NCBI RefSeq assembly: GCF_945956965.1
Contig: NZ_CAMFJS010000009.1
Location: forward strand, 1 to 64,000
DNA from: an uncultured Roseateles sp.
GTDB lineage: Bacteria > Pseudomonadota > Gammaproteobacteria > Burkholderiales > Burkholderiaceae_C
Reading direction: 5' to 3'
Length of the DNA: 64,000 nt
The first letter of the stretch is position 1. Every line of letters starts with the position of its first letter. The notes beneath the pieces are model-generated. The model was not told where the DNA came from, made no database searches, and worked only from the letters and a program-made list of their open reading frames with translations. Of the stretch, positions 1 to 64,000 are shown in pieces. A program made the translations under genes and the position numbers.

Positions 1-64
1 TATCTGGAAGATAAGCGATAGACCGTGTCCGGAGATTCAGGGGGCTATCTCACTACCTCAGCAA

Positions 65-112
65 CCCCTGTCAATCAGGGGGCAACACTACACTAGATGA
101 TCGGGATCATCT
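65..112 (+). promoter_or_regulatory. Candidate operator and hairpin before the ATPase-PIN-ligase operon
   Basis: Two inverted repeats lie just upstream of the first gene. CCCCTG/CAGGGG (65-70 and 76-81, 5-nt loop) can form a hairpin. AGATGATC/GATCATCT (95-102 and 105-112, 2-nt spacer) is a perfect 8-bp palindrome ending 21 nt before the ATG and just before the AGGAG ribosome site at 119-123. A dimeric repressor site is the simplest reading, but no regulator gene is present in the operon. No convincing -35/-10 pair was found, only a weak TACACT at 89-94. Confidence 0.4.
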
Positions 113-133
113 GAAACTAGGAGCGTTGCGCTG

Positions 134-1528
134 ATGCTGACTTCCTTTCACATCAAGAATTTCAAGGCCTGGAAAGATACCGGCCCCATACGACTAGCAC
201 CATTGACTGTGATTTTTGGCGCCAATAGCGCTGGCAAGAGCAGCTTGGGTCATTTGTTGCTGGCACTTAAACAGACCAGCTTATCAGCAGACAGAAAACG
301 ACCACTCCACTTGGGAGATGAAAATTCCCTGATTGATTTAGGTACATTTGCCGAGTGCCTTCATAATCACGAGCTACAGCATGCTCTTGAATTTTCCTTG
401 GGATGGGAAATTCCTGGAAAAGAACTTGAAATACGGAATCCGCTCAACAAGGAGAGATTTGCGGGTGATGAATTGAGGCTTGACGTTAAGCTTTCAGCTG
501 ATGCCAAAGAGCAGCCGAGAGTGGATAGGCTGAGCTATAAATTGTTGCGTGATAGCGCCAATCAACTCTCCGTTGAATTTAGTAGGGATGGAAAAGGCAA
601 GCTCGAAATTGCATCAGATGAATACAAGCTTGTTCGCAATACCGGCCGAAGCTGGCCGCTGGATGAGCCAGATAAGTTTCACCGTATTTCTGACCAGAGT
701 CGGGCGCGTTTTCAAAATGCTGAATTTTTGTCCGACTTTGCATTGGCGACAGAAGCTGCGCTGAACAGCGTTTATTATCTTGGGCCACTGCGAGAGCACC
801 CGAAACGCATATATTCGTGGTCAGGTGAAACGCCGGAAAGTGTGGGGCAGAAAGGTGAATTTGCGATTGCTGCCATTCTGGCTGCGAGTGCGCAAGATAG
901 AAAGCTTAATCGTGGTCCCAAGAAGCATCTAACGCGCTTTGATGCGTTTGTCGCGCAATGGCTCAAGGATCTGGGGATTATCGATGGGTTTGCTGTTAAG
1001 CCCGTGGCGGAAGGTAGAAAAGAATATGAAGTTGTCGTCAAAACACATGCTGCCGCTAGCGAAGTAAAGATTACCGATGTCGGGTTTGGTGTGTCACAGG
1101 TATTGCCGGCATTGGTTCAGGCTTTCTATTGTCCGCCACATTCCACCATCTGGATGGAGCAACCAGAAATTCATTTGCATCCTCAGGTTCAGGCGGAGCT
1201 AGCTGATGTTTTCATTTCTGCGACGCAAGCTCGCGAGAATGGTAAGGAGCGCCATGTTCAGTTGATAGTCGAAAGTCATTCAGAACATTTTCTTAATCGC
1301 CTACAGCGGCGCGTTGCGGAAGGTGTCGTTTCGCCGGAAGATGTGGCTGTATATTTTTGCCGCCGTGCTGGTTCAGTAACTGAATTGGAGCCTTTGCGCC
1401 TCAATATGTATGGTGAAATAGAAAACTGGCCAGAATACTTCTTTGGCGACGAAATGGCCGATATTGCTGGACGCACATTGGCGGCGATGCAGCGTAAGAA
1501 GGATCTTGCTAAGGAAACTGGTAGATGA
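134..1528 (+). CDS. AAA/ABC-type ATPase, DUF3696/OLD-like
   Basis: The 464-aa protein has the plan of SMC/OLD-like ATPases: Walker A GANSAGKS at residues 29-36, an ABC-type signature around residues 313-323 (VGFGVSQVLP), Walker B TIWMEQPEIHLHP at about 336-348, and a switch histidine in ESHSEHF near 380. The C-terminal layout resembles the DUF3696 group. No nuclease (TOPRIM) domain follows, so a catalytic effector is expected in trans. The start has AGGAG 10 nt upstream. Its stop overlaps the start of the PIN gene. The gene is A+T-richer than the genes from 2982 on, suggesting transfer. ATPases of this type act as sensors or activators in defence systems such as Septu, PARIS and retron-Eco8; that role here is inferred. 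Confidence 0.85.
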   Translation: MLTSFHIKNFKAWKDTGPIRLAPLTVIFGANSAGKSSLGHLLLALKQTSLSADRKRPLHLGDENSLIDLGTFAECLHNHELQHALEFSLGWEIPGKELEIRNPLNKERFAGDELRLDVKLSADAKEQPRVDRLSYKLLRDSANQLSVEFSRDGKGKLEIASDEYKLVRNTGRSWPLDEPDKFHRISDQSRARFQNAEFLSDFALATEAALNSVYYLGPLREHPKRIYSWSGETPESVGQKGEFAIAAILAASAQDRKLNRGPKKHLTRFDAFVAQWLKDLGIIDGFAVKPVAEGRKEYEVVVKTHAAASEVKITDVGFGVSQVLPALVQAFYCPPHSTIWMEQPEIHLHPQVQAELADVFISATQARENGKERHVQLIVESHSEHFLNRLQRRVAEGVVSPEDVAVYFCRRAGSVTELEPLRLNMYGEIENWPEYFFGDEMADIAGRTLAAMQRKKDLAKETGR

Positions 1529-2064
1529 TGAGGGTCGTTATTGATACCAATGTGCTTCTGGTCGCTAATGGGCAACATGCTGATGTATCTCCGGATTGTG
1601 TTGCCGAGTGTGTGAGACGACTGCAGGCTATGGAGAAGAACGGCGTAACGGTAATTGACGACGGTTATCGCATTCTTGGCGAGTATCAAAACAAGACCAA
1701 CATAAGACAGCCAAAAGGGGTTGGTGATGTGTTCTTAAAATGGCTGTTGCGCCAAACAGCTAACCAAAGCCGAGTGGAGCAAGTCAACCTAACCGAGTTG
1801 GCGGAGAACGAATTCGCAGAATTTCCGGATGCGAGCTTGCAACGCGTTTTTGATCCACCAGATCGCAAATTCGCCGCTGTGGCGCATGCTCATCCAGATA
1901 AGCCATCTGTATGGCAAGCGGCGGACTGCAAATGGTTGGACTGGTGGTCCGCACTTCAGGTGAAGGAGATTCGCGTCGAATTTTTGTGTCCGGAAGATGC
2001 TTGTGGGTTTTATCGCAAAAAGTTTCCCGACAAGTTGCCACCTGTTTTGCCCGGCTGGAAATGA
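1525..2064 (+). CDS. PIN-like ribonuclease domain protein
   Basis: The 179-aa protein starts VVIDTNVLL, the first acidic motif of PIN nucleases (Asp7). A second acidic residue follows in RILGEY near 53, and later acidic positions occur in DPPDRKFAAVA (about 109-119) and ADCKWLDW (about 131-138). This spacing fits a PIN-fold metal-dependent RNase. The ATG at 1525 overlaps the ATPase stop (ATGATG; 1528 is an alternative start) and the stop overlaps the ligase start, so the three proteins are translationally coupled. There is no adjacent VapB-like antitoxin, so a plain VapBC pair is unlikely; the ATPase or the ligase may provide control. The RNA target cannot be deduced. Confidence 0.75.
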   Translation: MMRVVIDTNVLLVANGQHADVSPDCVAECVRRLQAMEKNGVTVIDDGYRILGEYQNKTNIRQPKGVGDVFLKWLLRQTANQSRVEQVNLTELAENEFAEFPDASLQRVFDPPDRKFAAVAHAHPDKPSVWQAADCKWLDWWSALQVKEIRVEFLCPEDACGFYRKKFPDKLPPVLPGWK

Positions 2065-2762
2065 ACTCTGAATTTTTTCGCTTTCCCCACACCCCGCACT
2101 TGGCATGGCTCGGCCAAGGGGCGCCACGCGACGACAAAGTTTTGTCGTCATTTGAGGTTGACGCGCTGCTGGCAACAGAAGTGGTGGTGGAAGAAAAGCT
2201 TGACGGCGCCAATTTGGGCTTTTCTTTGGCGCCCGATTTGGTTTTACGTATGCAAAATCGTGGGAATTATTTGGCTGAACCTTATTCTGGACAATTTTCC
2301 CGTTTGCCGGCTTGGCTTGGGCAAAAGGGCGACGCCCTGCGATCCGTTCTGGCTCCCAACATCATTTTGTTCGGCGAGTGGTGCGCTGCGCGCCATTCGC
2401 TCGACTATCTCGCGCTTCCCGACTGGTTTTTGTTGTTTGATGTGTATGACCGCAGCGTAGGTCGTTTTTGGAGCAGTTCCCGCCGCGATGCTCTTGCCGA
2501 CGATGCTGGGTTGGCCACAGTGCCGCAGATGGCTCGGGGAAAGTTCTCGGTTTCCGCTTTGAAACGGTTGGTCACATCAACGAGTAGCCGATATCGCCAG
2601 GGGCCGCCGGAAGGACTGGTGGTTCGCCAAGATTCTGCTCAGTGGTGCGAGGCTAGGGCGAAGCTTGTACGGGATGACTTCACTCAGTGCATGGACACGC
2701 ATTGGCGCAAGCGAATCATTGAATGGAATCGAGTGGATTCAAGCCTTAATCGCCGGTTTTGA
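2061..2762 (+). CDS. RNA ligase family protein (Rnl2-like nucleotidyltransferase)
   Basis: I choose the ATG at 2061 (ATGA overlap with the PIN stop), giving 233 aa; the frame stays open upstream but lies within the PIN gene. Nucleotidyltransferase motifs appear in order: motif I EKLDGANLG with the AMP-accepting lysine at residue 46, motif III LFGEWC, motif IIIa FLLFDVYD, motif IV PEGLVVR, and motif V ARAKLVR. This is the core of ATP-dependent RNA ligases that seal 3'-OH/5'-phosphate breaks. No C-terminal ligase domain is obvious, so it is a minimal ligase. Coupled to a PIN nuclease, it could repair the breaks made by its partner or modify RNA ends; this is inference. Confidence 0.85.
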   Translation: MNSEFFRFPHTPHLAWLGQGAPRDDKVLSSFEVDALLATEVVVEEKLDGANLGFSLAPDLVLRMQNRGNYLAEPYSGQFSRLPAWLGQKGDALRSVLAPNIILFGEWCAARHSLDYLALPDWFLLFDVYDRSVGRFWSSSRRDALADDAGLATVPQMARGKFSVSALKRLVTSTSSRYRQGPPEGLVVRQDSAQWCEARAKLVRDDFTQCMDTHWRKRIIEWNRVDSSLNRRF

Positions 2763-2947
2763 TTTGGGAACGAGGGGAAAGAGTTCGATTGAAAATCGAT
2801 CAAGCTGGATATCGGAAAAGAAGGTCGATGTATTGAATATTGGTTGATAACAAGCCTTAATCCTTAGCGCCGTTGCGCTCAGAATCTGGTCGTCGCCGCC
2901 TCGATCCCCAATCCAGTCTCTCGAAGCCCGCATCAACCCGCAGCCAA

Positions 2948-2970
2948 GCGCCCGCCATCCCGACGGGCGC
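2948..2970 (-). terminator. Hairpin after the puuA-like gene
   Basis: A perfect 7-bp G+C-rich inverted repeat (GCGCCCG/CGGGCGC) begins 11 nt past the stop of the minus-strand gene at 2982. Only two T residues follow, so termination would be inefficient or factor-assisted. The rest of the 219-nt gap (2763-2947) is A+T-rich and contains no gene I can support. Confidence 0.4.
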
Positions 2971-2981
2971 CCCAGCATCAC

Positions 2982-4343
2982 TTAAACCTGCGGCAACAAG
3001 AACCGCCTCTCCCAGGCGCTGATCTCGTTCTGGAAGCTCTCAAATTCAAGGCCTTTGACCGACAGATAGCCTTGCACAAACTCCGCGCCCAGCAGGCGGG
3101 CGGCGCCTTCGCTCAGGGCCATGGCTTGGTGGGCGTGGATGAAGCTGCGGGGCAGGTCGTGGGCGTGGTCGTAGGCGTTGCCGACCAGGGGCTCGGTGGG
3201 GCGCAGGCCTTCTTGCATGCCGGCCAGGCCGGCGGCGAGTGAGGCGGCGATGGCCAGGTAAGGGTTGGCGTCGGCGCCAGCGATACGGTTCTCTACCCGG
3301 CGGGCGGCCGGGCCGCTGCCGGGGATGCGCAGGCCGGTGGTGCGGTTGTCGTGGCCCCAGTGCAGGTTGACGGGGGCTTGGCTGCCGCTCACATAGCGGC
3401 GGTAGGAGTTGATGAAGGGGGCGTAGATCAGCATCAGCTCGGGCGTGTAGCGCTGCAGCCCGGCGATGAACTGGAAGAAGGCCGGGGTGGCGCTGCCGTC
3501 CGGCGCGGAGAAGATGTTGTTGCCGCCGGCGTCGACGATGCTCTGGTGCAGGTGCATGGAGCTGCCGGCTTCACCGCTGATGGGCTTGGCCATGAACACG
3601 GCGTTGAGGCCGTGTTTGAGCGCCACTTCCTTGGCCGCGTACTTGAACAAAAAGGCTTGGTCGGCCACGGTGACGGGGTCGTCGTGCAGCAGATTGATTT
3701 CGTACTGCGTGCGGCCCACTTCGTGGATCCAGGTGTCGGCGGCAATGCCCAGGGTGTCGATGGCGGCGTGGAACTCGTCCCAGAAGGGCGCCAGCTCATT
3801 GAGCATATTGAGGCTGAAGGCCGATTGGCCGGCCTCGGCCCGGCCGCTGCGGCCGAGCGGGGCGCTCAAGGGCTGGGCGGGGTCGTGGCTGGCGGCGCAG
3901 AGATAAAACTCGATCTCGGGCGCCACCACCGGTTGTAGGCCCAGCGCGTGGTAACGGGCCAGCACGCTTTTCAGCAGGCTGCGCGGCGCCAGCGGCGAGA
4001 GCTGGCCGCTCCAAGGGCCGCTGATCTCCAGGCAGTCGTGAATGGCCATGTATCGCGGCCGGCTGGCCCAGGGCACGGGTCGGAGGGTGCTCAGGTCAGG
4101 CAGCAGGCGCACATCGGGGTCGGCGTCCGGGAAGATCGGGTCGTAGGAATACTCGCCGGTCACGCATTGCATGGCAATGGCCTGGGCAATGCGCAACTCC
4201 TGGCCGCGCGCGAAGCTGGCTGCGGGCATGAGCTTGCCGCGCGGATAGCCGGACACATCCGGGAAGATGCATTCCACATCACGCACGCCTTCGATTTGAA
4301 AGCGGGCGGCCAGTTGTTCCGAAACGGCTTGCGCCTGGGTCAT
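2982..4343 (-). CDS. puuA: Glutamine synthetase family protein, gamma-glutamylputrescine synthetase-like
   Basis: The 453-aa protein is full length for the GlnA-like/PuuA group, which ligates glutamate to putrescine or another amine using ATP. Visible family motifs include APEIEFYL, GEAGSSMHLHQS (ligand and ATP region), NSYRRYV and the metal/ATP segment ENRIAGADANPYLAIAA. The tyrosine loop of true assimilatory GlnA is not evident. It lies 17 nt downstream of a ParA-family gene on the same strand, so the two are probably cotranscribed. No other puu genes are nearby, so the amine substrate is uncertain and the symbol is tentative. Confidence 0.75.
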   Translation of the reverse strand: MTQAQAVSEQLAARFQIEGVRDVECIFPDVSGYPRGKLMPAASFARGQELRIAQAIAMQCVTGEYSYDPIFPDADPDVRLLPDLSTLRPVPWASRPRYMAIHDCLEISGPWSGQLSPLAPRSLLKSVLARYHALGLQPVVAPEIEFYLCAASHDPAQPLSAPLGRSGRAEAGQSAFSLNMLNELAPFWDEFHAAIDTLGIAADTWIHEVGRTQYEINLLHDDPVTVADQAFLFKYAAKEVALKHGLNAVFMAKPISGEAGSSMHLHQSIVDAGGNNIFSAPDGSATPAFFQFIAGLQRYTPELMLIYAPFINSYRRYVSGSQAPVNLHWGHDNRTTGLRIPGSGPAARRVENRIAGADANPYLAIAASLAAGLAGMQEGLRPTEPLVGNAYDHAHDLPRSFIHAHQAMALSEGAARLLGAEFVQGYLSVKGLEFESFQNEISAWERRFLLPQV

Positions 4344-4360
4344 AGCGTGGACTCTTGAAG

Positions 4361-5128
4361 TTATGGCAGCGATTCAAACAGCGCCAGATATTCCTGCGTG
4401 AGCTTGTGGCGCGGATCCAGATGGATCATAGGCCGAGCCAGCTCGTGCGACTCCTTGATCTTGACGCTGGAGCTGAGGTAGGGCTGCAGCACCGGCAGGC
4501 CTTCGTCGATCAGCTCTTGCACCGTGCGCTGCGGCAGGCTGGCGCGGGGCTGGAACTGGTTCACCACAATGCCTTCCACGGCCAGCTCGTGGTTGTGGTC
4601 GGCCTGGATTTCACTCACGCTGTCCAGCAGGCCGTAGAGGGCGCGGCGCGAGAAGTCGTCGCAGTCAAAGGGGATCAGGCAGCTGTCCGCTGCGATCAGG
4701 GCGGAGCGGGTGTAGAAGTTCAGCGCCGGCGGCGTGTCGATCCAGATCTGGTCGTAGTCTTCGGCCAAGCCTTGCAAGGCCTCACGCAACTTGTAGATCT
4801 TGTAGCGGCTTTCCAGCTTGCTGTGCAGCTCTTCCAGCTTGGGGCTGGAGCGCATCACATGCAGATTCTCCCAGGGGCTGGCGCTGATGAAATCGGCCAT
4901 CTTGGGCGGCCGCACGCTGAAGCTCAGGGTGGATTCGAAGAACTCTGTGGCGCCGTGCTGGCCGGCCTCATCGGCCGCTTCGCCCAGCAGATAGCGGGTG
5001 GAGTTGCCCTGCGCGTCCAGGTCCACCACCAAGGTGCGCAAGCCCTGCTGCGCCGCGATGGCCGCGAGGTTGCTGGTGATGGTGGATTTACCCACGCCGC
5101 CCTTTTGATTGAACACAACACGTCGCAT
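4361..5128 (-). CDS. ParA/MinD-family ATPase
   Basis: A deviant Walker A KGGVGKST sits at residues 9-16 and a Walker B-like segment reads IWIDTPPALN, typical of ParA/Soj partition ATPases. I start at 5128 because AAAGGG lies 7 nt upstream and the family begins right before the P-loop; an earlier ATG at 5173 would add 15 unlikely residues. The product is 255 aa. No parB or parS-like cluster is adjacent, so this is an orphan ParA, perhaps positioning a protein complex. It is followed after 17 nt by the glutamine synthetase-like gene. Confidence 0.85.
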   Translation of the reverse strand: MRRVVFNQKGGVGKSTITSNLAAIAAQQGLRTLVVDLDAQGNSTRYLLGEAADEAGQHGATEFFESTLSFSVRPPKMADFISASPWENLHVMRSSPKLEELHSKLESRYKIYKLREALQGLAEDYDQIWIDTPPALNFYTRSALIAADSCLIPFDCDDFSRRALYGLLDSVSEIQADHNHELAVEGIVVNQFQPRASLPQRTVQELIDEGLPVLQPYLSSSVKIKESHELARPMIHLDPRHKLTQEYLALFESLP

Positions 5129-5353
5129 GCCTGACCCTTTGCTGAAGCTGATGGCAGAGCGAGTATTGTGCACTGCAGCAATTACAAAATTGCGGGGCTA
5201 GAACTAGGTGTCTACACGGCTGTGGCGGGCGGTCGCGCCAGCGGCGCCCTCACGGGCGGCAGATGACAATGCGGTACTTTTCCCGGCACGGTCCACCGTG
5301 AGCGCCAATGGGCCGTTAGCAGTTCACCTTCACCGCCAGCTTGAGCGCTACTG

Positions 5354-6103
5354 ATGCAGCACCATTCCCCCATTGACAAGCCCGCGCCAATCACAGCCTC
5401 GCGCTACACGGCTGCTGGCGCCGCCGCGCTCTTGAGCCTGTTGCTGAGTGCTTGCGCTTTCCCCACCCCCCGCATGACCCCGCCGCCTGACATTGCGCCC
5501 AACGCCGATGTGCTGGAGGTCGCCAATCGCAGCAGCTTTATCGGCTCGCTGGTGGATGAGTCCTTCGATGTCGGCCCCTACCGGGTGACCGAGGTCAAAC
5601 GCGGCTGGGGCTCGAACAGCAGCACCACGCTGGGCAATGTCACGGTGCAGACGAGCAGCTCAGGATTTCGCTTTGGGTTCAATGGCACGGCCGACCATTG
5701 GCAGGGCCGCTGCGACTACCGAGCGCAGTCGCGCCTCGTGCAAGTTGGCAATGTCGGCGATCTGGAAGAGGACAAGGCCAATTTGCGCTGTAGCTGCCGC
5801 AGCGACAACAAAGAGCGCGAAGTCAGCTTCGATCTGGACGATGAATGGCGCCCCTTGCGCGGCGCGCTGCTGATCGACGGCAGCCGTTACGAGCTGCAGC
5901 AATACAGCTTTGGCCGGCATCGCGGCGGCCTCAAGTCACCGGCCTCGGGCTACCGGGTTGAACGTGAAGGCAGCGGCGCCGGTGTGGCCGCCGTCGAGGT
6001 GCTGCACCCCGGGCGCATCTGGCTGCAGCGCAGCTTGCCGGCTGAGCAGCGCGAGCCCATGGCTTGCCTGATGTCGGCCTTGATGATTTACGGCTCGCAA
6101 TAA
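5354..6103 (+). CDS. Putative lipoprotein, unknown function
   Basis: The 249-aa protein has a signal peptide with lipobox LLSAC (lipidated Cys near residue 34), so it is probably anchored to the outer membrane. A proline-rich linker follows, then a beta-rich domain with no motif I recognise. Cysteines in the mature part (GRCDYR, LRCSCRS, MACLM) could form disulfides. It is divergent from parA; the 225-nt gap holds no recognisable site. The N-region before the hydrophobic core is long (about 20 residues), so the true start could lie slightly downstream. Confidence 0.7.
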   Translation: MQHHSPIDKPAPITASRYTAAGAAALLSLLLSACAFPTPRMTPPPDIAPNADVLEVANRSSFIGSLVDESFDVGPYRVTEVKRGWGSNSSTTLGNVTVQTSSSGFRFGFNGTADHWQGRCDYRAQSRLVQVGNVGDLEEDKANLRCSCRSDNKEREVSFDLDDEWRPLRGALLIDGSRYELQQYSFGRHRGGLKSPASGYRVEREGSGAGVAAVEVLHPGRIWLQRSLPAEQREPMACLMSALMIYGSQ

Positions 6104-6140
6104 GTCAATCAATCAATCTACCGGCGCGCCGCTTGGGCCA

Positions 6141-6884
6141 TCAGCGGCCCGCCGCACCCTTGTCTTTGCCATTCGCCGCGCGGCAACGCTGAATGTCGCA
6201 AGCGGTGGGCAGCTGGGCGCGGTATTCGGTGACGGTCTTGAGCTGACTCGGGTCGCGGGCCAGGCAGTGCTGGCCTTTGCCGTCGTCGTAGTACGAGGTC
6301 ACATCGACACAGCGGCGCGAATGCGCCACCAGGCCGTAGAGGTGGCCCATCTCATGCGAGATGGTCATCTGCAGGGTTTCGCCCGCCGGGTGCCTGGGGT
6401 TGCGGCGCTTCAGCAGCTCAAAGCCTGCCGGGCTCAAGGCCAAGCGGCGCTGGGTCAGATTGGCCAGGGCGAAGCTGCCGCGCGTTTCGGCATCGCTCCA
6501 CAGCACCTGCACATTGCCGGGGTTGGCAGCCATCAGCGCGGGCGTCATCTCACCACGCACCACCAGGCCCGGCACGCCGCAGGCGGACCAGGCCTCGGCC
6601 GCGCGCTCCAGCGCGGTAAACACTGCGCGCTCGTTGAACTGAGGGGCCGCGCCGCTATGGTCGTAAACAAACACCAGCTTGGCGGCCACGGCCGCGCGGT
6701 CTTTGCCATCGCCCCAGGTGCTGATCTCACCGGGCCGGCATTCGGCCATTTCCTGTTCGCGCACGCTGGGCTGAGCCTGGGCCTGGCACAGGCAGGGCAT
6801 CAGCAAAGCCCCCATGATCCAGACGATATGTAAAGGATGCTTTACATATTTACAGCCTCTGACTAAGATGAAATTGGAAAGCAT
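6141..6884 (-). CDS. Secreted zinc metalloprotease-like protein
   Basis: A signal-peptide-like segment (WIMGALLMPCLC, then a likely cut after AQA) precedes a domain with HEMGHLYGLVAH, close to the metzincin zinc motif HExxHxxGxxH but with the third histidine one residue late. A hydrolase in the periplasm or outside the cell is likely. Start choice is difficult: 6884 gives the only N-terminus with positive residues before the hydrophobic core but has no ribosome site and overlaps the operator at 6826-6849; ATG 6815 would avoid this but gives a poor signal peptide. It is divergent from the membrane protein/XRE pair and may share its operator. Confidence 0.65.
   Translation of the reverse strand: MLSNFILVRGCKYVKHPLHIVWIMGALLMPCLCQAQAQPSVREQEMAECRPGEISTWGDGKDRAAVAAKLVFVYDHSGAAPQFNERAVFTALERAAEAWSACGVPGLVVRGEMTPALMAANPGNVQVLWSDAETRGSFALANLTQRRLALSPAGFELLKRRNPRHPAGETLQMTISHEMGHLYGLVAHSRRCVDVTSYYDDGKGQHCLARDPSQLKTVTEYRAQLPTACDIQRCRAANGKDKGAAGR
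6826..6869 (+). promoter_or_regulatory. Promoter with overlapping palindromic operator for the membrane protein/XRE operon
   Basis: A perfect 10-bp inverted repeat (ATATGTAAAG at 6826-6835, CTTTACATAT at 6840-6849) overlaps a -35 TTTACA (6841-6846). A -10 TAAGAT (6864-6869) follows at 17 bp. A further half-site GCTTTACA lies at 6885-6892, just before the ribosome site. The arrangement predicts autorepression by the small XRE protein encoded second in the operon and possible co-control of the divergent metalloprotease. Confidence 0.7.
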
Positions 6885-6902
6885 GCTTTACAGGAGCGGG
6901 CC

Positions 6903-7316
6903 ATGATGACCATGAAGACGACAAACGCCAATACCGGCAGGAGCCGCCAGTATCTGAAGGAACTGGGCGGCGCGATGCTGGCATATGCCGTGGTTTTGCT
7001 GGCCTCCATCACCTGGCTGAATAGCCATGCCGACCTGGCCAGCCCCTGGCGCGACCTGGCTGCGCTCAGCCCCATGCTGCCGGCCGTGGCGGTGCTGTGG
7101 GCCATCATGCGCCAGATGCGGCGGCTGGACGAATTGCAGCGCCGGGTGCAGTTCGAGGCCCTGGCCTTCGCCTTTGCGGGCACCGCCTTGCTGAGCTTTG
7201 GCTACGGCTTTCTGGAAGGGCTGGGCTACCCGCGTTTGTCCATGTTTGTGGTGTGGGGCGCGATGGCGCCTTTGTGGGTGCTGGGCCTGCTGATCGCCGC
7301 GCGGCGCTACCGCTGA
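6903..7316 (+). CDS. Small integral membrane protein, unknown function
   Basis: The 137-aa protein has four predicted hydrophobic segments (about residues 24-41, 55-68, 85-106 and 113-132) with a charged loop MRQMRRLDELQRR between the second and third. The start has CAGGAG 7 nt upstream. Its stop overlaps the start of the XRE regulator (TGATG). Pairs of a small membrane protein with a short YozG-like XRE regulator are common in bacteria, but their job is unknown. Confidence 0.75.
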   Translation: MMTMKTTNANTGRSRQYLKELGGAMLAYAVVLLASITWLNSHADLASPWRDLAALSPMLPAVAVLWAIMRQMRRLDELQRRVQFEALAFAFAGTALLSFGYGFLEGLGYPRLSMFVVWGAMAPLWVLGLLIAARRYR

Positions 7317-7507
7317 TGAAGAACTCGCTGCGCGAATTGCGCGCCCAGCGCGGCTGGTCGCAAACCGATCTGGCCGAGCGGCTGAATGTGTCTCGGCAAA
7401 CCGTCAACGCCATCGAAAACGAGCGTTATGACCCCAGCCTGCCGCTGGCCTTCCAGATCGCCAAATTGTTTGACTGCACCATCGAGGCGATCTTTTCGGC
7501 CGACTGA
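7316..7507 (+). CDS. Short XRE-family transcriptional regulator
   Basis: The 63-aa protein is almost entirely one helix-turn-helix: LRELRAQRGWSQTDLAERLN, then SRQTVNAIENERYDP and a C-terminal helix typical of YozG-type XRE proteins. Its ATG overlaps the upstream stop. It most likely binds the palindrome at 6826-6849 as a dimer and represses its own operon. Confidence 0.9.
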   Translation: MKNSLRELRAQRGWSQTDLAERLNVSRQTVNAIENERYDPSLPLAFQIAKLFDCTIEAIFSAD

Positions 7508-7530
7508 GCGTTCACCAAAAACGGGCTTGA

Positions 7531-8352
7531 TCAGGCGGCCACGCCGATGATCACGCTGGAGGCCTTGAACAGCGCGGTGGCCGCCAAGCCGGGGCGCAAG
7601 CCCAAGCTGTCGGCGCTGGCTTGGGTGATGATGGCCGCCACGGTGCCGCCGCCCTGCAGTTCCAGTACCACCTCGCAATTGACGGCGCCGGGTTGCAAGC
7701 GCAAGACCTGACCCCGCAGCTGGTTGCGGGCCGACAGCTTCACGTCTTGCTCTCCGGTCATCAGGATGATGCTGGAGGCCTTCACCAGCGCGAAGGCCTT
7801 GGCGCCAAGCGTCAGCCCCAGCTCAAGCCGGCTCTCGCGGGTGACGCTGGCCACGATTTGCTGGCCGCCGATGATGCTCAGCGTGATTTCGTCATTCACC
7901 GCGCCGGGGCGCATCTCGCGGACCGTCCCGGCAAACTGATTTCTGGCGCTGGTTTTCATGGCAATGCTGCCCATCAGGGCGTAGTCGGCGTGCAGGCCTT
8001 GGGCTTGGGTGTTGAGGCGCGCGATGAAGCGGGCGTGTTCTTGCTGGATCAGCGCGTAGTTGGCCACCAGGGCTTCGCCGCGTGGCGTCAGGCGGCTAAA
8101 ACCCCCGCCCTTGCCGCCGGCCAGGCGCTCCAGCAGCGGCTCACCGGCCAGGTTGCTCATCAGCTCAATCGCGTTCCAGGCGCCCTTATAGCTATAGCCC
8201 ACCGCCTTGGCCGCTTGGGTGAGTGAGCCCAGCGCTGCAATCTGCGCCAGCAAGGCCAGCTGGCGGCTGCCGCCCAGGTCCTGGCCTTGCAAGCTCAGGC
8301 GCAGTTCGGCGGCCAGCTGGAGCTGGGAGTCTTCAGTCGTGCTCGGGCTCAT
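7531..8352 (-). CDS. modE: Molybdate-responsive regulator ModE
   Basis: The 273-aa protein has an N-terminal winged helix (about residues 1-115; [19 protein letters not shown] is the HTH) and two C-terminal molybdate-binding TOBE/Mop domains, each beginning SARNQ (about 138-205 and 210-273). ModE with molybdate represses mod transport genes. It is the last gene of modABCE and overlaps modC by 20 nt, so it represses its own operon through the box at 10519-10546. The duplicated Mop domains are normal for full-length ModE. Confidence 0.93.
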
Positions 8353-9013
8353 CGGGGTTCCTCACGATGCGGCCGTCGCGCAGCTGCAATTGGGTCTCGC
8401 CGAACAGGGCCAAGTCGTCCGGGTCGTGGGTGATCATCAGCAGCGGGATCTGCAGCTCGGCCAGCAGGGCTTGCAAGCTTTCGCGCAGACGGCCGCGCAA
8501 GGCGGGGTCCAGGGCCGAGAAAGGTTCGTCCAGCAGCAGGGCGCGCGGCTGGGTGATCAGTGCGCGCGCCAAGGCCGTGCGCTGGCGCTGGCCGCCTGAG
8601 AGCTGATGCGGCAGCTGCTGGGCTAGCGGGCTCAGTTCAAGCCGGTCCAGCCAATGCTGCACGGCGGGCAGGGCGGCGGCTTTGCGCGCACTGGGGTTGA
8701 GCCAGCCGCGCTGTAGGCCGAAGGCAATGTTCTGCGCCACGGTGAGTTGGGGGAAGAGGGCGTAATCCTGGAACAGATAGGCAAAGCCGCGCTCGCGCGC
8801 AGGCACATCGGGCCCGCCCGCCGCGAACAAGGTTTGGCCTTGGAAGGCGATGCGGCCGCTGTCGGGGCGCAGCAGGCCGGCGATGGCCTGCAGGGTCAGG
8901 CTCTTGCCCGCGCCCGAGGGACCGTAGACGACGGTGTTGCGCGCCTGGCTGTGGAAGCTCACATCCAGGCTGAACTTGGCGCTGATGCGCTTGCGGATCT
9001 GGACCTCGATCAC
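8333..9013 (-). CDS. modC: Molybdate ABC transporter ATPase ModC
   Basis: Walker A GPSGAGKS is at residues 31-38, the signature reads LSGGQRQR, Walker B is [12 protein letters not shown], and the switch histidine is in MITHDPDD. At 226 aa it lacks the C-terminal TOBE/Mop domain of the usual ~350-aa ModC, so molybdate sensing is probably left to ModE, encoded immediately after. Its start overlaps the modB stop (ATGA-type). Confidence 0.92.
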
Positions 9014-9717
9014 GCCTCGGCCCTCCGCGTGGCCGGCGCCAAACGACCGGCCGCCAGCAGCACAACCACGCAGGTGATGGAGATGATGATGACCAGGCTG
9101 TTGGCCAGCTCATCTTGCCCACTCTGCACCGCCTCGTAGACGGCGATGGACAGGGTTTGGGTGCGGCCGGGGATGCTGCCCGCCACCATCAGCGTGGCGC
9201 CAAACTCACCCAGCGCCCGCGCAAAGGCCAGCAGCAGCCCGGCCAGAATGCCACGCCAGGCCAGCGGCAAGCTAACGCGGAAGAACAGCGCCGCCTCGCT
9301 CAGGCCCAGCACGCGGGCGGCCTGGGCCAGTTGCGGGTCGAGGTTTTCAAACGCCGCGCGGGCCGACTTCATCACCAGCGGGAAAGACACCAGGGTGGCG
9401 GCAATCACCGCGCCCTGCCAGCTGAAGATCAGGGTGATGCCGAAATGCTCGAACAGCCAGGCGCCCAGCGGCCCGCGCTTGCCGATCAGCACCAGCAAGT
9501 AGTAGCCCAACACCGTGGGCGGCAAGACCATGGGCAGGGTCAGCAGAGCATCAAGCAGCTCGCGGCCGGGAAACACCCGCAGCCGGGCCAGCGCGAAGCC
9601 GGCCGCCGTGCCCAGCAGCAGATTCAGCCCGGTGGCCCACAGCGCCACCTTGAGCGAGAGCGCCAGCGCGGGCCAGCTGGCCTGCAGGGCTGCGAACAAA
9701 GCCGTGTCTCCGCTCAC
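9010..9717 (-). CDS. modB: Molybdate ABC transporter permease ModB
   Basis: The 235-aa inner-membrane protein has about five transmembrane helices and the ABC-permease coupling motif [17 protein letters not shown] characteristic of ModB. It starts five nucleotides after modA ends and overlaps modC. It forms the channel of the molybdate importer with ModA (binding protein) and ModC (ATPase). Confidence 0.93.
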
Positions 9718-9722
9718 AACGT

Positions 9723-10487
9723 TCAGGGCGCCAGAAAACCGTGGCGCGCCAGCACGGCCTGGGCGCCTGGGCTCTGCAGATAGCTGAGGAACTGCCCGGC
9801 GAGCTTGGCGTTAGCGCTGCCGCTCACGATGGCGGCGGGGTAAAGAATCGGTTCGGCGGTGGGGATGATGAAGGCGGTCTTGACCTTGTCCGCTGCCTGG
9901 GCGGCGTCGGTGGCGTAGACGATGCCGGCCTCGGCCTCGCCGCGCGCCACATAGTCCAGGGCCTGGCGCACGTTCTGGGCGTAAACGGCCTTGGGGGCGA
10001 GGGCGGTCCACAGGCTGGCGGCCTCCAGCGCGCTCTTGGCATAGCGGCCGGCTGGCACGCCCTCGGGGCGGCCCAGGGCCAGGCGGGTGAAGGCGGGGTT
10101 TTGCAAGTCGGCCAAGGACTTCGGCGGCGTCACGCCCGCCGCGCTGATCAGCACCAGCTGATTGCGGGTGAAGTTGCGCCGGCTGCCCGGGGCGAGCAAG
10201 CCTTGCGACTGCGCCCGGTCCATGCTGATCTGGTCGGCCGCGGCGAACACATCCACCGGCGCGCCCTTGGCGATTTGGGCCAGCAAGGCGTCAGAGGCGG
10301 CGAAGTTGAACAGCAGCTTGCTGCCCGGCTGCTGCGCTTCAAAGCCCGGCGCCAACTCCTTGAAGGCATTGCTGAGGCTGGCGGCTGCGGAGACCGTCAA
10401 TTCGGCGGCCTGAGCCGCAGGCGCCAAGGCGCTCAGACTGCTCAGCAGAACAAGGGAGAGGCGGAGCAGGGCGGTGCGTAAAAGCAT
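9723..10487 (-). CDS. modA: Periplasmic molybdate-binding protein ModA
   Basis: The 254-aa protein has a Sec signal peptide (cut near AQAAE) followed by LTVSAAASLSNAFKELAP, the conserved ModA start that contributes oxyanion-binding serines. Further family segments are FNFAASDALLAQI and the Tyr-containing GIVYATDA. It is the first gene of modABCE, with a ModE box 32 nt upstream. Confidence 0.93.
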   Translation of the reverse strand: MLLRTALLRLSLVLLSSLSALAPAAQAAELTVSAAASLSNAFKELAPGFEAQQPGSKLLFNFAASDALLAQIAKGAPVDVFAAADQISMDRAQSQGLLAPGSRRNFTRNQLVLISAAGVTPPKSLADLQNPAFTRLALGRPEGVPAGRYAKSALEAASLWTALAPKAVYAQNVRQALDYVARGEAEAGIVYATDAAQAADKVKTAFIIPTAEPILYPAAIVSGSANAKLAGQFLSYLQSPGAQAVLARHGFLAP

Positions 10488-10518
10488 GGCGGGCGGGGTG
10501 ATCAGAAGCGGGTTCAGG

Positions 10519-10546
10519 CTCGAAATATAGCTGACTACATAACGAC
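10519..10546 (-). promoter_or_regulatory. ModE binding box upstream of modA
   Basis: Arms CTCGAAATATA and TACATAACGAC separated by 6 nt match the known ModE palindrome (ATCGCTATATA-N6-TATATAACGAT) at 8/11 and 9/11 positions. The site lies 32 nt before the modA start, where bound ModE would block transcription of modABCE. Between here and chaA (10547-10810) I see no gene or known riboswitch. Confidence 0.85.
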
Positions 10547-10810
10547 TGCGCTCGGATGGATCTTGGCGGAACGACGCAGGCTTGTGCGCTCTGGGCTTGG
10601 GCGGTGCATGTGTGCCCGGGCGCTGGCGGCTTTGCTGCCAAAGTCGGCGGTTATATTGGTGGGGCTAGCTCGCGCGCTGATGGCTGCACAGTCGCCCTCT
10701 CTCAATTGGGCACGACGCCCGCCCTGAATTCAGCGCCAAGCTCGGGGCCCTAACGAGCCACCCGCCCGTCCGGCCCTCGTTCAATTTCAGAAGTTCAAGG
10801 ACAGTCATCA

Positions 10811-11917
10811 ATGCCACAAACCCATGCCCCGCAGCCACTCTGGACCATTGCCGCCCCCGTGATCGGCTGGCTTTTGCTGGGTGGTCAGGCCATGGGTTTG
10901 AGCCAAAACCTGGGGATGATTTACCAGGGCTTGATGATTGCCGGCTTGCTGGGCGGCGTGCTGGCCGCCGTGCATCACGCGGAGGTGGTGGCGCACCGGG
11001 TGGGCGAGCCGCTGGGCAGCCTGATTCTGGCGGGCGCCATCACGGCCATCGAGGTGGCGCTGATCGTCACGCTGATGCTGGCCGGCGGCGAGTCGGCCAC
11101 CACGCTGGCGCGCGACACGGTGTTCGCCACCGTGATGATCATCCTCAACGGCATCGTCGGCATCTGCTTGCTGGTGGGCGGGCACCGGCATCTGGAGCAG
11201 CGCTTTGAGATCAAGGGCGTCAACGCGGCGCTGAGCACCTTGGCCGCCATCGTGGTGCTGACCATGGTGCTGCCGGTGTTCACCAGCAGCGTGCCCGGCC
11301 CGCTCTACAGCGATAGTCAGCTGGGCTTTATCGCGGTGATCTGCTTGCTGCTGTATGCGGCCTTTCTGTTCATCCAGACGATTCGCCACCGCGACTACTT
11401 TTTGCCCTCGGCCGAGGATGCGGCCCTGGCCGGTGACGACGCCCATGTGGCGCCGCCCAGCACGCGCGCCGCGTGGATCAGCGCCGGCTTGCTGGTGCTG
11501 GGCTTGGCGGCCGTGGTTTTGCTGGCCAAGTCGATCTCGCCCTTGATTGAGGCTGGGGTGGCGGCCATCGGCGCGCCGGCCACCTTGGTGGGCGTGATCA
11601 TTGCGGCCATCGTCTTGCTGCCCGAAGGCCTGGCGGCTCTTGGTGCCGCCAAGGCCAATCTCTTGCAGACCAGCCTCAACCTGGCCCTGGGCTCGGCCCT
11701 GGCCAGCATTGGCCTGACCATCCCGGTTGTGGCCTTGGTGGCGATTGCCAATGGCTGGCAACTCACCCTGGGCCTGGACGCCGCGTCCATCGTGCTCGTC
11801 ACCTTGTCCCTGATGGTGGCGACACTATCTCTGGGTACCGGCCGCACCACGGTGTTGCAAGGCGTGGTGCACCTGGCGATCTTCGCGACCTATTTGTTCA
11901 TGACCGTGTTCCCCTGA
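10811..11917 (+). CDS. chaA: Calcium/proton antiporter, ChaA family
   Basis: The 368-aa protein has about eleven hydrophobic segments and the two CaCA-type repeats: GEPLGSLILAGAITAIEVALI near residues 66-86 and LLPEGLAALGAAKANLLQTSLNLALGSALASIGLTIP near 272-308, each with the ion-binding acidic residue. It exchanges Ca2+ (or Na+/K+) for protons across the inner membrane. The start has AAGGA 9 nt upstream. It is a single gene, divergent from modA. Confidence 0.85.
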   Translation: MPQTHAPQPLWTIAAPVIGWLLLGGQAMGLSQNLGMIYQGLMIAGLLGGVLAAVHHAEVVAHRVGEPLGSLILAGAITAIEVALIVTLMLAGGESATTLARDTVFATVMIILNGIVGICLLVGGHRHLEQRFEIKGVNAALSTLAAIVVLTMVLPVFTSSVPGPLYSDSQLGFIAVICLLLYAAFLFIQTIRHRDYFLPSAEDAALAGDDAHVAPPSTRAAWISAGLLVLGLAAVVLLAKSISPLIEAGVAAIGAPATLVGVIIAAIVLLPEGLAALGAAKANLLQTSLNLALGSALASIGLTIPVVALVAIANGWQLTLGLDAASIVLVTLSLMVATLSLGTGRTTVLQGVVHLAIFATYLFMTVFP

Positions 11918-11956
11918 GCGGGGTGAACGGAGAGCCCGGGGCGGCGTGTGCCGGGT

Positions 11957-12196
11957 TCAGCCGCTGTAGCGCAGCGAGGCGTCCAGTTGGTCGACCAATT
12001 CAGCCCAATCGGCGTCGTCACAGCGTTGCTCGCACAGCATCTCGGCCTGCGCCGGGCTCCAGAAGGGCGCATCGGCCAAGCGGATCTCAGGCGCCAGCGG
12101 CGCGTGACGGCTCAGGAACGCGTGGATGCTCACCGGGTCATTGGGCAGGCCCAGTTGCGCAAACAGTTCGTGGAAACGGTGATGTGCTTTGTCCAT
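11957..12196 (-). CDS. DUF2789 family protein
   Basis: The 79-aa protein matches my memory of the DUF2789 family: H..FHELFAQLGLP near the N-terminus, then LADAPFWSPAQAEML and DADWAELVDQLDASLR. Function is unknown. It lies convergent to chaA with a short gap and upstream of the XdhC gene on no shared strand signal that I can see. Confidence 0.8.
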   Translation of the reverse strand: MDKAHHRFHELFAQLGLPNDPVSIHAFLSRHAPLAPEIRLADAPFWSPAQAEMLCEQRCDDADWAELVDQLDASLRYSG

Positions 12197-12287
12197 GATG
12201 GGTGTCGAGCTGGAGGTTCGGAAGATGGCTTCGAAACCATTGTTGGCTCGAAGTGCTGGGCCTGCTGATGATTGCTGTGCGCGAGTC

Positions 12288-13238
12288 CTAAATCGTCACC
12301 CCATATCGTTGCGCCGTCATATGCGCCAGGATGGACAAGGCAATCTCCGGCGGCGTGCGCGCGCCGATGTTCAAGCCCACCGGCCCATGCAGCCGCGCCA
12401 GCTGGTCTTCACTGAGGTCGAAATGCTCGGCCAAGCGCGCCCGCCGTTTGGCCTGGTTGACCCGTGAGCCGATGGCGCCGACGTAAAACGCCGGGCTGCG
12501 CAGCGCCTCCATCAAAGCCAGATCATCAAGCTTGGGATCGTGGGTGAGGGCGACGATGGCGCTGTGGCCGTCTGGCGCGAAGGCCTGCACGCAGTCGTCC
12601 GGCATCTCGCGGCTGAGCGTGCAGCCGGGCACCTCCAGCGTGTATTCCTCGCGCGGGTCGCAGATCAGCACCTGATAGTCCAGCGCCTTGGCCATATCGG
12701 CCAGGTACTGCGTCATCTGCCCGGCACCGATGATCAGCAAACGCCACTGTGGGCCGTGGTGGGTGCACAGGCTGTGCTCGGTCAGCAGCACGACATCGGC
12801 GCCTGCTTGCGCCTCGCCCAAGCTGACTTCGCCACTGGCCAGGTCCAAGACTCGCCGCACCCGCTCACCGCGCTCCAGGCGCTGCAGCAAGGCGTCGATT
12901 TGTGAGCCGGGGGCCGACAGCGGCTCCAGCATCAACTCCAGCGTGCCGCCACAGGGCAGGCCGAAGCGGTTGGCCTCCTCGGCGCCGATGCCGTAGCGCA
13001 AGAGCTGGGGCCGGCTCAGGTGCATCGCACCTTCACGCACCTTGGCCACCAGATCGTCTTCAATGCAGCCGCCGGAGACCGAGCCGGCAATCTGCCCGTC
13101 ATCACGCAAAGCCACCACCGAGCCCACCGGGCGCGGGGCCGAACCCCAGGTGCGGGTGATGGTGCCCAGCACCACGCCGCGGCCCTCGGCCAGCCACTGG
13201 CTGACCTGGCGCAAAACCGTCAAATCAAGATTGTCCAT
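12288..13238 (-). CDS. XdhC/CoxI-family molybdenum cofactor maturation protein
   Basis: The 316-aa protein has the XdhC N-domain (GTITRTWGSAPRPVGS and SGSVSGGCIEDDL, with the conserved Cys) and a C-terminal Rossmann domain (LIIGAGQMTQYLADMA) ending in GLNIGARTPPEIALSILA. XdhC proteins bind and deliver the molybdenum cofactor, often sulfurated, to xanthine dehydrogenase-type enzymes. It is divergent from coxSLMDEG, which lacks its own coxF/coxI gene, so it very likely serves that enzyme. Confidence 0.85.
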   Translation of the reverse strand: MDNLDLTVLRQVSQWLAEGRGVVLGTITRTWGSAPRPVGSVVALRDDGQIAGSVSGGCIEDDLVAKVREGAMHLSRPQLLRYGIGAEEANRFGLPCGGTLELMLEPLSAPGSQIDALLQRLERGERVRRVLDLASGEVSLGEAQAGADVVLLTEHSLCTHHGPQWRLLIIGAGQMTQYLADMAKALDYQVLICDPREEYTLEVPGCTLSREMPDDCVQAFAPDGHSAIVALTHDPKLDDLALMEALRSPAFYVGAIGSRVNQAKRRARLAEHFDLSEDQLARLHGPVGLNIGARTPPEIALSILAHMTAQRYGVTI

Positions 13239-13313
13239 AGGCCGATGCTAAACGCCTGCGCCCGGCTTGATGTGCGGCAGCTCAAAACTCGTGGCGGGAT
13301 TCACAACTGTATG

Positions 13314-13327
13314 CCCGTACATACGGG
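13314..13327. promoter_or_regulatory. Palindrome between xdhC-like gene and coxS
   Basis: CCCGTA/TACGGG with a 2-nt spacer sits in the 166-nt divergent intergenic region; an overlapping repeat GTATG/CATAC extends the symmetry (309-324). Its central position suggests an operator co-controlling both directions. No regulator gene is adjacent. Confidence 0.4.
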
Positions 13328-13404
13328 TAAACGGCGGATAGCGCGGCAGCCGTGCAGCCGCGAGGATGTGTATTGCCGCTTGGTGAAAAAAACTAGGAGA
13401 CGAG

Positions 13405-13884
13405 ATGAGTCAGAGAATCACGCTCAAGGTAAATGGCAAGACGCTGACGCGCACGGTCGAGGCCGACCAATTGCTGGTGCAATTTCTGCGCGAAGACCTG
13501 GCCCTGACGGGCACCCATGTGGGCTGCGACACCGGCCAATGCGGTGCTTGCACCATTCACCTCAACGGCCGCGCCGTGAAGAGCTGTACCCTGCTTGCGG
13601 TACAAGCCAACGGCGCCGAGCTGCGCACCATCGAAGGCCTGGCCGCCGCAGACGGCAGCCTGCACCCCATGCAAGCCGCGTTCAAAGAATGCCACGGCCT
13701 GCAATGCGGCTTCTGCACCCCCGGCATGGTGATGAGCGCGGTGGACCTGGTGCAGCACCACGGCTGCCATTCCGAGACGCAGGTGCGTGAAGCGCTGGAA
13801 GGCAATATCTGCCGCTGCACCGGCTACCAGAACATCGTGCGTGCAGTGCAGACCGGCGCCGCCGCGATGAAGGGAGGCCAGTGA
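13405..13884 (+). CDS. coxS: Mo-hydroxylase small subunit, 2x[2Fe-2S] (CoxS-like)
   Basis: The 159-aa protein has a plant-type [2Fe-2S] site ([17 protein letters not shown]) and the second four-cysteine site (CGFCTPGM and [10 protein letters not shown]), the standard small subunit of xanthine oxidase-family enzymes. It passes electrons from the Mo centre to the FAD subunit. AGGAG lies 6 nt before the ATG; its stop overlaps the start of coxL. Confidence 0.92.
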
Positions 13885-16238
13885 TGAACGCGCCCCAACA
13901 AGGCCTGATCGGCCAAAGCATCCGCCGCCGCGAAGACGCACGCTTTCTGACCGGCCGTGGCCAGTACACCGATGACCTGGTGCTGCCGCGCCAAAGCTAC
14001 GCCTACTTCCTGCGCTCGCCCTACGCGCACGCCAGCATCAAAGCCATTGACGTCGCGGCGGCCGAGGCTGCCGAGGGCGTGCTGGCCATCTTCACCGGCG
14101 AGCATTTCCGCGCCGTCGGCGGCCTGCCTTGCGGCTGGCTCATCAACAGCCTGGACGGCTCGCCGATGAAGGAGCCCAAGCACCCCATCATTGCCGATGG
14201 CAAAGTGCGTTATGTCGGCGACGCCCTCGCCCTGGTGGTGGCCGAAACCTATGCCCAGGCCAAGGCCGCGGCGCAGCTGATCATGGTGGACTATGAGGAG
14301 CTGACGCCGGTGGTGGACACCGCCAGCGCCACCCAGTCCAGCGGCCAGGTGCACGACGAGGCGCCCGGCAACGTCTGCTACACCTGGGGCTGCGGCGACA
14401 AGGCCGCCACCGACCAGGCGTTTGCCGGCGCGGCCCATGTCACCAAGCTGCAGTACTGCAATAACCGCCTGATCCCTAACGCCATTGAGCCACGGGCTGC
14501 GAATGCCAGCTACAACCCCGGGGACGAGAGCTACACCCTCTACACCACCAGCCAGAACCCGCATGTGGCGCGGCTGCTGATGTGCGCGTTTGTGCTGGGC
14601 ATCCCCGAGCACAAGGTGCGCGTGGTGGCGCCGGATGTGGGCGGTGGCTTTGGCTCCAAGATCTTTTTGTACGCCGAAGAAACCGCGCTGACCTGGGCCA
14701 GCAAGCAAGTTGGCCGCCCGATCAAATGGACCGCCGACCGCAGTGAAGCCTTTTTGAGCGACGCCCACGGCCGCGACCACGCCACCGTGGCCGAGCTGGC
14801 GCTGGACGCGCAGGGCAAGTTCCTCGCCATGCGTGTGCACACCACGGCTAATTTGGGCGCTTACCTATCCACCTTTGCCAGCAGCGTGCCGACCATTCTT
14901 TATGCCACCTTGCTGGCCGGCCAGTACACCACCCCGGCGATTTATGCCGAGGTGACCGGCGTGTTCACCAACACCGCGCCGGTGGATGCCTACCGGGGTG
15001 CGGGCCGACCCGAGGCCACTTATGTGGTGGAGCGCCTGGTGGAAACCGCGGCCAAGGAGTTGGGCATTGACCCCGCCGAGCTGCGCCGCCGCAATTTCAT
15101 CCGAAGCTTCCCCTACCCCACACCGGTGGGCCTGACCTACGACGTGGGCGACTACGACGCCACGCTCGACGCCGTGCAGGAACTGGCCGATGTGGCCGGC
15201 TTCCCCGCTCGCCGCGCCGCCAGCGAGGCCAAGGGGCTCAAACGCGGTCTGGGCTATTCCACCTACATCGAAGCCTGCGGCCTGGCCCCGTCCAATATCG
15301 CCGGCGCCCTGGGCGCGCGGGCGGGCTTGTTCGAGGCCGGCGAGGTGCGCGTGCACCCCACCGGCAAGGTGACCATCTTCACCGGCTCGCACTCCCACGG
15401 CCAGGGCCACGAGACCACCTTCGCACAGGTGGTGGCCGACAAGCTGGGCATCCCGATCGAAGACGTCAGCATCGAGCATGGCGACACCGGCAAGGTGCTG
15501 TTCGGCATGGGCACTTACGGCAGCCGCTCGCTCTCGGTGGGCGGCACGGCCATCGTCAAGGCGGTGGACAAGGTGATCGCCAAGGGCAAGAAGATCGCGG
15601 CCCATCTGCTGGAAGCGGCCGACACCGACATCGAGTTTGAGAACGGTGTCTTCAAGGTGGCCGGCACCGACAAAAGCGTGCCCTTCGCCTCGGTCTCGCT
15701 GACGGCCTATGTGCCGCACAACTACCCGCTCGACAAGTTGGAGCCCGGCCTCAACGAGAACGCCTTCTACGACCCCACCAACTTCACCTACCCCGCCGGC
15801 AGCTATGTTTGCGAGGTGGAGGTGGACCCCGCCACCGGCCAGGTGCGGGTGGACCGCTTCAGCGCGGTGGACGACTTCGGCAATATCGTCAACCCGATGA
15901 TCGTGGAAGGCCAGGTGCAAGGCGGCATCGCCCAAGGCATCGGCCAAGCCTTGCTGGAGCACGGCATTTACGACAAGGAAAGTGGTCAGCTGCTGACAGG
16001 CAGCTATATGGACTACGCCATGCCGCGCGCCGACGACCTGCCCAGCTTCCAGATCAAGACCGCCAAGGGCACGCCCTGCAGCCACAACCCGCTGGGCGTG
16101 AAGGGCTGCGGCGAGGCGGGAGCCATCGGCTCGCCGCCTGCGGTGATCAACGCCATTTGCGACGCCATCGGCGTCAAGGATGTGCCCATGCCCGCCACCC
16201 CGCATGCGGTGTGGCAAGCCATGCAGGCCAATCGCTGA
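13881..16238 (+). CDS. coxL: Mo-hydroxylase large subunit, form II CoxL-like
   Basis: The 785-aa protein is full length for the molybdopterin subunit of the CO dehydrogenase/xanthine oxidase family. It has VGGGFGSK near residue 253, the active-loop motif AYRGAGR near 370-376, and the catalytic glutamate in [12 protein letters not shown] near 743. True CO dehydrogenases (form I) carry AYxCSFR with a Cys that binds copper; here the form II motif lacks that Cys. The substrate is therefore unknown and CO oxidation should not be assumed. It is cotranscribed with coxS (4-nt overlap) and coxM. Confidence 0.92.
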
Positions 16239-16258
16239 GCGCAAGGGAGACACACGCC

Positions 16259-17047
16259 ATGACATTCACCTACACACAAGCGGGCTCGGTGGCCGAAGCC
16301 GCCCAGGCCGGCGCCAAAGACGAGGCTAAGCTGATCGCCGGGGGGCAGTCCTTGCTGGGCGCCATCAAGCTGGGCCTGGCCGCGCCTGAGGCTTTGATTG
16401 ACCTCAGCGGCCTGGCCGATCTGAAAGGCATCCGTCTGGACGGCGGCAAGCTGGTCATCGGAGCCATGACCACGCACGCCACGGTGGCCGCGTCCAAAGA
16501 AGTGCAGAGCGCCATTCCGGCCCTGGCTGACTTGGCCGGCCGCATCGGCGACCGCCAGGTTCGCAACCGCGGCACCCTGGGCGGCAGCCTGGCCAATAAC
16601 GACCCTGCTGCCTGCTACCCCGCCGCCGTGCTGGCCTTGGCGGCCACGGTGCACACCGACCGGCGCAGCATCGCGGCGGATGACTTTTTCAAAGGCATGT
16701 ACGAAACCGCGCTGCAGCCCGGCGAGATCATCACCTCGGTGAGTTTCCCGGTGCCGGCCAAGGCGGGCTGGCAGAAGTTCAAACAGCCGGCCTCGCGCTT
16801 TTCCATCGTCGGCGTCTTCGTGGCGCAGACGGCGGCGGGCGTGCGCGTGGCCGTCACCGGTGCAGGGCCGGGCGTGTTCCGCGAGCCGCAGCTGGAGGCG
16901 GCGCTGGGCAGCAACTGGAACCCTGCTGCCACGGCGGCCATCACCGTCAGCGCCGACGGTCTGAACCAGGACCTGCATGGCTCACCCGCTTACCGTGCGG
17001 CGCTGATTCCCGTGCTGGCCGGGCGGGCGGTGGCAGGGGCGGCGTGA
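16259..17047 (+). CDS. coxM: Mo-hydroxylase FAD-binding medium subunit (CoxM-like)
   Basis: I start at ATG 16259, which has AAGGGAG upstream and 20 nt to the coxL stop; the open frame extends further up but only inside coxL. The 262-aa product has the FAD motifs AGGQSLL (about 28-34) and NRGTLGGSLANNDPAA (about 103-118) of the CoxM/XdhB family. With CoxS and CoxL it forms the (LMS)2 enzyme. It is a little short for the family (~285 aa). Its stop overlaps the GTG start of coxD. Confidence 0.9.
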   Translation: MTFTYTQAGSVAEAAQAGAKDEAKLIAGGQSLLGAIKLGLAAPEALIDLSGLADLKGIRLDGGKLVIGAMTTHATVAASKEVQSAIPALADLAGRIGDRQVRNRGTLGGSLANNDPAACYPAAVLALAATVHTDRRSIAADDFFKGMYETALQPGEIITSVSFPVPAKAGWQKFKQPASRFSIVGVFVAQTAAGVRVAVTGAGPGVFREPQLEAALGSNWNPAATAAITVSADGLNQDLHGSPAYRAALIPVLAGRAVAGAA

Positions 17048-17952
17048 GTTCCGCGCCGCTACCCGCCAGCATTGACGACACCGCGGCCGCGCTGCGCGCG
17101 CAGGGCTATGTGGCCCAGCGCGCGCTGGCCACCGCCACCTTCTTGGCCTTGCGCCTGCAGCGCCCGCTGTTTCTGGAAGGCGAGCCCGGCACCGGCAAGA
17201 CCGAAATCGCCAAGACCCTGGCGGCCATGCTAGGCCGGCCGCTGATTCGCCTGCAGTGCTACGAGGGGCTGGACTTGGCTGGCGCCGCCTACGAGTGGAA
17301 CTACGCCCGCCAGATGCTGGAGATCAAGCTGGCCGAGGGCCAGGCCTCGCGGGAGGAGCTGAGCCGCGATCTGTTCGCGCCGCGCTTCCTCATCAAGCGC
17401 GCCTTGCTGCAGGCGATTGACCCGGCCAATGCGGTGGCACCGGTGCTGCTGATCGACGAGTTGGACCGTGCCGACGAACCCTTCGAAGCCTTTTTGCTGG
17501 AGGTGCTGAGCGACTTTCAGATCACCATCCCCGAGCTGGGCCTCATCAAGGCCCTAACGCCGCCCATCGTCGTCATCACCTCCAACCGCACGCGGGAGAT
17601 TCACGACGCCGTCAAGCGCCGCTGCCTCTATCACTGGGTGGACTTCCCCGATGCGGCCACCGAGCTGGAGATCTTGCGCCTGCGCGTCCCCGAGGCGCCC
17701 GCCGCGCTGGCGCGCCAGATCGTCGCCTTCATCCAGGGCCTGCGCCGTCTGGATTTGTACAAGCTGCCCGGCGTGGCCGAAACCATCGAGTGGTCGCGTG
17801 CGCTGCTGGAGTTGAACGCCCTGGTGCTGGACCCCGCCACCTTGCACGACACCTTGGGCGTGCTGCTCAAGTACCAAGACGACATCGCCCGCGTGCAGGG
17901 CTCCGAGGCTGCGCGGCTGCTGGAGCAGTTGCGGGTGGCTGAGGGTGGGTGA
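17044..17952 (+). CDS. coxD: MoxR-type AAA+ ATPase (CoxD-like)
   Basis: The 302-aa protein begins with GTG overlapping the coxM stop (GTGA). Walker A GEPGTGKT is at residues 46-53, Walker B LLIDELDRADEPFEAFLLE follows near 139, and sensor 1 is in VVITSNRTREIHDA. CoxD-type MoxR chaperones work with the VWA protein CoxE to build the active site of Mo-hydroxylases. It is followed by coxE after 9 nt. Confidence 0.9.
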   Translation: MSSAPLPASIDDTAAALRAQGYVAQRALATATFLALRLQRPLFLEGEPGTGKTEIAKTLAAMLGRPLIRLQCYEGLDLAGAAYEWNYARQMLEIKLAEGQASREELSRDLFAPRFLIKRALLQAIDPANAVAPVLLIDELDRADEPFEAFLLEVLSDFQITIPELGLIKALTPPIVVITSNRTREIHDAVKRRCLYHWVDFPDAATELEILRLRVPEAPAALARQIVAFIQGLRRLDLYKLPGVAETIEWSRALLELNALVLDPATLHDTLGVLLKYQDDIARVQGSEAARLLEQLRVAEGG

Positions 17953-17961
17953 GCTTGTGTG

Positions 17962-19272
17962 ATGGCGCCTGAACCTGCTGAGGCTGAAGGTTATTTGGCC
18001 CAGAACGTCATGCACTTCGCCCGCGTGCTGCGCCAGGCCGGCATGGCGGTGGGCAGCGACCGCGTCTTGCTGAGCTTGCAGGCCTTGCAGCTCGCAGGGC
18101 TGGAATCACGCCAAGACTTTCACGCCACCCTGGCCGCCTGCCTGATCGACCGGGCCGAGCACCGGCCCCTGTTCGACCAAGCCTTTGCCATCTTCTGGCG
18201 CGACCCCGATCTGCTCGGCCGCATCATGCGCATGCTCTTGCCGCAAGCCCAGGCCAATCCAGGTCTATCGCGCACGCCGGCCCTGCCGGAGAACCGGCGC
18301 CTGGCCCAGGCCCTGTTCCCGCATGCGCCCGGCCCGCAGGCCAAGTTGCCCGAACCTGAGCAGCAGATTGAAATCGACGCCCGTTTGAGTTGGAGTGCGC
18401 GCGAAGTGCTGCGCCAGCAAGACTTCGACACCATGACGGCGCAAGAGTGGATCGCCGCCAAGCGCTTGCTGGCGCAGCTGCAAGGCAGCTGGCTGCTTGA
18501 AGCCCGCCCGACCCGCCGCTGGGCCAGCGCCGCGCGCGGCCGCCTGGACTGGCGCGGCAGCCTGCGCGCCCAGGCGCGTGGCGAGCACCAGGCCCTGCCG
18601 CGCCAGGCGCGCAAGGAAAAGGTGGCGCCGCTGCTGATCTTGGCCGACATCTCCGGCTCCATGGGCCGCTACTCGCGCATGCTTTTGCATCTGGCCCATG
18701 GCCTGGCCAACCCCGTGCCGCGCAGCAATAGCCGCGCGCCCAAGGTTGAGAGCTTTGTCTTCGGTACACGCCTCACGCCCATCACCCGCTTGCTCAAGCA
18801 GCGCGACCCCGACCTGGCCGTGGCGGCGGTATCGCGCCAGGTGCAAGACTGGTCTGGCGGCACCCGCATCAGCGCCTGCCTGCAAGAGTTCAACCGCCGC
18901 TGGGCCCGCCGCCTGCTGCACAGCGACAGCACCGTGCTGCTGATCACCGACGGGCTGGAGCAGGGCAGCGAGGATGATCCGCGCTGCGCCGCCCTGGCCT
19001 TTGAAGCCGAGCGCCTGCGCCTGAGCTGCCGCCGCCTGGTCTGGTTGAATCCGCTGTTACGTTTTGATGGCTTCGAGCCCAAGGCCGCTGGGGTGCGCGC
19101 CCTGCTGCCCGAGGTCAGCCTACATCTGCCGGCGCACAATCTGGCCAGCTTGGAAGTGCTAGCGCAGCGCCTGTCGCAGCCTTATGCCAGCGGCAATCAA
19201 AGCGCCCGCACAAGCGCCAGATCGAACACGTCCTCATCCTTCTCGACACAGTCATCACCATCACAACCATGA
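17962..19272 (+). CDS. coxE: VWA-domain protein (CoxE-like)
   Basis: I take ATG 17962; a GTG one codon earlier is possible. The C-terminal half contains a von Willebrand A domain with the MIDAS start ILADISGSM near residue 229 and LLITDGLEQG. The partner of MoxR-type CoxD in maturing Mo-hydroxylases. The last 25 or so residues are Ser/Thr/Gln-rich and low complexity, possibly an extended reading frame over the coxG start, which it overlaps (ATGA). Confidence 0.88.
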   Translation: MAPEPAEAEGYLAQNVMHFARVLRQAGMAVGSDRVLLSLQALQLAGLESRQDFHATLAACLIDRAEHRPLFDQAFAIFWRDPDLLGRIMRMLLPQAQANPGLSRTPALPENRRLAQALFPHAPGPQAKLPEPEQQIEIDARLSWSAREVLRQQDFDTMTAQEWIAAKRLLAQLQGSWLLEARPTRRWASAARGRLDWRGSLRAQARGEHQALPRQARKEKVAPLLILADISGSMGRYSRMLLHLAHGLANPVPRSNSRAPKVESFVFGTRLTPITRLLKQRDPDLAVAAVSRQVQDWSGGTRISACLQEFNRRWARRLLHSDSTVLLITDGLEQGSEDDPRCAALAFEAERLRLSCRRLVWLNPLLRFDGFEPKAAGVRALLPEVSLHLPAHNLASLEVLAQRLSQPYASGNQSARTSARSNTSSSFSTQSSPSQP

Positions 19273-19838
19273 ACCTCACCGGCCAAGAAACCCTGCCCGT
19301 CTCGCAAGCCCAAGCCTGGGAGGCGCTGAACGACGCCGCCCTGCTGCAAGCCAGCATCACTGGCTGCGAGAGCCTCACGCTGATCGGCGAGCACGAGTTC
19401 GAGGCCTTGATGACCGTGGCCATCGGCCCGGTCAAGGCCAAGTTCAAGGGCAAACTGAAGCTCTCAGACCTGCAGCCACCCAGCAGCTACCACCTCGCCT
19501 TCGAAGGCAGCGGCGGCGCCGCCGGCCACGGCAAAGGCACAGCCCAGGTCCGGCTCGAACCCGTGAGCCCCAACGAAACGACGCTGCACTACGACGTGCA
19601 AGCCAGCGTCGGCGGCAAGATCGCGCAAATCGGCTCCCGCCTGGTGGATATGGCCGCGCAGAAGATGGCCGGCGACTTCTTCTCCGCTTTCAATACCGCT
19701 TTGCAAGCCCGTTATGCGGTGGCGCCGGCGCTTGTTGAATCTTCGGCTGATGAGGTAGCACCGAAGAAGAGCTGGTTTCAGCGGCTGCTGGATTGGTATT
19801 TGGGGTGGCTGGGGCGGGTGTTTACGGGGAAGGTGTGA
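19269..19838 (+). CDS. coxG: CoxG-family SRPBCC protein
   Basis: The 189-aa protein matches the CoxG family (subunit G of CO dehydrogenase clusters): residues 1-150 form an SRPBCC-type domain (WEALNDAALLQASITGCESL, then GGKIAQIGSRLVDMAAQKMAGDFFSAF) and the C-terminus is a short amphipathic/hydrophobic tail (WFQRLLDWYLGWLGRVFTG) that could anchor it and the enzyme to the membrane. It is the last gene of coxSLMDEG. Confidence 0.9.
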   Translation: MNLTGQETLPVSQAQAWEALNDAALLQASITGCESLTLIGEHEFEALMTVAIGPVKAKFKGKLKLSDLQPPSSYHLAFEGSGGAAGHGKGTAQVRLEPVSPNETTLHYDVQASVGGKIAQIGSRLVDMAAQKMAGDFFSAFNTALQARYAVAPALVESSADEVAPKKSWFQRLLDWYLGWLGRVFTGKV

Positions 19839-20217
19839 GCCGGCGGCGGATGCGTTTGCTCAGTTGGTCCAGCAGTGCCCCTGCCTTCAGGGTCGGCAGG
19901 ATTTCCCGGAAAGCCTTAGGCGCGAATTGCGCAGGGAGTTGTCGAGGCGGAAAAACAAGCCTTCAAGATGGCGACCTCACTTGGCTGCCGAGTCTCGGAG
20001 AAGCAATCTTGAGGCAGTCGCTGAATTTTTCAGAAATTGAATGCTGTAAAAATACAGCCGATCTGGCGATCTATGTCGCTAGATCAGTTGCTTCCGACGT
20101 GAGCCCTCGCCATACAGCATGCTGCTGATTTTGGGCGTGCGAGTTGTCGCCAGGGAACACCTTAGACCCGGCAGTTGTGCTGTCGTAATCATTTCAAAAT
20201 TTGTAGGAAAGTTGAGC
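19839..20217. other. Intergenic stretch with two hairpins and a possible coding remnant
   Basis: This is 379 nt without a supported gene. On the minus strand, about 19845-19975 reads as 45 codons of protein-like composition (…LPAQFAPKAFREILPTLKAGA) closed by a stop at the upstream end, perhaps a decayed gene end. From about 20000 the base composition becomes A+T-rich. Two adjacent hairpins occur: GCTGTA/TACAGC (20043-20058) and a 10-bp stem GATCTGGCGA/TCGCTAGATC with one G-U pair (20060-20085). Confidence 0.4.
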
Positions 20218-20556
20218 ATGAATCGATTCATTTCGTTGACCTTGTCAGTTGTGGCCCTAGTGGCAATCCAGGGTTGTGCAACCAAAACATACGGGCGCCA
20301 AGGCTCTCTGACAGACTACGAGAAGGAATCAATGTCTTGCCGGGAGATCGATCTTGACTTGGCGAAAACTCGAGGATTTATCGATCATGTAAACAAGGAA
20401 AGTGAGTTCAGCGGTAAGGATGTTCTTGCGTTTCTCGGAGATTTCGGTATCGGCAACAGCATGGAGAAGAGTGCCGCTCTCGAAAGCGCGAATGCTCGCA
20501 TCGCCCGACTCAGCGAGCTGAAGCGCACTAAACAGTGCCCAGCAAGTCCTGTCTAA
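20218..20556 (+). CDS. Small lipoprotein, unknown function
   Basis: I start at ATG 20218, with GGAAAG upstream and a compact signal peptide ending in a lipobox (VAIQGC, lipidated Cys at about 20). The 112-aa product continues LTDYEKESMSCREIDLDLAKTR and DVLAFLGDFGIGNSMEK, a pattern I have seen in small uncharacterised proteobacterial lipoproteins. The gene is clearly A+T-richer than its neighbours, suggesting transfer or a different selection history. It ends 46 nt before a strong terminator. Confidence 0.75.
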   Translation: MNRFISLTLSVVALVAIQGCATKTYGRQGSLTDYEKESMSCREIDLDLAKTRGFIDHVNKESEFSGKDVLAFLGDFGIGNSMEKSAALESANARIARLSELKRTKQCPASPV

Positions 20557-20602
20557 CCCGACGACCAGGACATCAGAGCATCTCAAGCTCAACTAGCACG
20601 AC

Positions 20603-20623
20603 AAGACCCTTCGGGGTCTTTTT
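20603..20623 (+). terminator. Rho-independent terminator after the small lipoprotein gene
   Basis: AAGACCC-TTCG-GGGTCTT with a stable UUCG-type loop is followed by TTT. It ends the transcript of the gene at 20218-20556. Confidence 0.9.
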
Positions 20624-20963
20624 CATTTCCAGACCAGCATTCTGAAAACAGTGGCATCGCAATGAAAAGCTGCCTGAACGGCAACAAGCGGGCTTGGCGC
20701 TGAGCGTGCCGTAGCGATTGAGCGCCTGGCCGCCCAACTTGCATTTCCATGCCCCGGAATTTCTGCAAATTCAGCTGAGGCCGGATGAGGCGAATGACCG
20801 CAATTCCTCTGTTGGCCGCGCTTGGGATGCATGGCGAGTGATCTGGTGTTGGGTGTCGCCCGTTTCTCCTTCAGCTTTGTTTCAGATCACCACGTCACTT
20901 TGCCCGCCTTGCTATCCTCACCTCAGGCTTCGACACCCAGCCCGCTGATGTGAGGACCGCAAG
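20624..20963. other. Gene-free stretch before the ferric-reductase-like gene
   Basis: There are 340 nt without a recognisable gene or RNA. A minus-strand open frame (20623-20832) has no family resemblance and no ribosome site. A promoter for the gene at 20964 presumably lies in the last 100 nt, but no clear -35/-10 pair was seen. Confidence 0.3.
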
Positions 20964-22346
20964 ATGATGGTGATGATGAGAGCTTCGACCACCTGGCTGG
21001 TGCTGCTGGTCTTGCTGGCCTTCGCATGGCTGGGTTTGCCAGCATGGCCTGCGGACGGTACGCCGGACTTGCAGCGCTGGATGGTCTATCTGGATGGGCT
21101 TTATCTCAGCGGCTATCTGGCCATCGGTTTGATGTCCGTGGCGATGGTGCTGGCTTTGCGCATGCCTTGGCTGGAGCGCGGGGTCGGCGGGCTGGACCGG
21201 GCTTATCGGCTGCATAAAAGCCTGGCGCAGTGGGGTATCGGCTTGGCGCTGTTCCATTACGGATTGCGCTTGGTGGTCAAGGAGTTGCGCGGCAGTGGGC
21301 TGATGGTCAAGCCCAAGGGCTTGGCCAGCCAAGCGGTGGAGGCTTTGCGGCCGTTTCATGGCACGGCCAAGGATTGGGCGGAATGGGCGCTCTATCTGGC
21401 GGTGGCGCTGGTGGTGGTGGCTTTGTGGCGGCGCGTGCCTTACCGCTGGTTTGCGCGCCTGCATCGGCTGCTGCCGGCGACTTACTTGGTGATGGTCTAT
21501 CACAGCGTGGTGTTCTTGCCGCAGGGCTATTGGCAGGGGGTGGGCTGGCCGGCGGCCGGGCTGATCATGGCCTTGATGCTGTTTGGCAGCGTGGCGGCTT
21601 TGATGTCTTTGTTCGGCCGTGTGGGCCTGCGCCGGCGTGTGGCGGGTGAGGTGCTGGAGGTGAAGCAACTGGCACTGGATGTGCTGGAGTTGCGCCTGAA
21701 GCTGGCGCCCGGCTGGCCCGGCCATGAAAGCGGCCAGTTCGGCCTGGCCACCTTTGATAGCCGCGAAGGCGCGCACCCCTTCACGATTGCGTCGAGTTGG
21801 AAGGGCGATGGCGAACTGCGCTTTGCCATCAAGGCCTTGGGGGACTACACCCGCAATTTGCCCACGCTGCTGAAGGCGGGCGATGCGGCTTGGGTGGAAG
21901 GGCCTTATGGGCGCTTTGTGTTTGCAGACGGCAAGCCGCGCCAGATCTGGGTGGGCGGCGGCATTGGCATGACGCCCTTTCTGGCGCGCATGCAGGAGCT
22001 GGCTCAGCTGCGCGAGGAAGCATCATCCGCTTCGCCCACAGCTGAGGCGCCCGCGCTGCTGGCGCAGCAAGTGGATCTTTTCTACTGCACCCGCAAGGGC
22101 GACCCCGACATCACGCGGCGCATTGCGGAGCTGGCCGCTGCGGCAGGCGTCAATTTGCATGTGCTGGAGTCCACCACGCAGGGGCAGCTGAGTGTGGAGC
22201 GTTTGATGGCCATGTCACCGCAGTGGCGCGAGGCCAGCCTTTGGTTCTGCGGCCCGGCGCGCTTCGGCCAGGCTTTGCGCGAGGGCTTGCTGGCTGGGGG
22301 CTTGGCGGCTGGCGACTTTCATCAAGAAGCGTTTGAGTTCCGCTGA
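20964..22346 (+). CDS. Ferric reductase-like transmembrane flavoprotein
   Basis: The 460-aa protein combines an N-terminal membrane part with about six helices (residues 10-215), carrying haem-ligand-type histidines (RLHKSLAQWGIGLALFHYG and LHRLLPATYLVMVYHSVVF), with a cytosolic ferredoxin-reductase module: FAD motif HPFTIASS near residue 271 and NAD(P) motif WVGGGIGMTPFLARM near 331. It fits the NOX/FRE family that moves electrons from NAD(P)H across the inner membrane. Acceptor (Fe3+, quinone or other) is unknown. GAGGA lies 8 nt upstream of the start. Confidence 0.82.
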   Translation: MMVMMRASTTWLVLLVLLAFAWLGLPAWPADGTPDLQRWMVYLDGLYLSGYLAIGLMSVAMVLALRMPWLERGVGGLDRAYRLHKSLAQWGIGLALFHYGLRLVVKELRGSGLMVKPKGLASQAVEALRPFHGTAKDWAEWALYLAVALVVVALWRRVPYRWFARLHRLLPATYLVMVYHSVVFLPQGYWQGVGWPAAGLIMALMLFGSVAALMSLFGRVGLRRRVAGEVLEVKQLALDVLELRLKLAPGWPGHESGQFGLATFDSREGAHPFTIASSWKGDGELRFAIKALGDYTRNLPTLLKAGDAAWVEGPYGRFVFADGKPRQIWVGGGIGMTPFLARMQELAQLREEASSASPTAEAPALLAQQVDLFYCTRKGDPDITRRIAELAAAAGVNLHVLESTTQGQLSVERLMAMSPQWREASLWFCGPARFGQALREGLLAGGLAAGDFHQEAFEFR

Positions 22347-22372
22347 GCCGGGCTGCAGGCCATGCGCCTGCG

Positions 22373-23335
22373 TCAGGGCTGTTCTGCTCGCAACTGTTCC
22401 CGCAGAAAGCTGAGCATGGCGGTGCGGGACTGCGCAAAGGCCTCGGGTTGGCCGCCCACATGCACGCCAGCGCCCGGCTTGACGCCGTTGGGCACATCGG
22501 CCCGCACGCGCACCGGGGCCTTGGCATCAAAGCCGTGGAAGGCGCCGGGGTAGGCGATGAATTGGGGCTTGATGGCGACGGCGTCGTTCTTTTCGCTGCT
22601 CGCGCCGCTGGACTTCACCTGGGCCTGTTGGGCCAAGGCCTCGCAAGGTGCGGCAGCGGTCCAGTCGTCGGCCGCGCCGGTCAGCATCAGCAGTGGGGCG
22701 CTTGGTGCATAACCCCGTTTGAGATCGGCTTCGCAGCCGGGGTAAAACGCCACCGCTGCGCGCGGGCGCAGCGCGGCGGCTTTGACTTCCGCGTGGTTCA
22801 GATTGGTGCTGGCCAGCACGGTGCTGCCGCCGTTGGACCAGCCCAGCAGGGCCAGGCGCTTGCCATCCACATCGGGCCGCGCGGCCAGCCATTGCAGGGC
22901 GCCCAAGGTGTCGCGGCGGCGTTCGGTCATGGTGATGGCGCGGCTGCCGATTCTTTGTGTGCAGAGCTCGCGCTCACCGCGTGGTGTCAGGGAGTCCAGC
23001 ACCAGCACATGCCAGCCTTGCTCATTGAGCGTCTTGCTGTAGTCCTGCATGCGCTCAGACAAAACTCCGCCGTGCCCGTAGGCACCGCCGCAGCCGTGCA
23101 AAAGCACGATGGCCGGCGCGCGGGATGAAGAAGTGCCTGCCGCCGGGAACCAATGGCCCAGTAGCGGGATGGCCTGGCCGGCGCGCAGGTCGAGGCTGGG
23201 CACTTGCACCTTTTCAGGCGTGGTGCCGCTCGCGGCCGCAGCAAGTCCGCCTGTGAGGCCCAGGCAGCCGGCCATCAAGGCGCGCAAAACGAAAGACTTG
23301 GCAAGTCCTGCTGTGGTGCTGTGCGTCGGATTCAT
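22373..23335 (-). CDS. Secreted alpha/beta hydrolase, dienelactone hydrolase-like
   Basis: The 320-aa protein has an N-terminal signal peptide (hydrophobic core about residues 16-34). The alpha/beta-hydrolase fold is shown by the oxyanion region VLLHGCGG, the nucleophile elbow LGWSNGGS, an acid region LTGAADDWT and the catalytic His in YPGAFHGFDA. The HGFD ending is typical of dienelactone hydrolase relatives. Substrate is unknown. It is convergent to the ferric-reductase-like gene. Confidence 0.82.
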   Translation of the reverse strand: MNPTHSTTAGLAKSFVLRALMAGCLGLTGGLAAAASGTTPEKVQVPSLDLRAGQAIPLLGHWFPAAGTSSSRAPAIVLLHGCGGAYGHGGVLSERMQDYSKTLNEQGWHVLVLDSLTPRGERELCTQRIGSRAITMTERRRDTLGALQWLAARPDVDGKRLALLGWSNGGSTVLASTNLNHAEVKAAALRPRAAVAFYPGCEADLKRGYAPSAPLLMLTGAADDWTAAAPCEALAQQAQVKSSGASSEKNDAVAIKPQFIAYPGAFHGFDAKAPVRVRADVPNGVKPGAGVHVGGQPEAFAQSRTAMLSFLREQLRAEQP

Positions 23336-23428
23336 GGACGAGATTGTGGCGCGACAAGATGACGCGAAGCCGCCCTAGACTGAAACGCGAATTGCCACAC
23401 CGCCGCCGCCCTGCTACACCTGCGGCCC

Positions 23429-23815
23429 ATGCAACGCTTCTTTGACACCACCTTCCGCCCCTTCTTCTTGCTGACCGGCGCCATCACCGCCGGCGCGGCC
23501 GGCCTGCTGTTTTTGCCGGCCTGGACGCTGAAGATGATTTTTCAGCTGGACTATGTGCCGGCCTACACCGTGCTGGCCCAGCACTGGGGGGCGATGGTGG
23601 GCTTGGTGGGGCTGGGGATGATTCTTGCGGCGCTGCGCAGCGAGTGGCGCACGCCCATCCTGATCTTCGTTGGCCTGGAGAAGGCCTGCCTGGTGCTGCT
23701 GGTGCTGATGAACTGGGGCCAGCCGGCGGCGGCCGGTTTTGTGGGTGGGGCGTTGATGGATGTGCTGGTGTCGCTCTACATCCTGGGCTATTTTTGGGCG
23801 CAGCGTAAGGTTTGA
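23429..23815 (+). CDS. Small membrane protein, unknown function
   Basis: The 128-aa protein has four predicted hydrophobic segments (about residues 10-30, 45-67, 75-92, 100-120), with the N-terminal RFFDTTFRPFF and short loops. I do not recognise the family. The start follows the divergent hydrolase by 94 nt. Confidence 0.65.
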   Translation: MQRFFDTTFRPFFLLTGAITAGAAGLLFLPAWTLKMIFQLDYVPAYTVLAQHWGAMVGLVGLGMILAALRSEWRTPILIFVGLEKACLVLLVLMNWGQPAAAGFVGGALMDVLVSLYILGYFWAQRKV

Positions 23816-23954
23816 GGCCTTCTTGTGGCCCGCCGTTCATCGGCGTGGCTGGCGATGAGTCGGCGCTGCTGTTGATTCGTCGGCTGGGTGCCGGTGCGGT
23901 GGCTGGGCCTGCTTAAGGTAGCGCCCATCAAGCCACTCAAAGCCGGATCCCAGC

Positions 23955-24581
23955 ATGTCAAGCGCCGTTCAAACCCAAGCAGTCCTGTCTCTTGATGCCC
24001 AGCGCGAGGCGTTCGCGCGCCGCCGCTTTCTGGCCATGCCGCTGGCGGGGTTGATCGCCTGGAGCGTGATCGGCCTGGTGGGCAGCGTGGCCTCTTTGTA
24101 TGTGTCGGTGCTCACGCTGTATGCGGCCACCGGCTCCATCGTTTATCTGGGCATGTTGCTGTCGCGGTTGACGGGTGAGAACCTGATGGACAAGCGCCGG
24201 CCCAGGAATGAGTTCGACAAGCTCTTCATGCTGACCGTGGCCATGGCCTTGCTGGTCTATGCCATCGCCCTGCCATTTGCCGCGCAGGATTACAGCTCCT
24301 TGCCTATGAGCGTGGGCATCTTGACCGGGCTGATGTGGCTGCCGGTGTCCTGGTTCATCCAGCATTGGATTGGCATCGCGCATGGCGTGGCACGCACCGT
24401 CTTGGTGCTGGGCGCTTGGTATGCCTTCCCGGATCAGCGCTTTGTGATCATCCCGACCGTCATCGTGGCGCTCTATGCGGTGGTGATCCTGGTGCTGGAG
24501 CGGCGCTGGCGCGCTTTGCAGGCGGCGGAAAAGGGCGAGCAAGAAAAGCCCCTGCCGACTACAATTGCGGGCTTGGCTTGA
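23955..24581 (+). CDS. Membrane protein, unknown function
   Basis: The 208-aa protein has five or six hydrophobic segments and a conserved-looking cytoplasmic loop GENLMDKRRPRNEFDKLF. It ends in a charged tail (RRWRALQAAEKGEQEK). No family is recognised. It runs in the same direction as its neighbours but with gaps of over 130 nt on both sides. Confidence 0.65.
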   Translation: MSSAVQTQAVLSLDAQREAFARRRFLAMPLAGLIAWSVIGLVGSVASLYVSVLTLYAATGSIVYLGMLLSRLTGENLMDKRRPRNEFDKLFMLTVAMALLVYAIALPFAAQDYSSLPMSVGILTGLMWLPVSWFIQHWIGIAHGVARTVLVLGAWYAFPDQRFVIIPTVIVALYAVVILVLERRWRALQAAEKGEQEKPLPTTIAGLA

Positions 24582-24714
24582 GATTCACCGCGAGGTGAGC
24601 CCGTCCAGGGCCAAGGCCCCGGGCACTTGTTTCCAGCCTCCCTTTTGTTGTTCGTCCATGCACCGTGCTGCCTTGCTTTGGCGAGGAACCGGTGCATTTG
24701 CTCTTTCTTGGCCC

Positions 24715-25845
24715 ATGAGTTTCCTTGTCCAGAAATCTCGGCGTCGCTTGCTGCATGTTGATGCCTTGAAGGCGGTGGCTGCGCAAGCCATCGTGCTGCA
24801 TCACCTGTCGGCCTATGGCCCGATTGCCCACGCCGTGGAGGCGTGGCTGCCGCATCTGATGTCGGTGCTTTATCAATACGGCCGCTTGGCGGTGCAGGTA
24901 TTTCTGGTGGTGGGGGGCTTCTTGAGCGCGCGGGGCTTGTCGGCCACGGGTCAGGCCTTGCAGGGCGCCGTGCCCGAGCTGTTGTGGAAGCGCTATCTGC
25001 GCCTGGCTTTGCCCTTCATGGCGGCGGTGTTCCTGACCCTGGCCTGCTCGCTGCTGGTGGAGCCCTGGCTGCAAGAGTTGACGCCCACCTCGGTGAGCCT
25101 GCCGCAGCTGCTGGCGCATGGCCTGTTGATGCAGGACCTACTGGGATTTGAATCGCTGACCGTGGGCGCCTGGTATGTGGCCATGGACCTGCAATTGTTC
25201 GCCATGCTGGTGGGCTTGATGTGGCTGGCGCGCCGGCTGCAGCCCGCACGCGGCCTGGGTCAGGTGCGGCGCTGGCTGCGCATGGTGATGGCGCCGGCCT
25301 TGGTCTTGCTGCTGTGCCTGGCCTCGCTGTTTGTGTTCAACCGCGATGAGCAACTGGACATCTGGGCCCTGTATTTCTTCGGCTCTTACGGCCTGGGCGC
25401 CCTGGTGCATTGGCTGGGCCTGAGCCCGCAGCGCCGCTTGGGCCTGTGGCTGCTGACGGCCCTGGTGCTGGGTGCTTTGGCGGTGGAATTCCGCGAGCGC
25501 ATCGCGCTGGCCCTGGTGACGGCCCTGGCGCTGGCCTGGTGGCAGGCACGCCATGACCAAGCGCCCGAGCAGCAGCCCTTGATCCGCTCGCCGCGCCTGG
25601 CGCATTGGGTGGCTCAGCTGGGCACGCATTCTTACGCGCTGTTCCTGATCCATTTCCCGGTCTGCTTGCTGCTCAACGCGGTGTTTGAGCATCAGGACAT
25701 GGCCGGTGGCGCCTCCGGCATCGTCATGATGCTGGCGGCCTGGGGCTTGAGCAATCTGGCTGCCCTGGCCTTTTACCGCTGGGTGGAAGTGCCCAGCGGG
25801 CGGCTGCAGCTGGGCAGTTTGCTGCCTCGGCTCTTGCGGGCCTGA
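24715..25845 (+). CDS. Acyltransferase 3 family membrane protein
   Basis: I start at ATG 24715; an earlier in-frame ATG (24565) would add 50 unusual residues overlapping the previous gene. The 376-aa product has about ten hydrophobic segments, the N-terminal histidine in VLHHLSAYGP and the VGGFLSARG motif typical of acyltransferase 3/OafA proteins, which O-acylate sugars or lipids at the inner membrane. The DHQ-type context that would name a substrate is absent. Confidence 0.75.
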   Translation: MSFLVQKSRRRLLHVDALKAVAAQAIVLHHLSAYGPIAHAVEAWLPHLMSVLYQYGRLAVQVFLVVGGFLSARGLSATGQALQGAVPELLWKRYLRLALPFMAAVFLTLACSLLVEPWLQELTPTSVSLPQLLAHGLLMQDLLGFESLTVGAWYVAMDLQLFAMLVGLMWLARRLQPARGLGQVRRWLRMVMAPALVLLLCLASLFVFNRDEQLDIWALYFFGSYGLGALVHWLGLSPQRRLGLWLLTALVLGALAVEFRERIALALVTALALAWWQARHDQAPEQQPLIRSPRLAHWVAQLGTHSYALFLIHFPVCLLLNAVFEHQDMAGGASGIVMMLAAWGLSNLAALAFYRWVEVPSGRLQLGSLLPRLLRA

Positions 25846-25884
25846 TCGGCGCCTAATTTGTGCGCCTAATCTGCCCATAGTCCC

Positions 25885-26085
25885 TCAGGACTTGTCTTTG
25901 AGCGAGCAGGTGCTCAGGCCGAAAGGCAGGTAGGCCGGGCAAAAGCGGAAGACGCCGGTGAACAGCGGCACGATGCCGATATAGCCCCAGGCACCCACGG
26001 TGCCACTGGCCGCCAGGCCCAGCAGTGCCAAGCCGGCGACGATACGGAAGATGCGGTCGGCGGAACCGACATTGACTTTGAACAT
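25885..26085 (-). CDS. DUF2892 family small membrane protein
   Basis: I start at 26085, with AGGAG 6 nt upstream; the frame stays open to 26157 but that part overlaps the regulator stop. The 66-aa product begins MFKVNVGSADRIFRIVAG and has two hydrophobic helices with the CPAYLPFGLSTC ending of DUF2892 proteins (also found fused to rhodanese in YgaP). It follows the Crp-type regulator by 72 nt, a pairing often seen in betaproteobacteria. Confidence 0.85.
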   Translation of the reverse strand: MFKVNVGSADRIFRIVAGLALLGLAASGTVGAWGYIGIVPLFTGVFRFCPAYLPFGLSTCSLKDKS

Positions 26086-26157
26086 GCTGAACTCCTGAGT
26101 GGGTTGGAATGCCTCACTGTCGCCGCCGCAGCCCGGCGCGTCTGTGACCTGGGTCAC

Positions 26158-26835
26158 TCAGGCCGCGGCGTGGGCCGCAAACTGGCGCAGCGCCGCCACA
26201 TTCAGCAGCTCGATGCGTTCCCGCCCCAGGCTGATCCAGCCTTCGCGCTCAAAGCGCTTGAGCAGGCGGGTGATGATCTCGCGCACCGTGCCCAACTCAT
26301 CGGCCAGGGCTTGATGGGTGATCTGCAAGACCGCGCCATGGCCCAGCAAGGTGCTGGCCAAACGCTGATCCAGGCGCTGAAAGGCGACGGCCTCGGTCAG
26401 CGCCATCAGCTCGGTCAGGCGGTCGGCGAAGAGGCCGAACACATAGTTGCGAAAGCCGGCGTCGGCGGCCCAGGCGGCAAAGCCGGCCGGGCTCAGCAGC
26501 ACCAGCTCACAAGCCTCGGTGCACTGACCCTGCGCGGCCAAATGGTGATGGCCGAACAAGCTGGCCGTGGAGGCCACGCACAAATCGCCGGGCAAGACCC
26601 GGTACAACTCCAGCGAACGCCCCGTGGCCGCCACCCGGGCCACGCGGATCTCGCCGCTGAGCAGCATGGGGAATCCTTGGCAGGCCATGCCTTCATTGAA
26701 GACCTGCGTGCCGGGTGCGGGCTGCACCCACTGCGCATCCTGGCGGAAGACCGTCTCGCGCATGGTCGCGGGCAGGGCCGCCACGGCCGGGTAAGCCGCC
26801 AAGAGCCGCGCTTCTTGAAGTGGGGTCAGAGTCAA
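26158..26835 (-). CDS. Crp/Fnr family transcriptional regulator
   Basis: The 225-aa protein has a cyclic-nucleotide-binding-like beta barrel (about residues 35-125, with LLSGEIRV and LPGDLCVAS) and a C-terminal winged helix (HQALADELGTVREIITRLLKRFEREG). No N-terminal Fnr-type cysteine cluster is present. The start is a TTG within a repeat-like stretch (26822-26838), with GAGAGAAG upstream; the next ATG would cut 24 residues. It likely controls the DUF2892 gene downstream. Confidence 0.85.
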   Translation of the reverse strand: MTLTPLQEARLLAAYPAVAALPATMRETVFRQDAQWVQPAPGTQVFNEGMACQGFPMLLSGEIRVARVAATGRSLELYRVLPGDLCVASTASLFGHHHLAAQGQCTEACELVLLSPAGFAAWAADAGFRNYVFGLFADRLTELMALTEAVAFQRLDQRLASTLLGHGAVLQITHQALADELGTVREIITRLLKRFEREGWISLGRERIELLNVAALRQFAAHAAA

Positions 26836-26838
26836 TTT
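26822..26838. repeat. GGGGTCAGAGTCAATTT dispersed-repeat-like sequence
   Basis: The string resembles a short motif that I recall recurring in betaproteobacterial intergenic regions. It covers the TTG start of the Crp-type gene. A shorter relative (GGGGTCAATTTTCCC) is at 55522-55536. The link to other repeats in this window is not certain. Confidence 0.3.
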
Positions 26839-26957
26839 CTTCTCTCGTTAAAGCCGCCGCGATGGCCATGGGCCCGCGCGCATGGCTCAGTCATGCCCAT
26901 GCAAACTGGCTGCGCTATTGTGTGCGCTGGTTTGAACCTCACGCGACGGAGTGGCCC

Positions 26958-27824
26958 ATGTTCTTGCAGCAATTGACGCCCGAGTGGCGCGCCTGGCTGG
27001 GCGACAACGTGGCGCGCGGCTGCAGCGCCGAGTCCCTGCAGGACTTGTTGGTCAAGGGCGGCTATGCCGTGGCCCTGGCAGCGGGGGCGGTGGCCGAGGC
27101 GCGTGAGGCGCATCTGAGCCGCGAGCTGCTGCGGGGTCAGGCCTTGCCTGCCGGGCAGTCGCTGCAGCGGCCCACCATCGATGTGCAGTCCGCCAATCAG
27201 CTGCAGTGCAGCGACGGCCAGCAGGTGCGCATCGCCGCCGTGCTCGATCACCCGCAGCTGGTTTTGTTTGAAGACATGCTCAGCGATGAGGAATGCGCTC
27301 AGCTGATCGCCCTGGCCGATCAGCGCATGAGCCGTTCCACCGTGGTGGATGAGCAGCTGGGTGAATCCCGCCCGCATGAGGCGCGCACCAGCGCCGGCGG
27401 CTGGTTCCAGCGCGGCGAGTTCGCCTTGCTGGCGCGCATCGAAGCCCGCCTGGCCGAGCTGCTGCACTGGCCGGTGGACCATGGCGAGGGCCTGCAAGTG
27501 TTGCGTTACGGCGTTGGTGGCGAATACCGCGCCCACTTCGACTACTTCAACCCCGCGCTGCCGGGTAGCCAGCGCCATCTGCAAGCCGGCGGCCAGCGCG
27601 TGGGCACCTGCATTCTTTACCTCGACGAAGTGGCCGCCGGCGGCGGCACCCGTTTTCCCACCCTGGGCTTTGAGGTGCGACCCAAGCGCGGCGCGGCGCT
27701 TTACTTTGCCAGCGTGGATGCGGCAGGCCAGGAAGACCCGGCCACTTTGCACGCCGGCGTGCCGGTGATGGCCGGGGTGAAGTACATCGCCACCAAGTGG
27801 CTGCGCCAGCGTGCGTACCAGTGA
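26958..27824 (+). CDS. 2OG-Fe(II) oxygenase, prolyl 4-hydroxylase-like
   Basis: I start at ATG 26958, preceded by GGAG at 6-7 nt; the open frame extends upstream over the divergent Crp gene and is not used. The 288-aa product has the P4H-type core: YRAHFDYF (iron ligands His and Asp), CILYLDEVAAGGGTRFP, a distal His in LHAGVPV and the 2-oxoglutarate-binding lysine in VKYIATKW. It hydroxylates a prolyl residue or a small molecule; the substrate is unknown. The N-terminal 110 residues are a separate helical region. Confidence 0.85.
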   Translation: MFLQQLTPEWRAWLGDNVARGCSAESLQDLLVKGGYAVALAAGAVAEAREAHLSRELLRGQALPAGQSLQRPTIDVQSANQLQCSDGQQVRIAAVLDHPQLVLFEDMLSDEECAQLIALADQRMSRSTVVDEQLGESRPHEARTSAGGWFQRGEFALLARIEARLAELLHWPVDHGEGLQVLRYGVGGEYRAHFDYFNPALPGSQRHLQAGGQRVGTCILYLDEVAAGGGTRFPTLGFEVRPKRGAALYFASVDAAGQEDPATLHAGVPVMAGVKYIATKWLRQRAYQ

Positions 27825-27881
27825 GCGAGCACGGGCTTGCCCAATCAATCAGTGAACCAAGGGTGGCAGCCCGCGGATTTC

Positions 27882-27896
27882 GGCAAGACCTGACCC
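27882..27896 (+). repeat. GGCAAGACCTGACCC dispersed repeat copy 1
   Basis: This 15-mer recurs at 35999-36014 and 63065-63080 (plus strand) and 41899-41914 (minus strand). It lies in the gap before ureD. Confidence 0.55.
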
Positions 27897-27999
27897 TTTC
27901 GAGTCGGCGCGAGCCTAGGCTTGGGCACAATCCACGCATGACTTCAAACTGCCTCGCCACCGCGCAACGCTTCACCTTCGACCCAGTGCCGGCCCTGCC

Positions 28000-28839
28000 A
28001 TGAGTTGGCGCGCTGAACTGAACCTGGACCTGAGCCTGGAGCAAGGCCGCAGCGTGGCGCGCTACCGCCACGACGGGCCCTTGCGCATCTTGCAAACCCT
28101 CTACCCCGAGGGCGATGCCATCTGCCACAACGTGCTGGTCCATCCGCCCGGTGGCCTGGTGGGGGGCGACACCTTGAGTGTGCAGATGACGGTGGGCGAG
28201 GGCGCGCATGGCCTGGTCACCACCCCCGGCGCCACGCGCTTTTACCGCAGCGAAGCCGGTGCCCGGGCGACTCAGCAGGTGAAGGCCAGCCTGGCGCCCG
28301 GTGCGCGCCTGGAGTGGCTGCCGCTGGAGGCGATTGCCTACCCCGGCTGCGCGGCCTTGAACGAAGCGCGCTTTAGCCTGGCGCCCGGCGCCGAGCTGCT
28401 GACTTGGGACATCACCGCCCTGGGCCTGCCCGCCGCCGGCGCGCCCTTCGGTCATGGCGAGTTCACCCAACATCTGGAAGTGGAGGGCGTGTGGCTGGAG
28501 CGCGGCCTGATCCGCGCCGACGATGCGCTGCTGATGAACAGCCCCCTGGGCCTGGCCGGCCAGCGCTGCCTGGCCACGCTGGTGTTTGCCGCCGGCGAGG
28601 CCATCGCCAAAGAACGCCAGCAGCGCGCACTGGACGCCGTGCGTGCCCTCATTGAGGCCCAGCCGCCCGAGCTACGCGAGCGCAGCGGCGTGACGGCAGC
28701 GCACCCGCAAGTCTTGGTTTTGCGCACCCTCAGCGCCGTGACCGAACCCAGCTTGCTTTTGCTGCGCCAATGCTGGGCGGCGTGGCGGCATGAGTTGTGG
28801 GGCTTGAGCGCGGTGCCGCCACGGCTGTGGGCGATGTAA
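28000..28839 (+). CDS. ureD: Urease accessory protein UreD
   Basis: The 279-aa protein is full length for UreD/UreH: LYPEGDAICHNVLVHPPGGLVGGD is the family hallmark, followed by TTPGATRFYRS and a beta-rich body. UreD scaffolds the UreF-UreG complex on the apo-urease to deliver nickel and CO2. Unlike most urease clusters, it is separated here by 16.5 kb from ureA, with the urt genes in between on the opposite strand. A 21-codon open frame (27938-28003) overlaps its start as ATGA and might couple translation. Confidence 0.92.
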   Translation: MSWRAELNLDLSLEQGRSVARYRHDGPLRILQTLYPEGDAICHNVLVHPPGGLVGGDTLSVQMTVGEGAHGLVTTPGATRFYRSEAGARATQQVKASLAPGARLEWLPLEAIAYPGCAALNEARFSLAPGAELLTWDITALGLPAAGAPFGHGEFTQHLEVEGVWLERGLIRADDALLMNSPLGLAGQRCLATLVFAAGEAIAKERQQRALDAVRALIEAQPPELRERSGVTAAHPQVLVLRTLSAVTEPSLLLLRQCWAAWRHELWGLSAVPPRLWAM

Positions 28840-28870
28840 GGCCACGCCAATCTTCAAACGCCAGACGAAA

Positions 28871-28906
28871 AAAAGCCCGCGCTGGCCAAGGCTTGCGCGG
28901 GCTTTT
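28871..28906. terminator. Bidirectional terminator between ureD and the PEP-CTERM gene
   Basis: AAAAGCCCGCGC (28871-28882) and GCGCGGGCTTTT (28895-28906) form a perfect 12-nt inverted repeat with A/T runs on both sides. The genes on either side converge on it, so it can end both transcripts. Confidence 0.93.
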
Positions 28907-28955
28907 GCTTTGCCTGACGTCCAGGCCCGGGTGGGCTTGGCGAGGCGAGACAGCT

Positions 28956-29489
28956 TTAGATGTCCGACTTGCGGCGGCGAGCCACCAGAGCGACGGCACC
29001 GATGCCGGCCAAGAGCAGCGCGTAGGTGCTTGGCTCGGGGACGGTGGGGATGGCCGGGCCGCTCAGCGGGGCGCTGGAGACATTGATATTGCCGCCGAAG
29101 GAGCCGCCCAGGCTGGTGCCCAAAATGGTCAGCGTGAACTGGCCGGGCTTCACATTCAGGGCGCTGAATTCGAAGTTGTCGAAGCCGGAAGAGCGCTTGC
29201 TGGCGTCGTCGTTGCGAACGGCGGTGAACAGTTGATCACCCAGGGTGACGCTGCTGATGTCGAAGCCGGTCTTCTTGGCGAAGCTCGAGTACACGTTGAT
29301 GTACAGCTCGTTGACATTGCCCAGGGCGGACAGGTCGAGGCTGAACTCGTTCTTGCCGGTGCTGTTACCAAGGAAGGAGGCTGCGCCGACACCGTCTTCC
29401 CACTTCAGGGTGATGGGCGAGGCAGCGGCCGAAGCGGCCGAGGCCAGCAAGCTGCTGGCGGCAAATACGGTAGCGATAACTAATTTCAT
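28956..29489 (-). CDS. PEP-CTERM sorting-domain surface protein
   Basis: The 177-aa protein has a signal peptide (cut near ASA), a beta-rich middle and the C-terminal sorting signal VPEPSTYALLLAGIGAVALVARRRKS (motif Pro-Glu-Pro, hydrophobic helix, Arg cluster). Such proteins are processed by an exosortase (EpsH/XrtA) and often belong to extracellular matrix systems; no exosortase gene is in this window. It is transcribed towards ureD, ending at the shared terminator. Confidence 0.9.
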   Translation of the reverse strand: MKLVIATVFAASSLLASAASAAASPITLKWEDGVGAASFLGNSTGKNEFSLDLSALGNVNELYINVYSSFAKKTGFDISSVTLGDQLFTAVRNDDASKRSSGFDNFEFSALNVKPGQFTLTILGTSLGGSFGGNINVSSAPLSGPAIPTVPEPSTYALLLAGIGAVALVARRRKSDI

Positions 29490-29687
29490 TAACTAAACTT
29501 CTCAGAGAGCACTTCATGACGGGTGAACGCACAAGGCGCGCGTCCACCCCGGAGGGAGGAGGGGAGGACTCTGAAGGGCGCTGCCAGCAGCGTCAAGGAC
29601 TCAAACGTGGGAACCCCCCGCAGCTCAGGGGGGAAAGTGTTGGCATAAAGCCGACGCGCTGCCCGCGAATCCGGGACGGCACCCGAC

Positions 29688-30392
29688 TCAGATCGACACC
29701 AGCTGCCGAATGCCCAGCGGCCCCATGTCCGCGCCCTGGCCTTGGGTAATCACCGCGCCGCGTTCCAGCACCAGAAAGTCGTCGGCCAACTCCTCGGCAA
29801 AGTCGTAGTACTGCTCGCACAGCAGCACGGCCATGCGCTGGCCGTTGAGGCCTTCATCGGCGAGTTGGCGAATCACCCGGCCGATGTCTTTGATGATGCT
29901 GGGCTGTATGCCCTCGGTGGGTTCGTCCAGGATCAGCAGCTTAGGCCCCGCCGCCAGCGCGCGCGCAATGGCCAGTTGCTGCTGCTGGCCGCCCGACAAA
30001 TCGCCGCCGCGCCGCTGCAGCATCTGCTTCAGCACCGGGAATAGCTCGAACAAGGCCGGCGGGATGGGCGTGCTGGCGGGCTTGGGCGCCAGGCCCATCA
30101 AGAGGTTTTCTTCCACCGTCAGGCGGCCGAAGATTTCGCGGCCCTGCGGCACATAGCCGATGCCCATGCTGGCGCGGGTGAAGGGTGTGGCGCGGGTGAT
30201 GGTCTGGCCGTCGAAGCGGACCTCGCCGCTTTTGATGGGCACCAGCCCCATCAAGGACTTCAGCAAGGTGGTTTTGCCCACGCCGTTGCGGCCCAGCAAG
30301 ACGGTGACACGTCCGGCCTGGGCGCTGACCGACACATCGCGCAAGATGTGGGAGCCGCTGTAGAACTGTTGAATATTCTTGGCTTCAAGCAT
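29688..30392 (-). CDS. urtE: Urea ABC transporter ATPase UrtE
   Basis: The 234-aa ATPase has Walker A GRNGVGKT (about 33-40), signature LSGGQQQQLAIARAL, and Walker B LLILDEPTEGIQPSI, with the LivF-like GYVPQGREIFGRLTVEENL. It is the last gene of urtABCDE. The gap to urtD is 60 nt. The 198 nt between it and the PEP-CTERM gene contain a CCCCCC/GGGGGG hairpin (29614-29633) without a T-run. Confidence 0.92.
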   Translation of the reverse strand: MLEAKNIQQFYSGSHILRDVSVSAQAGRVTVLLGRNGVGKTTLLKSLMGLVPIKSGEVRFDGQTITRATPFTRASMGIGYVPQGREIFGRLTVEENLLMGLAPKPASTPIPPALFELFPVLKQMLQRRGGDLSGGQQQQLAIARALAAGPKLLILDEPTEGIQPSIIKDIGRVIRQLADEGLNGQRMAVLLCEQYYDFAEELADDFLVLERGAVITQGQGADMGPLGIRQLVSI

Positions 30393-30452
30393 TGTTGTCG
30401 TCTCCCTTGGCGATCTGTATGCGAGCCGTTTTTGGCCCGCTGTTTTGCTTCG

Positions 30453-31322
30453 CTAGCGACCCAGATAGACCTCGATCACCCGTTCATCCGCCTGCACCTG
30501 GGCCAGCGTGCCCTCGGCCAGCACGCTGCCCTCGCACAGCACGCTCACCTTCTCGGCGATGCGGCCCACAAAGCTCATATCGTGTTCCACCACGATCAGG
30601 GTGTGTTGGCCTTTGAGGGTGAGGAATAGTTCGGCCGTGCGCTCGGTTTCCTGGTCGGTCATGCCGGCCACGGGCTCGTCCAGCAGCAAGAGCTTGGGGT
30701 CCTGGCTCAGCAGCATGCCGATCTCCAGCCATTGCTTTTGGCCGTGGCTCAAGAGGCCGGCGGGGCGGTGGCGTTCATCCCCGAGCTGAATCAGCGTCAG
30801 CAACTCGTCCAGGCGGTCGCGCTGCTGGCCGCTCAGCCGGTGCCACAGCGCGGCGGCCACACCGCGCGGGCCTTTGAGCGCCAGCTCCAGGTTTTCGAAC
30901 ACGCTCAGCGCCTCGAAGACAGTGGGCTTTTGAAACTTGCGGCACAAGCCCATGGCAGCAATCTCGGCCTCGTTGTGGCGCAAGAGGTCGATGGTGCTGC
31001 CGAAGAAGACCTGGCCCGAGTCAGGCCGGGTCTTGCCGGTGACGATGTCCATCATGGTGGTCTTGCCCGCGCCATTGGGGCCGATGATGCAGCGCAGCTC
31101 ACCCGGCGCAATGTCCAGCGAGAGTTTGTTGATGGCGCGAAAGCCATCGAAGGACACGCACACTTCTTCCAAGTAGAGGATGCGGCCGTGGGCCAGATCC
31201 AGTGAACCGGGCTCATGCACGCGCGAGTAGCCGGCGCTGCGGTCGCCGGAGGTCTGCTCGGCGGCGGCGGGCTTGGTTTTTTGCAGGCGCTGCTCGCCTT
31301 GCTCCAAGAGTTCGGGGGTCAT
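30453..31322 (-). CDS. urtD: Urea ABC transporter ATPase UrtD
   Basis: I start at 31322, which overlaps the urtC stop as ATGA; the frame stays open further upstream but only within urtC. The 289-aa product has a 50-residue leader, then Walker A GPNGAGKT, a LivG-like FQKPTVFEALSVFENLELAL, signature LSHGQKQWLEIGM and Walker B LLLLDEPVAGM. The LSHGQ variant is typical of UrtD. Confidence 0.92.
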   Translation of the reverse strand: MTPELLEQGEQRLQKTKPAAAEQTSGDRSAGYSRVHEPGSLDLAHGRILYLEEVCVSFDGFRAINKLSLDIAPGELRCIIGPNGAGKTTMMDIVTGKTRPDSGQVFFGSTIDLLRHNEAEIAAMGLCRKFQKPTVFEALSVFENLELALKGPRGVAAALWHRLSGQQRDRLDELLTLIQLGDERHRPAGLLSHGQKQWLEIGMLLSQDPKLLLLDEPVAGMTDQETERTAELFLTLKGQHTLIVVEHDMSFVGRIAEKVSVLCEGSVLAEGTLAQVQADERVIEVYLGR

Positions 31323-32431
31323 GCCTTGCCTTTGCGCATTGCCAGCTTGTTGAACAGGCCCGCCAGGCCATCCGGCAGGAACAGGGTCACGGCGATGAAG
31401 AGCGCGCCCAGGAAGTAAAGCCAGATCTCCGGCGCGCTGACGGTCAGCCAGCTCTTGGCGCCGCCCACCGCAAAGGCGCCGGCAATCGGCCCCAGCAGCG
31501 TGCCGCGCCCGCCCACTGCGGCCCACACCGCGATCTCGATCGAGTTGGCCGCACTCATTTCGCTGGGGTTGATGATGCCCACTTGCGGCACATACAGCGC
31601 ACCGGCCACACCGCACATCACGGCCGACAGGGTCCAGATCGCCAGCTTGTAGGGCAGGGGTGAGTAGCCGCAGAACATCAGCCGCGACTCGGCATCGCGC
31701 ACTGCCTGCAGCACGCGGCCGAACTTGCTGCGGGTGATCCACAAGGCCAGCACATAGCAGCCCAGCAAGGCCAGGCCGCTGAGCACGAACAGCGTCATGC
31801 GCATGCCTGGGGTGGCGATGGGCAGGCCCAGAATGCGCTTGAAATCGGTGAAGCCGTTATTGCCGCCCAAGCCAGTTTCATTGCGGAAGAACAGTAGCAT
31901 GGCGGCATAGGTCAGCGCCTGCGTGATGATGGAGAAGTACACACCCTTGATGCGCGAGCGAAAAGCGAAGTAGCCAAATAACCAGGCGATGCAGCCCGGC
32001 ACCAGCACGATCAGCGCCAGGGTGGCGGCGAAGCTATCGCTCAAGCGCCAGAACCAGGGCAGGGTCTTCCAGTCCAGAAACACCATGAAGTCCGGCAGGG
32101 CGCTTTGGTACTGCCCGTCGGCGCCGATTTGGCGCATCAGATACATGCCCATCACATAACCGCCCAGCGCGAAGAAGAGGCCGTGGCCCAGCGACAAAAT
32201 GCCGGCAAAGCCCCAGATCAAGTCCATCGCCAGGGCGCAGATGGCGTAGCACATCAGCTTGCCGAGCAAGGCCACGGCGTAGTCGCTGAGGTGGAAGGCG
32301 CTGCTGCTGGGCAGCAGCAGGTTCAGGGCCGGAGCCAGGACGCAGACCGCCAGCAAGGCCGCCAGCAGCGCGGCCCAGCCGCGCCAGCTCAAGAGCGAGC
32401 GAGAGGGTGTTGTTGTGGGCATGGTGATCAT
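31319..32431 (-). CDS. urtC: Urea ABC transporter permease UrtC
   Basis: I choose ATG 32431 (ATGA overlap with the urtB stop), giving 370 aa; ATG 32422 is an alternative. Around nine hydrophobic helices and the LivM-like segments DLIWGFAGILSLGHGLFFALGGY and the coupling loop SKFGRVLQAVRDAESRLMFCGYSP are visible. It pairs with UrtB in the inner membrane. Confidence 0.92.
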   Translation of the reverse strand: MITMPTTTPSRSLLSWRGWAALLAALLAVCVLAPALNLLLPSSSAFHLSDYAVALLGKLMCYAICALAMDLIWGFAGILSLGHGLFFALGGYVMGMYLMRQIGADGQYQSALPDFMVFLDWKTLPWFWRLSDSFAATLALIVLVPGCIAWLFGYFAFRSRIKGVYFSIITQALTYAAMLLFFRNETGLGGNNGFTDFKRILGLPIATPGMRMTLFVLSGLALLGCYVLALWITRSKFGRVLQAVRDAESRLMFCGYSPLPYKLAIWTLSAVMCGVAGALYVPQVGIINPSEMSAANSIEIAVWAAVGGRGTLLGPIAGAFAVGGAKSWLTVSAPEIWLYFLGALFIAVTLFLPDGLAGLFNKLAMRKGKA

Positions 32432-34011
32432 GATTCCGCCGAGCGACCCTTCATCGCGAAGATGCCTTGCGGGCGCTTTTGGATGAAGACGATGATGAAG
32501 AGCAGCACCGCAATCTTGGCCAGCACCGCGCCCATCTGCCCTTCCAGTAGTTTGTTCACCAAGCCCAGGCCTAGCGCAGCGTAGACCGTGCCGGCCAATT
32601 GGCCCACGCCGCCCAGTACCACCACCAGGAAGGCGTCGACGATATAGCTCTGCCCCAGGTCCGGGCCGACATTGCCGACCTGGCTGAGCGCGCAGCCGGC
32701 CAGCCCGGCGATGCCCGAGCCCAGCGCAAAAGCATAACGATCCACCCGCGCGGTATTGACCCCGGTGCAAGCGGCCATGCGGCGGTTCTGCGTCACGCCG
32801 CGCACGAATAGCCCTAAGCGGGTGCGCTGGATCAGCAGGCTCACCCCCAGAAGCACCAGGCCGGCAAAGAGGATGATGAATAAGCGGTTCCAGGGCAGGC
32901 TCAGATTGGGCAGCAGCTGCAGGCCGCCACTCATCCAGGCTGGGTTCTCAACGCCGACGTTCTGTGCGCCGAACAGCGAGCGCACCGTTTGCATCAAAAC
33001 CAGGCTGATGCCCCAGGTGGCCAGCAGCGTTTCCAGCGGGCGGCCATAAAGCCAGCGCAGCACCAGGCCTTCCATCAAGGCGCCTACCGCTGCCGAGGCC
33101 GCGAAGGCCAGGGGCAGGGCGGCCAGCAGGTAATAGTCAAAAAGGCTGGGCGGCAGATAGTGGCGAAAGCCCAGCTGCACCAGATAGGTGGCGTAGGCGC
33201 CAATCATCATCAGCTCGCCGTGAGCCATATTGATCACGCCCATCAGCCCATAGCAAATCGCCAGGCCCAGGGCCACCAGCAGCAAGATGCTGCCCAGGCT
33301 CAGGCCGGTGAAGAGCTGGCCCAGGCGCTCGCCCCAGGCCAGGCCCTCGCGCACCTGGCGCAGCGCGGCCTCCAGGGCTGGTTTCACCGAGGGATCGGTC
33401 TCGATGCTGATGCGTTCGTTGAGCAGCAGCTCGGTCGCCGGCGTTTTGGCCAGCGCCAAATCATGAGCGGCTTGGATGCGTTTGGCCGGCAGCTCGCTGC
33501 CCAGCAAGGCGGCGGCGCGGGCCAGTTGTAGGGCGGTTTGGATGGCCGGCACATCTTCTTTGGCCAAGGCCTTGTCCAGCAGGGCCAGGCGGGCTTCGCT
33601 GGGCTGCTTGCCCAGTGCCTGGGCGGCGGCCAGGCGAGATTTGGGGTCGGCGTCGAACAGGCTGAGCGCGGCCAAGGCGGTTTCCAGCTCGCCGCGCAGG
33701 CGGTTGTTGAGCATCACCTCTTCGGCGTCGGCTGGCAGGGTCAGGTCTTGCCCGCTGACGGCATTGCGAGCGTGGCTGCCGTCGGCCTGCACCAGCAAGA
33801 CCTGGCCCCCGGCCAGGCGCACGCTGTCATTGGCCAGGGCTTGCAGCAGGGCGATGCTGGCGGCATCTGGCGCCAGGATGGTCTGGTTCAGCGCGGCGAT
33901 GCGCTCATCGGGCTCGCCCTGCACCAGGGCCAGGGCCTCGCTTTGCGTGAGGGCGTGGCTGGCGTTGGTGGCCAAGAGCAGAAGCAGCAGGGCGCAGAGA
34001 TGTCGGAGCAT
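32428..34011 (-). CDS. urtB: Urea ABC transporter permease UrtB
   Basis: I start at 34011 (MLRHLCALLLLLLATNASHA), which places a signal sequence first; the open frame extends to 34092 with improbable residues. The 527-aa product has the UrtB-typical periplasmic N-terminal extension (about 20-230) before the LivH-like permease part (FTGLSLGSILLLVALGLAICYGLMGVINMAHGELMMIGAY). It is separated from urtA by 135 nt holding two hairpins. Confidence 0.9.
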   Translation of the reverse strand: MLRHLCALLLLLLATNASHALTQSEALALVQGEPDERIAALNQTILAPDAASIALLQALANDSVRLAGGQVLLVQADGSHARNAVSGQDLTLPADAEEVMLNNRLRGELETALAALSLFDADPKSRLAAAQALGKQPSEARLALLDKALAKEDVPAIQTALQLARAAALLGSELPAKRIQAAHDLALAKTPATELLLNERISIETDPSVKPALEAALRQVREGLAWGERLGQLFTGLSLGSILLLVALGLAICYGLMGVINMAHGELMMIGAYATYLVQLGFRHYLPPSLFDYYLLAALPLAFAASAAVGALMEGLVLRWLYGRPLETLLATWGISLVLMQTVRSLFGAQNVGVENPAWMSGGLQLLPNLSLPWNRLFIILFAGLVLLGVSLLIQRTRLGLFVRGVTQNRRMAACTGVNTARVDRYAFALGSGIAGLAGCALSQVGNVGPDLGQSYIVDAFLVVVLGGVGQLAGTVYAALGLGLVNKLLEGQMGAVLAKIAVLLFIIVFIQKRPQGIFAMKGRSAES

Positions 34012-34054
34012 GGGCGCGTGGAGCCAGGTTGTCGAAAGGGGCACAGAGGCAGGG

Positions 34055-34134
34055 GCCGTGGCTTTGCGTTCGCGGTGCAAACCTTCAGCCACGGCTGCAA
34101 GCAGGCAGGCAAACCAGCGTGTGCGCTTGCCTGC
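34055..34134 (-). promoter_or_regulatory. Two intercistronic stem-loops between urtA and urtB
   Basis: On the urt transcript a GCAGGCAA/TTGCCTGC stem (34105-34112 with 34127-34134) is followed by a 9-bp GCCGTGGCT/AGCCACGGC stem (34055-34063 with 34087-34095). No T-run follows. Such structures after the gene for a binding protein commonly stabilise its message and reduce read-through to the permease genes. Confidence 0.65.
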
Positions 34135-34146
34135 TCGATCACTGAC

Positions 34147-35421
34147 TTACTTCTTCACCGGCTCATCAGGCTTCTTGTCATTGCCTTCGATGTAGGGGCT
34201 CCAGGGCTTGGCCTTGACCGGGGCGGGCGTCTTCCAGACCACGTTGAACTGGCCGTCGGCCTTGATCTCGCCGATGAACACCGACTTGTGCAGATGGTGG
34301 TTCTTCTCATCCATCTTGGAGGTGATGCCCGAGGGCGCGGTGAAAGTCTGGCCGGCCATGGCGGCAATGACCTTGTCCACATCCGTGCTCTTGGCCTTCT
34401 CGACGGCCTGCTTCCACATATGGATGCCGATGTAAGTGGCTTCCATCGGGTCATTGGTCAGCGGCCGGTCCTTGTGGCCGGCAATGCCCTTGGCCTTGGC
34501 GTAGTCGCTCCACTGCTTGATGAAGGCGGTGTTGCTGGGGTTCTTCAGCGACATGAAATAGTTCCAGGCGGCCAGGTGGCCGACCAGCGGTTTGGTGTCC
34601 ACGCCGCGCAATTCTTCTTCGCCCACAGAGAAGGCCACCACCGGCACATCTTTGGCCTTCAGCCCGGCATTGCCCAGCTCTTTGTAGAAGGGCACGTTGG
34701 AGTCGCCATTGATGGTGGACACCACCGCGGTCTTGCCGCCGGCCGAGAACTTCTTGATGTCGGCGACGATGGTTTGGTAGTCGCTGTGGCCAAAAGGCGT
34801 GTACTTCTCGTCGATGTCGCTGTCCTTCACGCCCTTGGTCTTCAAGTAGGCGCGCAGGATTTTGTTGGTGGTGCGGGGGTAGACGTAGTCGGTGCCCAGC
34901 AGCACCCAGCGCTTGGCGCCGCCGCCGTCCTTGCTCATCAAATAGTCCACCGCGGGAATCGCTTGCTGATTGGGCGCGGCGCCGGTGTAGAACACGTTCT
35001 TGCTGAGTTCCTCGCCTTCGTACTGCACGGGGTAGAAGAGCAGGCCGTTCAATTCCTCCACCACCGGCAAAACGGATTTACGTGACACGCTGGTCCAGCA
35101 GCCGAAGATAACGGAGACCTTGTCCTGCGTCAGCAACTGCTTGGTCTTCTCGGCGAACAGCGGCCAGTTGGAGGCCGGGTCCACCACCACGGGTTCGAGT
35201 TGCTTGCCCAGCACACCGCCCTTGGCATTGATCTCGTCGATGGCCATCAGCACTGTGTCCTTGAGCACGGTTTCCGAGATGGCCATGGTGCCCGAGAGGC
35301 TGTGCAGCACGCCCACCTTGATGGTGTCTGCGGCTTGCGCGCCATGGGTGAGCAAGCTCAAGGCAGCCAGCGCGCTGGCGCTGGCCAAGGCTTTGAGAGT
35401 GAAGAAGCGACGGCTTTGCAT
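34147..35421 (-). CDS. urtA: Urea ABC transporter substrate-binding protein UrtA
   Basis: The 424-aa protein has a signal peptide with a twin-arginine-like start (QSRRFFTLKALASA) and cut near AQAAD, then the UrtA core: IKVGVLHSLSGTMAISE, FGCWTSVSRKSVLPVVEELNGLLFYPVQYEGEE and YVYPRTTNKILRAYL. It captures urea (or short-chain amides) in the periplasm. It is the first gene of the urtABCDE operon, with NtrC-like sites about 200 nt upstream. Confidence 0.94.
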   Translation of the reverse strand: MQSRRFFTLKALASASALAALSLLTHGAQAADTIKVGVLHSLSGTMAISETVLKDTVLMAIDEINAKGGVLGKQLEPVVVDPASNWPLFAEKTKQLLTQDKVSVIFGCWTSVSRKSVLPVVEELNGLLFYPVQYEGEELSKNVFYTGAAPNQQAIPAVDYLMSKDGGGAKRWVLLGTDYVYPRTTNKILRAYLKTKGVKDSDIDEKYTPFGHSDYQTIVADIKKFSAGGKTAVVSTINGDSNVPFYKELGNAGLKAKDVPVVAFSVGEEELRGVDTKPLVGHLAAWNYFMSLKNPSNTAFIKQWSDYAKAKGIAGHKDRPLTNDPMEATYIGIHMWKQAVEKAKSTDVDKVIAAMAGQTFTAPSGITSKMDEKNHHLHKSVFIGEIKADGQFNVVWKTPAPVKAKPWSPYIEGNDKKPDEPVKK

Positions 35422-35548
35422 GGTGAGGAACTCCGGTTGGCAAGGTTGAAAGGGCAGGGAGCTGGCTCAGTGTTTCAGTGCTTGAACGCAAAGGCCAGGA
35501 AGACAACACAAGAGAGAGAACAAGGGAACTTGAAAGAGACGAGCCCAT

Positions 35549-35563
35549 GCTAGGGCGGCCCCA
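35549..35563 (-). promoter_or_regulatory. Possible sigma-54 promoter for urtA
   Basis: Reading towards urtA, TGG-GGCCGCCC-TAGCA has GG and GC 10 nt apart, as sigma-54 promoters require, and matches about 8 of 12 consensus positions. The predicted start near 35537 would put the NtrC-like sites at about -87 and -105, a usual distance. Confidence 0.35.
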
Positions 35564-35615
35564 GGAGGAGGGATATACGGCGGATGGCGTATGCGGGCGC
35601 TGCGGTGCGCTGAAC

Positions 35616-35650
35616 TGCACATTGAGGGCTCACTGCACAAGACCTGTGAA
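35616..35650. promoter_or_regulatory. Tandem NtrC-like binding sites between urtA and the sRNA
   Basis: TGCAC-N7-GTGAA (35634-35650) matches the 5-7-5 NtrC palindrome (TGCAC-N7-GTGCA) with one mismatch. An adjacent TGCAC-N7-GCTCA (35616-35632) is a weaker second site. Their position serves the divergent urtA and small RNA promoters. Confidence 0.5.
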
Positions 35651-35804
35651 TCAAAGTCAAAGAAGTGCGTCAACTGGAAGGCTCGCCCCGTCTTGCGCTT
35701 GGGCTCGTGGCCTGGGCGGCAGTGGCCGGCGCCTCTTCCTGCAGCCACCTCGTCGCCGCCATGGCTGTGCAAATTCGGTCCTAAATCGCCGGACCATGCA
35801 AAGC

Positions 35805-35820
35805 TGGCACGGAAGCTGCT
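35805..35820 (+). promoter_or_regulatory. Sigma-54 promoter
   Basis: TGGCACGGAAGCTGCT matches the consensus TGGCACG-N4-TTGCW at 11 of 12 defined positions with exact -24/-12 spacing. It points away from urtA into a short region that ends in a strong terminator and has no open frame. The predicted start is about 35831. Confidence 0.8.
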
Positions 35821-35830
35821 AAAGCTAAGT

Positions 35831-35902
35831 ATCTTCAGTTGTCTCCTCCACCGCCTCTGGGTGGACTTCAGGCCTCGGTCCACAAGACCGGGGCCTTTTT
35901 TT
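35831..35902 (+). ncRNA. Candidate sigma-54-dependent small RNA
   Basis: The segment between a near-consensus sigma-54 promoter and a rho-independent terminator is 70-75 nt with no ATG-led frame of use. It contains CUCCUCC, complementary to a Shine-Dalgarno core, at the edge of a stem (TCCACC/GGTGGA, 35847-35865). A competing stem pairs GTGGAC (35861-35866) with GTCCAC (35878-35883), so two folds exclude each other. The position next to urtA and NtrC-like sites suggests a nitrogen-regulated RNA, analogous in logic to NalA of pseudomonads. No known RNA family is recognised. Confidence 0.6.
35871..35902 (+). terminator. Rho-independent terminator of the candidate sRNA
   Basis: A 10-bp stem GGCCTCGGTC/GACCGGGGCC with a 5-nt loop is followed by seven T residues. 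The following 36171-35903 stretch (about 270 nt) contains repeat copy 2 and the ppk2 promoter region, but no gene. Confidence 0.9.
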
Positions 35903-35998
35903 GTCTTTTTTCGGCTGTCGTCGCTGCGAGGCGGGTGCGTCAAGGGGCGTGGCGCTGCAAAGTAGTGCGGGCCGTGCACCGAAGCGATGCCTGCTGCA

Positions 35999-36014
35999 GG
36001 CAAGACCTGACCCC
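35999..36014 (+). repeat. GGCAAGACCTGACCCC dispersed repeat copy 2
   Basis: This exact 16-mer is shared with 63065-63080 and, reversed, 41899-41914; the first 15 bases are at 27882-27896. Here it is intergenic, upstream of ppk2. Confidence 0.55.
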
Positions 36015-36171
36015 TGCGTGCTCGTCAGGTGGGCGGGTCCGGAAAAAAGTTGACGAAATTTCAGCTCAATCGGCAGGGGGCGGTGCGGAATGCGGGCAGA
36101 GGCCAGCGTGCTTGAGCTTCGTCAAGGCGCGCCGGGCCGGATGGTGAGAATGTGACAAGATTGTTAAATCC

Positions 36172-37422
36172 ATGCCAACCAAGAAAGTCTTGCGCATCAT
36201 GAGCACCACCAGCCCACGCCCCGAACGCAATGCCAAGAAGCCTGCCGCCAAGCGCGGCGCTGCGAAGTCTGCCGCTGCCACGGCAGCTCCTGTTGCCTCA
36301 GCCGCCAAGCCTCGGCGCAGCCGCAGTGGCGACACGGCGGGCAGCCTGGATCAGTCTCGCATTGCGCGCCAGGTGGTGAAGGAGTCGGTGGCCAAGGCGC
36401 AGGCGCGCGAGCTGGAGGCCTTGAAGGACATCATGCAAAGCAGCGGGCCTGAGGCCTTGGCCAGCTCGGTGCGTGCGGTGGTGGCTGGTGCGTCCAAAGA
36501 TGATGCCGAGGCTTTGCGCCAAGCTTTGCTGAGCGAGCTCAACGGCAGCCTGGCGACGGAGCCGGGCGCGGGTTTTGCCGGCAATCCGGATGAGGAGTTG
36601 TCGGCCCAGTGGCGCAGCGGCGCCTACCCCTACAAAAACCTGATGTCGCGGCGCAGCTATGAGAAGGAAAAGTATCGCCTGCAAGTCGAGCTGCTGAAGC
36701 TGCAGGCCTGGGTCAAGGCCACTGGCGCCAAGGTGCTGATCTTGTTCGAGGGCCGCGACGCGGCGGGCAAGGGCGGCACCATCAAGCGCTTCATGGAGCA
36801 TTTGAATCCACGCGGCGCCCGTGTGGTGGCGCTGGAAAAGCCCAGCGATGTGGAACGCGGCCAGTGGTACTTCCAGCGCTATGTGCAGCACCTGCCCACC
36901 GCGGGCGAGATCGTCATGTTCGACCGCAGCTGGTACAACCGCGCCGGCGTGGAGCGGGTGATGGGATTTTGCAGCAATGACGAGTATGTGGAGTTCATGC
37001 GCCAGGCGCCTGAGTTCGAGCGTAATCTGGTGCGCTCGGGCATGCATGTGATCAAGTTCTGGTTCTCGGTCAGCCGCGCCGAGCAGCGCCGCCGCTTCAA
37101 GGAACGTGAGGCGCATCCGCTCAAGCAGTGGAAGCTCTCGCCCATCGACAAGGCCTCGCTGGATAAATGGGAAACCTATACCAAGGCCAAGGAAGCGATG
37201 TTCTTCCACACCGATATTGCCGAGGCGCCTTGGACCGTCGTTAAGTCCGACTGCAAAAAGCGCGCGCGCCTCAACGCCATGCGCTATGTGTTGCATCAGC
37301 TGCCGTACAACAACAAGGCGCTGGACAAGGTCGGCCAGCTCGACCCCTTGCTGGTGGGCCGCGCCAATGTCGTTTACGAACGCGGCGAAGCGCAGGGCCG
37401 CAGCATTCAAGACCCCCTCTGA
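36172..37422 (+). CDS. ppk2: Polyphosphate kinase 2
   Basis: The 416-aa protein has a basic, Ala/Lys-rich tail of about 60 residues, a helical region, then the PPK2 kinase domain: Walker A FEGRDAAGKGGTIKR near residue 196, lid LEKPSDVERGQWYFQRYV and Walker B FDRSWYNRAGVERVMGF. It transfers phosphate between polyphosphate and nucleotides (class I-like single domain). The start could also be ATG 36199; neither has a strong ribosome site. Confidence 0.9.
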   Translation: MPTKKVLRIMSTTSPRPERNAKKPAAKRGAAKSAAATAAPVASAAKPRRSRSGDTAGSLDQSRIARQVVKESVAKAQARELEALKDIMQSSGPEALASSVRAVVAGASKDDAEALRQALLSELNGSLATEPGAGFAGNPDEELSAQWRSGAYPYKNLMSRRSYEKEKYRLQVELLKLQAWVKATGAKVLILFEGRDAAGKGGTIKRFMEHLNPRGARVVALEKPSDVERGQWYFQRYVQHLPTAGEIVMFDRSWYNRAGVERVMGFCSNDEYVEFMRQAPEFERNLVRSGMHVIKFWFSVSRAEQRRRFKEREAHPLKQWKLSPIDKASLDKWETYTKAKEAMFFHTDIAEAPWTVVKSDCKKRARLNAMRYVLHQLPYNNKALDKVGQLDPLLVGRANVVYERGEAQGRSIQDPL

Positions 37423-37552
37423 ACCCGGGCTCAAGCGGGCCGGCCGTGCAGTAGCCGGTCGGCTGGGCCTAGCCACTTTCGGCTGTCAGGGGCTAAGTCG
37501 CTGCGAGGCAGGGCACAATCCGCTGCCCTAGCAAGCGAGGTGGTGGTGGTTG

Positions 37553-38200
37553 ATGATGAATAGCGCGGTGATTGACCATTACGGCCAGTTCTTGCGGCAT
37601 GGCATCGAGTTTGCCGCCACCCTGGCCTTTGCCACCTCTGGCGTCTTGGCCGGTGCGCGCAAGCATCTGGACCCGGTGGGCGTTTGCGTGGTGGCTTTTC
37701 TGGCTGCGTTTGGCGGCGGCACCTTGCGCGACCTGCTGCTGGATCGGCGGCCGTTTTACTGGGTTGAAAGCGTCAACGTCGTCTGGCTGATCTTCGCCAT
37801 CAGCATGGGCGCGGTGCTGTTCATGCGGGCGCGCCACTTCGAGCCCACGCGGCGCCTGATCCAGATCCCCGACGCGCTGGGCCTTGGCCTGTTCGTGGCG
37901 GTGGGTGTGGACGCCGCGCAGGCCGTGGGCATGCCGGCCTTGGTGGCCGTGCTGATGGGCGTGATTACCGGCGTGTTCGGCGGCGTGCTGCGGGACATCG
38001 TCTGCAATGAGATCCCCCAGGCCTTCAGCGATCACCAGCCCTATGCCATTCTGGGTTTTCTGGGCGGCTGGCTTTACCTCTTGCTGGAGCATTTGCACGC
38101 CCCTGACTGGCTGAGCCTGTTTGCCTGCATTGCCTTCACAGCCGGGGTACGCTTCTTGGCGATTTGGCGCAACTGGCGGCTGCCCGGCTGGCGCAGTTGA
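37553..38200 (+). CDS. TRIC/UPF0126-family membrane protein
   Basis: The protein of about 215 aa has two repeated UPF0126 units, each with a glycine-rich turn before RD: AFGGGTLRDLLLDRRPFYW and VFGGVLRDIVCNEIPQAF. Family members are trimeric K+/glycine-type channels of the inner membrane. The start is one of two adjacent ATGs (37553, 37556) after AAGCGAGGTGG. Confidence 0.85.
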   Translation: MMNSAVIDHYGQFLRHGIEFAATLAFATSGVLAGARKHLDPVGVCVVAFLAAFGGGTLRDLLLDRRPFYWVESVNVVWLIFAISMGAVLFMRARHFEPTRRLIQIPDALGLGLFVAVGVDAAQAVGMPALVAVLMGVITGVFGGVLRDIVCNEIPQAFSDHQPYAILGFLGGWLYLLLEHLHAPDWLSLFACIAFTAGVRFLAIWRNWRLPGWRS

Positions 38201-38208
38201 GGGCTGAC

Positions 38209-38586
38209 TCAGCCTCCGTTGGCCGCTTCAGTCAGGCTGGTTTGGCCGCCAAATTCCTCATAGGCTGAGAGTGCCTCCGCCGCGTACATCAGCGAGGGGC
38301 CGCCGCCCATATAGATCGCCATGCCCAAGGTTTCTTCCAACTCGGCACGGCTGGTGCCCAGCTTGACCAAAGCCTGGGCGTGAAAGCCCACGCAGGCGTC
38401 GCAACGCGCGCCCACGGCCAGAGCCATGGCGATCAACTCCTTGGTCTTCTTGTCCAGCGCGCCTTCGGCCGTGGCGGCCTGGGCCAGGGCCGAAAAGGCG
38501 CGGGTGGTTTGGGGGATATCAGCGCGCAGCTTGGCCAGTGAGGCGGAGACGCTGCGGGTGATGTCTTGGTAGCTCTTGCTGCTCAT
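38209..38586 (-). CDS. Carboxymuconolactone decarboxylase/AhpD-like protein
   Basis: The 125-aa protein has the AhpD-type redox motif RCDACVGFHAQALVKLG (CxxC followed by His) and GMAIYMGGGPSLMYAAEAL. Such proteins are alkylhydroperoxidase-like antioxidants. It is divergent from the rhodanese gene with a nested palindrome between them. Confidence 0.88.
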   Translation of the reverse strand: MSSKSYQDITRSVSASLAKLRADIPQTTRAFSALAQAATAEGALDKKTKELIAMALAVGARCDACVGFHAQALVKLGTSRAELEETLGMAIYMGGGPSLMYAAEALSAYEEFGGQTSLTEAANGG

Positions 38587-38649
38587 GCGAATCTCCTGCG
38601 GGTGGGTGGGGCAATGGTTTGACTATGCGCCGGAGCTGCGCCAAGCCAT

Positions 38650-38690
38650 TTGCGTAACATCAATATTTGCGCAATAATGCAAATACGCAA
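38650..38690. promoter_or_regulatory. Nested palindrome between ahpD-like and rhodanese genes
   Basis: Outer arms TTGCGT (38650-38655) and ACGCAA (38685-38690) enclose inner arms ATTTGC (38665-38670) and GCAAAT (38679-38684), with a further GCGCAA inside. The repeated TTGCG core on both strands in an A+T-rich patch is typical of a multi-site operator. It could serve both divergent genes; no regulator gene is adjacent. Confidence 0.55.
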
Positions 38691-38761
38691 GTAATCGGCC
38701 GCCGCGCAGTTTGGTGGCGCCAGGCTTGCCCTTCAACCCAGCCAAGAAATTGAGGACCGAT

Positions 38762-39097
38762 ATGTCAAATAGCTCTCTTCATCTGAGCCCTGTGGAGGCC
38801 CTGCAGGCTTTGCAGACCGGTGCCTGCTGGCTGGTCGATGTGCGCGAAGGCCATGAAGTGGCCCGCTTGGCTTACGACCACCCGCGTGTGATCTGCCTGC
38901 CCTTGAGCCAACTCGGCCAAGCCCTGGGGCAACTGCCGCAAGACGCCGAGCTGATCATGGCCTGCGCCGCCGGTGGCCGCAGCCAGCAGGCCATGCAGTT
39001 TCTTCTGCAAAACGGCCGCGCCGATGTGCGCAATATGAGTGGCGGCATGGGCGCGTGGATGGCGCATGGGCTGCCGGTCAAGTCGGGCGTGGTTTGA
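38762..39097 (+). CDS. Rhodanese-like protein
   Basis: I start at ATG 38762 (GAGGA 6 nt upstream); a GTG-type earlier start adds 17 doubtful residues. The 111-aa single rhodanese domain has WLVDVREGHEVA and the active-site loop ACAAGGRSQQA with the persulfide cysteine, ending MSGGMGAWMAHGLPV. It moves sulfane sulfur to an acceptor such as cyanide or a thiol. Confidence 0.88.
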   Translation: MSNSSLHLSPVEALQALQTGACWLVDVREGHEVARLAYDHPRVICLPLSQLGQALGQLPQDAELIMACAAGGRSQQAMQFLLQNGRADVRNMSGGMGAWMAHGLPVKSGVV

Positions 39098-39322
39098 GTT
39101 TCTGGACTCAAGCCCATGCTGAAGCGGTGCTTGTTGAATGGGCTGCGGGCCACTGAGTCGGGCAGCGCCTGCGGCTGGTCAATTTGCACTCTTGTGGGGT
39201 GGAAATCGACAGTATTGAGCAGCTCCCGCAGCATCGCCGTTGCGGTGCGGCATGGCGGCATCTAGTTTGAACACAGGGCCATCAGTCGGTGGCCCGAATT
39301 GACTCAGACAAGGATGCCCATC

Positions 39323-39796
39323 ATGAACTCAATCGCATTGCGCGCGCCCAGCGCCGCACTGATCCTGGCGCTGTCCGCACTGACCCCTGCGCTCGCCCAA
39401 AACCGCCTGCCCGCTGTGGAGGTTGAAAGCACCCGCAACACACCGCTGCGCTACGACGTCAACAGCGTCTGCCCGACGATGGGTGAGCAGTTGCAGGAGT
39501 CCCTGGCCTACAGCGTTCGCTACCTCGACCAAGCCGGTGAGATGCGTGTCGAGTTCGACCTGCAAGGCCAGGTACCCGATAAGGTCAGCGCCACGGGCGG
39601 CCCCATGGACTTGCGCGCTCCGGTGCGCCGCGCCGTCCGCTGGTTGCATTGCAGCAATGGCCCCGCCAACAAGCAGCGTTATGCCTTTCTGGTGATCTTC
39701 AAGCCCGATGACGGCAGCGGCACCAGCGACGGGGCCAATCGCCAAGCCCAGGCAGTGACGATTCAACCTTTGCAGGTGCTGGCGCTGAAGGACTGA
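39323..39796 (+). CDS. Secreted protein with TonB-C-like fold, unknown function
   Basis: I start at ATG 39323 (AAGGA 9 nt upstream); ATG 39314 is possible. The 157-aa product has a signal peptide cut near ALAQ and a domain (MRVEFDLQGQVPDKVSATGGPMDLRAPVRRAVRWLHC) resembling the C-terminal fold of TonB, with two cysteines that could pair. The role is unknown. A small GGGCCA/TGGCCC hairpin (39276-39295) precedes it. Confidence 0.6.
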   Translation: MNSIALRAPSAALILALSALTPALAQNRLPAVEVESTRNTPLRYDVNSVCPTMGEQLQESLAYSVRYLDQAGEMRVEFDLQGQVPDKVSATGGPMDLRAPVRRAVRWLHCSNGPANKQRYAFLVIFKPDDGSGTSDGANRQAQAVTIQPLQVLALKD

Positions 39797-39883
39797 GGCG
39801 CCGCCCATGCCCGCCGGGGTTTGTGTCGGCTGAGCTGAGCCACCACCAGAAGCGAAAGCAAGACAAGCCAAGCAAAAAGGAAT

Positions 39884-39906
39884 GCGGCCCCAAGGGGCCG
39901 CGTTTT
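39884..39906 (+). terminator. Rho-independent terminator
   Basis: GCGGCCCC-AA-GGGGCCGC is followed by GTTTTC; the A-run upstream lets it work for both strands. It separates the secreted protein gene from the convergent LuxR-type gene. Confidence 0.88.
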
Positions 39907-39941
39907 CATTGCCGAACGAGAAGAGTTGAAGGCCAAGGCCA

Positions 39942-40559
39942 TCAGTGCTGCAAGGGCGTGGCGCTGCCCAGCCAGCGCAGCAATTGCATCAGGGAGCTGG
40001 CCTGGGTTTTGTCCAGCAGATGTCGCACATGGGTGCGCAGGGTGCTGACTTGTACGCCTAGCTGACGAGCCACCGCCTCCACCGCCATGCCGTCGGCCAA
40101 GAGCATCAGCACATAGCGCTCCGCATTGCTGAGCCGACATTCGCGACACAAGGCCTCGATGCGCGCATCATGCGAGAGTTCGGGCTGATCGATCTGCAGC
40201 GTCAGCAGCAGGCATTCATTTGGCCATTCGGTGGCGCGCGCCATATCGCTGCTGAGCGGCGCGACCTGCAACCAGCCGGTTTGCAGGCCAGGCTTGAACC
40301 ACAGTGCGGCGCGTGCGGTGGCGCCGTGCGCAGCCTGGTGCAAATGCTGTTCGATGGCCGCGGCCTCCAGCTGACCCAGCTGCATCAGATGCTGGGCTCT
40401 TTGCACGGCCAGACCTTCATTGCAAATGCGCTCGGCCGCGAAATTGCAAAACAGCAAAAGGCGGTCACGCCGCAGCACCAGCAGGGGCTGGGGCAGAGCG
40501 CGCAGCACTTGAACGCTGCGATTGAAAGAAGTGTTGGCTTGATCACTGAGGCACAGCAT
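39942..40559 (-). CDS. LuxR-type transcriptional regulator (orphan)
   Basis: I start at 40559, with GGGAG upstream; the frame remains open to 40655. The 205-aa product has an N-terminal PAS-like part (LPQPLLVLRRDRLLLFCNFAAE) and a C-terminal LuxR/GerE helix-turn-helix (LSNAERYVLMLLADGMAVEAVARQLGVQVSTLRTHVRHLLDKTQA). No receiver aspartate is evident. It lies next to the sensor kinase/regulator pair and may belong to the same control circuit. Confidence 0.82.
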   Translation of the reverse strand: MLCLSDQANTSFNRSVQVLRALPQPLLVLRRDRLLLFCNFAAERICNEGLAVQRAQHLMQLGQLEAAAIEQHLHQAAHGATARAALWFKPGLQTGWLQVAPLSSDMARATEWPNECLLLTLQIDQPELSHDARIEALCRECRLSNAERYVLMLLADGMAVEAVARQLGVQVSTLRTHVRHLLDKTQASSLMQLLRWLGSATPLQH

Positions 40560-40754
40560 GATGAGGCTCCCTGTTGTGTGAAACAGGGCGCCAGTCTGCG
40601 TGCCCTCGGGGGGTGGCGACCATTGGCCAGATGGGCGATCCTGCCGGGCTTGCAAGCCTGTCTTGCCAAGCTCAGCGCCGTCCGGCCCATCCCTTTGGCC
40701 TAGCCTTTTGGGTGAACCTGATCGTTTCGTCTCGATCCAAGTTCCTCTGCCGCC

Positions 40755-41723
40755 CTACACCTCCCAGCGCGGATGCAAGGCCCGCAACTGCGTCAACGCC
40801 ATGCCGGCCGCCGCAGTGCGGGTTTCAACGCCCAGCTTGGCGAAGACCCGCTCAAGATGCTTCTTCACCGTGGCCGGGCTGCTGCCCACAATATCGGCGA
40901 TGTCGCGGTTGATTTTTCCCTTGATCACCCAGTACAGCACCTCGGCCTCGCGGGCGGTGAGTTTGAAGCTCAGGGCCATGGATTCGATCAGGGCGGCGTC
41001 GGAGCTTTCGCGCATCACGATCAGCCAGTCATCGGCCTCATCGGCTTCGCTTTCTTGCGCGGCCAATTGGCGATGCAGGCTGAAAGCCAGGCGGCGTGCG
41101 CCCAGCTCGGCCACCAGGCGCGGCGGCTCGATCTGGCGTTCGCGGGCATCAGCCACATGGCGGCGCAGCCAGTCCAGCACGGGCGTTGGGGTTTGCGGGG
41201 CCTGTGTGCCGTAATAGGTCTGCAGCAGCTCGCGGGCCAGCGGCGTTTGCCACATCAGCCGGCCATCGCTGGCGCGCACCGTGATGCTGGCGTGGCCAAA
41301 GGCGTCCAGGGCCTGGCGGCTTTGCTGGGCCTGGCGGGCGCCTTGCATATGCACTTGCATGCGCGCCAGCACCTCCTTGGGCTTGATCGGCTTGGTGACG
41401 TAGTCCACCCCGCCGGCGGCCAGCGCGGCCACCAGATGCTCGGTCTCGGTCAGGCCGGTCATGAAGATGATGGGGATGTGGGCGGTGGCGGGTGCGGCCT
41501 TGAGGCGACGCGCCACCTCGAAGCCGTCCATGCCCGGCATCATCGCGTCGAGCAGCACGATCTCGGGTTGGGCCTGGGCCGCGCGCTGCAGGGCTGCCTC
41601 GCCGCTCAAGGCCACCAGCACGGTGTAGCCGGATTCATCCAGCGCGTCATGCAGCACGCTGAGGTTGTCGGGCATATCGTCAACGATCAGCACCACGGCG
41701 CTGCCTTGGGTGTCAATGCGCAT
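40755..41723 (-). CDS. Response regulator, REC plus LuxR-type HTH
   Basis: I start at 41723, which overlaps the kinase stop by 11 nt; the open frame further upstream lies inside the kinase gene. The 322-aa product has a receiver domain (VLIVDDMPDN, phospho-Asp in VLLDAMMPGMDGFE, the Lys in YVTKPIKP), a middle region of about 100 residues, and a LuxR HTH (LTAREAEVLYWVIKGKINRDIADIVGSSPATVKKHLERVFAKLG). It is the cognate partner of the kinase at 41713-45108 and a candidate activator of the divergent urease operon. Confidence 0.9.
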   Translation of the reverse strand: MRIDTQGSAVVLIVDDMPDNLSVLHDALDESGYTVLVALSGEAALQRAAQAQPEIVLLDAMMPGMDGFEVARRLKAAPATAHIPIIFMTGLTETEHLVAALAAGGVDYVTKPIKPKEVLARMQVHMQGARQAQQSRQALDAFGHASITVRASDGRLMWQTPLARELLQTYYGTQAPQTPTPVLDWLRRHVADARERQIEPPRLVAELGARRLAFSLHRQLAAQESEADEADDWLIVMRESSDAALIESMALSFKLTAREAEVLYWVIKGKINRDIADIVGSSPATVKKHLERVFAKLGVETRTAAAGMALTQLRALHPRWEV

Positions 41724-44700
41724 AGTCGGCATCCAAGAGCTGTTGAATGGTTTCAAACTGGAACTGCTGGGCCAGGCCGCGCAGGCGCTCGCAAAAGGCC
41801 GCACTCTGCGGGGACTGGCTGACCAGCTCATCCAGCGCCTGCTGCACACCGCGCAAATAGCCCAGTTGCAGGGCCTGGCGCAGGCCGCCCAGCAGGCGGG
41901 GGTCAGGTCTTGCCAGTGCGCTGATGGCGGCCGGGGCTGGGCTGGGCGCGGCCGGGCGTGCCAGCCACTCCAGGCCCAGGCGCGCGCCCAGCCAGTCCAG
42001 CAGCTCGGCATGGCGAAGCGGCTTGAGGATGAAGTCTTCGGCGCCCAAGTTGGCGCTATTGGCTTGGCCCTTCTCGAAGGCATTGGCCGAGACGATGGCG
42101 ATCTGCGGCGGCGTGAGCGCCAGCTCGCCACACAGGCGGCGCAGGCGGGCAATGGTTTCCCAGCCGTCAATGCCGGGCATGGCCAGATCCATCAGCACGG
42201 CGTGCGGGCGGTAGCCGCTGACAATCAAATCCAGCGCGTCGTGACCGCTGGCGGCTTGGCGCAGCTCGAAGCCCAGGCCTTGCAGCAGCTCGGCCAGCAT
42301 CAGCCGGTCGGCCTCTTCGTTGTCCACCACCAGCAAGCGGCGGCGCGGCCCGGCATAGCCGCGCCGGGTCTCGGCCACGCGCTGCGGGCGGGCGTGGCCG
42401 TCATCGCGCAGCTGCGGCAGGAAGAGGCGCAGGGCGAACACGGCGCCGCTGCCCTCAGCCGCTGTTTTGCTGCGTGCGCTCAGCTCGCCACCCATCAGAT
42501 CGGTCAGCATTTTTGCGATGGTCAGCCCTAAGCCGGCGCCCGGTGCGGCCTGAGCCGCGGCCATGCCATCGCCGCGGCTGAAGGGCTCGAAGATGCGGCT
42601 CAGCTCAGCCGGCGTCAGGCCGGGGCCGCTGTCTTCCACCTCGATATGCGCCATCTCGCGGGCATAGCGCACGCGCAGGGTGATGCCACCCTGGCGGGTG
42701 AACTTGATGGCGTTGCCGATCAAGTTGATGAGAATTTGCCGCAGGCGCTTGTCGTCGGCGCGCACCCATTCGGGCAAGCTGCCCTGGGGCTCGAAGTGGA
42801 AGGCCAGGCCCTTGGCGGCGGCTTGCGGCTCGAACATTTCGGCCAGCTCGTGCAAGGCATCGGCCAGGGCCATGGGCGCGGGGTTGAGCGAGAGCTTGCC
42901 GGCTTCGATGCGGGCAATGTCCAGGCTGCCCTCGATCAGCGACATCAAATGCTCGCCGCTGCGTTTGATCACCTGCACCGCCTGGCGGCGCTGTGGCGGG
43001 ATTTGCCCGTCCTCGGCCATCAGCTGCGCATAGCCGAGGATGCTGTTGAGCGGCGTGCGCAGCTCATGGCTGATGGCGCTGATGTAACGGCTCTTGGCCT
43101 GGTTGGCATGCTCGGCCACCTGGCGGGCGGCTTGCAAGGCCTCATCGGTCAGTCGGTGTGAGGCAATCTCGCGCATCAGCGCCTGGGTTTGGCGGCGTGA
43201 TTCCTCTTGCGCGACGGCGCGGCTCTTGTGCGTCAGCACCAGCCACCAGGCCACCACGCCGGCCATCACCGCCAGGGCGGTGTAGGCCTGCCAGAAGCCA
43301 CTCTGCCGATACAGCAAGCCCAGCAGTGCCGCCAGCAAGGGCAGGGCCAGCAGCATCAAGCCCAGGAACTGCGCCAAGCCCATGTCCAGAATCGCCCAGG
43401 AACGCTGTGGCGTGATGGCGCGCAGGGCGGCCGCCCATTGCGCGGCCAGTCGCGCCTGCGGCTTGCACAAGTCGCCACAGCGCGCATCCAGGCTGCAGCA
43501 CAGCGAGCAGATCGGGCCTTGGTAAGCGGGGCAGTGGGCCATATCGGGGCCTTCGTAAGCGGCTTCGCAAACCACGCAGCGGCGCGGGCGCAGCGGCGCT
43601 CCAATCTCGCTGGGCGGCGGGTCTTGGCGCGCCAGGTAGTAGCGGCCGCGGGTGGCCCAGGCAATCAGTGGGGCGCTGAGCAAGGCCGTGGCCATGGCGA
43701 TCAGGGCCGAGAAGGCCTGCGCCATGCTGCCGAACAGGCCCAGATGCGCGGCGATAGACAGGCTAGACGCCAGCGCCATTGCGCCCACGCCCACCGGGTT
43801 GATGTCGTAGAGATAAGCGCGCTTGAACTCGATGCCTGGGGGCGAGAGGCCCAGTGGCTTGTTGATCAAGAGATCGGCCACCACCGCCATGATCCAGGCG
43901 ATGGCGATATTGGCGAACAGGCCCAGCACCTCGCCCAGGGCCTCGAAGACATTCATCTCCATCACCAGCACGGCGATGCCAATATTGAACAGCACCCACA
44001 CCACCCGGCCGGGGTGGCTGTGGGTCAGCCGGGAGAAGAAGTTACTCCAGGCCAGCGAGCCGGCATAGGCATTGGTGACATTGATCTTCAGCTGCGAGAT
44101 CACCACGAAGAGCGCGGTGGCTGCTACCGCCCAACCGTAGTGGCCGGGGAACAGCGCCTCGTAGCCGGCCAGATACATCTGGTTCGGATCCACCGCCCGC
44201 TCCGGCGGCACGGCCTGGCTGATCGCCAGCCAGGCCAGCAAGGCGCCGCCCAGCATCTTGGGCACGCCCATCAGCACCCAGCCGGGCCCGCCCAGCAACA
44301 CGGCGGCCCACCAGCGGCGCTGGGTCTGCGGCGTGGCGGGGGGCATGAAGCGCAGATAGTCGGCCTGCTCGCCCATCTGCGTGATGAGGGCCACGCCCAC
44401 GGTTAGCGCTGCACCAAAGCCGCGCATATCGAAGCCGGCCGAGCCGGTTTGCGAGCCAGCTTGGTGCAATACGCCCGCAAATGCGGCGGGGTCTTGCCAC
44501 AGCACGCCAGCAAATGGGGCGGCCAGCATCAGCAGCCACAGCGGCAGCGTCCACATCTGAAGCCGGCTGATGGCAGACACGCCGTGCAGCACCAGCGGGA
44601 TCACCAGCAGGGCGCAGATCAAGTAGCCCCAGCGCGGTGGGATGTCCAGCGCGAGCTCCAGGGCATAGGCCATCACCGCGGCCTCCAGCGCGAAGAAGAT

Positions 44701-45108
44701 GAAGGTGAAGCTGGCGTAGATCAGCGAGGTGAGCGTCGAGCCGATATAGCCAAAGCCCGCGCCGCGCGTCAGCAAGTCCATATCCACCCCGTAGCGGGCG
44801 GCGTAAACGCTGATGGGCAGGCCGGCCGCGAAGATGATCAGCCCGGTGGCCAGAATGGCCCACAAGGCATTGCTGAAGCCGTACTGGATCAGCAAGGTGG
44901 CGCCCACCGCCTCCAGAATCAAAAAAGACGAGGCGCCAAAAGCCGTGTTGGCCACCCGCCCGGCGGACCAGCGCCGCGCCCGTTGCGGAGTGAAGCGCAG
45001 GGCGTAGTCCTCCAGCGTCTCGCTGGCCACCCAGGCGTTGTAGTCCCGTCGCAGCGTGATGACTTGCTGCGGGGCATCGGTGCAAGGCAGGGCGGCGGGG
45101 GCGTTCAT
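41713..45108 (-). CDS. NCS1-type permease fused to a hybrid histidine kinase
   Basis: The 1131-aa protein starts with a full-length NCS1 (purine/cytosine permease-type) transporter of about 12 helices (residues 40-490, including RFMPPATPQTQRRWW). A cysteine-rich, possibly metal-binding linker follows (CVVCEAAYEG…CPAYQGPICSLCCSLDARCGDLC, about 508-548), then two helices, HisKA (YISAISHELRTPLN, His near 680), HATPase (NLIGNAIKF near 796, GAGLGLTIA) and a C-terminal receiver (LLVVDNEEADRLML, Asp near 973). A permease-kinase fusion implies sensing through substrate binding or transport. It is divergent from ureA. Confidence 0.88.
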   Translation of the reverse strand: MNAPAALPCTDAPQQVITLRRDYNAWVASETLEDYALRFTPQRARRWSAGRVANTAFGASSFLILEAVGATLLIQYGFSNALWAILATGLIIFAAGLPISVYAARYGVDMDLLTRGAGFGYIGSTLTSLIYASFTFIFFALEAAVMAYALELALDIPPRWGYLICALLVIPLVLHGVSAISRLQMWTLPLWLLMLAAPFAGVLWQDPAAFAGVLHQAGSQTGSAGFDMRGFGAALTVGVALITQMGEQADYLRFMPPATPQTQRRWWAAVLLGGPGWVLMGVPKMLGGALLAWLAISQAVPPERAVDPNQMYLAGYEALFPGHYGWAVAATALFVVISQLKINVTNAYAGSLAWSNFFSRLTHSHPGRVVWVLFNIGIAVLVMEMNVFEALGEVLGLFANIAIAWIMAVVADLLINKPLGLSPPGIEFKRAYLYDINPVGVGAMALASSLSIAAHLGLFGSMAQAFSALIAMATALLSAPLIAWATRGRYYLARQDPPPSEIGAPLRPRRCVVCEAAYEGPDMAHCPAYQGPICSLCCSLDARCGDLCKPQARLAAQWAAALRAITPQRSWAILDMGLAQFLGLMLLALPLLAALLGLLYRQSGFWQAYTALAVMAGVVAWWLVLTHKSRAVAQEESRRQTQALMREIASHRLTDEALQAARQVAEHANQAKSRYISAISHELRTPLNSILGYAQLMAEDGQIPPQRRQAVQVIKRSGEHLMSLIEGSLDIARIEAGKLSLNPAPMALADALHELAEMFEPQAAAKGLAFHFEPQGSLPEWVRADDKRLRQILINLIGNAIKFTRQGGITLRVRYAREMAHIEVEDSGPGLTPAELSRIFEPFSRGDGMAAAQAAPGAGLGLTIAKMLTDLMGGELSARSKTAAEGSGAVFALRLFLPQLRDDGHARPQRVAETRRGYAGPRRRLLVVDNEEADRLMLAELLQGLGFELRQAASGHDALDLIVSGYRPHAVLMDLAMPGIDGWETIARLRRLCGELALTPPQIAIVSANAFEKGQANSANLGAEDFILKPLRHAELLDWLGARLGLEWLARPAAPSPAPAAISALARPDPRLLGGLRQALQLGYLRGVQQALDELVSQSPQSAAFCERLRGLAQQFQFETIQQLLDADYAH
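41899..41914 (-). repeat. GGCAAGACCTGACCCC dispersed repeat copy 3, inside the kinase gene
   Basis: The exact 16-mer lies on the minus strand within the linker after the kinase receiver domain (encoding residues around ARPDPRLLGG). An in-frame repeat in a flexible linker is plausible, but coincidence cannot be excluded. Confidence 0.45.
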
Positions 45109-45136
45109 ACCGGTAACGGTGCAGGTTTCGTGCCTG

Positions 45137-45152
45137 CGGCATGAGGCTTGCT
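45137..45152 (+). promoter_or_regulatory. Sigma-54-like promoter of the urease operon
   Basis: CGGCATGAGGCTTGCT matches TGGCACG-N4-TTGCW at 10 of 12 defined positions, with exact 10-nt spacing between GG and GC. The predicted start near 45163 lies 35 nt before the first leader ORF. A weak NtrC-like half palindrome (TGCGG-N7-GTGCA) is at 45068-45084, about -87. Confidence 0.55.
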
Positions 45153-45197
45153 AGGTTGAAGCCATTGCGTCAGCAAAAAGCTGGCTGAGGATTTTTT

Positions 45198-45269
45198 ATG
45201 GAACTGACTCCGCGTGCTCTGCCGCTTCAGCGGCAGCAGGCGTTGGCTAAGGAGCCGTTATGGAATTAA
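45198..45269 (+). CDS. Leader peptide 1 of the urease operon
   Basis: A 23-codon frame starting MELTPR and ending LWN, with GAGGA upstream of a T-run before the ATG. Its stop (TAA) overlaps the ATG of leader 2 in another frame, so ribosomes can reinitiate. Fourteen of 23 residues equal leader 2. Confidence 0.5.
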   Translation: MELTPRALPLQRQQALAKEPLWN

Positions 45270-45331
45270 CCCCGCGTGTTCAAGCGCTGTGGCGCTTGCA
45301 CGCGCTGATTAAGGACTTTTTATGGAACTGA
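45260..45331 (+). CDS. Leader peptide 2 of the urease operon
   Basis: A second 23-codon frame, starting MELTPR and ending LWN, with AAGGAG 5 nt before its ATG. Its stop (TGA) overlaps the start of ureA (45322), coupling translation to UreA. Same length as leader 1 despite divergent middle sequence. Confidence 0.5.
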
Positions 45332-45624
45332 CCCCGCGTGAGAAAGACAAGCTGCTGATCTTCACCGCCGCCCTGCTGGCCGAGCGCCGCCGTGCGCGTG
45401 GCTTGAAGCTCAACTACCCCGAGGCGGTGGCCTTCATCAGCGCCGCGGTGATGGAAGGCGCGCGTGACGGCAAAACCGTGGCCCAGCTGATGAGCGAGGG
45501 TCGCAACATCCTCAGCCGCGCCGATGTGATGGACGGCGTGGCCGAAATGATTGCCGACATTCAGGTCGAGGCCACCTTCCCGGACGGCACCAAGCTGGTC
45601 ACCGTTCACCAACCGATTGTTTGA
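45322..45624 (+). CDS. ureA: Urease gamma subunit UreA
   Basis: The 100-aa protein is the standard urease gamma subunit: [41 protein letters not shown] and the ending [24 protein letters not shown] lies 7 nt before the ATG. It is the first enzyme gene of ureAJBC-GNAT-EFG, preceded by two leader copies of its own start. Confidence 0.96.
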
Positions 45625-45670
45625 TCCCACATCGCAATCGAGCTGCAGTTTGAGAAAAGGAATCGAGCCC

Positions 45671-46240
45671 ATGAAACGCATCTTCACCCTGGCCTTTGCG
45701 CTCCTCTTGCTGCCCATGCTGGCGAGCGCGCATAGCGGCGAGCCTGGCCATGGCCACAGCTTGGCCCTGCTGGACGGCTTTCTTCACCCCTTCAGTGGCG
45801 CCGATCACCTGGCCGCCATGCTGGCAGTGGGCTTGTGGAGCGGCCTGGCCATGCGGCGCCTGTGGCTGGCGCCTTTGAGCTTTGCGGCCTTGCTGTTGGT
45901 GGGCGCGTTGAGTGGCTGGGGCGGCAGTCTGGTGGAACCCATGGTCGCGGCCTCCGTCTTGGTGCTGGGCTTGCTGGCTGCATTCAGGCTGCAATTGCCC
46001 GCTGCCGCAGCGGCCACGCTGGTCGGCGGCTTCGCGTTCTTCCATGGCATGGCCCACGGGGCCGAGCTGGGCGCCGGCCAGGCGCTGCTGGGCATGGTGT
46101 TGGCCACGGCATTGCTGCATGCGGCCGGCTTGCTGATCGGCCTGCAGCTGCGCCGCCTTCCTGCTGTCGGCTCGCGCTTGCTCGGTGGCGGCATTGCGCT
46201 CTTGGGCCTGGGCCTGCTGGCGCGCATGGTGGCCGCATGA
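45671..46240 (+). CDS. ureJ: HupE/UreJ-family nickel-related membrane protein
   Basis: I start at ATG 45671. The 189-aa product has a signal-like N-terminus, then [39 protein letters not shown] with the conserved HPxxGxDH motif of HupE/UreJ and six further hydrophobic segments. HupE/UreJ proteins are thought to bring nickel into the cell. It sits between ureA and ureB, as in many betaproteobacterial urease operons, and overlaps ureB by 4 nt. Confidence 0.92.
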
Positions 46241-46541
46241 TCCCCGGCGAACTCTTCACGCCTGCGGGCGAGCTGGCGCTCAACCCGGGCCGCCGCACCC
46301 TCACCCTGGTGGTGCAAAACCAGGGCGACCGGCCCATTCAGGTCGGCTCGCATTACCACTTCGCCGAAACCAATGCGGCGCTGGGTTTTGACCGCGCGGC
46401 CGCGCGCGGCATGCGGCTGAACATCGCCTCGGGCCTGGCGGTGCGTTTCGAGCCGGGCCAGCAGCGCACGGTGGAATTGGTTGAACTGGCCGGCGATCGC
46501 GTCGTTTACGGCTTTCGCGGCCTGGTGCAAGGGAGTTTGTG

Positions 46542-46542
<1 letters not shown>
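46237..46542 (+). CDS. ureB: Urease beta subunit UreB
   Basis: I start at ATG 46237 (ATGA overlap with ureJ). The 101-aa product is canonical: [24 protein letters not shown] and the ending [13 protein letters not shown]. It stabilises the active-site subunit in the (UreABC)3 enzyme. Confidence 0.95.
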
Positions 46543-48260
<1,718 letters not shown>

Positions 48261-48267
48261 CGAACGA

Positions 48268-48765
48268 ATGATCATGACTGCCACCCTGAGCCCATCTTTG
48301 AGCACCGACCTGAGCATCCGCCTCGACGATTTGCAAGACCCGCGCATTGCCGCCTTCCTGGAGGACCACCTCGCTGATATGCGCCGCACCTCGCCGCCCG
48401 AAAGCGTGCATGCCTTGGATCTGGCTGCCCTGCGCCGGCCCGAGATTCAGTTCTGGACCGTCTGGCAAGGTGAGGAACTGCTGGGCACTGGCGCCATCAA
48501 GCTGCTGGGCCAGCAACATGCCGAGCTCAAGTCCATGCGCACAGCGCCGGCGGCGCGCGGTCGTGGCGTGGCGCGCGCGCTGCTGCAGCACATCCTCAGC
48601 CAGGCGCGTGCCCAGGGCCTGACGCGCCTGAGCCTTGAAACCGGCACCACCCCGGACTTCGCGCCCGCTCACGCGCTCTACCTGAGCAGTGGTTTTGAGA
48701 ATTGCGGGCCATTCGGCAGCTATGTCTTCGACCCCTTCAGCCGTTACATGACCTTGGCGCTGTAG
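48268..48765 (+). CDS. GNAT-family N-acetyltransferase
   Basis: I start at ATG 48268 (48274 possible), 7 nt after ureC. The 165-aa GNAT domain has the acetyl-CoA loop [18 protein letters not shown] and a C-terminal [30 protein letters not shown] typical of PhnO/YedL-like acetyltransferases. Its place inside the urease operon suggests cotranscription with ureE, but no role in urease assembly is known. It may act on an amine product or metabolite. Confidence 0.8.
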
Positions 48766-48850
48766 TCCCCACTGCGGGCTCAACCAAACGTGCCGCCGGG
48801 GTGGCGCCGATAATTCAGGCTCACTCCGTTCACCAGCGCCAAACCACACC

Positions 48851-49534
48851 ATGCTGCAAGTTTCCAAACTCCTTCCTCAAGGCCAGGGCCTGGCTCCTGT
48901 TCTGCTCAAGCGTGCCGGCACGGTCGAGCTGGACTGGGACACGCGCCAGAAAAGCCGCTTCTCGGCGCACGACGATGCGGGCCGCGAGCTGGGCGTGTTC
49001 CTGCCGCGCGGCAGCCTGGTGCGCGGCGGCGATGTGCTGGTGGCCGAAGATGGCTCGCTCTTGCGCGTCATCGCCAAGCCCCAGCCCTTGCTGCGCATCA
49101 CCCCTTGCGGCGCGCATGGTTCGCCCTTTGACCTGACCCGCGCCGCCTATCACCTGGGCAACCGCCATGTGGCCGTGGCGCTGCGGCCCGACCATTTGAT
49201 GATCGAGCCCGACCATGTGCTGGCCGATATGTTGCGCGCCATGCATCTGACCGTCACCGAGGTCAACGAGGGCTTCGACCCCGAAGCCGGCGCATATGCC
49301 GCTGAAACCACCGGGCACGGCCATGGCCACAGCCATGCGGCCCCCGCGCCTGCTTCTGCCCATGTGCACGGCCCCGGCTGCGGCCATGACCATGCGCATG
49401 CGCCCGCGGCGCCCAAGCCGGTGAGCATTCCCGTCAAGATCGCGGTGGCTGCGGCGCCCGCACCGCATGTGCATGGCCCGGGCTGCAATCATGGCCATGA
49501 CCACGGGCATGACCACGGGCACAAGCACAGCTGA
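48851..49534 (+). CDS. ureE: Urease nickel metallochaperone UreE
   Basis: The N-terminal 150 residues are the UreE fold ([37 protein letters not shown] and [12 protein letters not shown] with metal-binding His). The last 75 residues hold about 18 histidines in two blocks, each containing HVHGPGC, followed by [13 protein letters not shown]; this is a nickel-storage tail. At 227 aa it is long for UreE because of this duplicated tail. Its stop is followed directly by ureF. Confidence 0.94.
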
Positions 49535-50229
49535 TGTCAGTCGCCGCCCCCAGCAGCGCGTTTCTGCAACTACTCTGGCTGGCCTCGCCGGCCTTGCCGG
49601 TGGGTGGCTTTTCTTATTCCGAAGGCCTGGAGGCAGCGGTGGCCCACGGCCAGGTGCGCGACGAAGCCTCGGCCGCGCAGTGGCTATCGGCCCAGCTGGC
49701 TTTGAGCCTGGCGCGTGGCGACTTGGCCCTGGTGGCCCAGGCGCATGCCGCCTGGCTTGACGCTGATGTGGCGCGCTTGCAGCGCCTCAACGATTGGGTG
49801 CTGCAGACCCGCGAGAGCCTGGAGTTCCGCCTGCAAACCGAGCAAATGGGCCGCTCCCTGCTGGCTTGGCTGCGCAATCACGATAGCGCCACGCCGGCGC
49901 AACTGCAGTGCTGCGCGGAGCTCGGGGACACGCCCAGCTATCCGGTGGTGATGGCCTTGGCCCTGGCGGCCAGCGGCGCGCCGGCTCAAGACGGCTTGTT
50001 GGCCTATGCCTTCGGCTGGGCCGAGAACATGGTGCAGGCCGCCATCAAATCGGTGCCGCTGGGGCAGAGTGCCGGCCAGCGCGTGCTCAGCCGTCTGGCG
50101 GCCGAAATCCCGGCCGCGGTGATCCAGGCCATCAGCCTGCCTGACGCCGAGCGACAAGTCTTTTCGCCCATGCTGGCCATTCTCTCGGCCCGGCATGAAA
50201 CCCAGTACTCCCGCCTGTTCCGATCCTGA
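49534..50229 (+). CDS. ureF: Urease accessory protein UreF
   Basis: The 231-aa protein has the UreF core [24 protein letters not shown] and [12 protein letters not shown], with the C-terminal [18 protein letters not shown]. UreF links UreD to the GTPase UreG. The gene starts at the last nucleotide of the ureE stop. Confidence 0.94.
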
Positions 50230-50231
50230 TC

Positions 50232-50906
50232 ATGAGCCTCTCCAGCACCTCGCCTCTGCACCACATCCCGAACCGCCGCAAGAAGCTGCCGCCGCTGCGT
50301 GTCGGCATTGGCGGCCCGGTTGGCTCCGGCAAGACCACCTTGCTGGAAATGCTGTGCAAAGCCATGCGCGAGCGCTGGGATTTGGTGGCGATCACCAACG
50401 ACATCTACACCAAGGAAGATCAGCGCCTCCTGACCGTCAGCGGTGCGCTGCCGGCCGAACGCATCATGGGCGTGGAAACCGGGGGCTGCCCGCACACCGC
50501 CATCCGTGAGGATGCCTCCATCAATCTGGAGGCCATCGACCGCATGCTGGCCCAGTTCCCCGACGCCGATGTGGTGTTCATCGAATCCGGCGGCGACAAC
50601 CTCGCCGCCACCTTCAGCCCCGAGCTGAGCGATCTGACCATTTACGTGATCGACGTCGCAGCGGGCGAGAAAATCCCGCGCAAGGGCGGCCCCGGCATCA
50701 CCAAGAGCGATCTCTTCGTGATCAACAAGACCGACTTGGCACCCCATGTCGGCGCCAACCTCGAGGTGATGGCAGCCGACACCTTGCGCATGCGCGGGGC
50801 GGACAAGCCTTTTGTGATGACCAATCTGAAGACGCTGAGCGGCCTGGATCAGGTGGTGAGCTTCATCGAGAGCAAGGGCATGTTGCTGCCCGCAATGAGC
50901 GAGTGA
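50232..50906 (+). CDS. ureG: Urease GTPase UreG
   Basis: The 224-aa protein is a canonical SIMIBI GTPase: P-loop [13 protein letters not shown], nickel-binding Cys-Pro-His in [27 protein letters not shown] and the guanine-specificity NKTD. It energises nickel insertion with UreD/F/E. It is the last gene of the urease operon. It converges on the GGDEF/EAL gene with a 25-nt gap and no clear terminator. Confidence 0.96.
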
Positions 50907-50931
50907 TGGCCGGCCCCAAGGCCTGAGTTCA

Positions 50932-53748
50932 TCAAGGATCGAGCGCGGGTTCGCCGGGCCAATCAGCCCTGCCCACAGGCCCGGCTTTCAGCAGGCGCTC
51001 GAAGTCTTGCGCTGACAGGGCTTTGGAGAAGAGATAGCCCTGCCCGTAGTCGCAGCCCATGCGGCTGAGCAGCTGGCCTTGCGCTTCGGTCTCCACACCC
51101 TCGGCAATCACCTTGATGCCGAGCTTGTGGGCCATCACCACAATCGCTTCGCACAGGGCGAACTCGGTGGAGTTCTCGCGCAGATTGTGGGTAAAAGACT
51201 GGTCGATCTTGAGGAAGTCGATGTCGAACTTCTTCAGATAGGACAAGGACGAGTAGCCGGTGCCGAAATCGTCGATGGCCACGGCAATGCCGGCATCGCG
51301 GAACTGCAGCAGGCTCTTGGCAATGCGGGCGTCATTGCCCATCAACACCCCTTCGGTGATTTCAATGGTGATGCTGTGGCCCGGCACGCCGTGCTCGCTC
51401 AGCAGGTCAATCCAGTCGCGGTGATCAGGTCGCTCGCTGCTGAACTGCACGGGTGACTTGTTGATGCTGATCTGGAAGGCGGGATCGTATTGGCTGGTCC
51501 AGTGCCGCACCTGCAGCACCGCTTGGTGGAAAACCCAGTCGCCCAGCTCGTGGATGATGCCGGTCTCTTCTGCGACCGGGATGAAGTCGGCTGGCGAGAT
51601 CAGGCCCTTGTCCGGGTGGCGCCAGCGCAGCAGGGCCTCGGCCTTGCAGATATGGCCGTTGGCGAGGTCCACGATGGGTTGGTAGTGCAACTCGATCTGT
51701 CCGCTGCCCAGGGCGCGTCGCAGATCGGCTGCCATGTGCATGCGCAGCATGGCGGCCTCTTGCATCGGCTTGGTGAAGAAGCGGAAGCATTGCCGGCCGC
51801 TGCTCTTGGCGGCATACATGGCTTGATCGGCGTTCTTGGTCAGCTCAATTTGTGTGCTGCCATCGTCAGGGTAGAGCGCGATGCCGATGCTGGCCGACAC
51901 ATAGCACTCGATCTGACGTAGCAAATAGGGCTCGGAGACCCGATTGATGATCTTCTCCGCCACCTGGCCGACGGCTTCGGTTTCGTGCAACTCGGTCAGG
52001 ATGACGGTGAACTCATCGCCACCCAGGCGGGCGACCGTGTCGTAGTCGCGCACGATGGTGCGGATGCGCTGGGCGGCTTCGACCAGCAACTGGTCGCCGA
52101 CGTCGTGGCCCATGGTGTCGTTGATCTCCTTGAAGTGATCAAGGTCGATGAAGAGCAGGGCGAAGCGGCCGTGATCACGGTGCGACTGCTTGATGGCCTG
52201 CCCCACCCGGTCTTGGAACAAGCGGCGGTTGGGTAGCTTGGTGAGTGCGTCGAAATTGGCTTCGCTCCAGACCCGCGACTCAGCATTTTTCATCTCGGTG
52301 ATGTCATGAAAGTTCACCACCACGTGCTGGATGTTCTCTGCCTCGTCCCGTTCGGCAAAGGCGCTGACCATGACCCAGCGTAGCTCGTCTTCATCAGGCA
52401 CCCGCACGCCCATGACCATGTCGACAACGGCCTGGCCACTGGCCAGCACCAAGCTCACGGGATAGGCATCGGGCGCCAAGGCTTGGCCTTCATCGTCAAC
52501 AAAGCACCAGCGGGGATCGATGGCCTGTTTGCCCAGCATTTGATCTTGGCTGAGCCCGAGAATGCTCGCGGCCGCGGGGTTGCAAAACAGGATGCGGGTG
52601 TCCCTGGCGTGCACCACGATGCCGGTTTGCAGGCTGGTCAACAGCAGACGCTGCTGCTCCTCTTTGCCGGCGAGTTCTTGGTGCTGTTGCGCGAGTTGTT
52701 CGGTGTGTGCGCGCAACTGCAGGATCAGCCGGTCCTGCGTGTGCCATGACTGATTGATCTGACGTGCCAACACCAGCAGCGCCAGGGCAAAAAGGGCGAC
52801 TAGCCCGCCAACGCCAAGGGCCTTGGGCCACCAAGCTCGGGCCATGGTCTGGGTCGATGTCCCCACATTCACCAGAAAACCGTACTTCAGGCTGCGGTGG
52901 TACGCGTGGCTTCTGCTGACCGGATCGAGGCTGCTGGAGTCGGTGACGTAAGTGCCTTCGTCCGGCTGGTTTGCCAAGGCCTGGCGGAAACTATTGGATA
53001 TCGTTCGATTGCCAATCGGGATCGGATTGTTGAGCTCGAAGGTTTGCCGGGCGATCAGGCCAAGATCGCGGTCGCGCAAGGCGATCGAGCCGCCTTGACC
53101 CAGCTGAATATGGCTGAGCAGGCGCTCGATGTCGTCGATGTAGATGGACGCATAAATGGTGCCCTTGAAGCGGCCATCAGGGCCATTGATGCGCCGCGCG
53201 AATGTCCAGACCCAGCGCTTGGTGGTCTTGGCGATGACCGCATTGGCCACCCACAATCCCGGATCGGGCCGGGCGTCGTCGCGCAAGCCCTTGAAGAATT
53301 CCCTGTCCGCCATGCTGACGGGGGGGGCATTCGGCTCTGTGCCATAGACCAGTTGCCCCTGTGCATCGGTGACCCGAAGAAATGAAACATTGGGCAGGCG
53401 GTTTTTTGCTTTGATCAGATAGCGATTGATGGCCTGGACATCGATGCTGGGCTGGCTGCTCTGGCGCATCACCTCGTCGCGGGCGTCCTGCAGGGCCAAG
53501 TCCAGCATGTCAATCATGCCGTCGAAGGTCTGGACCAGCGAGCGGGCCAAGTGCTGCGCCGCGCTTTGCGCTTGCTGCTCAGCATCCTGCTTCAAATAAA
53601 ACAGCGCGGCCAAGGCCATCACGCAGGCCAAGCCAATGATCACGCTGATCCCGGTAAAGAGCTGCCAGCGCTTGCCTGCTACTTCGGCTTGCGTTGGAGT
53701 GGCTGCATTGGGTGCGTTGCGGGGACCTTGCATGGCGGGCTGAGGCAA
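50932..53748 (-). CDS. Cache-PAS-GGDEF-EAL cyclic-di-GMP protein
   Basis: The 938-aa protein has a membrane helix (about residues 32-55), a periplasmic Cache-like sensor (about 60-300, with YGTEPNAPPVSMADREFFKGLRDD and FKGTIYASIYIDDIERLL), a second helix near 315, a PAS domain (LQTGIVVHARDTRILFCNPAAASILGL), GGDEF with an intact RLGGDEF site and EAL with an intact AEALLRWRHP start and the ending EGVETEAQGQLL. Both catalytic sites look competent, so it may make or degrade c-di-GMP in response to a small ligand. Confidence 0.9.
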   Translation of the reverse strand: MPQPAMQGPRNAPNAATPTQAEVAGKRWQLFTGISVIIGLACVMALAALFYLKQDAEQQAQSAAQHLARSLVQTFDGMIDMLDLALQDARDEVMRQSSQPSIDVQAINRYLIKAKNRLPNVSFLRVTDAQGQLVYGTEPNAPPVSMADREFFKGLRDDARPDPGLWVANAVIAKTTKRWVWTFARRINGPDGRFKGTIYASIYIDDIERLLSHIQLGQGGSIALRDRDLGLIARQTFELNNPIPIGNRTISNSFRQALANQPDEGTYVTDSSSLDPVSRSHAYHRSLKYGFLVNVGTSTQTMARAWWPKALGVGGLVALFALALLVLARQINQSWHTQDRLILQLRAHTEQLAQQHQELAGKEEQQRLLLTSLQTGIVVHARDTRILFCNPAAASILGLSQDQMLGKQAIDPRWCFVDDEGQALAPDAYPVSLVLASGQAVVDMVMGVRVPDEDELRWVMVSAFAERDEAENIQHVVVNFHDITEMKNAESRVWSEANFDALTKLPNRRLFQDRVGQAIKQSHRDHGRFALLFIDLDHFKEINDTMGHDVGDQLLVEAAQRIRTIVRDYDTVARLGGDEFTVILTELHETEAVGQVAEKIINRVSEPYLLRQIECYVSASIGIALYPDDGSTQIELTKNADQAMYAAKSSGRQCFRFFTKPMQEAAMLRMHMAADLRRALGSGQIELHYQPIVDLANGHICKAEALLRWRHPDKGLISPADFIPVAEETGIIHELGDWVFHQAVLQVRHWTSQYDPAFQISINKSPVQFSSERPDHRDWIDLLSEHGVPGHSITIEITEGVLMGNDARIAKSLLQFRDAGIAVAIDDFGTGYSSLSYLKKFDIDFLKIDQSFTHNLRENSTEFALCEAIVVMAHKLGIKVIAEGVETEAQGQLLSRMGCDYGQGYLFSKALSAQDFERLLKAGPVGRADWPGEPALDP

Positions 53749-53883
53749 TTCTCGCGGTCGCTGCCCCGGTGAGGCAGAGCTCGGCCCATTCCACCCGGTC
53801 TACCCCCTGCTGTCAATCGGCGTCTGCCGTTGTCGCCATGCCCGGGCTTGCGGGCCGAGGGCTGACGTGTCTGAATGGCTCGG

Positions 53884-54150
53884 CTATTTGGGCGCCAGGC
53901 CCATATCGTCCAGGCGCAGCAGGGCTTCGCTGCGGCGCTCCCGGGCGATGTCGCGCCAGTCGCGGTCCTCCTGCGCGCCCATCAAGGCGTAGAGCAAATT
54001 GAGGCTGACGCCCGGCCACTGCGCCTTGAGACGAGCGTAGAGCCTGTAGGCGTCGTGCTGGCGCAGCTGGTGGATGTCATGAACGCCAAGCCGCGCCAGC
54101 TGAGCGCGGCTCTTGGGCCCGAGCCCGCGCATCAGCCCATCGGCGTGCAC
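53884..54150 (-). CDS. TfoX/Sxy C-terminal domain protein
   Basis: The 88-aa protein resembles the TfoX C-terminal domain (RGLGPKSRAQLARLGVHDIHQLRQ and SLNLLYALMGAQEDRDWRDI), a helix-hairpin-helix type module. It overlaps the VOC gene by 19 nt on the same strand. The N-terminal TfoX domain is absent, so it is a free-standing C domain. Confidence 0.8.
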   Translation of the reverse strand: MHADGLMRGLGPKSRAQLARLGVHDIHQLRQHDAYRLYARLKAQWPGVSLNLLYALMGAQEDRDWRDIARERRSEALLRLDDMGLAPK

Positions 54151-54521
54151 AGTTCCACCAGCGTGCCATCGGGGCAGCGCACATAGGCCACCGTCTGGCC
54201 CCAGGGCTTGGTCAGAGGCGGCTTGATGGCGGTGGCGCCAGCGGCGAGCGCTCGCTCGAAGGCGGCCGGCACATCGGCGCAGGCCAGGCCGATTTCCATC
54301 CCCAGCGGCGCGGCGCTGCTGGCCGCCACGAGGTAGTCGCAGCCCACGCTGTCGCGGGCCGTTTCATGATCCACAAAGGCCAGGGCGGTGGCGCCGGTGT
54401 CGAGCTCGCCGTAGGCGCCCGACTCATGCAAAAAGCGGCGTTGGAGCCCAAAAGCTTGTTCGAAGAAGGCTAGGGAAGCGGCCACATCGGCCACATAAAC
54501 AATGGTGTAGGCGAATTGCAT
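54132..54521 (-). CDS. VOC-family protein (glyoxalase/bleomycin-resistance fold)
   Basis: The 129-aa VOC domain has YTIVYVADVAASLAFFEQAFGL, then GMEIGLACADVPAAFERALAAGA and WGQTVAYVRCPDGTLVELCTPM; the metal ligand Glu in VEL is present. Function is unknown beyond metal-dependent lyase/isomerase or ligand binding. It is followed by the overlapping TfoX-C gene. Confidence 0.85.
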   Translation of the reverse strand: MQFAYTIVYVADVAASLAFFEQAFGLQRRFLHESGAYGELDTGATALAFVDHETARDSVGCDYLVAASSAAPLGMEIGLACADVPAAFERALAAGATAIKPPLTKPWGQTVAYVRCPDGTLVELCTPMG

Positions 54522-54617
54522 GGAATATGTCGCAGATGCGGGAGTTGAAGCGCATAGCCTAAGGGATGCGGCCCGGCGCCCGCGCGGCCAAGGCAGCCGC
54601 CTAGGGTAAACTCTCGC

Positions 54618-54784
54618 CTGTCATTGGGGAGTAGCCGCCGCCTGGAGTCAATCCGGCGGGCTCGCGTCAACACACTTGGTCCACATGACCATGGCGCGCG
54701 CAGTCTCGAAGTTCCAACACCTGGCAAGACCTTTGACCACATCGACCTGCATCGCGGCTGGTCTCGGTGTGGTCAATGGTTTTT
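54618..54784 (+). promoter_or_regulatory. yybP-ykoY manganese riboswitch with terminator
   Basis: The conserved aptamer marks appear in order: GGGGAGTAGCC (54626-54636), CTTGG (54675-54679) and CTGGCAAGACCTTTGACC (54721-54738). A terminator hairpin follows (GACCACA 54735-54741 with TGTGGTC 54768-54774) and a T-run at 54780-54784. The overlap of the last aptamer strand with the terminator arm allows a switch: Mn2+ binding should release the terminator and turn on the downstream GDT1 gene. Confidence 0.9.
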
Positions 54785-54834
54785 CGTGTTGAGTAACAAG
54801 CACCGGCCGCAGAAGAAAGAAGTCGCATAGCCTT

Positions 54835-55416
54835 ATGGAAGCCTTCCTCGTCTCCACCGGCGTCGTCGCCCTGGCCGAAATCGGTGACAAAACTCAGTTG
54901 CTGGCCTTTTTGCTGGCCGCACGTTTCCGCAAACCTCTGCCGATCTGCCTGGGCATCTTCATTGCCACGGTGGTCAACCATGCCGGCGCCGGTGCGCTGG
55001 GTGCCTGGATCACCTCCCAGGTCAGCCCCATGACCATGCGCTGGGTCTTGGGCTTGGGCTTCATCGCCATGGCGGTGTGGACGCTGATCCCGGACAAGAT
55101 CGATGAAGAAGTCGAAGGCGGCGGCAAGCTCAAGCTGGGCGTGCTGGGCACGACCATCGTGGCATTCTTCATGGCTGAGATGGGTGATAAGACACAGATC
55201 GCTACCGTCGCACTAGCAGCACAGTTCAACGCATTCCTGGCGGTGGTCGCAGGCACGACCCTGGGCATGATGATTGCGAATGTGCCGGCCGTCTTCCTGG
55301 GTGATCGCATGGCCGGCAAGATCCCGGTGCGTCTGGTCCATGGGGTGGCTGCCTTGATCTTCGCGGCCTTGGGCGTGGCCACCTTGGCAGGCGTAGGCCA
55401 GAGCTTGGGCTTCTGA
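54835..55416 (+). CDS. GDT1/TMEM165-family (UPF0016) manganese exporter
   Basis: The 193-aa membrane protein has the two inverted ExGDKT motifs of the family: EIGDKTQLLAFLLAARF and EMGDKTQIATVALAAQF. Bacterial members (MneA-type) export Mn2+. It is preceded by a yybP-ykoY riboswitch, consistent with Mn2+-induced export. Confidence 0.93.
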   Translation: MEAFLVSTGVVALAEIGDKTQLLAFLLAARFRKPLPICLGIFIATVVNHAGAGALGAWITSQVSPMTMRWVLGLGFIAMAVWTLIPDKIDEEVEGGGKLKLGVLGTTIVAFFMAEMGDKTQIATVALAAQFNAFLAVVAGTTLGMMIANVPAVFLGDRMAGKIPVRLVHGVAALIFAALGVATLAGVGQSLGF

Positions 55417-55613
55417 GCGAGCGGGCTTGAGAGGCTGCTTCGTTCAGCCTTTCTCAGCCAAACGCCTTGGCGCCGCTTGACCGGCGCTTCTTGACCTGCC
55501 GGCGGGTAGCGCTGTTGTGCCGGGGTCAATTTTCCCTTGCTGCATCAGTTTGTGGCCGGGCCGGCCTATGCGATGATCATCTGCCATTTGCCGTAGTCAT
55601 CAGGGGGTCTCCT

Positions 55614-56768
55614 ATGCCTGGATCTTCGCGCGTGTTGCTGGTGGACGATGACGAGCTAACGCTCCAAATGTTGGAAGCCACCTTGGAGGGCGCGTATCAA
55701 GTGACTTGCGTCACTGGCGGCGAGGAGGCGTTGGCGCGCTGCGCGAGCGAGGTCTTCGACCTGATCGTGCTGGACGTGGATATGCCGGGGCTGGACGGCT
55801 ACGAGACCTGCCGCCGCCTCAAAGCAGACTGGCAGTTGGCGGAGATCCCGGTGATCTTCCACTCGGCCCGCACCACCATTGAAGAGCGCTTGCAAGGCTA
55901 TGCGGCCGGCGGTGCCGACTATCTGCCCAAGCCTTTTGACGCGGCCGAGCTGCAAGCCAAGATCGGCCTGGTGCTGGCCGGCCGCGACAAGCAGCGTGAG
56001 CTCGCGGGTCAGCTTGATGAGGTGATGAGCGCTGTCTTGTCCACCGCCGATATGGTGGGTGAGGCCGGCGTGGTGCTGGAGTATCAGCGCCAATTGGGGG
56101 CCTGCGCTGACTATGTCGGCGTGGCCAAAGCCTTCTTCGAGGCCTTGGAGCGCTACGCCTTGCAGGGCTGTCTGCGCATTCGCGGCCGGGGCGAGACGCT
56201 GTCGGTCAACCCGCGTGGGCCGTGCAGCGCCCTGGAGAACTCTATCCTCGATCATCTGCAAACCCAGACCGATGGTGCGCGCATTCGCGCCCTGGGCGCC
56301 CACACCAGCTTCAGCTACGGCAATGTGATTGTGTTTGTGCGTGACCTGCGCATGGACCGCTCCGCGATTGAAATGGATAAGGCCGAGTCTGAGCGCATGG
56401 GCCGCGCCATCGACAACGTGGCCATGCTGGTCGAAGGCGCTTTGGTGCGTGTGGCGGCGCTGGACACCGAGATGGCGGCGCGTGAGCTGGCCGATGTGCG
56501 CCATCTGGTGGCCATGACACGCAATGCCCTGGCCGATATCTCGGCCCGTAATCGCCAGCAGATCGACGAGGTCAAGGCCACCTTCGAGAGTCTGGCTGCC
56601 GAAGTCGAAAGCAGCTTCATGCACCTGGGCCTGACCCACTCGCAAGAAGACCATCTCAGCACCATCATCAAGCAGCATATGGAGGCGGTCATGACCACCT
56701 TCAGCCAAAGTCACGAGGTGGAACAGTTCCTGGCTCGTGTGATCGATAAGTTGAGCAAGCAAGTCTGA
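55614..56768 (+). CDS. Response regulator with a long helical output domain
   Basis: I start at ATG 55614; the open frame to 55467 has no ribosome site. The 384-aa product has a receiver domain (RVLLVDDDELT, phospho-Asp in IVLDVDMPGLDGYE, Lys in YLPKPFD), then about 250 residues with no DNA-binding motif: a GAF-like middle and a coiled-coil end (ARNRQQIDEVKATFESLAAEVESS). It is 35 nt upstream of the hybrid kinase and likely acts by protein contact. Confidence 0.85.
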   Translation: MPGSSRVLLVDDDELTLQMLEATLEGAYQVTCVTGGEEALARCASEVFDLIVLDVDMPGLDGYETCRRLKADWQLAEIPVIFHSARTTIEERLQGYAAGGADYLPKPFDAAELQAKIGLVLAGRDKQRELAGQLDEVMSAVLSTADMVGEAGVVLEYQRQLGACADYVGVAKAFFEALERYALQGCLRIRGRGETLSVNPRGPCSALENSILDHLQTQTDGARIRALGAHTSFSYGNVIVFVRDLRMDRSAIEMDKAESERMGRAIDNVAMLVEGALVRVAALDTEMAARELADVRHLVAMTRNALADISARNRQQIDEVKATFESLAAEVESSFMHLGLTHSQEDHLSTIIKQHMEAVMTTFSQSHEVEQFLARVIDKLSKQV

Positions 56769-56803
56769 GTGAGCGCGCGCGCCACGCAGGTGAGGAGTAG
56801 CGC

Positions 56804-59800
56804 TTGCAAACCCAGTCCCCAGACCCCAACAGTCCGCCTGAGCTGGAAGTAGGCGGCGCGCGGGCGTGGCAGCAACGCCAGCAAACGCTGAGGGACTTTG
56901 AGCTCAGCCTGGAAGGCTTGATCAAGCGCAGTGCCAGCGTGTTCTTGCTGCTGGTGGTGCTGGGGGTGTTGGGCTTTTTGGCGTCCAAGCTGATGCTGAC
57001 GGAGCTGACTTGGGCCGCACGCTTGCAGCGCATGGCGGCCGGCCTGTTGTACCTGGCCGCGGCATTGATCTCGCTAGGCTTGCTGCACCGCATCAGCGTG
57101 CGGGCCGGCACCTTGTTTTTTTGCTGGTCGGCCATGGCCTTGCAACTGGGGGCAGCAGCCTATTACGGCACCGGCTTGTTCTCGTCGGGCATGACCACCT
57201 TGGTGGCCTTGCTGGTGGTGGTGGGCTTGCTGGTGGGCCCGGGCGCGGCATTGCGCGCCACCGTGTTGACGGTGCTGGGCATCTTGGGGCTGTGGTTTTT
57301 GCAGGCGCAGGATTTGCTGGGCAAGGTCGAGCAGAACACCTTCCCGCCACTGGGCAGCTTTGCGGTGGTGCTGGTGATGAGCGCCCTGGTGGTGGGTTGG
57401 CTGGTGCTGCGTTACGGCGCCTTGTTCCGTGATGTGATGCTTTCGCTGGACAGCTCACGCCAGCTCCTGGCCGACACGCTGCATGCGCAGCAAACCGCCG
57501 TGGCCGAGTTGCGCGCCAGCGATGAGCGCATGCGGGTGCTGCTGGACCATTCCCTGTCATGCACCCTGATTCTGGACGGTGACACCGGCCAGCTGCGCTT
57601 TGCCAATGTGCAAACCCTGCTCAAGCACGGCTGCGAGCGCATCAGCGAGTTCGATGCCAGTTTGTACTTCCCCGGCGACCCCTTCTCGCGCGCGCAGGGC
57701 GTGACGCATATGCGAGAGGTTTTGACGCAAGGCCCGCAGTACTTCGAGTGGCAGACCCGCCACCGCGACGGCACGCCCATCTGGTGGGATGTCAAACTGG
57801 AGCGCTTGCAGGTCGGCAACGAAACCATTGTGGTGGCCTTCGCTCACGACATCACCGAGCGCCTACGCGCCGAGAACGAGCTGCGTGTACAGCGCGCCCG
57901 CCTGGAAGAGCAGGTGAATGAGCGCACGCATGAGTTGATCTCCGAGAAGCAGCGCCTGCAAGACATCATCGAAGCCCTGCCCATCACCCTGAGCATTCGC
58001 GACTGCCAGGGCCGCTACACCTTGCTCAATCGCAGTTTTGAGCTGGCCACAGGCCATGGGCGCGAGCAGGTGCTGGGCCTGAGCGCCAGGCACTTCATGC
58101 CCCCCGAGGTTGCGGCCGAAATTGCCGATACCGACGCGCAGCTGATCGCCGGCAAGGCCAGCATGACCACCGAGCGCCAGATCATGCACCCGGTCGACGG
58201 CATGCACGACTATTTGGTCACCACCGTGCCGCTGCTGGATGCGCGCAAGCGCACCTATGCCCTGCTCAATCTGGGCACCGATGTGACCTCGCTCAAGCGC
58301 CTGCAGCGCGAGCTGAGCGTCGCCAAAGACGAGGCCGAACACCTGGCCCGGGTGAAGAGCGAATTCCTGGCCAATATGAGCCATGAGATCCGCACCCCAT
58401 TGAATGCCGTACTGGGCCTGGCCCAGCTGGGCGTGGGCCGTGCCGGCGACCCAGCGGCAGCGCGCAGCGGCTTTGAGCGCATCGCTCGTTCGGGCCGCCA
58501 TTTGCTGAGCGTCATCAACGACATCCTCGACTACTCCAAGGTGGAAAGCGGCAAGCTGGAGATCGACCCGCTGCCCTGCAATCTCAGCCATCTGGCCCGT
58601 GAAGTGCTGGACCTCGTGGCTGAGCGCGCCGAGGCCAAGCATCTGCGCCTGCGCCTGGACTATGAGGTGGCCGAAGATTGGGTGGCCATCGACGCCTTGC
58701 GGGTCACGCAAATCCTTGTCAACTTGCTGGCCAATGCGATCAAGTTCACCGACAAGGGTCGGGTCACGCTGGGCGTGACGCAAGGGCCCGATGGCCTGCG
58801 CCTGAGCGTCACCGACACCGGCGTGGGCATTGCGCCGGAGCAGCAGGCCCGCATTTTCAAAGCCTTTGAGCAGGCCGATAGCTCGGTGACGCGGCAGTTC
58901 GGCGGCACCGGCCTGGGCTTGTCCATCAGCAGCCGCCTGGCCGAGGCCATGGGCGGCGAGATCACCGTCAGCAGCGAGCTGGGTCAGGGCTCATGCTTCA
59001 CCCTGCGCCTGCCTTGTGTCTTGGCCAGTGGCCAAGCCCATGCCCAGCCCATGATCAATGCCGCGGTGCCGCCCGACCTGTTGCGCGGCCTGCGCATCTT
59101 GATCGTGGACGATGTGGACATCAACCGCGAGATCCTGCAAGACCTGCTGTGCCTGGCCGGCGCCGAGGTAATGAGCGCCGACAGCGGCGAACAGGCCTTG
59201 GCTCGCCTGAGCGAGGCCGGGCCCGAGGGTTACGACCTGGTGCTGATGGATGTGCAGATGCCTGAGATGGACGGCTACGAGACCACTCGGCGTCTGCACC
59301 AAATAGCGCCTCAGCTACGGGTGATTGCCGTCACCGCCCACGCCTTGCCGGAAGAGCGCCGCAAATGCATGGCGGCGGGCATGCTGGGCCACATCACCAA
59401 GCCCATTGACCAGGCGGAGCTGATGCAGGCCTTGCTGGAGCACAGCCAGGACCTGCCGCGCCGCGCTGCCAATTCGACCAGCCCCTCACAACTCATGCCC
59501 TTGGCGGCTGCGCCGGCTGTGCCGCCCGCAGCGCAGGCCAATGTTCAGGCCAATACACCGGCCAATACTCATGCAAGCACACAGGCCAGTCCGCTGGCGA
59601 AGCCACCGGCCAGCAGCTCAAGCCCTGCACAAGACGCGGCGGTGCCTAGCGCTCCTGCCGCGCCCGCGAGCCGTGCCGCCGTCTGGCCCGAGCTGCCGGG
59701 CTGTGACTTCGAGGCTGCACTGACCCGCTGCGCTGGCCGGCAGGAACTGCTGGCCAAATTGCTGGGCACCTTTGCCAAGCAGTACGCGCAATACCAGAGC

Positions 59801-60049
59801 GTGTTCGAGGAGGCGCGCATCACCGGCTTGCCTGCGCTGGCCAGTGCGGCGCACCGGCTCAAGGGCTTGGCGGGAAATCTCGGACTTTCTCGGTTGGCGC
59901 AAAGTGCCGAAAGTTTGGAGGCGGCTGCGGGAGGTCGTGGCGACCCCGCACAAGTGCCTGCCGCGCTCTTGGATTTGGTGCGCGAAATCGGGCCTATGGT
60001 CAGCGTCATTTCACAGTGGCACGCGGCTTATGTCGCGGCTTCGGCCTGA
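56804..60049 (+). CDS. Hybrid sensor histidine kinase with PAS, two-step relay and HPt
   Basis: Starts at TTG 56804 with GAGGAG 8 nt upstream. The 1081-aa protein has about six helices (residues 45-215), two PAS domains (about 245-360 and 395-500), HisKA (EFLANMSHEIRTPLN, His near 527), HATPase (NLLANAIKFT, GTGLGLSIS), a receiver (ILIVDDVDINREIL, Asp near 815), an Ala/Pro/Gln-rich linker and a C-terminal HPt domain (AHRLKGLAGNLG, His near 1016). The sensed signal is unknown. Confidence 0.92.
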   Translation: MQTQSPDPNSPPELEVGGARAWQQRQQTLRDFELSLEGLIKRSASVFLLLVVLGVLGFLASKLMLTELTWAARLQRMAAGLLYLAAALISLGLLHRISVRAGTLFFCWSAMALQLGAAAYYGTGLFSSGMTTLVALLVVVGLLVGPGAALRATVLTVLGILGLWFLQAQDLLGKVEQNTFPPLGSFAVVLVMSALVVGWLVLRYGALFRDVMLSLDSSRQLLADTLHAQQTAVAELRASDERMRVLLDHSLSCTLILDGDTGQLRFANVQTLLKHGCERISEFDASLYFPGDPFSRAQGVTHMREVLTQGPQYFEWQTRHRDGTPIWWDVKLERLQVGNETIVVAFAHDITERLRAENELRVQRARLEEQVNERTHELISEKQRLQDIIEALPITLSIRDCQGRYTLLNRSFELATGHGREQVLGLSARHFMPPEVAAEIADTDAQLIAGKASMTTERQIMHPVDGMHDYLVTTVPLLDARKRTYALLNLGTDVTSLKRLQRELSVAKDEAEHLARVKSEFLANMSHEIRTPLNAVLGLAQLGVGRAGDPAAARSGFERIARSGRHLLSVINDILDYSKVESGKLEIDPLPCNLSHLAREVLDLVAERAEAKHLRLRLDYEVAEDWVAIDALRVTQILVNLLANAIKFTDKGRVTLGVTQGPDGLRLSVTDTGVGIAPEQQARIFKAFEQADSSVTRQFGGTGLGLSISSRLAEAMGGEITVSSELGQGSCFTLRLPCVLASGQAHAQPMINAAVPPDLLRGLRILIVDDVDINREILQDLLCLAGAEVMSADSGEQALARLSEAGPEGYDLVLMDVQMPEMDGYETTRRLHQIAPQLRVIAVTAHALPEERRKCMAAGMLGHITKPIDQAELMQALLEHSQDLPRRAANSTSPSQLMPLAAAPAVPPAAQANVQANTPANTHASTQASPLAKPPASSSSPAQDAAVPSAPAAPASRAAVWPELPGCDFEAALTRCAGRQELLAKLLGTFAKQYAQYQSVFEEARITGLPALASAAHRLKGLAGNLGLSRLAQSAESLEAAAGGRGDPAQVPAALLDLVREIGPMVSVISQWHAAYVAASA

Positions 60050-60142
60050 AGCAGATTTCGTGGACAAACGGTGATTTGCCGCGTTCCAGATGATTTAGAG
60101 CTCAAGCTCCAATCCTGACGTTTGCCGGCAACTTCAGAGGGT

Positions 60143-60177
60143 TTCTCCCGGTGGGGTTGCCCCTTGTCCCGGGAGAA
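60143..60177 (+). promoter_or_regulatory. Structured leader element before the TonB-dependent receptor
   Basis: A nested hairpin (outer 9-bp TTCTCCCGG/CCGGGAGAA, inner GGGG/CCCC around TTG) lies in the 236-nt leader. No T-run follows and no known riboswitch core (B12 box, TPP, FMN) is seen. Candidate cis-acting RNA. Confidence 0.5.
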
Positions 60178-60285
60178 CAATGCAGCCCTGCGCACGGCTG
60201 GATACGCCCGCCAGGCCTCCGCACGGCGGCCAGGGTTCTGTACCTGCCAAGCTCCCCTGATCTGCCTCCTTGAGGAATCCAATCG

Positions 60286-63030
60286 ATGAAAACCACCCGC
60301 CTTTGCACTGCACTGGCCTTGATCTATGTTGGCGGCCTTGGCCTTGCCGGCGTTGCCCAAGCCCAGGAAACCCTTGAGCGTGTCACCGTGACCGGCTCGT
60401 CCATCAAGCGCCTGGAATCGGAAACGGCTTTGCCCGTCACCGTGATCACCCGCGCGCAGATCGAGAGCAGCGGCGCCGTCAACACCGAAGACCTGCTCAA
60501 GCGCGTCTCGGCCAACTCGGCCATGACCTCGGACACCGGCCAAGGCACGGGTTATGCCACCTCCAATGCCAATCTGCGCGGCTTGGGTGCCAACTCCACC
60601 CTGGTGCTGCTGAACGGCCGCCGCCTGGCCAATCACCCCTTCGGCAATATCGGCGGCAATGCCTCGGTTGACCTGAACAGCATCCCCTTTGCTGCCATTG
60701 AGCGCATCGAAGTCCTGCGTGATGGCGCCTCGGCCGTGTACGGCACCGACGCTGTCGGCGGCGTGATCAACTTCATCACCCGCAAGGACTACAAGAACGG
60801 CGAAGTGGTGCTGCGCTACGGCGACACCCAAAAGCGCATCGGCGGCACCGAGAAGGGCGCCTCCATCTCCTTCGGCTTCGGCGATCTGGCCGCCGATGGC
60901 TACAACGTCCTGCTGACCGGCAATGTGCAGCGCAACTCGCGCCTCAAGGCCATCGATCAGGCTTATTACAACCGCGGCGTTGACGAAGTTCCGGGCTCCA
61001 GCCCACCGTCGTCCAGCGCGCCTTTCCCTGGCTTCATCGAGGGCACCATCGCCCCCGGCGCCTACCCTGAACTCAACCCCGGCGCCAGCTTCCAGACCTG
61101 CGGCGCGCCCTACGCCTTCACCACGCTCAAGGGCAAGACGCCCAATGGCATGGAGCAGCGCGGCTGCCGCTTCATCTACGCCGCGACGCTGGACAACTTG
61201 CCTGACCAAGACAAGGGCGATCTGTTCGGCCGCGCCACCTTCAACATCGCCAAGGACCACCAAGGCTTTGTCGAGGCTTCGTTCGCCCACAACCACAGCA
61301 TCGGCCGCATCGCGCCGACGCCCATCCGCTACGGTTTCGGTCCCTTCAACGCCGCCAAGTTCGACTTCGAGCCGGTGTTGATGCCCATCACCAGCAAGTA
61401 CTTCCCGACCGCGCTGCTGACCAAGCTGGGCTATGTCCCCGCGGACTACAGCGATGCCAATGGCATGGCCGCCATCGGCCTGCGCGCCATTCCTGCCGGC
61501 AACCGCATCAACGACAACACGAATGAGCAGATGCGCTTCGTGGCCGGTGCTTCCGGCGTGATCGGCGGCTGGGATTACGACACCGCCTTCAACTACTCGC
61601 GCGCCACCGGCAAGCTGAACTACCACGGCTATGTGCAGGAAGACCGCTTCCTCAAGGCCCTGGCCACCGGCAATCTGAACCCCTTCGGCCCCGGTGATGC
61701 CACCGACGCAGCCTTGTGGGCCTCGGCCGCGATGGACGGCGATATGCGCAAGTCCTCCAGCACCACCACCGAACTGGACTTCAAGGCCAGCAAGGAGCTG
61801 ATGGCCATGGGCGGCGGCAGCATGGCCCTGGCCTTGGGCGCCGATCTGCGCCAAGAAAAGGCCGATGACAAGCCGCTGAATGCCGACTACGCCGCCGGCA
61901 AGCACATCGGTGGTGAAGGCACGGTGCCGCACACTTCCGCCTCGCGCAATCTGACCGCCTTGTTCGCCGAGCTGTCCATGCCCTTCGCCAAGGGTTGGGA
62001 AGCCACGGTCGCTGCGCGTTATGACCACTACAGCGACTTCGGCTCCACCTTCAACCCGCGTGTGACCATGCGCTACCAGCCCAGCCGCGAACTGATGTTC
62101 CGCGCTGCGGCCGGCACCGGTTTCCGCGCGCCGACGCTGTGGGACGTGAACTCGCCCTCGTCCTTCTCCAACACCGCCGACACGGTGCAAGACCCGAACT
62201 GCCCGGTGGCCTCGGAAATCAACGGCCGTTGCAACTCGCAGCTGCCCACGCAGTCCATGGCCGCTGCCAACCTGAAGCCAGAGAAGAGCCGTCAGGCGTC
62301 TGTCGGCATGGTGTTCGAGCCCAACTCGGCCATCTCGATGACGCTGGACTACTGGACCATCGAGAAGACCGATCAGATCGGCGTGATCGCCGCTGAAAAC
62401 TTGCTGACCACGCCTGACCTGGTGAGCCGCTTCAGCAACCGCATCAAGCGCAATGCTGCCGGCTTCATCCTGTATGTCGAAACCCCGGTGGACAACCTGG
62501 GCAAGCTGCAGACTTCGGGCTGGGACTTTGACCTGCGTGGCCGCATCGGCCTGGGCGACGCTGGCCGCTTGAATCTGGGCCTCGGCGGCACCTATGTCAG
62601 CAAGTACGACGCACAGAAGTACGCTGGCGGCCCTTACGGCGGTTTCGCCGGCACGGGCGGCGACGGCTCGGTGGCGCCGACACCGCGTTGGCAGCATGTG
62701 GCCAGCGCCGAGTGGGCGTATGGCAATCTGGCCCTGGTGCTGGAAAACGTCTACACCCGTGGCTGGACCGAGTCGGCCTCTTCGGTGGCGGCCAATATTG
62801 GTGTTGACGCGCCGCATGAAGTGAAGAACTCCAGCCGCTTCAATCTGTCGGGCACCTACAAGGGCATCAAGAACCTGACCCTGCGTCTGGGTGTGCGCAA
62901 TCTGCTGGATACCGAGCCGCCTTACGTCGCCTCCTCGTCCTACGGTTCGCACGCAGCCGGCTATGCCGCTTCCTTCACCGATCCGCGTGGCCGCTTCATC
63001 TACGGCAACGTCGCTTACCAGTTCAAGTAA
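60286..63030 (+). CDS. TonB-dependent outer membrane receptor
   Basis: The 914-aa protein has a signal peptide (cut near AQAQE), a plug domain (LPVTVITRAQIESSGAVNTEDLLKRV, NLRGLGANSTLVLLNGRRLA, IPFAAIERIEVLRDGASAVYGTDAVGGVINFITRKDY) and a beta barrel ending in YGNVAYQFK with the terminal aromatic. The ALPVTVI and GTDAVGGVINFIT patterns are those of the larger family of oligosaccharide/siderophore receptors; the ligand is unknown. The leader is structured and a terminator follows at 63075. Confidence 0.93.
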   Translation: MKTTRLCTALALIYVGGLGLAGVAQAQETLERVTVTGSSIKRLESETALPVTVITRAQIESSGAVNTEDLLKRVSANSAMTSDTGQGTGYATSNANLRGLGANSTLVLLNGRRLANHPFGNIGGNASVDLNSIPFAAIERIEVLRDGASAVYGTDAVGGVINFITRKDYKNGEVVLRYGDTQKRIGGTEKGASISFGFGDLAADGYNVLLTGNVQRNSRLKAIDQAYYNRGVDEVPGSSPPSSSAPFPGFIEGTIAPGAYPELNPGASFQTCGAPYAFTTLKGKTPNGMEQRGCRFIYAATLDNLPDQDKGDLFGRATFNIAKDHQGFVEASFAHNHSIGRIAPTPIRYGFGPFNAAKFDFEPVLMPITSKYFPTALLTKLGYVPADYSDANGMAAIGLRAIPAGNRINDNTNEQMRFVAGASGVIGGWDYDTAFNYSRATGKLNYHGYVQEDRFLKALATGNLNPFGPGDATDAALWASAAMDGDMRKSSSTTTELDFKASKELMAMGGGSMALALGADLRQEKADDKPLNADYAAGKHIGGEGTVPHTSASRNLTALFAELSMPFAKGWEATVAARYDHYSDFGSTFNPRVTMRYQPSRELMFRAAAGTGFRAPTLWDVNSPSSFSNTADTVQDPNCPVASEINGRCNSQLPTQSMAAANLKPEKSRQASVGMVFEPNSAISMTLDYWTIEKTDQIGVIAAENLLTTPDLVSRFSNRIKRNAAGFILYVETPVDNLGKLQTSGWDFDLRGRIGLGDAGRLNLGLGGTYVSKYDAQKYAGGPYGGFAGTGGDGSVAPTPRWQHVASAEWAYGNLALVLENVYTRGWTESASSVAANIGVDAPHEVKNSSRFNLSGTYKGIKNLTLRLGVRNLLDTEPPYVASSSYGSHAAGYAASFTDPRGRFIYGNVAYQFK

Positions 63031-63064
63031 GACCGTTGAAGGTGCTCAGGTCTTGATGGCCTGA

Positions 63065-63080
63065 GGCAAGACCTGACCCC
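63065..63080 (+). repeat. GGCAAGACCTGACCCC dispersed repeat copy 4
   Basis: The exact 16-mer directly forms the left arm of the terminator at 63075-63106, after the receptor gene. Confidence 0.55.
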
Positions 63081-63106
63081 TGCTGGGTAACCGGCGGGGG
63101 TCTTTT
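63075..63106 (+). terminator. Rho-independent terminator after the TonB-dependent receptor
   Basis: GACCCCTGC pairs with GCGGGGGTC (one G-U pair) over a 13-nt loop, followed by TTTT. Part of its stem belongs to repeat copy 4. Confidence 0.85.
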
Positions 63107-63121
63107 CATTTGGGCTAGCGT

Positions 63122-64000
<879 letters not shown>

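Follow-up and report, generated by a model that had tools for sequence, protein, structure and literature searches.

An RNA ligase gene conserved beside the ATPase and PIN-like nuclease genes of the candidate system HEC-03

The window analysed here, a 64,000-nucleotide stretch of the genome of an uncultured Roseateles sp., opens with three overlapping genes for an ATPase, a PIN-like nuclease and an RNA ligase. The locus raises the question of why an enzyme predicted to cut RNA should share an operon with one predicted to join it, and whether the three genes make up a system that has gone unnamed. We conclude that the new part is the conserved third gene, the ligase, which is missing from the PADLOC models of the published candidate HEC-03.

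The operon and its three proteins

All three genes lie on the forward strand, with an ATGA overlap at both junctions. The first (134-1528) encodes an OLD/ABC-type ATPase of 464 aa with a C-terminal DUF3696 region, the second (1525-2064) a PIN-like nuclease of 179 aa, and the third (2061-2762) a single-domain, ATP-dependent RNA ligase of 233 aa. The ligase frame begins at 1911 in the list of open reading frames; its start was set at 2061 because homologues and the gene overlap point there. Measured by 500-base windows, G+C is 46-55% across positions 1-2750 versus 61-71% across 3001-12000, a pattern as for recently acquired DNA. These values and the frame coordinates agree with the initial annotation, which had described three genes joined by ATGA-type overlaps and richer in A+T than the DNA beyond about 3 kb. 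Contig C9 begins with the window, and the opening 52-55 bases are found again at the ends of two further contigs from the same genome, C11 and C13. A repeat therefore sits upstream of the trio (positions 1-55, no strand assigned); it is probably the end of a repeated element, which we infer to be a mobile one.

The ATPase matched AAA_15 (4e-22), AAA_21 (5e-15) and DUF3696 (1e-10) in Pfam and HEC-03B (1e-131) in PADLOC, where AriA models also matched (1e-24). When loosened motif patterns were applied to whole ATPase frames from 97 loci, Walker A was found in 96 and the signature, Walker B and H-loop in all 97 each; the single Walker A miss, L061, is a frame interrupted by a contig end. Strict patterns applied to the matched ATPase segments only found the same motifs in 83, 88, 96 and 97 of the 97, respectively. 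The ligase matched PF09414 (9e-32). It contains the elements EKLDG (with K46), FGEW, EG and AKLV, which we take to be motifs I, III, IV and V, and residues K46, E106, E184 and K201 are unchanged in 77 of 77 aligned rows, the row of the window counted. A structure model of the ligase (pLDDT 89) matches the Naegleria, archaeal Rnl3 and T4 Rnl2 ligases, and with 233 residues the protein consists of one catalytic domain. Profile searches with all three proteins, suggested in the initial annotation, thus matched the ATPase (AAA_15, DUF3696) and the ligase (PF09414), and the motif and residue counts bear out its description of an OLD/DUF3696-like ATPase with intact P-loop motifs and of a minimal RNA ligase with intact motifs.

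The accompanying call of a PIN-like nuclease fared less evenly. It is favoured by four acids (D7, E53, D113 and D134) that are unchanged in 80 of 80 aligned rows, again with the window counted and with L042 (a near-duplicate) and L064 (a shortened frame) left out of the alignment, and by an AlphaFold model (pLDDT 93) in which the order of strands and helices, read visually, is PIN-like. It is weakened by Pfam, which returned PIN_3 alone, under the cut-off at an E value of 0.12. A Pfam PIN family was reached at E <= 0.05 in 5 of 80 homologues (best 0.0056), and searches of PDB sequences with the protein gave chance-like matches only. As a call from sequence, the PIN assignment is weak.

In PADLOC the PIN-like protein matched HEC-03A (8e-28) and no other model. 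Adjacent genes of the window therefore encode matches to both HEC-03 proteins as modelled in PADLOC. HECs, or Hma-embedded candidates, were introduced by Payne et al. 2024, as cited in PMC11411939; no Hma genes are visible next to the copy in the window, which starts at the contig end. The ATPase-PIN pair is thus ruled out as an unnamed new system, and the earlier statement that the trio carries no name stands only for the ligase, which matched no PADLOC model at E <= 1.

Other known systems resemble the trio in part. PARIS (AriA-AriB) likewise joins an ATPase to a metal-dependent RNase, and its AriA models match the window ATPase. However, HEC-03B fits that ATPase far better, and the AriB Toprim partner is absent: the partner here is a PIN-like protein that matches HEC-03A only in PADLOC, and a ligase is added. 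HARP-Rnl3 likewise links a PIN-superfamily nuclease genetically to an ATP-dependent RNA ligase, but in the portion of PMC12153264 consulted HARP and the ligase are described as rarely co-linear and no ATPase is mentioned, whereas here a single-domain ligase belongs to a coupled operon. The HARP domain (PF09745) is not among the Pfam matches of the window PIN protein or of 80 homologues. VapBC differs in that no small DNA-binding VapB gene lies beside the PIN gene, which here sits between ATPase and ligase genes. T4 Pnkp-Rnl1, Pnkp1-Rnl-Hen1 and the HD-kinase and RNA ligase pairs described below have a ligase from the same broad superfamily, but with an end-healing enzyme in place of the nuclease gene. 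A literature search that covered few subscription papers found no description of an ATPase-PIN-ligase trio.

Recurrence and co-divergence of the trio

Genome loci were found with a PIN profile; of 138 relatives confirmed in this way the 80 best were kept, which tilts the sample towards close kin. Among these 80, the ATPase gene lies upstream of the PIN gene in all 80 and the ligase gene downstream in 77. The synteny check proposed with the initial annotation thus gave an order that is kept (77/80 of the best 80 of 138), and some neighbours match restriction and other defence models. The loci span Beta-, Gamma- and Alphaproteobacteria, Spirochaetota and bins labelled Cyanobacteria and Chloroflexota. 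Four-base overlaps were seen between ATPase and PIN genes at 62 of 94 loci and between PIN and ligase genes at 45 of 94, near-duplicates counted.

In a class sample of 369 genomes, PIN was found in 6, a ligase relative in 8 and both in 4. A phylum sample of 398 genomes, which overlaps the first and like it contains the query genome, held PIN in 15, a ligase relative in 18 and the adjacent trio in 11. Co-occurrence of PIN with a ligase of at least 150 bits in the 398 genomes gave a hypergeometric p of 5e-16, with the query omitted and kinship uncorrected. Of the phylum-sample ligases at or above 150 bits, 11 of 12 lie in a trio, as against 0 of 6 below that score; the twelfth (G007) is a remnant next to a truncated HNH gene. 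The trio is also carried by plasmids, in eight records from Aeromonas (six), Azotobacter and Tistrella and in one from Rhodococcus, whose ligase is 44% identical. One of the Aeromonas trios has an insertion sequence inside the ligase gene.

Three of the best 80 genome loci have no ligase. At L084 the sequence stops 20 bases past PIN, L059 shows no ligase in the 800 bases of room that follow PIN, and at L072 a gene identified by eye as an integrase comes directly after PIN. ATPase-PIN loci without a ligase comprise L072, L179, L180, L215, L217, L218, L219 and the Acinetobacter plasmid L010. Three Acinetobacter plasmid records have PIN with no ligase detected, and in the one fetched (L010) an HNH gene occupies the ligase position. 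Additionally, two viral contigs (L093 and L094) start within a PIN fragment and have no ligase downstream. Because some ATPase-PIN pairs lack a ligase, resealing appears dispensable and the ligase is not an obligatory antitoxin, a role we had considered and which these loci weaken.

Trees and Mantel tests were built on 87 trios, after removal of the near-duplicates L005, L008, L187, L226 and L042. Mantel r was 0.81 for ATPase-PIN, 0.70 for PIN-ligase and 0.59 for ATPase-ligase, against a null maximum of about 0.33, and with the ATPase held constant the partial PIN-ligase r was 0.46 versus a null maximum of 0.26. When five divergent loci were removed, PIN-ligase became the tightest pair (r 0.80 versus 0.72 and 0.63). 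This co-divergence supports a linkage of PIN and ligase but is no proof of it, since adjacency alone could produce it. Ligase presence mapped on the ATPase tree required six changes, and the ligase has therefore been gained or lost repeatedly. In a second ATPase-PIN lineage (L220-L222), identity to the window proteins is 33-38% for ATPase and PIN but 54-58% for the ligase, and these ligases nest among main-clade ligases in the ligase tree. Transfer of the ligase between the lineages was dropped as a proven event, as topology tests reject no alternative (p 0.144 and 0.44).

Ligases outside trios and RNA end healing

Eight cellular ligases outside trios were looked at (L011, L182, L183, L184, L216, L223, L224 and L225), and a gene for an HD+AAA_33 kinase adjoins seven of them, the exception being the weakest relative, L225. 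Two of the seven loci (L011 and L182) were the source of the search seeds, and the HD and AAA_33 domains were shown for the partner proteins of L182 and L183. L011 is the one member of the set taken from 14 plasmid records with a ligase outside a trio. HD-kinase enzymes heal RNA ends, and the seven pairs are likely RNA repair cassettes. In contrast, relatives of the two seed kinases were found in 0 of 81 trio-type loci; the scan, which used these two seeds only, covered L012-L092 (81 loci, 78 with a ligase) and, among those listed, L220-L222 and L226-L230. Taken as 0 of 87 trio loci, the difference between trio and non-trio ligases gives a Fisher p of 7e-10.

PIN enzymes should leave 5'-phosphate/3'-OH ends, a kind that a ligase of this type can seal without help. 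For metal-independent RNA cuts, a kinase and a phosphoesterase are required before such ligases act, according to PMC7824862, and the two-metal RNase AriB gives 5'-P/3'-OH product ends, as stated in PMC12409363. The simplest reading of the missing HD-kinase is that the trio ligase acts on PIN products. That no end-healing enzyme is needed would explain why PIN occupies the place of the HD-kinase partner. The earlier suggestion that the ligase can reverse PIN damage holds in its chemistry, as the ligase type fits the product ends expected of PIN.

Among 70 viral ligases, an HD-kinase relative was nearby in 2 and PIN in none. One viral contig (L096) encodes at 7998-8663 a ligase of 262 bits, 46% identical to that of the window, with no PIN or ATPase nearby, possibly a phage-borne repair enzyme. 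Eight records of named phages carry ligase relatives at 26-30% identity, and PIN was found in none of them.

Proposed function and neighbouring genes

The explanation we favour, at slightly better than even chances, is a defence module in which an ATPase controls the cutting of RNA and a sealing enzyme is built in. The ATPase would keep PIN inactive until infection, and PIN, once released, would hydrolyse cellular RNA, with tRNA as the leading guess, to leave 5'-phosphate and 3'-OH ends. The ligase, dependent on such ends, would reseal the PIN cuts, and resealing might serve either to repair the breaks that leaky cutting makes while cells are uninfected or to let survivors recover. Counted against the defence module are the tighter ATPase-PIN than PIN-ligase correlation over the 87 trios (0.81 and 0.70), the weak PIN call, the loci without a ligase, and a lack of defence models at E <= 1e-25 in the 55 further open reading frames of the window, a small control from one genome.

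A fuller proposal is more tentative, and we place it somewhat below even: a self-reversing abortive defence in which an infection-gated RNA breaker is paired with a sealer matched to the breaker's product ends; divergent ATPase-PIN lineages may also have picked up the ligase on more than one occasion. If true, a cell would balance or undo its own RNA damage from one operon. With T4 and PrrC, the example known best, tRNA is cleaved by the host and mended by the phage. If cutting and sealing were paired in a single host operon, the reversibility of abortive infection could be tested directly. Furthermore, the distribution of the ligase suggests that HEC-03, two proteins in the PADLOC models, is nearly always a three-gene module in the branch of the window, and experiments that leave the ligase out of HEC-03 may therefore give a wrong picture of the system.

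An unlikely alternative, though the one that survives best, is that the ligase serves as a second effector or processing enzyme that adenylylates PIN-made pieces, circularises them or joins them into new RNAs. The resemblance of this single-domain ligase to archaeal Rnl3 and T4 Rnl2 cores would suit such a role, and circularisation and 5'-adenylation are proposed for HARP/Rnl3 in PMC12153264. However, no non-coding RNA was seen: Rfam gave no match at gathering scores in positions 1-4000, and in the flanks of 16 chosen loci, inspected by eye among the alignments listed, nothing obvious was conserved beyond the remains of neighbouring genes.

Less likely again is a ligase that guards host RNA against nucleases of phages or rivals while the ATPase-PIN pair operates as an independent system alongside. 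ATPase-PIN loci without a ligase and the viral L096 ligase without PIN or ATPase are what this would lead one to see, and RNA ligases mend damage from foreign ribotoxins (PMC4411300). Set against this are the gene overlaps, the PIN-ligase co-divergence and the phylum sample, in which the one high-scoring ligase outside a trio is a remnant. Finally, a toxin-antitoxin-like module that maintains plasmids or islands, with the ligase as a repair-type antitoxin and no anti-phage role, would suit the nine plasmid records but is the least probable reading, since ligase loss is tolerated and neighbours match defence models in some loci.

These neighbours were drawn, by a longest-ORF rule, as the 285 genes of 110-1399 aa nearest the trios in 83 loci, after eight loci had been set aside because they were near-duplicates or the window itself. 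At E <= 1e-25 the PADLOC matches listed (25 of 124, 80 and 62 families) include type I, IIG and III restriction, Hma, HEC-01, Zorya, AbiEii and Old, among which helicase and methylase models can cross-match. A relative of an Eco57I-type methylase lies directly upstream of the trio in seven loci, L016 included; the L016 protein had no match in the genome of the window, nor did the HNH_2-type protein of L018, in searches run without a positive control. Of 81 loci, 14 have a gene for an HNH_2-type protein in the vicinity, which in several cases comes immediately after the ligase, and genes of this type follow or replace the ligase at L010, L013, L016, L018, L019, L060, L081 and L095. Downstream of the Rhodococcus plasmid trio (L009), a CAP12/Pycsar TIR-domain gene occupies positions 7277-8161.
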